Part shown: positions 1 to 20,412 of the stretch, in pieces | How positions within the stretch are numbered: the stretch's first letter is position 1 | How the letters are laid out: every line of letters starts with the position of its first letter | Origin: a virus | Strand: one strand, 5' to 3' | Length of the DNA: 20,412 nt | IMG/VR virus record: IMGVR_UViG_3300022074_000475 | Coordinates: 1 to 20,412 of that record | Program-made: the position numbers and the translations under genes | Notes under the pieces: generated by a model | Databases searched by the model: none | Told to the model about the DNA's origin: nothing | The model's input: only the letters and a program-made list of their open reading frames with translations

Positions 1-2
1 GT

Positions 3-671
3 ATGCCTAGTATTACTATACCTTTTGTTCAACCATTGCCAATTCAAATAAAACCTATTAAACAGATAAAACAGTTTATTGAACCAATAATAAAACCACT
101 TATTAAAGAAAAAAAAATAGAAGATGTATACGTTGTTCCAACTCCTATTCAGACAAGACCAGCTCCTGAACCCAAACCTATTGTTCAAGCAAAGCCCATT
201 GCAAAAGTTAAAGAAAAAATTGTTGAAGTTGAAGATAAAAAGACAGAGCCAACAAAAGAAGTCGTTAAAGAAACAGTGGGAACAGATATAAAAAAACCTG
301 TTGAAGTTGCAAAAACTAAAGTAGAAGTTAAAACAGTAGTCGTTGATAAACCTACAATAGAACCTATCAATGTAGTTATGAATATTAATATAGATACCCA
401 AGCTATGTTACAAGAACAACCTGATCTATCTAGTTATACAAATAAACAAATGGTAGATGTTGTAGAGCTGCCTAAGGGTGATAAAGATTTTTTTAATGAG
501 ATAGAACTTGCTGGTTACAATAAGTCTATCTATCAATCTAAACAAAAAATGTTGGCTATGTTAGTTACTGATCCGATATTTATATATGAAGTTAAATTAC
601 AAAAAGCTCAAGCTGTAACAGACAGAGCTTATAAGAAATTACAGGAGGCATTAAGTGCAAGGGATATATAG
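3..671 (+). CDS. Pro/Lys/Glu-rich protein of unknown function (222 aa)
   Basis: I do not recognise a family. The first 30 residues are hydrophobic and proline-rich (MPSITIPFVQPLPIQ). Residues about 45-120 are a low-complexity stretch of Pro, Lys, Val and Glu (EPKP, VEVAKTKVEV), similar in composition to the extended spacer of TonB-like proteins. From about residue 130 the composition becomes normal and ends in an amphipathic helical tail. The gene starts two bases inside the window, so its ribosome binding site cannot be seen and a longer upstream start is possible. Its end overlaps the next gene by 17 bases, and the AGGAGG for that gene lies inside it, so the two are probably translated together. 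A virion or envelope-spanning role is only a guess from the composition and the membrane-protein neighbours. Confidence 0.7.
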   Translation: MPSITIPFVQPLPIQIKPIKQIKQFIEPIIKPLIKEKKIEDVYVVPTPIQTRPAPEPKPIVQAKPIAKVKEKIVEVEDKKTEPTKEVVKETVGTDIKKPVEVAKTKVEVKTVVVDKPTIEPINVVMNINIDTQAMLQEQPDLSSYTNKQMVDVVELPKGDKDFFNEIELAGYNKSIYQSKQKMLAMLVTDPIFIYEVKLQKAQAVTDRAYKKLQEALSARDI

Positions 672-999
672 TAAACTACAACTCGTTAGTATTATTTTAG
701 GTGTTGCTGGTATTTTAGGTGGCTTCGTTTACACATGGGGAACATACAATCAACGTCTTGATGCATTAGAACAAAAAGATTTTGTTATCAATCAAACAGT
801 AGACCTATCTGATATAAAAAAAGACATCAAAGAATTAGACAATGATTTGTCTGTTCAAATACAATTTTTACAAGAACAAATACAAAAAGCTAACGTAGAG
901 ATTAACATCAACAAAGCTACAATAGAATACTTAGATGCAAAACTGTTAGAATTGAAACAAGAGAATAACAATCCTTTACTAAATGGATTAGGCTTGTAA
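655..999 (+). CDS. Small membrane-anchored coiled-coil protein (114 aa)
   Basis: The start is GTG, chosen because AGGAGG sits seven bases upstream, inside the end of the previous gene. Residues about 9-28 (LVSIILGVAGILGGFVYTW) form one hydrophobic segment. The rest is charged and predicted by eye to be a long helix or coiled coil, with heptad-like Leu/Ile spacing from about residue 50 to 105. An N-terminal anchor followed by a coiled coil is the topology of an inner-membrane spanin or a structural tether. No sequence signature proves lysis function and no lysozyme is adjacent. The stop overlaps the next start in a TAATG junction. Confidence 0.8.
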   Translation: MQGIYSKLQLVSIILGVAGILGGFVYTWGTYNQRLDALEQKDFVINQTVDLSDIKKDIKELDNDLSVQIQFLQEQIQKANVEININKATIEYLDAKLLELKQENNNPLLNGLGL

Positions 1000-1370
1000 T
1001 GAAACTCTCAGATTCAACGCAAATCTCTCTCCCTGCTCGTAACCTTTTAGCTATCCTACTTGCGGTAGCAGTAGGCACTATGTCTTATTTCACTATTGTT
1101 GAAAGACTTAATTCAGTAGACACCACTCTACAGTTAATGGAAAAAGATTTAGAAGCAGCTAATTCTTTTATTGATGGTGTACCTAAAGGCGATATGGTAT
1201 CTCCACAGATACAAGAAATATATATGCTTGTTGAATATTTGTCAGGCAATGTAGAAAAATTAAAATCACAAATGGAAGAAGAAATACCTATGATTCAAAA
1301 GAATGATATGACTATACAGTTCCATGAAGAAAGATTAATTAGCCTGGAAGAAAAACAAAATGGTCATTGA
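999..1370 (+). CDS. Small membrane-anchored coiled-coil protein (123 aa)
   Basis: The architecture matches the preceding gene: a short polar N-terminus, a transmembrane helix at about residues 15-34 (ARNLLAILLAVAVGTMSYF), then an acidic helical region to the end. The start ATG overlaps the previous stop codon (TAATG), which implies translational coupling. The hydrophobic helix probably anchors it in the host inner membrane with the C-terminal part outside. An i-spanin-like or scaffold-like role is possible but not shown. The last codons overlap the next gene by 11 bases. Confidence 0.8.
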   Translation: MKLSDSTQISLPARNLLAILLAVAVGTMSYFTIVERLNSVDTTLQLMEKDLEAANSFIDGVPKGDMVSPQIQEIYMLVEYLSGNVEKLKSQMEEEIPMIQKNDMTIQFHEERLISLEEKQNGH

Positions 1371-1584
1371 AACTGTTGTATTGTTAAGTTTGTGGATTTA
1401 TGATGGCGGTGATAGAAAGATTGAAGGTTGGTATCATCAAGATAATTTAAGTTCATGTCTATCATCTAAGAGAACAGCAGAAAGAAACTCAGGGGATCAA
1501 TTACAATATACTTGCACTTTAGAGCAATGCGAAATGAGTATAGATCAGACTGGTGTAAAACATTGTAATAAAATATTAGATTAA
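1360..1584 (+). CDS. Small Cys-containing protein, phage conserved type (74 aa)
   Basis: The N-terminus (MVIETVVLLSLWIY) is short and hydrophobic. The remainder is polar with four cysteines at about residues 33, 51, 56 and 69 (SSCLSSKR, YTCTLEQC, KHCNK). The segment with SSCLSSKRTAERNSG recalls small proteins I have seen in marine podophages, but I cannot name a family. The hydrophobic start plus even cysteines fits an exported or membrane-attached protein with disulfides; this is inference. The gene overlaps the preceding gene by 11 bases and meets the next gene tail to tail with a 4-base overlap, so this is the end of the rightward group. Confidence 0.75.
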   Translation: MVIETVVLLSLWIYDGGDRKIEGWYHQDNLSSCLSSKRTAERNSGDQLQYTCTLEQCEMSIDQTGVKHCNKILD

Positions 1585-1958
1585 ATTCTTGAAGAAGCTT
1601 CTTTAGTACGCCACATACCAATACGTTCTTTAGCAAGATTATATAATTCTTTTAATTGTTCATACCTAGCTTTAGCAAAGGCTAAGTTATCATTATGTGT
1701 AAGCATACGATTATCTGCATAAGCTTCAGTAGTGCGAGCAGCATCAGATTTTTCATCTGAGTCTTTCTTAATTGTATTAAGTAGAATCTTTGTATAACCA
1801 TCCATAAGTATATATTGTTGATTGTATTCAGTTAGTGTATCTAGATTGTTTATACAGAAGTTATAAGCTCTTTCAGCAGCAGCTTCATCTAATGTTGTTT
1901 CTTGACCAATTTTAATATCTTTCTTAACTTTTTCAAAGTTGTTTAGATCATATGTCAT
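1581..1958 (-). CDS. Hypothetical helical protein (125 aa)
   Basis: No family is recognised. The sequence is soluble, charged and probably all-helical, with a Lys-rich start and an aromatic/Asn-rich middle (YNQQYILMDGYTKILLN). A good site (AAAGGAGAG, four bases before ATG) supports the start. It is the last gene of the leftward group that begins with the exonuclease at 3910, and overlaps its upstream neighbour by 11 bases. Its stop overlaps the convergent gene's stop, so no space remains for a terminator between the two groups. Confidence 0.75.
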   Translation of the reverse strand: MTYDLNNFEKVKKDIKIGQETTLDEAAAERAYNFCINNLDTLTEYNQQYILMDGYTKILLNTIKKDSDEKSDAARTTEAYADNRMLTHNDNLAFAKARYEQLKELYNLAKERIGMWRTKEASSRI

Positions 1959-2196
1959 TTAACTCTCCTTTCTTTTCTATGTAAGATTTCATTCTTGTAG
2001 ATTTAATTATAGTATGCATTGGAAACTGACGCAAAAACATTTGTTTAGCAATTTCTAATGTATGTGCATCAACTCTTGAATCTACAAGTTTACCTTTTTG
2101 ATCTTCGGCTTCTATGTACCATTTTTTAGGTGCATTTTGTTGATAATCTCTTTGACGCATTTTAGCATCAAGAATATCTAAATGATTATTACTCAA
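1948..2196 (-). CDS. Hypothetical protein, TTG start (82 aa)
   Basis: The family is not recognised. The start is TTG, overlapping the upstream gene's stop as TTGA; AAAGGA lies ten bases before it, and no in-frame ATG is near. The middle (KKWYIEAEDQKGKLVDSR, then AHTLEIAKQMFLRQFP) reads as a short beta hairpin followed by a helix, a small compact fold. It sits in the same leftward operon as the exonuclease and the SSB-like gene, so a DNA-metabolism accessory role is possible but unproven. Confidence 0.7.
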   Translation of the reverse strand: MSNNHLDILDAKMRQRDYQQNAPKKWYIEAEDQKGKLVDSRVDAHTLEIAKQMFLRQFPMHTIIKSTRMKSYIEKKGELNDI

Positions 2197-2657
2197 TTCA
2201 AAGTCCTTTCTATTTTAAATAAATGATTCCATATATGGTCATCTTGTTCGCCAGTTGCAAACAACTCTATCTTTTTATTCTTTCTTGATTTAATCTTATA
2301 GATAGTAGTCCTGGAGTCACTTGACCTGTTATGTGATGATATAATCAAAACAGGTACTTTAGTTTTTCTTTTAGGCACAATCATTGAGCCTTCACTAACA
2401 AAACTATAGCTAGTAATCTTTAGATCTTCTAACATATCCATTATCTTAGGAGCTTCTATAGTAAGATTTTTATCTATAATCTTTGTTAATTTAGGCTCAC
2501 CTTTTGAATGACCAATAATAATTGTAACTAATTTACCATCTAATCTAAAGTTTTCGACAGCAACTTTGCATATATTTTCATGATAACTATCAAAAAAAGC
2601 AGAGTCTAACTCTATAATTTCAGAATCAGAAAGGTAATTTCTGTCCTTTATCGTCAT
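2193..2657 (-). CDS. Hypothetical protein of the recombination operon (154 aa)
   Basis: No family is recognised. I start it at the ATG at 2657 rather than the one 13 codons upstream because GGAG lies six bases before 2657 and the overlap with the SSB-like gene then falls to 32 bases. The protein mixes strands and helices: residues about 35-60 (VAVENFRLDGKLVTIIIGHS) and 95-125 look like beta strands, and the C-terminal part is very basic (KIKSRKNKKIELF). The basic strand-rich C-terminus and the position after exonuclease and SSB-like genes suggest nucleic-acid contact; that is inference. Confidence 0.7.
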   Translation of the reverse strand: MTIKDRNYLSDSEIIELDSAFFDSYHENICKVAVENFRLDGKLVTIIIGHSKGEPKLTKIIDKNLTIEAPKIMDMLEDLKITSYSFVSEGSMIVPKRKTKVPVLIISSHNRSSDSRTTIYKIKSRKNKKIELFATGEQDDHIWNHLFKIERTLN

Positions 2658-3132
2658 ATTCTGCTCCAACTTCTTCTGATTCCATACTTGATGCATGTAA
2701 TAAATTTACAGCACGTTTAACATATTTAATTTGATCACCAAATGATATTTCTTTATCAAGAGATGCAACACTTATGTCATTGACAGCTCTTACTCTAACC
2801 ATACCTGCAGCTTGTACAGATGAATCAATAGAATTATTTGGTTTTTGTTTAGTTGGTTTACTTTCTTGATTAACATCTTCATCAATTACATCTAAACCAT
2901 CTACTGCTTTTAGTTCTTTAGCAGTATATGCTTTACCATTCTTACTGTAACCATTAAATTCAATCCAATCGCCTTCTTTTAGACTCATTGGATCTCCACC
3001 ATCACTCATAAGTTTTGAATTCCAATAAACAGTAACATCATTGCCACTTAGTTTTGCAGGAATCCAGAATTTAATTTCACTACCTTCTGAGTAATCCCTT
3101 GCGTCTTTCTTTAGTTGTGCTTGATAAGCCAT
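2626..3132 (-). CDS. Single-stranded DNA-binding-like protein with SSB-type C-terminal tail (168 aa)
   Basis: The start at 3132 is set by a strong AGGAGG five bases upstream; the reading frame stays open 24 codons further but without support. Residues about 16-76 alternate hydrophobic strands (IKFWIPAKL, DVTVYWNSK, GDWIEFNGYSKNGKAYTAKEL) as an OB-fold would. Residues 84-105 are a polar linker (ESKPTKQKPNN). The last residues (EYDDKGQKLPF) are acidic with a terminal Pro-Phe, like the tail by which bacterial SSB recruits partners. The exonuclease lies 16 bases upstream in the same operon, as in phage recombination modules. The fold is read by eye, and a simple unrelated acidic protein remains possible. 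Confidence 0.6.
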   Translation of the reverse strand: MAYQAQLKKDARDYSEGSEIKFWIPAKLSGNDVTVYWNSKLMSDGGDPMSLKEGDWIEFNGYSKNGKAYTAKELKAVDGLDVIDEDVNQESKPTKQKPNNSIDSSVQAAGMVRVRAVNDISVASLDKEISFGDQIKYVKRAVNLLHASSMESEEVGAEYDDKGQKLPF

Positions 3133-3148
3133 ACTTCCTCCTCTTAGT

Positions 3149-3910
3149 TTAAGACCAATACCGATAAGCGATTTTTCTAGTTTCATCATCCCATTTGTAC
3201 CCATCTGTGTTTAATACTGTATATTTGATGAACTCTTTTGCATCTTTAAACAGTTTGTTATTTTTTTCTATTTTCTTAAATACATCTAACATAAAAGTAC
3301 TTTCTCTTTCTACTATATTAGGTGGTATCTCAAATAGACCTACTTTCTTATCTGTTGCATATAAGAGAGCAGTTCGTTTATTCATCAACATACCATACAA
3401 TGAAGCTTGTCTTACATGAGCTAATTTTGTTTTATATGGATCTGTTGGGAATGCCATTGTTGCTTTTGTGTCAACAATTATATCTTCGAACTCAAAATCT
3501 GGAACATAAGTAATACTTTGTTTCAAACCTTTACGTCTAATAATAGTTTTTTTGTTATAATTTAATAGTTTTTGATCTATATTTTTAAGTACATCAGTAA
3601 AGTTTTTGGCTATATATCCCACTTTATCTAACTGTTTAGGTATAACACCTTGATCTTCTCTAAGTAGATCCTCAGCCATTTGTGTAAATGTATTATAAGC
3701 AACAGCTTTTACATCTATTTCTCCAGGTGCTGTTAAGCCAACATGAGCTGCATGTTCTGATGCATTACCCATTGTCATACTATAATTAGTTTTAGATGTT
3801 ACATTAAAATAATTACGTATTAACCATAATGCAGGACTATCAACAAAATCATTGCCTCTACTGGCACTATGTCGATATTCCTTATTTAGTATAGGATTGG
3901 TCTTTTTCAT
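3149..3910 (-). CDS. PD-(D/E)XK exonuclease, RecB/Cas4-like
   Basis: Numbered from the GTG at 3919, motifs appear in the order expected for the RecB-type nuclease family: a Gly/His block MGNASEHAAH (51-59), the metal-binding Asp in VPDFEF (D141), D-T-K in IVDTKA (D150, K152), and QxxxY in RQASLY (Q171, Y175). These are the residues that hold Mg2+ and DNA in RecB, Cas4 and lambda-type exonucleases. I prefer ATG 3910 over GTG 3919, with GTGAG four bases ahead; three residues differ. Likely role: 5'-end resection or processing of phage DNA together with the SSB-like product of the next gene. It is the first gene of the leftward group and faces the DUF6456-like gene across a 66-base divergent promoter region. 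Confidence 0.85.
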   Translation of the reverse strand: MKKTNPILNKEYRHSASRGNDFVDSPALWLIRNYFNVTSKTNYSMTMGNASEHAAHVGLTAPGEIDVKAVAYNTFTQMAEDLLREDQGVIPKQLDKVGYIAKNFTDVLKNIDQKLLNYNKKTIIRRKGLKQSITYVPDFEFEDIIVDTKATMAFPTDPYKTKLAHVRQASLYGMLMNKRTALLYATDKKVGLFEIPPNIVERESTFMLDVFKKIEKNNKLFKDAKEFIKYTVLNTDGYKWDDETRKIAYRYWS

Positions 3911-3976
3911 ATTACTCACTTTCTAATTAATCATATTCGTTGATTAAATTCAACAAATCATATTATATATTTACAT
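3911..3976. promoter_or_regulatory. Divergent promoter/operator between exonuclease and DUF6456-like gene
   Basis: The spacer between two head-to-head genes holds a dyad, GTTGA at 3939-3943 and TCAAC at 3950-3954, flanked on both sides by direct copies of AATCATATT (3929-3937 and 3956-3964). Rightward, TTGATT (3940) and TATTAT (3961) could be -35 and -10 with 15 bases between them; leftward, TTGTTG and TATGAT are similarly placed. The dyad therefore lies where one protein could control both promoters. The short promoter spacing makes the assignment tentative. Confidence 0.45.
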
Positions 3977-4438
3977 ATGGATAAAGAAGATAAACGAGAT
4001 ATAGCACCAGTTTTAAAACAAGGTAGCTATGTACGTGTTATGAATCTTCGTGAATGTTCACTTGATACTCTCCGCAATAGAAATCTTGTATCTGACATAC
4101 AATACTCTGCTGGTTTAAAATATCGTAAATTATATGAACTTTCTCTTATAGGCACTCGTACTGCTGGTTTATCTGAAAAGATAGATGTTGTTAGTAAAGG
4201 TGATATAGCTGATTACAAACTTGATGCTATGCAAGAATTAGCCAGGTGCAATTCTGCTGTAGGACCAACATCAGCTATAGTTCTTGATCTTGTTTGTGGT
4301 GAAGGTTACTCTATATCTGATTTAAATCGTAAAATGAAATGGTCTAAATACTATGGCGGTCATAGATTAAGAGAAGCTTTAGGAGAAGCTGCATTCCACT
4401 TTGGTCTACAAAGTAAAGGAAATACAATTCGTGGCTAA
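3977..4438 (+). CDS. DUF6456-like helix-turn-helix protein (153 aa)
   Basis: The pattern matches the DUF6456 family found mainly in Alphaproteobacteria and their phages: an N-terminal segment with ISDIQYSAGLKYRKLYE-type spacing (here VSDIQYSAGLKYRKLYE, 38-54), a middle stretch A-R-C-N-S-A-V-G-P (89-97), a hydrophobic helix with VCGEGYSISDL (106-116), then a W plus HRLREALGEAAFHFGL (129-144). The 106-144 part looks like a helix-turn-helix with the recognition helix near KMKWSKYYGGHRLR. A transcriptional role is plausible. No Shine-Dalgarno sequence precedes the ATG, so the message may be leaderless or nearly so. It overlaps the HNH gene by 8 bases. Confidence 0.7.
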   Translation: MDKEDKRDIAPVLKQGSYVRVMNLRECSLDTLRNRNLVSDIQYSAGLKYRKLYELSLIGTRTAGLSEKIDVVSKGDIADYKLDAMQELARCNSAVGPTSAIVLDLVCGEGYSISDLNRKMKWSKYYGGHRLREALGEAAFHFGLQSKGNTIRG

Positions 4439-4754
4439 ACGTAAACGTATAGACAAATCTTTATTCGATCCTAGTATACCTACTAGACATAGATCAAATA
4501 AGCATTTAAACAGTATTAGAGAGCATCCTTGCTGTGTTTGTAAGACAGACTATGGAATACATGCACATCATATTACATTTACACAATATTCTGCTATGGG
4601 ATTAAAAGTTTGTGACTCTAAAACCGTACCATTATGTGGATTTCATCATATGGAATTACATCAACAATATGGCAATGAACGCAAATTCTGGTTAAACTAT
4701 TGTTTAGAACCGACAATTTATGCTGCTATTTTATGGGATATAACTTGTAAATGA
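4431..4754 (+). CDS. HNH/DUF968-type zinc endonuclease-like protein (107 aa)
   Basis: I start this at GTG 4431 (AAAGGA ten bases upstream) rather than TTG 4401. Numbered from there, a zinc knuckle C34-C-V-C37 is followed by HAHHIT (44-49), then LKVCDSKTVPLCGFHHMELHQ (59-78) with C61, C69, H72, H73 and H77, and GNERKFW. Cys pair, His-His, C-x-x-H-H and a late His is the layout of small HNH nucleases of the DUF968/Ref type. Such phage enzymes nick or cut DNA and often sit near recombination genes, as here. The 8-base overlap with the DUF6456-like gene and an ATGA junction downstream suggest one transcript. Confidence 0.75.
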   Translation: MAKRKRIDKSLFDPSIPTRHRSNKHLNSIREHPCCVCKTDYGIHAHHITFTQYSAMGLKVCDSKTVPLCGFHHMELHQQYGNERKFWLNYCLEPTIYAAILWDITCK

Positions 4755-4807
4755 CTTCCAACTCATATATAAATACTAATTACACTAGAATAGGTGTGCT
4801 TAAATGA
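4751..4807 (+). CDS. Possible 18-codon micro-ORF bridging two genes
   Basis: An 18-codon frame starts in an ATGA overlap with the HNH gene stop and ends in another ATGA overlap with the metallopeptidase start. Its product would be MTSNSYINTNYTRIGVLK. The double overlap fits either a real micropeptide or a coupling device that carries ribosomes across the 49-base gap. The downstream gene also has its own weak AGGTG, so the frame may be chance. Confidence 0.3.
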   Translation: MTSNSYINTNYTRIGVLK

Positions 4808-5166
4808 AACTTCCTTTACAAGTTAAAGTAGGTTATAGAACAATAGATATTGTTTATTCATCACCTGAATTTAAATCTGATAATATGACAGATTGCTATG
4901 GACAATATCTTGACAGACAATCAAAAATAGAAATACAGCCAGGATTAAAACCTGAAGAAGAAGCAAATACAATAATTCATGAGCTTTTGCATTGTGTGTT
5001 TAAGTACATTGGTGAAACTAACGAAGGTATGGCACTAGCTGATGGTACTGCAGAAGAACGTGTAGTACTTAATACAGCTAATGTAATCCAACCATTATTC
5101 TTTATGGATAATCCCAACTTACTCGTCTATATCACGAAGCTTTTGAGAAGCCCTGCTAGTAAGTGA
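4804..5166 (+). CDS. HELLH zinc metallopeptidase-like protein (120 aa)
   Basis: The protein carries the zinc-peptidase motif HELLH at residues 59-63 within NTIIHELLHCVF, and a downstream Glu pair (E84-E85 in GTAEERVV) placed where the third zinc ligand would fall. An N-terminal beta-rich part (QVKVGYRTIDIVY, SKIEIQPGL) leads into the helix holding the motif, as in small ImmA/IrrE- or SprT-like domains. Substrate is unknown; phage versions may cleave a host regulator or mature a phage protein. The last 48 bases overlap, antisense, the end of the small membrane gene at 5119-5265. Confidence 0.7.
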   Translation: MKLPLQVKVGYRTIDIVYSSPEFKSDNMTDCYGQYLDRQSKIEIQPGLKPEEEANTIIHELLHCVFKYIGETNEGMALADGTAEERVVLNTANVIQPLFFMDNPNLLVYITKLLRSPASK

Positions 5167-5265
5167 TTTTAGATCATCAAGTATTTCTTGCATGTCTACT
5201 TTTAGTTTCTTGTATGATCTACTAAAGATCCAACCAAGAATTAGTCCTAATATAAAATACCACAT
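5119..5265 (-). CDS. Small single-pass membrane protein (48 aa)
   Basis: The product starts MWYFILGLILGWIFSRSYKK: one hydrophobic helix (residues 2-15) followed by a basic stop-transfer stretch and a charged amphipathic helix ending RDIDE. AAAGGA lies five bases before the ATG, as for most genes of this leftward cluster, and this is the main reason for calling it. Its last 48 bases overlap the 3' end of the metallopeptidase gene on the opposite strand, so the tails of the two transcripts are complementary. Function is unknown; it is the last gene of the leftward early cluster. Confidence 0.65.
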   Translation of the reverse strand: MWYFILGLILGWIFSRSYKKLKVDMQEILDDLKSLTSRASQKLRDIDE

Positions 5266-5286
5266 ATTTATCCTTTCTATTTTAGC

Positions 5287-5413
5287 GAGAGAGCCTAAGG
5301 AATCGCACCTGTCGTTATGGCTTTGCCGCTCTCTCTAACTAGTCGAGAGAATAACTTCTGTTATGACTGATAACCTAGGTCTAAATTATTGCTTAACAAT
5401 AAATCATTCTCTC
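5287..5413 (-). other. Two tandem long-range hairpins between early genes
   Basis: The 165-base gap between the 172 aa gene and the 48 aa gene holds two stems. One pairs GAGAGAGC (5287-5294) with GCTCTCTC (5328-5335) and encloses a GGC-TTT-GCC mini-hairpin. The other pairs 5345-5357 with 5401-5413: eight perfect pairs plus five more including two G-U pairs that exist only on the minus strand, and it encloses a TTATTG-CTTAA-CAATAA hairpin (5386-5402). The strand preference points to RNA in the leftward message. No T-tract follows, so RNase III-like processing or mRNA stabilisation fits better than termination. Confidence 0.5.
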
Positions 5414-5430
5414 TATCCCATAAGGAATAT

Positions 5431-5949
5431 CTATTTACTTTCTATCTGTAATGGATTGTAGTCAAGGTTGATACCAGCATCTTTACTTAATACATTACCC
5501 ACTACCTGCATTATATTAGAATCAGAACCTGCTGACCAAATAATATCTTTAGCTCGTTGATGTGCTTGATCTAATGTTAACATAGCTTTACCTTCAGGTG
5601 TTTTAACAAACTCACGATCAAGTGTTTTCTTAGCTAACTTAGTTAAGGCACTTACTATATTATGATAAGAATCATTATGAGTATGCATATGAATATCTTC
5701 AGCTCTAAACATTCTTTTTATTGTATTATCCATATGATAAAGAAGTTTATTGTATTTAGTTTCTAATGATTGTAGTTCTGCTAGTTCTTTCTTAAGACCT
5801 ACTTGTTCTACATATTTAGGATATAATTTCTTAACCATCTTTTCTTTAGCACTAGATTCTTTTAGTTCTAATGATCTTTTGTGATTGTATATCTCATCAT
5901 TTACTCTTTGTAAGAAATACTCTCGTTGTCGTTCACTCATTTTAGCCAT
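5431..5949 (-). CDS. Hypothetical coiled-coil protein (172 aa)
   Basis: The family is not recognised. Residues 1-90 are strongly helical and charged with a probable coiled coil (VGLKKELAELQSLETKYNKLLYHMDN); the middle has a His-rich patch (DIHMHTHNDSYHN, about residues 95-107); the C-terminal third is a mixed domain ending NLDYNPLQIESK. A GGAAAG site is present ahead of the ATG; a second ATG three codons on is less well placed. It lies 13 bases after the zinc-ribbon gene and is probably on the same leftward transcript. The His patch could bind metal, but this is only suggested by composition. Confidence 0.75.
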   Translation of the reverse strand: MAKMSERQREYFLQRVNDEIYNHKRSLELKESSAKEKMVKKLYPKYVEQVGLKKELAELQSLETKYNKLLYHMDNTIKRMFRAEDIHMHTHNDSYHNIVSALTKLAKKTLDREFVKTPEGKAMLTLDQAHQRAKDIIWSAGSDSNIMQVVGNVLSKDAGINLDYNPLQIESK

Positions 5950-5962
5950 CGTACTTTCCTTT

Positions 5963-6121
5963 CTATTTATTTTCTATTTTTTTTAATTTAAATCTTTCAT
6001 AACAATTTCTATTTTTACATTCAAATGAACAAAATATAGCTGTTTGTTGAGCATGATCAAATTCTATGTTACATTGTTTACAATTAGATTTATATTTTAC
6101 TTTCCATCTCCATGTTGCCAT
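5963..6121 (-). CDS. Small zinc-ribbon protein (52 aa)
   Basis: The product has C-x-x-C at residues 14-17 (CKQC), C-x-x-x-C at 31-35 (FCSFEC) and a further Cys at 40, with basic residues around them (RWKVKYKSN, YERFKLKK). The spacing and the aromatic before the second pair are typical of a treble-clef or zinc-ribbon module that binds nucleic acid or protein. AAAGG about ten bases before the ATG gives modest support for translation. It is preceded by about 140 bases of hairpins and followed closely by the 172 aa gene. Function unknown; small zinc ribbons of phages often bind host polymerase or nucleases, but nothing here proves it. Confidence 0.65.
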   Translation of the reverse strand: MATWRWKVKYKSNCKQCNIEFDHAQQTAIFCSFECKNRNCYERFKLKKIENK

Positions 6122-6158
6122 AGTTTAGAACCTTTCGTTTTTGGTTGTTCAAGTAACA

Positions 6159-6256
6159 GTAGAGAGAAACACTAGGGGTGAGACTTTTTATCCTAGATTT
6201 TGGATCCTCTCACGCATCTCTCTCTACCTATTGAGTAGTGTTCGAACTATACTCAA
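6159..6256 (-). other. Long hairpin pair in the leader of the zinc-ribbon gene
   Basis: On the minus strand 6214-6227 pairs with 6159-6172 over 14 bp (three G-U pairs absent from the plus strand), followed directly by six pairs (6208-6213 with 6178-6183) and four more (6202-6205 with 6190-6193). The result is a 69-base arm with a 5-base bulge. A second hairpin, TTGAGTA (6231-6237) with TACTCAA (6250-6256), encloses the palindrome GTTCGAAC. The arm resembles an RNase III substrate or a structured 5' leader. No known riboswitch consensus is recognised. Confidence 0.5.
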
Positions 6257-6263
6257 ATATTTT

Positions 6264-6297
6264 AAGGTGGCAGGAAAAACAAGAAACCTACCACCCT
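6264..6297 (-). terminator. Hairpin, weak terminator-like, leftward
   Basis: Read leftward, GGTGGTAGG pairs with CCTGCCACC (6287-6295 with 6266-6274), one pair being U-G; on the plus strand that position is a C-A mismatch, so the helix belongs to the leftward RNA. Two more pairs extend the base. The following bases are TTAAAATATTT rather than a clean T-tract, so termination would be partial. It sits 16 bases after the 65 aa gene and may end or attenuate that transcript before the zinc-ribbon gene. Confidence 0.45.
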
Positions 6298-6312
6298 TTC
6301 CTCTAACGGAAA

Positions 6313-6510
6313 CTATTTACAATAAGAATATATTTCTGCTGTTTGTACTCTAACTATTTCTAGTTCAGACCACATAGTATCAATTTGTTCTGTCGCATAT
6401 TCTATGTAATTTTCTGCTTGAATACCGTGTATTGCTACAGTTCCAATAACAAACACAAAAGCAAGTATTGCCAATGCCAATATTATATGATCTATTGTAT
6501 TTCTATCCAT
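6313..6510 (-). CDS. Small membrane protein (65 aa)
   Basis: One transmembrane helix at about residues 7-30 (DHIILALAILAFVFVIGTVAIHG) is followed by an acidic helical domain ending YSYCK. GGAG six bases ahead of the ATG supports the start. It follows the 63 aa gene with a 3-base gap and is the last gene before the hairpin cluster at 6159-6297. Function is unknown. Confidence 0.75.
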   Translation of the reverse strand: MDRNTIDHIILALAILAFVFVIGTVAIHGIQAENYIEYATEQIDTMWSELEIVRVQTAEIYSYCK

Positions 6511-6513
6511 ATT

Positions 6514-6705
6514 TTACTCCATTTTAAAAAATTTACTTTTAATACCTACATAATCTTCATTAAGATGATTTAAAAATATTACAGCTTCATCTATTTCTTT
6601 TTCATAATAAGATGATTGTATTATTCTACGATTACCTTCTGAACAAAGATGATAAACTTTAGGTTTTTTTTCTTTAGTTGTTTCTATTTTAATAACTTCA
6701 TTCAT
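6514..6705 (-). CDS. Hypothetical protein (63 aa)
   Basis: No family is recognised. A basic N-terminus (IETTKEKKPKVYHLCSEG) precedes an acidic helix (YYEKEIDEAVIFLNHLNEDY) and a basic tail. AAAGGA before the ATG is good. It overlaps the upstream gene by 4 bases (ATGA-type), as is usual in this cluster. Confidence 0.7.
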   Translation of the reverse strand: MNEVIKIETTKEKKPKVYHLCSEGNRRIIQSSYYEKEIDEAVIFLNHLNEDYVGIKSKFFKME

Positions 6706-6968
6706 TGTATAGTCCTTTGTTTATCTAATTGAATTACATTATTTGATTGTACATATTCATAAACACCATCAGATACTTTATTCCACAAGCTATGTGGGGT
6801 ATCTTTTATAGTACCGCCAAAAACTCTGAATACATCTTCAATAGTTTCATTTTTAAGTATACCAATAATATTTTTAGCACCTGGTATGTCATCACTATCT
6901 TCGTGTACATCATTGTCTAATTCGTAATTATCATACTTTTTTATCAGTGAATTATAGTTCGTCATCAT
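6702..6968 (-). CDS. Hypothetical acidic protein (88 aa)
   Basis: No family is recognised. It is acidic at residues 15-28 (YELDNDVHEDSDD) and then has a small globular region (IIGILKNETIEDVFRVFGG). Two adjacent ATG codons (6968, 6965) are possible starts after AAAGGA; the spacing slightly favours the second. It overlaps the DUF3846-like gene by 17 bases. Confidence 0.7.
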   Translation of the reverse strand: MMTNYNSLIKKYDNYELDNDVHEDSDDIPGAKNIIGILKNETIEDVFRVFGGTIKDTPHSLWNKVSDGVYEYVQSNNVIQLDKQRTIQ

Positions 6969-7284
6969 TAGTCCTTTCTACGAGAGCTGCCACACCAACT
7001 ACTCTTGGATCTAATGACATTCTACCTTCATGATCTAACCATTCACGGTGATGTATTGTAGCTTCTACATTAATGAAAGGTGGATTCTTATATCTTCCTT
7101 CTTCATCAATATACAAATCATAATTTTTATCTTTGTATCTTGCACCTGTGATCTCAATCATATTACATCCTAATAGTTTATACATACCATTGTCTCCTTG
7201 AAACTCTGGTCCATCAGTACCTTCTACTATTACATCTTGAACTTCACCATTGAAGTGAAATACTTTAACTTTAAACTTATTCAT
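6952..7284 (-). CDS. DUF3846-like protein (110 aa)
   Basis: Residues 30-80 fit the DUF3846 pattern seen in phages and plasmids: MYKLLGCNMIEIT (34-46) then KNYDLYIDEEGRYKNPPFIN (53-72), with the hallmark IDEEG and the Asn-Pro region after it. The family has no proven function. The C-terminal part (ATIHHREWLDHEG...DPRVVGVAALVE) is also as expected for longer members, where a G-x-A-x-V element follows. Its last codons encode an acidic tail that overlaps the next gene. Upstream it overlaps the RHH-like gene by 8 bases. Confidence 0.6.
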   Translation of the reverse strand: MNKFKVKVFHFNGEVQDVIVEGTDGPEFQGDNGMYKLLGCNMIEITGARYKDKNYDLYIDEEGRYKNPPFINVEATIHHREWLDHEGRMSLDPRVVGVAALVERTNDDEL

Positions 7285-7465
7285 CTTGTTTCCTTTCGTA
7301 TTCTTTTATTAAGTTATTGATTGCTAGTTCCATGAACGCTTTATGTGTAGCTTGTAACTCAGCACATACTACTTTCATTCTAGCATAAGTTTCTTCTGTT
7401 ATATTTACAGCTCTATGACCTGTAGGCTTACTGGTCGCTGTATTTTTTATACTGTCTAAATTCAT
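7277..7465 (-). CDS. Ribbon-helix-helix-like DNA-binding protein (62 aa)
   Basis: The length and layout fit a ribbon-helix-helix (Arc/MetJ-type) protein: a basic arm (KPTGH), a short strand HRAVNITEE (17-25), helix A ETYARMKVVCAELQATH (25-41) and helix B KAFMELAINNLIKEYE (42-57). The strand would dimerise and insert into the major groove. In a phage early cluster such a protein would be a repressor of early or host promoters. It overlaps its upstream neighbour by 4 bases. The inverted repeats at 9.9 kb and 3.94 kb are possible targets, which is speculation. Confidence 0.6.
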   Translation of the reverse strand: MNLDSIKNTATSKPTGHRAVNITEETYARMKVVCAELQATHKAFMELAINNLIKEYERKQDE

Positions 7466-7671
7466 TTGATCCTCTTAAATAATAATAATCTAGCTTTGTT
7501 AATATATTTATTTGCACCATCAACATCACCCATACTTAACATATGTTGTGCATCTGATAATACTGATGTAATATATAACTCGGGGTTTTTTCTATAGTAT
7601 GGTCTAGCTTGTTTCCAAGCAGATATTACTTGTTTCTCTGTTTGACCATATAATTGTTTTTGTGTACTCAT
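7462..7671 (-). CDS. Hypothetical helical protein (69 aa)
   Basis: No family is recognised. The sequence is basic and all-helical by eye, with a repeat-like pair of helices (ELYITSVLSDAQHMLSMGD, DGANKYINKARLLLFKRIK) that looks like a single TPR-type hairpin. It overlaps the RHH-like gene by 4 bases. Confidence 0.7.
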   Translation of the reverse strand: MSTQKQLYGQTEKQVISAWKQARPYYRKNPELYITSVLSDAQHMLSMGDVDGANKYINKARLLLFKRIK

Positions 7672-7685
7672 AACATTCCTTTCAT

Positions 7686-7880
7686 TTAGTTTTGTATTGG
7701 TTCTCTACCCATATACTCATCCATATATTGAGTTAAATTAATTTTTTGTTCTCTTGCTATTTTCTCAGCTTTTTCAAGCATCCTATGTTCATCACCAGTT
7801 GCTTGACCAGCCATAATAGCATTGTATGTATCAATATAATATTTCATTAATTCTAATTGATCTTCATTACTTTTCTCCAT
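7686..7880 (-). CDS. Hypothetical helical protein (64 aa)
   Basis: The ATG at 7880 is chosen because GGAGG lies nine bases upstream; a longer frame from 7922 would overlap its neighbour by 56 bases without a site. The protein is charged and helical (EDQLELMKYYIDTYNAIMAG, then HRMLEKAEKIAREQ). No family is recognised. Confidence 0.65.
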   Translation of the reverse strand: MEKSNEDQLELMKYYIDTYNAIMAGQATGDEHRMLEKAEKIAREQKINLTQYMDEYMGREPIQN

Positions 7881-8058
7881 AAGTTTCAGCCTCCAATATA
7901 TTTTTTGATTCTTGTTCATCATAATGAGCTTGACCTTGTTTCTCTAATTCTTTATTGAAGTTATTAACTATGGCTTCACACTTGTTTACAAATGTATCAG
8001 CTGTCATTTTACCAGATCTTACTTGATCTAACATTGTAGCGATTTCAAATTCTATCAT
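7867..8058 (-). CDS. Hypothetical helical protein (63 aa)
   Basis: No family is recognised. It is acidic and helical throughout (ATMLDQVRSGKMTADTFVNK, NNFNKELEKQGQ). AAAGGA before ATG supports the start. It overlaps the next gene by 14 bases and is the first gene after the G-rich hairpin at 8077-8121. Confidence 0.7.
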   Translation of the reverse strand: MIEFEIATMLDQVRSGKMTADTFVNKCEAIVNNFNKELEKQGQAHYDEQESKNILEAETYGEK

Positions 8059-8076
8059 ATATTTCCTTTAGTTATA

Positions 8077-8121
8077 GGGGGGGTGGGGATTTAAGCCGAC
8101 TTATAGATCAACTTCCCCACC
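8077..8121. other. G-rich hairpin between early genes
   Basis: GGTGGGGA (8082-8089) pairs with TCCCCACC (8114-8121), eight perfect GC-rich pairs around a 24-base loop. The plus strand also carries a run of seven Gs directly at 8077-8083, making G7-T-G4, very unusual in this AT-rich genome. Read leftward, no T-tract follows, so it is more a pause, processing or protein-binding site than a terminator. Confidence 0.5.
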
Positions 8122-8129
8122 AACCTTTG

Positions 8130-8387
8130 TTAGTTTTTAGCTCTTGGACTCTCAACCATTGAGATATCTATCTGTGGATTCTCTATCAATGAAGACAAAG
8201 TCTCAACAGTTACATTCTCTCCTGGTCTTACAGTATCAATCGGAATATTGATTGTCTGTAGTACCTTGAACTGTTCACCAATTTTTACAAATGGTTTTAC
8301 AGGTTCACCTTGGGCATCACGCTTCCAGATGTTTTGCATGTAACCTTTAACGTACATACTCGCTTGTTTACTCGTATCTATAGCCAT
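8130..8387 (-). CDS. Hypothetical beta-rich protein (85 aa)
   Basis: No family is recognised. The region from residue 33 looks like a small beta domain (PFVKIGEQFKVLQTINIPIDTVRPGENVTVETL), after an N-terminus SMYVKGYMQNIWKRD. The strong AGGAGG three bases before the usual spacing supports high expression. It is separated from the next upstream gene by only 9 bases and is followed by the G-rich hairpin. Confidence 0.75.
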   Translation of the reverse strand: MAIDTSKQASMYVKGYMQNIWKRDAQGEPVKPFVKIGEQFKVLQTINIPIDTVRPGENVTVETLSSLIENPQIDISMVESPRAKN

Positions 8388-8396
8388 ATTATCCTC

Positions 8397-8603
8397 CTAG
8401 CTTTTGTTACGTATTACAATAGACTGTAACTTCTGATGCTTTCTAGCAATCACCTGTTCTAATCTATTTATCTTTTCTTGAGCTTTTTCGTATTGCTCAA
8501 GAGCTTCATCAAGAGATGGATCTACGTTTGCAACGTCTTTCACTCTCTTCACGACTCTGTCTATAAGTAATAAATTACTCATTGATCTAAGTACTCTCCA
8601 CAT
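8397..8603 (-). CDS. Hypothetical basic coiled-coil protein (68 aa)
   Basis: AGGAGG five bases before the ATG at 8603 sets the start although it overlaps the upstream gene by 17 bases. The N-terminus is short and hydrophobic-basic (MWRVLRSMSNLLLIDRVVKR), followed by a likely coiled coil (DEALEQYEKAQEKINRLEQVIARK). Function unknown. Confidence 0.7.
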   Translation of the reverse strand: MWRVLRSMSNLLLIDRVVKRVKDVANVDPSLDEALEQYEKAQEKINRLEQVIARKHQKLQSIVIRNKS

Positions 8604-8769
8604 GTTTACCTCCTATGTGTTGATTGTTATTAATATTTTCTTGCTCTTGCACAAGTTGTCCATTATCAAAACCCTGTTTTATACACTCTGCGATATGTTC
8701 TAAATCAATATCGTTGGGTTCATAATCTGGGTAATTTTGTATTGTTAAACTCCACCAACTAGTTTTCAT
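8587..8769 (-). CDS. Hypothetical acidic protein (60 aa)
   Basis: No family is recognised. It begins MKTSWWSLTIQNYPDYEPND, is acidic, and has a helix LEHIAECIKQGFDNGQLVQ; the end is Asn/Gln-rich. AAAGGAG before the ATG is excellent. A further 18-codon frame (8766-8822) ends in an ATGA overlap with this start, mirroring the one at 4751. Confidence 0.7.
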   Translation of the reverse strand: MKTSWWSLTIQNYPDYEPNDIDLEHIAECIKQGFDNGQLVQEQENINNNQHIGGKHVEST

Positions 8770-8844
8770 ATATACTCCTTTCTAGAATGGTACTTCATCA
8801 TCCACCCTATGTAATCAAGCATGGACTACAAAAAAAAATTTGAC

Positions 8845-8873
8845 AGGTTAGCCAGAGCTTATCCGACTAACCC
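8845..8873 (-). terminator. Leftward intrinsic terminator candidate
   Basis: Read leftward, 8862-8872 pairs with 8846-8856 in an 11-bp stem with a 5-base loop (TAAGC); two pairs are G-U and become mismatches on the plus strand, so the helix is specific to leftward RNA. A run of nine Ts follows after a 7-base spacer (8830-8838). It lies 13 bases after the stop of the 243 aa gene. The spacer makes it imperfect as a classical terminator. Confidence 0.6.
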
Positions 8874-8885
8874 ATCAGGGTATTG

Positions 8886-9617
8886 TTATTGATTTACTTG
8901 CTCTTTTACTGCAAGTGGTTGTTGATCAAGAATTTTTACAAGTTTTTTCTCTCGATCTTGTACTTGAATTAACTTATTGATAGTTTGTTTCTCAAGCATA
9001 TCGTATTGTTTTACTTCAGGTACAGTAGCAGTTTTTAGTTTAGCAACCAAGCCATTGAGTTTGTAGCTCAACTGTTGTCTTTCTTGACTAAATATACTTA
9101 CCAACTCTTTTACCTCAGTAAGATTTACAAGCTCAGAGTACCAACCAGTACTTGCAATTTTAGCAATTTGAGTTTGTTTGTAACCAAGTTTACCTGATTT
9201 AGTATACAACAAGCATTCCAGATGAGTTTTACCATATCTGATCCAAAACATTTTGAGATTACCAAGTACTTGATCTAAGAAGAATGTTTGATTAGAAACA
9301 ATCTCTTCTCTTTTGTGTACCATTATCTCTTTTGGATCATCAAACCCATAGATACCTTCTTTATCGTGTGCACCAGCAGATCTAAGATCAACCAGATCAT
9401 CATCAATAGCAGATAATAATTCTGTCTGAGCATTGTATTCTCTCATAAGTGAGTGAATAACTGCTGCATAAGCATTTCTTAGTTCATAAGTATTGTGCTT
9501 CCACGAGATAGATCTGTTAGTATCTACCGATCTTGCCATAGCTTCCGAAGATTCTTCGACAGCATGTTGTTCTAGTATATGACTAGCTTCTAGTTCGTAA
9601 TCAATTTTATTGTTCAT
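8886..9617 (-). CDS. Hypothetical coiled-coil protein (243 aa)
   Basis: No family is recognised; this is the largest leftward gene in the cluster. The N-terminal 35 residues are acidic (EASHILEQHAVEESSEAMA). Residues 40-75 and 165-240 are long helices, the second a probable coiled coil (ELVSIFSQERQQLSYKLNGLVAKLK; VQDREKKLVKILDQQ). The centre has an aromatic segment (LKMFWIRYGKTHLECLLYTK) followed by GKLGYKQTQIAKIASTGWY, which could be a helix-turn-helix-like unit. AGGAG before the ATG is good. It overlaps the membrane-protein gene upstream by 11 bases and ends before a terminator-like hairpin. Confidence 0.75.
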   Translation of the reverse strand: MNNKIDYELEASHILEQHAVEESSEAMARSVDTNRSISWKHNTYELRNAYAAVIHSLMREYNAQTELLSAIDDDLVDLRSAGAHDKEGIYGFDDPKEIMVHKREEIVSNQTFFLDQVLGNLKMFWIRYGKTHLECLLYTKSGKLGYKQTQIAKIASTGWYSELVNLTEVKELVSIFSQERQQLSYKLNGLVAKLKTATVPEVKQYDMLEKQTINKLIQVQDREKKLVKILDQQPLAVKEQVNQ

Positions 9618-9807
9618 ATTTATCTCCTTGTTTTATATTATTAACCTTATCGTCTCTTATCTCCCTACTATTAAAGAGGTAATCTCCAAGTCGTATGGGG
9701 TGTACCCGTCTGCTATTCTCTTGTTCTAGATAGTCACATATAGCTGCTATCAATAACATTAAGGCTGCAAAAACAGATACAGATATTATTATTACTAAAT
9801 TAGTCAT
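9607..9807 (-). CDS. Small membrane protein, first gene of the leftward cluster (66 aa)
   Basis: A single transmembrane helix occupies about residues 3-25 (NLVIIISVSVFAALMLLIAAIC), followed by a basic/acidic cytoplasmic or periplasmic tail with HPIRLGDYLFNSREIRDD. AAGGAG lies eight bases before the ATG. It is the first leftward gene after the control region, so it would be among the earliest and most strongly made products. Function unknown. Confidence 0.75.
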   Translation of the reverse strand: MTNLVIIISVSVFAALMLLIAAICDYLEQENSRRVHPIRLGDYLFNSREIRDDKVNNIKQGDKYEQ

Positions 9808-9832
9808 AGTGTATTCTCCTTATTTTAAACAG

Positions 9833-9858
9833 GTACTAGCTGATGATTCAGCTAATAC
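9833..9858 (-). other. Hairpin in the leader of the leftward transcript
   Basis: TAGCTGA (9837-9843) and TCAGCTA (9848-9854) flank a 4-base loop. On the minus strand four more pairs (including one U-G) extend it to 11 bp; the plus strand has a C-A mismatch at that point. It lies between the proposed leftward start point (about 9865) and the first ribosome binding site, so it would be a 5' stabilising or regulatory stem of the early message. Confidence 0.55.
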
Positions 9859-9871
9859 AATTACTGTCAGC

Positions 9872-9899
9872 ATTATGGATGGAGACATTGTCTTGTCCA
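9872..9899 (-). promoter_or_regulatory. Leftward sigma70-like promoter
   Basis: On the minus strand TGGACA (9899-9894) and CATAAT (9877-9872) are separated by 16 bases; each differs from the sigma70 consensus at one position. Transcription would begin near 9865 and enter the leftward early cluster through the 9833-9858 hairpin. It is the best leftward match I found in the gap. Confidence 0.45.
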
Positions 9900-9901
9900 G
9901 A

Positions 9902-10011
9902 TGCAGGCGGTAGCCTCATGCAGCGATCGGCTGTGCCGATCAAGAAGAAATAATGTGGGAATCAAATGCAAGGCATTTGACGCTTGTCTTCTTGACTAGG
10001 CAATTCCCATA
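9902..10011. promoter_or_regulatory. Inverted-repeat cluster between divergent promoters, pseudoknot order
   Basis: Between and across the two promoters lie: an imperfect hairpin at 9902-9922; the dyad GATCGGC-TGT-GCCGATC (9925-9941); TCAAGAAGA (9940-9948) with TCTTCTTGA (9987-9995); TGGGAAT (9956-9962) with ATTCCCA (10003-10009), extendable to 9 bp on the plus strand; and TCAAATGC-AAG-GCATTTGA (9962-9980). The two long-range pairs interlock (A-B-C-C'-A'-B'), the topology of a pseudoknot with an inner hairpin. As DNA, the short dyads are good operator candidates, one next to the rightward -35. As RNA, the order suggests a folded element. The sequence alone does not decide. Confidence 0.55.
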
Positions 10012-10019
10012 CATATGAT
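9992..10019 (+). promoter_or_regulatory. Rightward sigma70-like promoter
   Basis: TTGACT (9992-9997) and TATGAT (10014-10019) are 16 bases apart, each one mismatch from consensus. Transcription would begin near 10026 and run through a structured leader into the genes from 10342 on. The -35 overlaps the arm 9987-9995 of a long inverted repeat and the spacer contains the arm 10003-10009, so folding or a bound protein would block it. Confidence 0.5.
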
Positions 10020-10025
10020 GTCAGT

Positions 10026-10340
10026 AAGCCGTGTTAGGTTCTCGCCGAATAGAACCATTGCCAGACCAACATAGCATTACATCACTTCCTTATACTAAAG
10101 TCATGAAGTCTTGTAATGCAGAAGACACTTACTTCTTAAATGCATTGACGCTCTTTGAAGCTGAGAAAGCGGTCGAATGCACAGTCGAACTGAGACATTC
10201 AGAATCAATTTCCCCAACGCATTCAAAGCGTCAATTCAAAAGCACGGGGTTTTAGAAGACCCCACACATCAACCCTGTAACGACAGCGTATGATGATATA
10301 AGGGGGGGTTTAAACGAACACTAATCAAATGGGGGGAACA
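10026..10340 (+). ncRNA. Structured leader of the rightward transcript (candidate ncRNA or antitermination leader)
   Basis: About 315 non-coding bases between the proposed start point and the first rightward gene contain consecutive stems: GGTTCT/AGAACC (10037-10056); GCATTACA/TGTAATGC (10074-10081 with 10112-10119) with an inner 5-bp stem; AGAAG/CTTCT with a 7-base loop (10120-10136); ATTGACGCT/AGCGTCAAT (10144-10152 with 10227-10235) enclosing GAATGC/GCATTC and CAGT-CGA-ACTG; and GGGGT/ACCCC (10246-10263). G7 (10302-10308) and G6 (10331-10336) runs follow. I find no RNase P, tmRNA, tRNA, group I intron or named riboswitch consensus. An antitermination (put-like) leader or a separate RNA are both possible. 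Confidence 0.5.
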
Positions 10341-10341
10341 T

Positions 10342-10524
10342 ATGCCTAGAGTTGGACACGTCATGTTTGGAGAAGATAGCTTCGGTAGGGATCAGGCAAA
10401 AGTATATGCCAGGCTAAGTGGGATTAAGGTTGATCCTAATCCAGAAATAGCTATAGTCATTAGGGGTGATGACAATAAGATTATAAAGCACACAAAGGAT
10501 TTAATAAATTGGTATGGCGGATAA
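10342..10524 (+). CDS. Hypothetical small protein (60 aa)
   Basis: No family is recognised. It reads as a compact alpha/beta protein (DQAKVYARLSGIKVDPNPEIAIVIRGDDNKIIKHTKDL). Its ribosome binding site is an unusual run of six Gs (GGGGGGAACAT before ATG). It overlaps the oxygenase-like gene by 11 bases and is the first gene after the structured leader. Confidence 0.7.
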   Translation: MPRVGHVMFGEDSFGRDQAKVYARLSGIKVDPNPEIAIVIRGDDNKIIKHTKDLINWYGG

Positions 10525-11233
10525 AGAAGTAGAGATTAAGTTATCGCAGGTAAGTGTAGCTCTTTTAATGGAGGTACAGATGGAAGATCGTATGATTAAT
10601 GATCTGAATAAATACCTAGATGCGAAGCATAAGAAGCCTGAAGGGGTGGACTTTTCGGATAACCTGGTCGGACAGATATCACACGGACAACAGCTTAAAA
10701 TGGATGATAGAGACCCATTGGTATTACCTTTTACGAAATATGTGGCTCAACTTGCTGGTACTTATGTACATCATTTTGGTAGACATGTTGGTATCAAAGA
10801 CATGAAGCGTATACCACATGTACACAGCTTATGGTCGGTACACTCGTATGAGAGGGATTATAACCCCTTGCATGATCATGGTACTGATACGCCTATGGGC
10901 ATCTCATTTACCACCTGGACTAAGATACCACCGCAAATAGCCAATAATAACAACTATAAGCCCACTGATCTCTATAACTCTGGTGGTGCTTATGATGGCT
11001 TCTTACAGTTTCACTTCGGTCAAACGAGTATAAGGGGTTTAGAGGAGCTAAGACCAGCTCTTTGCAAAACCATTAAACCTGAAGTTGGTAAGATTATATT
11101 TTTTCCTTCATGGTGTCAGCATTGCGTATATCCTTTTGAAGGACCAGGCGAGAGAAGGACTATAGCAGGCAATTTAAACATGTTCTCACCTTCGGTACTG
11201 GATGATCCAAATAACAAAGCAATCGTGCTGTAG
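10514..11233 (+). CDS. 2-oxoglutarate/Fe(II)-dependent oxygenase-like protein (239 aa)
   Basis: The C-terminal half fits the phage 2OG-Fe(II) oxygenase type: a Trp/His strand HSLWSVHSYERDYNPLHDHG (104-123) with candidate iron ligands H120 and H122 (or D121), then FFPSWCQHCVYPF (196-208) with H203, and GERRTIAGN (212-220), where an Arg binds 2-oxoglutarate. The FPSW...H...R...N spacing is a family hallmark. Such enzymes hydroxylate a protein, nucleic acid or small molecule; phage substrates are mostly unknown. The gene overlaps the previous one by 11 bases and lacks a clear Shine-Dalgarno, so coupling is likely. One 60-base line (10621-10680) is 50 percent GC, while another (10921-10980) is 37 percent, so any compositional shift is modest. 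Confidence 0.7.
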   Translation: MADKEVEIKLSQVSVALLMEVQMEDRMINDLNKYLDAKHKKPEGVDFSDNLVGQISHGQQLKMDDRDPLVLPFTKYVAQLAGTYVHHFGRHVGIKDMKRIPHVHSLWSVHSYERDYNPLHDHGTDTPMGISFTTWTKIPPQIANNNNYKPTDLYNSGGAYDGFLQFHFGQTSIRGLEELRPALCKTIKPEVGKIIFFPSWCQHCVYPFEGPGERRTIAGNLNMFSPSVLDDPNNKAIVL

Positions 11234-11276
11234 CATAGCTTAAAATCAATTTAAACACTAATAGAGGAGAACTATC

Positions 11277-11369
11277 ATGCCAATGGGTAAGGGAACATAC
11301 GGATCTGCTAAAGGTAGACCACCAATGAAGAAGAAGAAAAAGAAAAAGGGTAAAAAGAATGCTTACTAA
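11277..11369 (+). CDS. Lysine-rich microprotein (30 aa)
   Basis: The product begins MPMGKGTYGSAKGRPPMK and ends in a Lys tract then NAY. AGAGGAGA seven bases before the ATG is one of the strongest sites in the window. The start resembles small proteins I know from marine phages (MPMGKGTYG followed by GRPP). The GRP core and Lys tail are AT-hook-like and could bind DNA. It overlaps the next gene by 11 bases. Confidence 0.7.
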   Translation: MPMGKGTYGSAKGRPPMKKKKKKKGKKNAY

Positions 11370-11448
11370 AAAACAAATGACATTACCAAAAGCTCTTAAA
11401 GATAAGATCATGAAATCTAAGAAGAAAAAAAAAGGTAAGAAAAAGTAA
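11359..11448 (+). CDS. Lysine-rich microprotein (29 aa)
   Basis: The product is MLTKKQMTLPKALKDKIMKS followed by a Lys/Gly tract. Its ATG lies inside the end of the preceding gene, and AAGGG about eight bases ahead serves as its site. Its last base overlaps the next start in TAATG. Codons run into an A9 stretch that could promote slippage. Function unknown. Confidence 0.6.
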   Translation: MLTKKQMTLPKALKDKIMKSKKKKKGKKK

Positions 11449-11600
11449 TGGATAAAAACGTTAAAGCACCTGCAGGTTTTCATTGGATGAAAGCTGGTAA
11501 AGGCTTTAAGCTAATGAAGCATACAGGTAAATTTCAAAAACATAAGGGAGCTAGCTTAACAGCTAAGTTTCCAGTACAAATGAAGCATAACAAAGGATAA
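11448..11600 (+). CDS. Small basic protein (50 aa)
   Basis: The product has FHWMKAGKGFKLMKHTGKFQ and then KHKGASLTAKFPVQMKHNKG. It is very basic with Gly and aromatic residues but no Lys homopolymer. The start is in a TAATG overlap with the preceding gene. No family is recognised; it belongs with the neighbouring basic genes. Confidence 0.65.
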   Translation: MDKNVKAPAGFHWMKAGKGFKLMKHTGKFQKHKGASLTAKFPVQMKHNKG

Positions 11601-11603
11601 ATT

Positions 11604-11705
11604 ATGAAACAAAAGATATTATCAATATGGAATGAGCTATCTAAGCCTAAACAAGGCGTAGTGATAGCTATTGTAATAATTATTGTATTAGTAATAGTTC
11701 TATAG
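11604..11705 (+). CDS. Single-pass membrane microprotein (33 aa)
   Basis: Residues 19-33 (VVIAIVIIIVLVIVL) form a fully hydrophobic C-terminal helix after a polar start (MKQKILSIWNELSKPKQG). AAAGGA before the ATG is good. The layout is that of tail-anchored phage peptides that act on membranes; a holin-like role is possible but this is short for one. It is the only non-basic member of the local microprotein cluster. Confidence 0.65.
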   Translation: MKQKILSIWNELSKPKQGVVIAIVIIIVLVIVL

Positions 11706-11707
11706 CA

Positions 11708-11881
11708 ATGGCTAAGAGTACTGTTAATAAGGCTGGTAACTATACTAAACCATCTATGCGAAAACGCATGTTCCAACGTATTAAAGCTGGAAGTAAAGGT
11801 GGTAATGCTGGTCAATGGTCGGCTCGTAAAGCCCAGATGCTAGCAAAATCGTATAAAGCTGCTGGTGGTGGCTATAAGTGA
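11708..11881 (+). CDS. Conserved small basic phage protein (57 aa)
   Basis: The segment RIKAGSKGGNAGQWSARKAQ (24-43) followed by MLAKSYKAAGGGYK matches a small conserved protein seen in marine phages and large algal viruses (GG-x-x-GQWSARKAQ-x-x-x-x-x-YK-x-AGGGY). Function is unknown. The ATG follows the previous stop by two bases, and the stop overlaps the GTG of the next gene. Confidence 0.7.
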   Translation: MAKSTVNKAGNYTKPSMRKRMFQRIKAGSKGGNAGQWSARKAQMLAKSYKAAGGGYK

Positions 11882-12117
11882 GCCTAAAGAAGCCACAAAA
11901 GAGCTTAAAGAACTGGGGTAAACAGAAATGGCGTACCAAATCTGGTAAACCTTCTGCTAAGACAGGTGAAAGATACCTACCTGAGAAGGCTATTAAGTCT
12001 TTATCTGCTAAAGAATACGCTGCAACTACAGCAGCTAAAAGAAAAGGCAGCAAAAAAGGTAAACAACACGTTAAACAACCAAAAAAAATAGCTCGTAAAA
12101 CACGAGCTTATAGATAG
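11878..12117 (+). CDS. Conserved small basic phage protein (79 aa)
   Basis: The start is GTG in a 4-base overlap (GTGA). The pattern KNWGKQKWRTKSGKPSAKTG (11-30), ERYLPEKAIKSLSAKEYAAT (31-50) and a C-terminal KQPKKIARKTRAYR is a conserved virus protein that often sits near the previous one; both may belong to the same module (DUF5872-like, assigned with low certainty). The RTKSGKP, GERYLP and EYAAT blocks are the recognisable core. Function unknown; it may be a virion or DNA-associated basic protein. Confidence 0.7.
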   Translation: MSLKKPQKSLKNWGKQKWRTKSGKPSAKTGERYLPEKAIKSLSAKEYAATTAAKRKGSKKGKQHVKQPKKIARKTRAYR

Positions 12118-12125
12118 GAGAACAA

Positions 12126-12359
12126 ATGTACGCTAAATTAGTATTAACTGGAGCAAAAATGCTTCAAAAAGGTAAAAGAAAAGTAAGAAAAGTTAAAAAG
12201 ACTGGAACTTATGCTTCAATGAAAGCAAAAGAATCAGCTATCAGAGGTTCTGCTGGACTCAAAGGTACTGGTAGACTTAATAAAGTAAGACGTAAAGTAC
12301 AAGGACCTGTTGGATATGCATCTATTGGTGCTGCTGCATTCTCTGGTGGAGATGAGTAA
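12126..12359 (+). CDS. Hypothetical basic protein (77 aa)
   Basis: No family is recognised. Residues 15-30 are a Lys/Arg stretch (KGKRKVRKVKKTG) and the C-terminus is Gly/Ala-rich (GYASIGAAAFSGGDE). AGGAG before the ATG is clear. It overlaps the next gene by 8 bases. Confidence 0.7.
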   Translation: MYAKLVLTGAKMLQKGKRKVRKVKKTGTYASMKAKESAIRGSAGLKGTGRLNKVRRKVQGPVGYASIGAAAFSGGDE

Positions 12360-12513
12360 ATCAGATAAAGAGGTCATTTCTGACCTTATAAAAGCCTTAA
12401 ATGGCACTAAAGAATCTGCTCCTATAAGATATAAAAAAGAACTTGACATAGAATATACGCCACAACCTGACGTAAAGATTGTAGTCAATAACACTAAAAA
12501 AGGACTATTATAA
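12352..12513 (+). CDS. Hypothetical small protein (53 aa)
   Basis: I start it at ATG 12352, in an 8-base overlap with the preceding gene after GGTGG, not at 12310, which lies deep inside that gene. The product is MSKSDKEVISDLIKALNGTK, then a polar region with DIEYTPQPDVKIVVNNTKKG. No family is recognised; a TAATG junction follows. Confidence 0.65.
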   Translation: MSKSDKEVISDLIKALNGTKESAPIRYKKELDIEYTPQPDVKIVVNNTKKGLL

Positions 12514-12755
12514 TGGCTAAAAGTTTAGTTACACTAGCAGAAGAAATATCTGCACTATCACCTAATGAGTTACAAACTCTTGGTAAGATAGTAATGGCAA
12601 AGCAACAGATGGTTCAGCCACAAGCACAAGTATCTAATATGCCTGGACCTATGGCATCTGCACCTTTACCGCCACAAATGAATCAAGCACCTCAAAGACG
12701 TATGGCTCCGCCAACAACTAGAGATGCAATGATGCCTGGTCTATTAAATAGGTAA
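12513..12755 (+). CDS. Hypothetical Pro/Gln/Met-rich protein (80 aa)
   Basis: Residues 1-30 are a helix (LVTLAEEISALSPNELQTLG) and the rest is unstructured, rich in Pro, Gln and Met (QPQAQVSNMPGPMASAPLPP). It is coupled on both sides by TAATG overlaps. No family is recognised. A helical head with a disordered tail fits a small virion or assembly factor, which is only inference. Confidence 0.7.
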   Translation: MAKSLVTLAEEISALSPNELQTLGKIVMAKQQMVQPQAQVSNMPGPMASAPLPPQMNQAPQRRMAPPTTRDAMMPGLLNR

Positions 12756-13090
12756 TGGTTCGTATAAGTAGGTTTGCTTCTAATTATTTAAAAACAAAAA
12801 AGCCAAAACCTAAGAAATTAAAAGATACATTAAACGAGGATCAGTTAGCTTCATTTATTGCTGGTAAACCAAAGAAAAAGTTTGCTAAAGGATTTAAAAA
12901 ACAACAAAGTTTAAAACCAAAAAAAGAAGTTTATGAATTTGATAAAGTTCAAAAACCTGAACCTGTAATGAGTAAACCAACTGGTTATATGCAAGCTGAT
13001 TTAGGTAAAATGAAACAACGTAAAGCTATTAATAGATCTGAACGATTACAAATGGCTAGATTTAAAAATGCAAAAAGGAGAACAACATGA
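12755..13090 (+). CDS. Hypothetical lysine-rich protein (111 aa)
   Basis: No family is recognised. The composition is about one fifth Lys with several Pro (LKTKKPKPKKLKD, GKPKKKFAKGFKKQQ). There is little predicted structure except a C-terminal helix with RSERLQMARFKNAKRR. Start by TAATG coupling; it overlaps the next gene by 4 bases. Confidence 0.7.
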   Translation: MVRISRFASNYLKTKKPKPKKLKDTLNEDQLASFIAGKPKKKFAKGFKKQQSLKPKKEVYEFDKVQKPEPVMSKPTGYMQADLGKMKQRKAINRSERLQMARFKNAKRRTT

Positions 13091-13365
13091 TTGTTAAAGC
13101 TGCAAGTAAGTTATTTAAAAAAGCTGCTAATAAAGAAAGTAAAATCTTTAAAAAGAAAAAGAAAAAAAAATCTAAAAAGAAATCTGTTAAAAAGAAAACA
13201 GTATTAGGTGGAGCACAAACACTAGCAGGTAAAGCATTGCTTAATCCTGTAACAATAGGTGGTGGAGCTGCATTTGGTGTTGGTAGAGCTAGTGGTAGAT
13301 CTTCTGAAAGATCAAAAACTAATAAATTAAATGAAGCATTAAGACGTAGAGGCGTAAGAGTATAA
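13087..13365 (+). CDS. Hypothetical basic protein with lysine tract (92 aa)
   Basis: Residues 19-39 are an almost pure Lys tract, followed by a Gly/Ala-rich hydrophobic stretch (LAGKALLNPVTIGGGAAFGV) and a basic end with GRASGRSSERSKTNK. AAGGAG lies before the ATG within the previous gene. A long A-tract codes the Lys stretch and could cause slippage. The mix of basic and hydrophobic parts could suit DNA or membrane binding. Confidence 0.7.
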   Translation: MIVKAASKLFKKAANKESKIFKKKKKKKSKKKSVKKKTVLGGAQTLAGKALLNPVTIGGGAAFGVGRASGRSSERSKTNKLNEALRRRGVRV

Positions 13366-13655
13366 TGTCAATAAGAGGTGGTAAAAGACCAGGAGCTGGT
13401 AGACCTAAAGGAGTTAAAGATGGTAGCAAAGGTGCTAATCTTGAAGCTAAAATTAGAGTCGCTAGTAGAACACCATTAGATTATATGTTGAATGTATTAA
13501 ACAATCCTGGTACTTCTCCTGAACGGAAGATGTGGGCTGCAGAAAAAGCTGCACCTTTCGTTCATGCTAGACTAGCAAGCAAGGAACACAAAATAACTGG
13601 TGATAGCAAAAAACCAATTAGTATAAACTTATGCCACGCACCAGAAAAGAAGTAA
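13365..13655 (+). CDS. terS: Terminase small subunit
   Basis: The position directly before the large terminase and the sequence support this. It starts with an AT-hook-like RGGKRPGAGRPKGVKDG (4-20), typical of many small terminases, followed by a helical part RTPLDYMLNVLNNPGTSPER (35-54) and KMWAAEKAAPFVHARLAS (55-72), as in the common phage small-subunit family. It binds the packaging site on phage DNA and hands it to the large subunit. The start overlaps the preceding stop (TAATG) and its end overlaps the large subunit by 25 bases. Confidence 0.75.
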   Translation: MSIRGGKRPGAGRPKGVKDGSKGANLEAKIRVASRTPLDYMLNVLNNPGTSPERKMWAAEKAAPFVHARLASKEHKITGDSKKPISINLCHAPEKK

Positions 13656-14923
13656 AAGAAAAAGAAATAACGATACCATTTAAGCCTCGTAAATATCAAT
13701 GGGATGTTTTTCAAAACTTAAAAAGATTTAATGTTATTGTTTGTCATAGACGATTTGGTAAGACATGCCTGGCTATATGGAAACTTGTAGCAGCTGCTGT
13801 TGAAAAAGAAAATGCAAGACTAGCTTATATAGCACCTACCTATCGACAAGGTAAAGCTGTAGCCTTTGACTATCTCAAAGAATATACAGAACCATTAATG
13901 GAACTTGGTGGTGGTAGAAACGAAACAGAATTAAAGATAGATTTATATAACGGATCAAGAATACAGATATTTGGTGCTGACAATCCAGATGCACTTCGTG
14001 GACTAGGGTTTGATGGAGTTGTAATGGATGAGTTTGCTCTTATGTCACCTCGTACCTGGACTGAGATTATAAGACCTGCAGTATCTGATAAACTTGGGTT
14101 TGTTATCTTTATTGGTACACCTATGGGGCATAATCAGTTCTGGGAAGTATTTGATTTTGCAAAACGTACTGATAGTAAAGATTGGTATGGATGTATGTAC
14201 AGATCATCTGATACTGATGTTATTCCTAAATGGGAATTAGAAGATGCTAAACGTACAATGCCAGACTCACAATTTGAACAAGAATATGAATGCTCATTCA
14301 ATGCTGCAGTTCAAGGAGCTTATTATGGAGCTTTAATGGAACAAGCAGAAAAACAAAGGCGTATTGGTGATGTACCATATGATCCTACAATAGATGTTGA
14401 AACATGGTGGGATTTAGGTATTGGAGACTCTACTGCAATTTGGTTTGCACAACGAGTTAATAATGAAGTTAGATTGATTGATTATTATGAAACTAATGGT
14501 GAATCATTAGCGTTTTATGTAAGTAAGTTAAATGAAAAACCTTATAACTATGGTGCACATATAGCACCACACGATATTGTAACTAGAGAGCTAGGTACAG
14601 GTAAATCAAGATTAGAAGTTGCTGCGGAGTTAGGATTAAACTTTGAAGTAGCTCCTAAATTAGAAGTAGATCACGGTATAGAATCCGTAAGAAACACATT
14701 ACCTAATTGTTGGTTTGATAGAATAAGATGCAAACAAGGCATTGAATCTCTCAAACAATACAAGAAGGTATTTGACGATAAGAACCAAGTCTTTAAAAAT
14801 AAACCCCATCATAACTGGGCATCACACGGATCAGATGCATTTAGGTATGGGTGTGTAGGCGAAACGCCTGAAAGAACAGATTGGGCTAAAGATATTAACG
14901 TAGATACAAGGTATATAATTTAA
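13631..14923 (+). CDS. terL: Terminase large subunit (packaging ATPase/nuclease)
   Basis: The N-terminal ATPase has a Walker A CHRRFGKT (38-45), Walker B VVMDEFA (130-136, D133 E134), and a coupling motif GTPMG (162-166). The C-terminal RNase H-like nuclease has acidic residues D261 in WDLGIGDSTAI, D284 in IDYYE and D402 in HGSDAFRYG. It cuts concatemers and pumps DNA into the procapsid. The 430 aa length is in the normal range. No Shine-Dalgarno is evident, so translation is probably coupled to the small subunit through their 25-base overlap. Confidence 0.95.
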   Translation: MPRTRKEVKEKEITIPFKPRKYQWDVFQNLKRFNVIVCHRRFGKTCLAIWKLVAAAVEKENARLAYIAPTYRQGKAVAFDYLKEYTEPLMELGGGRNETELKIDLYNGSRIQIFGADNPDALRGLGFDGVVMDEFALMSPRTWTEIIRPAVSDKLGFVIFIGTPMGHNQFWEVFDFAKRTDSKDWYGCMYRSSDTDVIPKWELEDAKRTMPDSQFEQEYECSFNAAVQGAYYGALMEQAEKQRRIGDVPYDPTIDVETWWDLGIGDSTAIWFAQRVNNEVRLIDYYETNGESLAFYVSKLNEKPYNYGAHIAPHDIVTRELGTGKSRLEVAAELGLNFEVAPKLEVDHGIESVRNTLPNCWFDRIRCKQGIESLKQYKKVFDDKNQVFKNKPHHNWASHGSDAFRYGCVGETPERTDWAKDINVDTRYII

Positions 14924-15204
14924 TGGCAAAGTCTCCTGCATGGCAACGTAAAGAAGGTAAAAGTTCTTCTGGTGGTTTAAACAAAAAGGGTGTAGCGTCA
15001 TATAGACGTGCTAATCCAGGAAGTAAACTAAAGACTGCTGTAACTACAAAACCAAGTAAATTAAAAAAAGGATCTAAAGCTGCTGCTAGAAGAAAATCAT
15101 TTTGTGCAAGAATGGGTGGAATGAAAAAACGATTAACTTCTAAGAAAACTGCTAATGATCCAAACTCAAGAATTAATAAAGCATTAAGGAAATGGAATTG
15201 CTAA
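14923..15204 (+). CDS. DUF6321-like small basic protein (93 aa)
   Basis: The pattern AWQRKEGKSSSGGLNKKGVA (6-25), SYRR, then RRKSFCARMGGMKKRLTSKK (56-75) and TANDPNSRINKALRKWNC (76-93) matches the small family I know as DUF6321, found in marine phages near terminase and portal genes. Function unknown; its place between terminase and portal suggests packaging or a virion component. It starts with a TAATG overlap after terL and ends directly before the portal gene. Cysteines are at about 61 and 93. Confidence 0.65.
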   Translation: MAKSPAWQRKEGKSSSGGLNKKGVASYRRANPGSKLKTAVTTKPSKLKKGSKAAARRKSFCARMGGMKKRLTSKKTANDPNSRINKALRKWNC

Positions 15205-17334
15205 ATGGATGAATATAAATTAAAGGCTCTGATAGCATCTGAGATACAAACCTCAATGGGGTATCTTGGCGGTGAGCTAACAGAACAAAGAACAAAGTCT
15301 TTAGAATATTATTTTGGTGAACCATTTGGTAATGAACAAGATGGTAGATCACAAGTAGTAAGTACTGATGTAGCTGATACTATAGAGTCTATCTTACCTA
15401 CAATAATGAGAACATTTACTGCATCACCTAAAGCAGTACAATGTATTGGTAATAAGCCAGGTGACGAAGCTGCTGCTAAACAAGCAACAGATTATTTAAA
15501 CCATGTATTTTATAAAGACAATCCTGGTTTTACATTAATGTATACCTTCTTCAAAGATGCTTTATTGCAGAAAAATGGTATCATGAAAATCTTTTGGGAT
15601 GATTCATTAGATGTAGAAAGATCTACTTATCAAGGTCTTACAGATGATGAGTTTGCTATGTTAGTAGCTGATCCAGAAATAAAAGTATTAGAACATACTG
15701 AGTACGATATTGATGATGAAGAAGCTTTAAAAGAAGCTTCTGATTTTATAGAAGCTCAAGGAATGCCTGCAGATGTACAGTCTAGTGGCAAGATGCATGA
15801 TGTTGTTGTTAATAGAATGAATAAAAAAGGTCAGGTACGAATAGAGAACGTACCACCTGAAGAATTTTTAATAGCTCGTAATGCTAAGACTATTGAAGAA
15901 TCACATTTTATTGCACATAGAAAATATATTACTAGATCTGAACTTGTTGAAATGGGTTTTGATCCAGAAGAAGTAAAATCTTTACCTACTGATAATGATC
16001 AAAGATATAGTGAAGAAAGAACGACTAGATATGAAGATCTAGATTATAATTCACTAAATAGACATACTGCATCTGATTCAGCAAACGAACAAATACTTAT
16101 TTACGAATGCTATATTAAATTAGATGAAGATGAAGACGGAATTGCGGAATTACGTAAGGTAACTGTAGCAGGTGATAGCTCATATAAAATCTTAGATAAT
16201 GTGCCTTTTGACAGACAACCTTTCGTAAGTGTTACACCTATTCTAGTGCCACACCGCTTTTATGGACGTTCTGTATCAGAGCTTGTAGAGGATGTTCAAT
16301 TAGTTAAATCAACAATCATGCGTCAATTATTAGACAACATGTATTTAACTAATAATAATCGTGTTGCTGTTATGGATGGTCAAGTAAATATTGATGATCT
16401 ATTAACTAATCGACCTGGAGGTATTGTTAGAACAAAACAACCACCACAGTCTGTTATACAACCATTGCAGTCACAACCCTTAAATCAACAGGCTATGCCA
16501 TTGTTAGAATATTTAGATATAGTTAGAGAACAAAGAACTGGTGTTACTAGATACTCACAAGGTATGGATGCTGATTCTTTAAACAAAACAGCATCAGGTA
16601 TTAATCAGATATTAACACAAGCACAGTTAAGAGTAGAGTTGATTTGTAGAGTTTTTGCTGAAACAGGTGTCAAGGAGTTATTTAAAAAACTTCTAGAAAC
16701 TGTAATTAAGCATGAAACTAAAGAAAAAATTATTCGTGTAAACGAACAGTACGTTACTATGATGCCTATGGAATGGGTTAATAGATGTAATGTAGATATT
16801 CAAGTAGGATTAGGAACAGGCAGTAAAGAACAAGAACTTGCTATACTCAACAATATATTGGAGAGACAACTACAGGCAATTAATTTACAAAAATCTGCTG
16901 CTGGTCCTATGGTTAATTTAAGAAATGTACATAATACATTAACTAAATTAGTGGAAGCTGCAGGACTTAAAAATGTGGAAACATTCTTTACTGATCCTAT
17001 TGTTGGTGCACAACAAATGCCACCTCCACAACCACCTCCACCTACAGAGTTTGAGAAAGTAACACTTGCACAAGTACAAGGAGAAAATCAACGTAAAATC
17101 CTTGACATGCAAGTTAAAGAAAAAGAAATAGATCTTAAAACACAACAAATGATATTAGAGTTTGAGACTAGAATAAAAGAGTTAGAAGCTAAGTATCAAG
17201 TACAGTTTGACTCTAATGCTATTAAACGTGAAGCTATGACATCTAAAAGTGGTGGACAAAGTGCACAATTAGGTGATATAGGTGATGAAACACAAAGACA
17301 GCAAAAAACTTTCTTTAATCCAAATAATACCTAA
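15205..17334 (+). CDS. Portal protein (709 aa)
   Basis: Length, position after terL and the start region (SQVVSTDVADTIESILPTI, 49-67) mark a podovirus/P22-type portal, which forms the twelve-fold ring through which DNA enters the head. Residues 130-370 contain the mixed strand-rich core with repeated acidic turns (DEDEDGIAEL). Residues from about 440 to 590 form the crown and clip region. A Pro-rich linker (PPPQPPPPT, about 607-615) is followed by a long Glu/Lys coiled coil (to about 670). That long C-terminal extension may be a family-specific barrel. It overlaps the next gene by one base. Confidence 0.85.
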   Translation: MDEYKLKALIASEIQTSMGYLGGELTEQRTKSLEYYFGEPFGNEQDGRSQVVSTDVADTIESILPTIMRTFTASPKAVQCIGNKPGDEAAAKQATDYLNHVFYKDNPGFTLMYTFFKDALLQKNGIMKIFWDDSLDVERSTYQGLTDDEFAMLVADPEIKVLEHTEYDIDDEEALKEASDFIEAQGMPADVQSSGKMHDVVVNRMNKKGQVRIENVPPEEFLIARNAKTIEESHFIAHRKYITRSELVEMGFDPEEVKSLPTDNDQRYSEERTTRYEDLDYNSLNRHTASDSANEQILIYECYIKLDEDEDGIAELRKVTVAGDSSYKILDNVPFDRQPFVSVTPILVPHRFYGRSVSELVEDVQLVKSTIMRQLLDNMYLTNNNRVAVMDGQVNIDDLLTNRPGGIVRTKQPPQSVIQPLQSQPLNQQAMPLLEYLDIVREQRTGVTRYSQGMDADSLNKTASGINQILTQAQLRVELICRVFAETGVKELFKKLLETVIKHETKEKIIRVNEQYVTMMPMEWVNRCNVDIQVGLGTGSKEQELAILNNILERQLQAINLQKSAAGPMVNLRNVHNTLTKLVEAAGLKNVETFFTDPIVGAQQMPPPQPPPPTEFEKVTLAQVQGENQRKILDMQVKEKEIDLKTQQMILEFETRIKELEAKYQVQFDSNAIKREAMTSKSGGQSAQLGDIGDETQRQQKTFFNPNNT

Positions 17335-17600
17335 TGAATGAAAACGATTTAATTAGAGAACAAACAAAAGGCAGTAAAGCCAAAACCATATTAGAAGATG
17401 AACTATTTATAGAAACTTTTAGCGTACTCAAAGAGTCGTATGAAAAAGAAATGGTACAAACATCTTACAAAGATTCAGAAGCTAGAACAGCTATCTGGGT
17501 TGCCTGGCATCAGTTAGATAAGGTTAAATCCCACCTAACTGAGATAATGAATACAGGTAAACTTGCTAGTAAACAACTGCAAGATTTAAAAAAACCTTAA
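17334..17600 (+). CDS. Hypothetical protein between portal and scaffold (88 aa)
   Basis: The protein is helical and acidic-basic (LIREQTKGSKAKTILEDELF; WVAWHQLDKVKSHLTEIMNT). The start overlaps the portal stop by one base (TAATG). Its location, size and helical character resemble small virion or assembly proteins in other podoviruses, but I do not recognise a family. Confidence 0.75.
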   Translation: MNENDLIREQTKGSKAKTILEDELFIETFSVLKESYEKEMVQTSYKDSEARTAIWVAWHQLDKVKSHLTEIMNTGKLASKQLQDLKKP

Positions 17601-17613
17601 ATAGGAGGACTAT

Positions 17614-18612
17614 ATGTCTGATGCTGAAAAGCAGCCAACCACAGTAAGTGGAGCTGCAGATACTATCAAGGGCTTGTTGAACCAATCAGCTGATACTCAA
17701 CCTGCACCAACTGAAACCGCAACGGTTACAGAAGAAACATTAACGCAAACTGAGGAGCCAGAAGCTCCTAGTCACGTTCCTGACGAACCAAATGCTTTGT
17801 CTGAAGAATATAATGAATCAGTTGAATCTGACATTGTAGAAACTACAGAGTTATCTGAGGAACCCATATTCCCTGTTGTTATAGACGGACAAAAATATGA
17901 GGTCAACCAAAACGAACTCATTAATGGTTATCAACGACAAGCAGATTATTCTCGTAAAACAGAGGAACTATCTATTGAGCGAAAGCAACAAGAAGATCAG
18001 ATCCAACGTGAACGAGATACTGTTCAAACACAAATGGCTAATTTACATTCGCTTGAACAATCTCTATCATCTCAATTAGACTCTGAATTAAAGAGTATTG
18101 ATTTTGATAAAATGTACGAAGAAGATCCTGTACAAGCTTCACGCTTACAGTATCAAATGCAAAAAAGACAAAAAGATCTTGATGCAGCTCGTATGCAAAT
18201 TCATCAGCAGCAACAAGCTGAGTATCAAAAATATGTATCTGAACAAGAAAAACAGATGTTTATTAAGATGCCTGAAATGAAAGATGCTGCTAAATCTACT
18301 GAGATAAGACAAAATATGAAATCATATTTATCTGATCAAGGTTATATGGATCAAGAGATTGCCGCTTTAACAGATCACAGAATGCTCTTAATACTTAAAG
18401 ATGCTATGTCATATAGAAAACTTCAAAAGACCAAACCTGGTATTATGAAGAAAGTGGCTGATGCACCTAGAGTTGTGAGATCTGGAACTGCTAAAACAAA
18501 AGGTGAACGTAGAGAAATGGCTGTTAATGATAACAAGAAACGCCTGGCTAAAACTGGTAGATGGCAAGATGCTGCTGCTATATTTAGACAAGGTATGAAA
18601 ACAAAATCATAA
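17614..18612 (+). CDS. Capsid scaffolding protein (332 aa)
   Basis: The N-terminus is acidic and disordered (Glu/Thr/Pro-rich to about residue 85). A short domain VVIDGQKYEVNQNELINGYQ (88-107) precedes a very long Gln/Glu-rich coiled coil (about 110-215). The C-terminus is basic (AKTKGERREMAVNDNKKRLA), which typically contacts the capsid protein. This layout, together with the location directly before the major capsid gene, defines a scaffold for procapsid assembly. AGGAGG before the ATG predicts high expression. Confidence 0.85.
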   Translation: MSDAEKQPTTVSGAADTIKGLLNQSADTQPAPTETATVTEETLTQTEEPEAPSHVPDEPNALSEEYNESVESDIVETTELSEEPIFPVVIDGQKYEVNQNELINGYQRQADYSRKTEELSIERKQQEDQIQRERDTVQTQMANLHSLEQSLSSQLDSELKSIDFDKMYEEDPVQASRLQYQMQKRQKDLDAARMQIHQQQQAEYQKYVSEQEKQMFIKMPEMKDAAKSTEIRQNMKSYLSDQGYMDQEIAALTDHRMLLILKDAMSYRKLQKTKPGIMKKVADAPRVVRSGTAKTKGERREMAVNDNKKRLAKTGRWQDAAAIFRQGMKTKS

Positions 18613-18631
18613 CACAATAAGGAGACCTTAA

Positions 18632-19588
18632 ATGGCACAACCAACAAACTTGTATGACACTTATGACACTACAGGTATTAGAGAAGATTTGGCTGACGTA
18701 ATATATAATATTGCACCATCAGACACACCAATTCTTTCAGCTATACCAAGAGCTGTCGCAACGTCTACTAGCCACGAATGGCAAACTGACACACTAGCTG
18801 CTCCTGCGGCTAATGCTGTTATCGAAGGTGATGAAGCAACTACAGATGCTATGGTAGCAACTACTAGAGTTAAAAACTTCACACAAATCATGGATAAAGT
18901 AATCTCAATATCTGGTACTCAAGGAGCTGTTGATGCAGCTGGTAGAGCGGATGAGATGGCTTACCAAATCGCTAAAAAATCCAAAGAACTTAAAAAAGAT
19001 ATGGAATTCGCTATCATTAAAGAGAATGTTTCTGTAGCTGGTTCTGCAACTGCTGCTAGAGAAATCGGCTCATTTGCAACTTGGATTTCTTCAAATGGTG
19101 ATGCTGCTGGTGCTTTATCTACTGGCTTTAACTCATCAACTGGCTTGACTGCTGCACCTACTGGTGGAACAGATAGAGACTTGACTGAGACAATTCTAAA
19201 AACTGTTATCCAAGAAACTTATACTTCTGGTGGCGATTTAGATATGCTAGTAGTACCACCATCTGTTAAACAAGTAATATCTGGATTCAATGCGAACACA
19301 ACTCGTTTTGGTCCTGCTGAAGCAAGAACTGAATTTGCAGCTATTGATGTATATTCTTCAGACTTCGGAGATATTAACATTGTTCCTAACAGAGTAATGG
19401 CAACTACAGATGATAAAGCTTGTTTCTTAATTCAGAGTGACATGGTCGCTACTGCATACTTAAGAGATTTCCAAATGAATGAGTTAGCAAAAACTGGTGA
19501 CTCAGACAGAATGCAACTTTTAGTTGAATGGACTCTTGAGATGAGAAATGAAGCAGCTCATGCTGTAATTTTGGATATCAACCAATAA
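18632..19588 (+). CDS. Major capsid protein, SU10/DUF5309-like (318 aa)
   Basis: The N-terminal pattern TTGIREDLADVIYNIAPSDT followed by PILSAIPR matches the SU10-type major capsid family (DUF5309), an HK97-fold protein. Later blocks, ISISGTQGAVDAAGRADEMA and QIAKKSKELKKDMEFAIIKE, are the spine helix region, and AHAVILDINQ is the end. It forms the icosahedral shell. AAGGAG precedes the ATG, and a strong terminator follows 9 bases after the stop, both as expected for the most abundant virion protein. Confidence 0.9.
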   Translation: MAQPTNLYDTYDTTGIREDLADVIYNIAPSDTPILSAIPRAVATSTSHEWQTDTLAAPAANAVIEGDEATTDAMVATTRVKNFTQIMDKVISISGTQGAVDAAGRADEMAYQIAKKSKELKKDMEFAIIKENVSVAGSATAAREIGSFATWISSNGDAAGALSTGFNSSTGLTAAPTGGTDRDLTETILKTVIQETYTSGGDLDMLVVPPSVKQVISGFNANTTRFGPAEARTEFAAIDVYSSDFGDINIVPNRVMATTDDKACFLIQSDMVATAYLRDFQMNELAKTGDSDRMQLLVEWTLEMRNEAAHAVILDINQ

Positions 19589-19596
19589 GACTAATT

Positions 19597-19625
19597 AGGG
19601 GAGGCTTCGGTCTCCCCTTTTATTT
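19597..19625 (+). terminator. Intrinsic terminator after the capsid gene
   Basis: AGGGGAGGC (19597-19605) and GGTCTCCCC(T) (19610-19618) form a 9-bp stem capped by a TTCG tetraloop closed by C-G; one G-U pair exists only on the plus strand. TTTTATTT follows at once. It is a textbook intrinsic terminator and should reduce expression of genes downstream of the capsid protein. Confidence 0.9.
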
Positions 19626-19638
19626 ATAAGGAAAGAAC

Positions 19639-19923
19639 ATGAATAGCCCAACAACATTTAAACCAGGTGCTACACAAACTGTAGCTGTAGGTTCATCTTC
19701 TGCTGCTTCTAATGCAGTTAATGCACAGACAACAACAATTAGAATTGTATCAACTGTAGATGCGTATGTAGAAGTTTCTGCTGCACCAACTGCAACTTCA
19801 TCATCATTTATTTTACCAGCATTTACTGTTGAGTATTTAAGATGTGCAGGTTCTACTAAAGTTGCTATGCTTAGAGTAGGTTCTGTAACAGGAACTTCTA
19901 GAGTAACAGAACTTAGTCAGTAA
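19639..19923 (+). CDS. Small virion-type protein after the capsid gene (94 aa)
   Basis: The product is Ser/Thr/Ala-rich and predicted beta-structured (TTTIRIVSTVDAYVEVSAAP; SSFILPAFTVEYLRCAG; MLRVGSVTGTSRVTEL). AAGGAAAG precedes the ATG. This small beta-sandwich type next to the capsid gene fits a head decoration or fibre-like protein, but I recognise no specific family. It lies 14 bases after the terminator and overlaps the next gene by one base. Confidence 0.75.
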   Translation: MNSPTTFKPGATQTVAVGSSSAASNAVNAQTTTIRIVSTVDAYVEVSAAPTATSSSFILPAFTVEYLRCAGSTKVAMLRVGSVTGTSRVTELSQ

Positions 19924-20105
19924 TGAGACCAGCATTTTTTAATTTACGAAGTCAAGACAGGTATCGTAATCGTAGGACAGATGTACCTAATGATGCTATT
20001 AACTTAGAAGATTTAACTTATCTACTCCTAGAATCAGGAGATAACATTATCAGAGAAGATGGTGTCGGTGTTTCTTACTTTACAAATAGTCCTATTCAAA
20101 ATTGA
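19923..20105 (+). CDS. Hypothetical small protein (60 aa)
   Basis: No family is recognised. The start overlaps the previous stop (TAATG). The product is MRPAFFNLRSQDRYRNRRTD followed by LEDLTYLLLESGDNIIREDG. The motif LLLESGDNIIREDG resembles short beta repeats common in phage tail or fibre proteins (LLLEDGGNLLLE type). A structural role is likely but not shown. Confidence 0.65.
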   Translation: MRPAFFNLRSQDRYRNRRTDVPNDAINLEDLTYLLLESGDNIIREDGVGVSYFTNSPIQN

Positions 20106-20215
20106 CCTCATTTAGTGAGTTAGTAAAAGTAATTAAAACAATAGAGCAAAGCTCTGAACAACAAAAAAAGAACAAACAAAAAACGAAATTTAGAAAAAGG
20201 ATAAAACATGGCTGA
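20102..20215 (+). CDS. Possible small basic protein with TTG start (37 aa)
   Basis: A frame begins at TTG inside the previous stop (TTGA) and ends 8 bases into the next gene. The product would be MTSFSELVKVIKTIEQSSEQ, then a Lys/Arg/Gln-rich tail. The overlaps and the basic composition match neighbouring genes, but no Shine-Dalgarno site is clear and the start codon is weak. Confidence 0.35.
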   Translation: MTSFSELVKVIKTIEQSSEQQKKNKQKTKFRKRIKHG

Positions 20216-20412
20216 TAGTAAGATTAGTGCATTGACAGCATTGACAGCAGCTGCTGCTGCAGATGTACTACCTATAGTAGACACAAGTGCAACTGCCACT
20301 AAAAAAATAACAATCACCGATTTATTTACAGGTACTGTATTTAATGAAGATGGTGATTCAGTAGACACAAGATTTGAAGGTGATACTAAACAAGATTTAT
20401 TATTTATTGATG
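20208..20412 (+). CDS. Start of a probable fibre/structural protein (partial, 68 codons seen)
   Basis: The gene runs off the window end. AAAAGGA before the ATG is clear. The start MADSKISALTALTAAAAADV followed by LPIVDTSATATKKITITDLF and DTRFEGDTKQDLLFID is typical of marine phage tail-fibre or virion structural proteins, where the last motif is often followed by beta-repeat domains. A tandem GCATTGACA repeat (20230-20247) codes two LTA units. The full length and C-terminal domain are unknown. Confidence 0.7.
   Translation, partial: MADSKISALTALTAAAAADVLPIVDTSATATKKITITDLFTGTVFNEDGDSVDTRFEGDTKQDLLFID

Follow-up and report, generated by a model that had tools for sequence, protein, structure and literature searches.

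What do the inverted repeats that crowd the boundary between two divergent gene blocks of a marine phage build together, and does the product act as DNA, act as RNA or merely record how the DNA was copied? The window, i.e., the whole stretch of DNA analysed here (20,412 nucleotides; IMG/VR record IMGVR_UViG_3300022074_000475), is a viral contig in which the genes up to 9807 are small, mostly point leftward, and are probably the early genes; the rightward block, from 10342, is composed of a small ORF followed by genes for a 2OG-Fe(II) oxygenase, terminase, portal, scaffold, and capsid. The source phage is marine and related to SAR11 phages; the closest match of its portal was the portal of Pelagibacter phage HTVC106P (56%). 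The gap between the two blocks (9808-10341) was found to be present in several IMG/VR contigs, while comparison with the DNA of isolated phages returned a chance match alone. Additional relatives were sought by the pattern of a leader hairpin, by the leftward gene of the L025 clade, and by a scan of a genome collection, and none were new.

Within this gap, at 9902-10011, an earlier note had described interlocked inverted repeats lying between divergent promoters and had proposed either a pseudoknotted RNA or a dense operator array. All of the repeats were recovered where the note had placed them, in the order A-B-C-A′-B′:

9940-9948 and 9987-9995: arms A and A′ (TCAAGAAGA and TCTTCTTGA), 9 bp.
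9956-9962 and 10003-10009: arms B and B′ (TGGGAAT and ATTCCCA), 7 bp.
9962-9969 and 9973-9980: hairpin C (TCAAATGC and GCATTTGA), 8 bp.
9925-9931 and 9935-9941: hairpin D (GATCGGC and GCCGATC with a TGT loop), near the tip of the rod described below.

The claimed extension of B/B′ by a G-U (9955-10010) and a T-A pair (9954-10011) was likewise present. Two corrections apply: two bases (9940-9941) are common to A and the right arm of D, and base 9962 is common to B and C, so that the four helices cannot be complete at the same time. None of 2,000 dinucleotide shuffles of these 110 bases (9902-10011) reached four perfect arms of at least 7 bp (shuffle mean 0.31), and this stretch scored highest among 370 sliding stretches of the window. 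A 9-bp arm occurred in 2.4% of the shuffles and a crossing 9 + 7 bp pair in 0.2%. The suggestion that the cluster is unlikely by chance is thus borne out for the density of arms but not for A, which by itself is not strong evidence because the stretch had been picked out of 20 kb. Full A and B were confined to the window and L003, a near-identical relative; hairpin C was found in these two and, with a paired change, in L007, and was absent from the other relatives. Hairpin D (9925-9941) persisted in every relative, with A-T and T-A swapped pairwise, and L007 carries two tandem copies of it. Across seven homologues, 62% of the cells were paired for A (the alignable part of A/A′), 50% for B, and 71% for C, and covariation in these helices showed no clear excess over shuffles. 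A search of Rfam gave no family at the gathering score and chance-level matches only at a relaxed threshold, leaving the idea of an HDV-like ribozyme without support at either setting; the models of the large phage RNAs GOLLD and ROOL also had no match.

The placement between divergent promoters agreed with our predictions, in which two sigma70-like sites flank the cluster at the boundary of the leftward and late genes:

9992-10019, plus strand: PR, predicted rightward sigma70-like promoter (TTGACT-16-TATGAT, 10 of 12 consensus positions), in the right arm of the rod.
9872-9899, minus strand: PL, candidate leftward sigma70-like promoter (TGGACA-16-CATAAT), in the left arm of the rod.

PR was the best sigma70-like site in the region and is conserved in close relatives; its -10 element occupied one and the same alignment position in each of the nine phages scanned, and its -35 element was weak in L006. 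PL was weaker than PR; it was strong in L007 (TTGACA-18-TAAGAT) and weaker or not found in the others. A′ overlaps the -35 element of PR, and B′ lies within its spacer. Since the predicted start points (about 10026 for PR and 9862 for PL) both fall outside of the cluster, the cluster would be absent from both predicted transcripts.

When the fold was left unconstrained, the cluster proved to be part of a larger structure, here termed the rod, that was recovered in all eight homologues folded:

9852-10037, no strand assigned: rod element, a long imperfect inverted repeat bridging both divergent promoters.
9852-9858 and 10031-10037: closing helix of the rod (CTAATAC and GTGTTAG in the window).

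The closing helix reads CTAACAC/GTGTTAG in most homologues and is followed by TTACT/AGTAA in most; below its tip the rod is a long stem with small bulges, and the branched tip carries hairpin D. B′ belongs to this long stem, and A/A′ can form nested within the rod in the window and its near-identical relatives. The consensus structure of a seven-sequence alignment has 66 pairs, with 90.7% of cells paired and 13 pairs showing double changes. This covariation was reached by none of 500 shuffles, and pairing fell to 30-42% in slid versions of the consensus, with the qualification that these controls do not remove relatedness (about five distinct lineages are represented) and that the tested sequences also served to build the structure. 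Matches to a covariance model of the rod were confined to this clade. No conserved promoter was found to the left of the rod, and no predicted promoter gives a transcript that holds all of it.

Comparison between phages was less exposed to these limits of kinship and circularity in two cases. First, L071 and L072, which are 94.9% identical over the compared stretch, differ by two double changes at paired positions where 0.11-0.14 were expected. Second, L073 and L075 (contigs of L006 and L007) carry unrelated versions of some 150-180 bp that do not align, bordered by sequence 96.8% identical on one side and 97.8% on the other, yet both versions fold into the rod; the swapped promoter cassette spans about -350 to -203 relative to the leader motif. 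More generally, the PL and PR regions are imperfect inverted copies of each other, and each phage has its own version. The arm-versus-arm score within a phage was 46-59, compared with 25.6 ± 4.0 for shuffled arms and mostly 23-46 for arms from different lineages; the exceptions were the left arm of L007 against the right arm of the window (60.7) and the arms of L005, L071, and L072, which were interchangeable. Arms therefore match best inside a phage or among close kin, as judged from this matrix of arm scores (folding of chimeras was dropped because hairpin C distorted it). Because the arms change together between related phages, the pairing is kept while the letters are not. The raw inverted-repeat score places the locus first in L071, L073, and L075 and third in the window itself, so it is the comparison between phages, not the score, that carries the argument. 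As to anatomy, we consider it highly probable that 9852-10037 forms a single unit: an imperfect hairpin that carries promoters, lies where divergent genes part, and is kept by complementarity.

A second type of hairpin was detected in the same gap of more distant relatives, of the L025/L050/L054 kind, where the arms of the inverted repeat are nearly 200 nt and the hairpin is about 400 nt long. In L025, L026, L050, and L054 it lies about 290-700 bases upstream of the oxygenase gene, and its left arm extends over the first part of a sequence-conserved leftward gene. Plus-strand folds had z-scores of -12.0 (L025), -9.1 (L050), and -8.9 (L054), whereas control stretches gave about +1 to -3.5. A weaker version of the repeat was found in L052, L053, and L055, and no outstanding repeat in the corresponding gap of L017, L021, L037, L042, or HTVC106P. 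In L025 and L050 the center of the hairpin resembles a terminator hairpin when read in either direction. A count of wobble pairs that overwhelmingly favors an RNA in this clade holds, under looser alignment settings, only for L025 and L026.

How the rod works is less certain than its anatomy, and every specific mechanism is put at less than an even chance. The reading that we favor, tentatively and from sequence comparison, is that the rod is a cis-acting DNA control element, in stem-loop or cruciform form, at the boundary between the late genes and the leftward, probably early genes. Host RNA polymerase would use the predicted PL leftward and the predicted PR rightward, and rightward transcription would begin at the base of the stem, giving an RNA headed by a conserved leader of about 315 nt. 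Extrusion of the stem might be aided by the negative supercoiling that divergent transcription generates; alternatively, a putative D-binding protein might assist pairing of the arms centered on palindrome D. Pairing of the arms may then hide or re-expose PL and PR together, because the two promoters sit in opposite arms and would be gated jointly. That one pairing event gates both gene blocks through promoters written into the two arms, as the early/late control of SAR11-type phages with a 400-nt version in a sister clade, is a broader proposal that we regard as somewhat unlikely. Known structured RNAs are usually richer in G-U pairs than these folds, which have 2-4 on the plus strand and 4-6 on the minus strand; with so few, a DNA stem or homogenization driven by copying is as plausible as an RNA, and together with the lack of a predicted transcript holding the whole rod they fit DNA better than RNA. 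The cassette swap, in which both versions fold into the rod, also counts for the DNA switch, as do the predicted promoters in both arms, the covarying rod of the homologues, the best match of arms within a phage or its close kin, and hairpin D with its paired changes and its duplication in L007. Counting against it are the bulged stem and the poorly conserved PL; an imperfect stem with bulges every few base pairs extrudes poorly as a cruciform without help. In addition, the plus strand was more stable than the minus strand in seven of eight homologues, a bias that a pure DNA element does not need.

The nearest precedent for a DNA stem is phage phi29, in which a DNA hairpin at A2c/A2b-A3, induced by the proteins p4 and p6, is held to switch divergently oriented promoters of early and late genes (PMC3100819). 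In phi29 the early promoters face leftward, the late promoters face rightward, and the two kinds lie close together (PMC3100819), as they do here for promoters that are predicted and a leftward block that is probably early. The two differ in that p4 and p6 induce the phi29 hairpin, whereas here the arms themselves are complementary. No regulator such as p4 or p6 was matched among the leftward proteins scanned, which were a part of the ORFs and mostly had no family match. Promoters of the virion RNA polymerase of coliphage N4 are short hairpins with a 3-base loop that function in supercoiled double-stranded DNA and need this very large enzyme. Hairpin D is also a short hairpin with a 3-base loop, but the promoters here look sigma70-type, and no ORF of the size of the N4 virion RNA polymerase was among those listed in a 32-kb relative (an incomplete contig). 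A scan of eight related records for phage RNA polymerase (PF00940) gave no match, but the control genomes gave none either, so the negative carries no weight. A conserved promoter-bearing hairpin at a gene-block boundary is a compact, testable candidate for an early/late switch, and the locus also shows two arms changing in concert in nature, including a complete exchange of the cassette between phages that are nearly identical elsewhere. If the DNA switch is real, its arms change freely but in concert, and the L025-type 400-nt version reaches into the first leftward gene.

That the pairing is a by-product is unlikely in our judgment, though it deserves serious weight. Here the rod would be a homogenized inverted duplication, with PL and PR as inverted copies whose arms are kept alike by template switching or gene conversion during replication, and with the promoters and perhaps D as the only functional parts. 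Template switching is reported to give rise to stems and to preserve them (PMC8794818). The paired changes between near-identical phages are its expected product, the similarity of the arms takes in the promoter hexamers and the start regions, and the repeat of the L025 clade runs into coding sequence. Copying should, however, give clean stems, and bulges and mismatches persist here, several of them at the same positions across lineages; strong repeats also recur at this locus in several lineages. The rod thus resembles the quasipalindromes left by template switches (PMC8794818) in being an imperfect inverted repeat with paired changes but differs from them in its one fixed locus, its presence in several lineages, its recurring bulges, and the two promoters in its arms.

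Quite unlikely, by our estimate, is a structured plus-strand RNA, some 190 nt long (and some 400 nt in the L025 clade), that would be made from an unrecognized promoter to the left and act as a regulatory or antisense RNA on the start of the leftward genes. The conserved fold and its covariation above shuffles (seven related sequences, with the structure drawn from the same set) are what such an RNA would leave, and the greater stability of the plus strand in seven of eight homologues points the same way, as does the fold of L025, whose z-score is -12.0 on the plus strand versus -5.9 on the minus strand. Non-Watson-Crick transition columns in L025 were 11 G.T or T.G versus 1 A.C on the plus strand, but this wobble bias was weak or absent in other lineages (8:6, 8:5, 6:5, and 3:3). 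The low wobble content and the lack of a conserved promoter left of the rod speak against an RNA, and PR and PL would have to lie inside the RNA itself.

The dense operator array proposed earlier, with D as the main site of a phage regulator and the copies at the promoter flanks as secondary sites, fares worse and is improbable. One part of it stood: D is a 17-bp palindrome between both -35 boxes and is kept in every relative, besides being duplicated in L007. The other part is disfavored: the promoter flanks were replaced wholesale while the 4.7 kb leftward stayed 96.8% identical, and a regulator encoded in this 4.7 kb would thus be unlikely to have operators specific to the flanks; the swap also speaks against operators at the promoter flanks as the sole cause. 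The paired A-T/T-A changes of D, with no asymmetric intermediates, fit pairing better than a degenerate site, and no helix-turn-helix protein was found among the proteins scanned (a subset of the ORFs, in which small proteins may be missed). Lambdoid divergent control regions have divergent promoters, shared operators, and related sequence elements at both promoters. Related elements occur at both promoters here too; the difference is that the flanks change wholesale beside an unchanged 4.7 kb and that the match spans the arms rather than short operators alone. The crossing of A and B around hairpin C as a pseudoknot, possibly ribozyme-like, has a negligible chance, for although its arms are exact in the window and the crossing arrangement is rare in shuffles, its helices are not conserved, B′ sits in the long stem of the rod, and Rfam gave no match.

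Outside of the rod, the gap holds further structures:

10026-10341, plus strand: conserved leader from PR to the first rightward gene, seen in alignments, about 315 nt.
10074-10119, plus strand: leader hairpin GCATTACATCACTTC...GAAGTCTTGTAATGC, with a paired A-T to G-C change, and G-C to A-T in L079.
9833-9858, minus strand: hairpin in the predicted leftward mRNA leader, with paired changes and wobbles that fit the minus strand.
10242-10267, minus strand: terminator-like hairpin for leftward transcription, whose stem in relatives is complete only as the minus strand.

The rightward leader is strongly conserved, more so than the 9902-10011 cluster, and its consensus fold beat column-shuffled alignments on both strands (z = -5.0 and -5.8). 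The hairpin at 9833-9858 and the rod are alternatives, because its right arm overlaps the closing helix. There are hints that leftward transcription enters the gap; the terminator-like hairpin (10267-10242) faces leftward, and the larger genes to its right are all rightward. The word TTGACGCT occurs three times, at 10144-10151, 10228-10235, and 9977-9984, with one copy inverted. In the leader, its placement allows mutually exclusive helices, which might pair 10141-10152 with either 10169-10182 or 10228-10235, as in switching leaders. Two other readings of the leader were rejected: letters resembling boxA/boxB near 10149 are in a variable loop and are not kept in relatives, and an ORF (10031-10255) has its frame broken by indels in relatives.

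Some minor observations were made on the wider genomes. The 73,595-base contig IMGVR_UViG_3300030376_002698 (L005 and L032) has two diverged oxygenase loci 40 kb apart and, because of these two copies, may be a chimaera of two phages. A ParB-like/GmrSD_N protein is encoded in the leftward block of L081 (8023-8784) and has no counterpart in the ORF list of the window; hairpin D is common to the window and L081, while this protein was seen in L081 alone of the two. Finally, runs of G followed by T (GGGGTTT to GGGGGGGTTTT) are present in the window at 10245-10251 and 10302-10311 and in the same gap of most relatives; in many of them there are usually two such runs, separated by about 60-125 nt and located just ahead of the rightward genes, and HTVC106P (L080) has one near 35070, before its terminase gene; a packaging site or a protein site would be our guesses for these runs.
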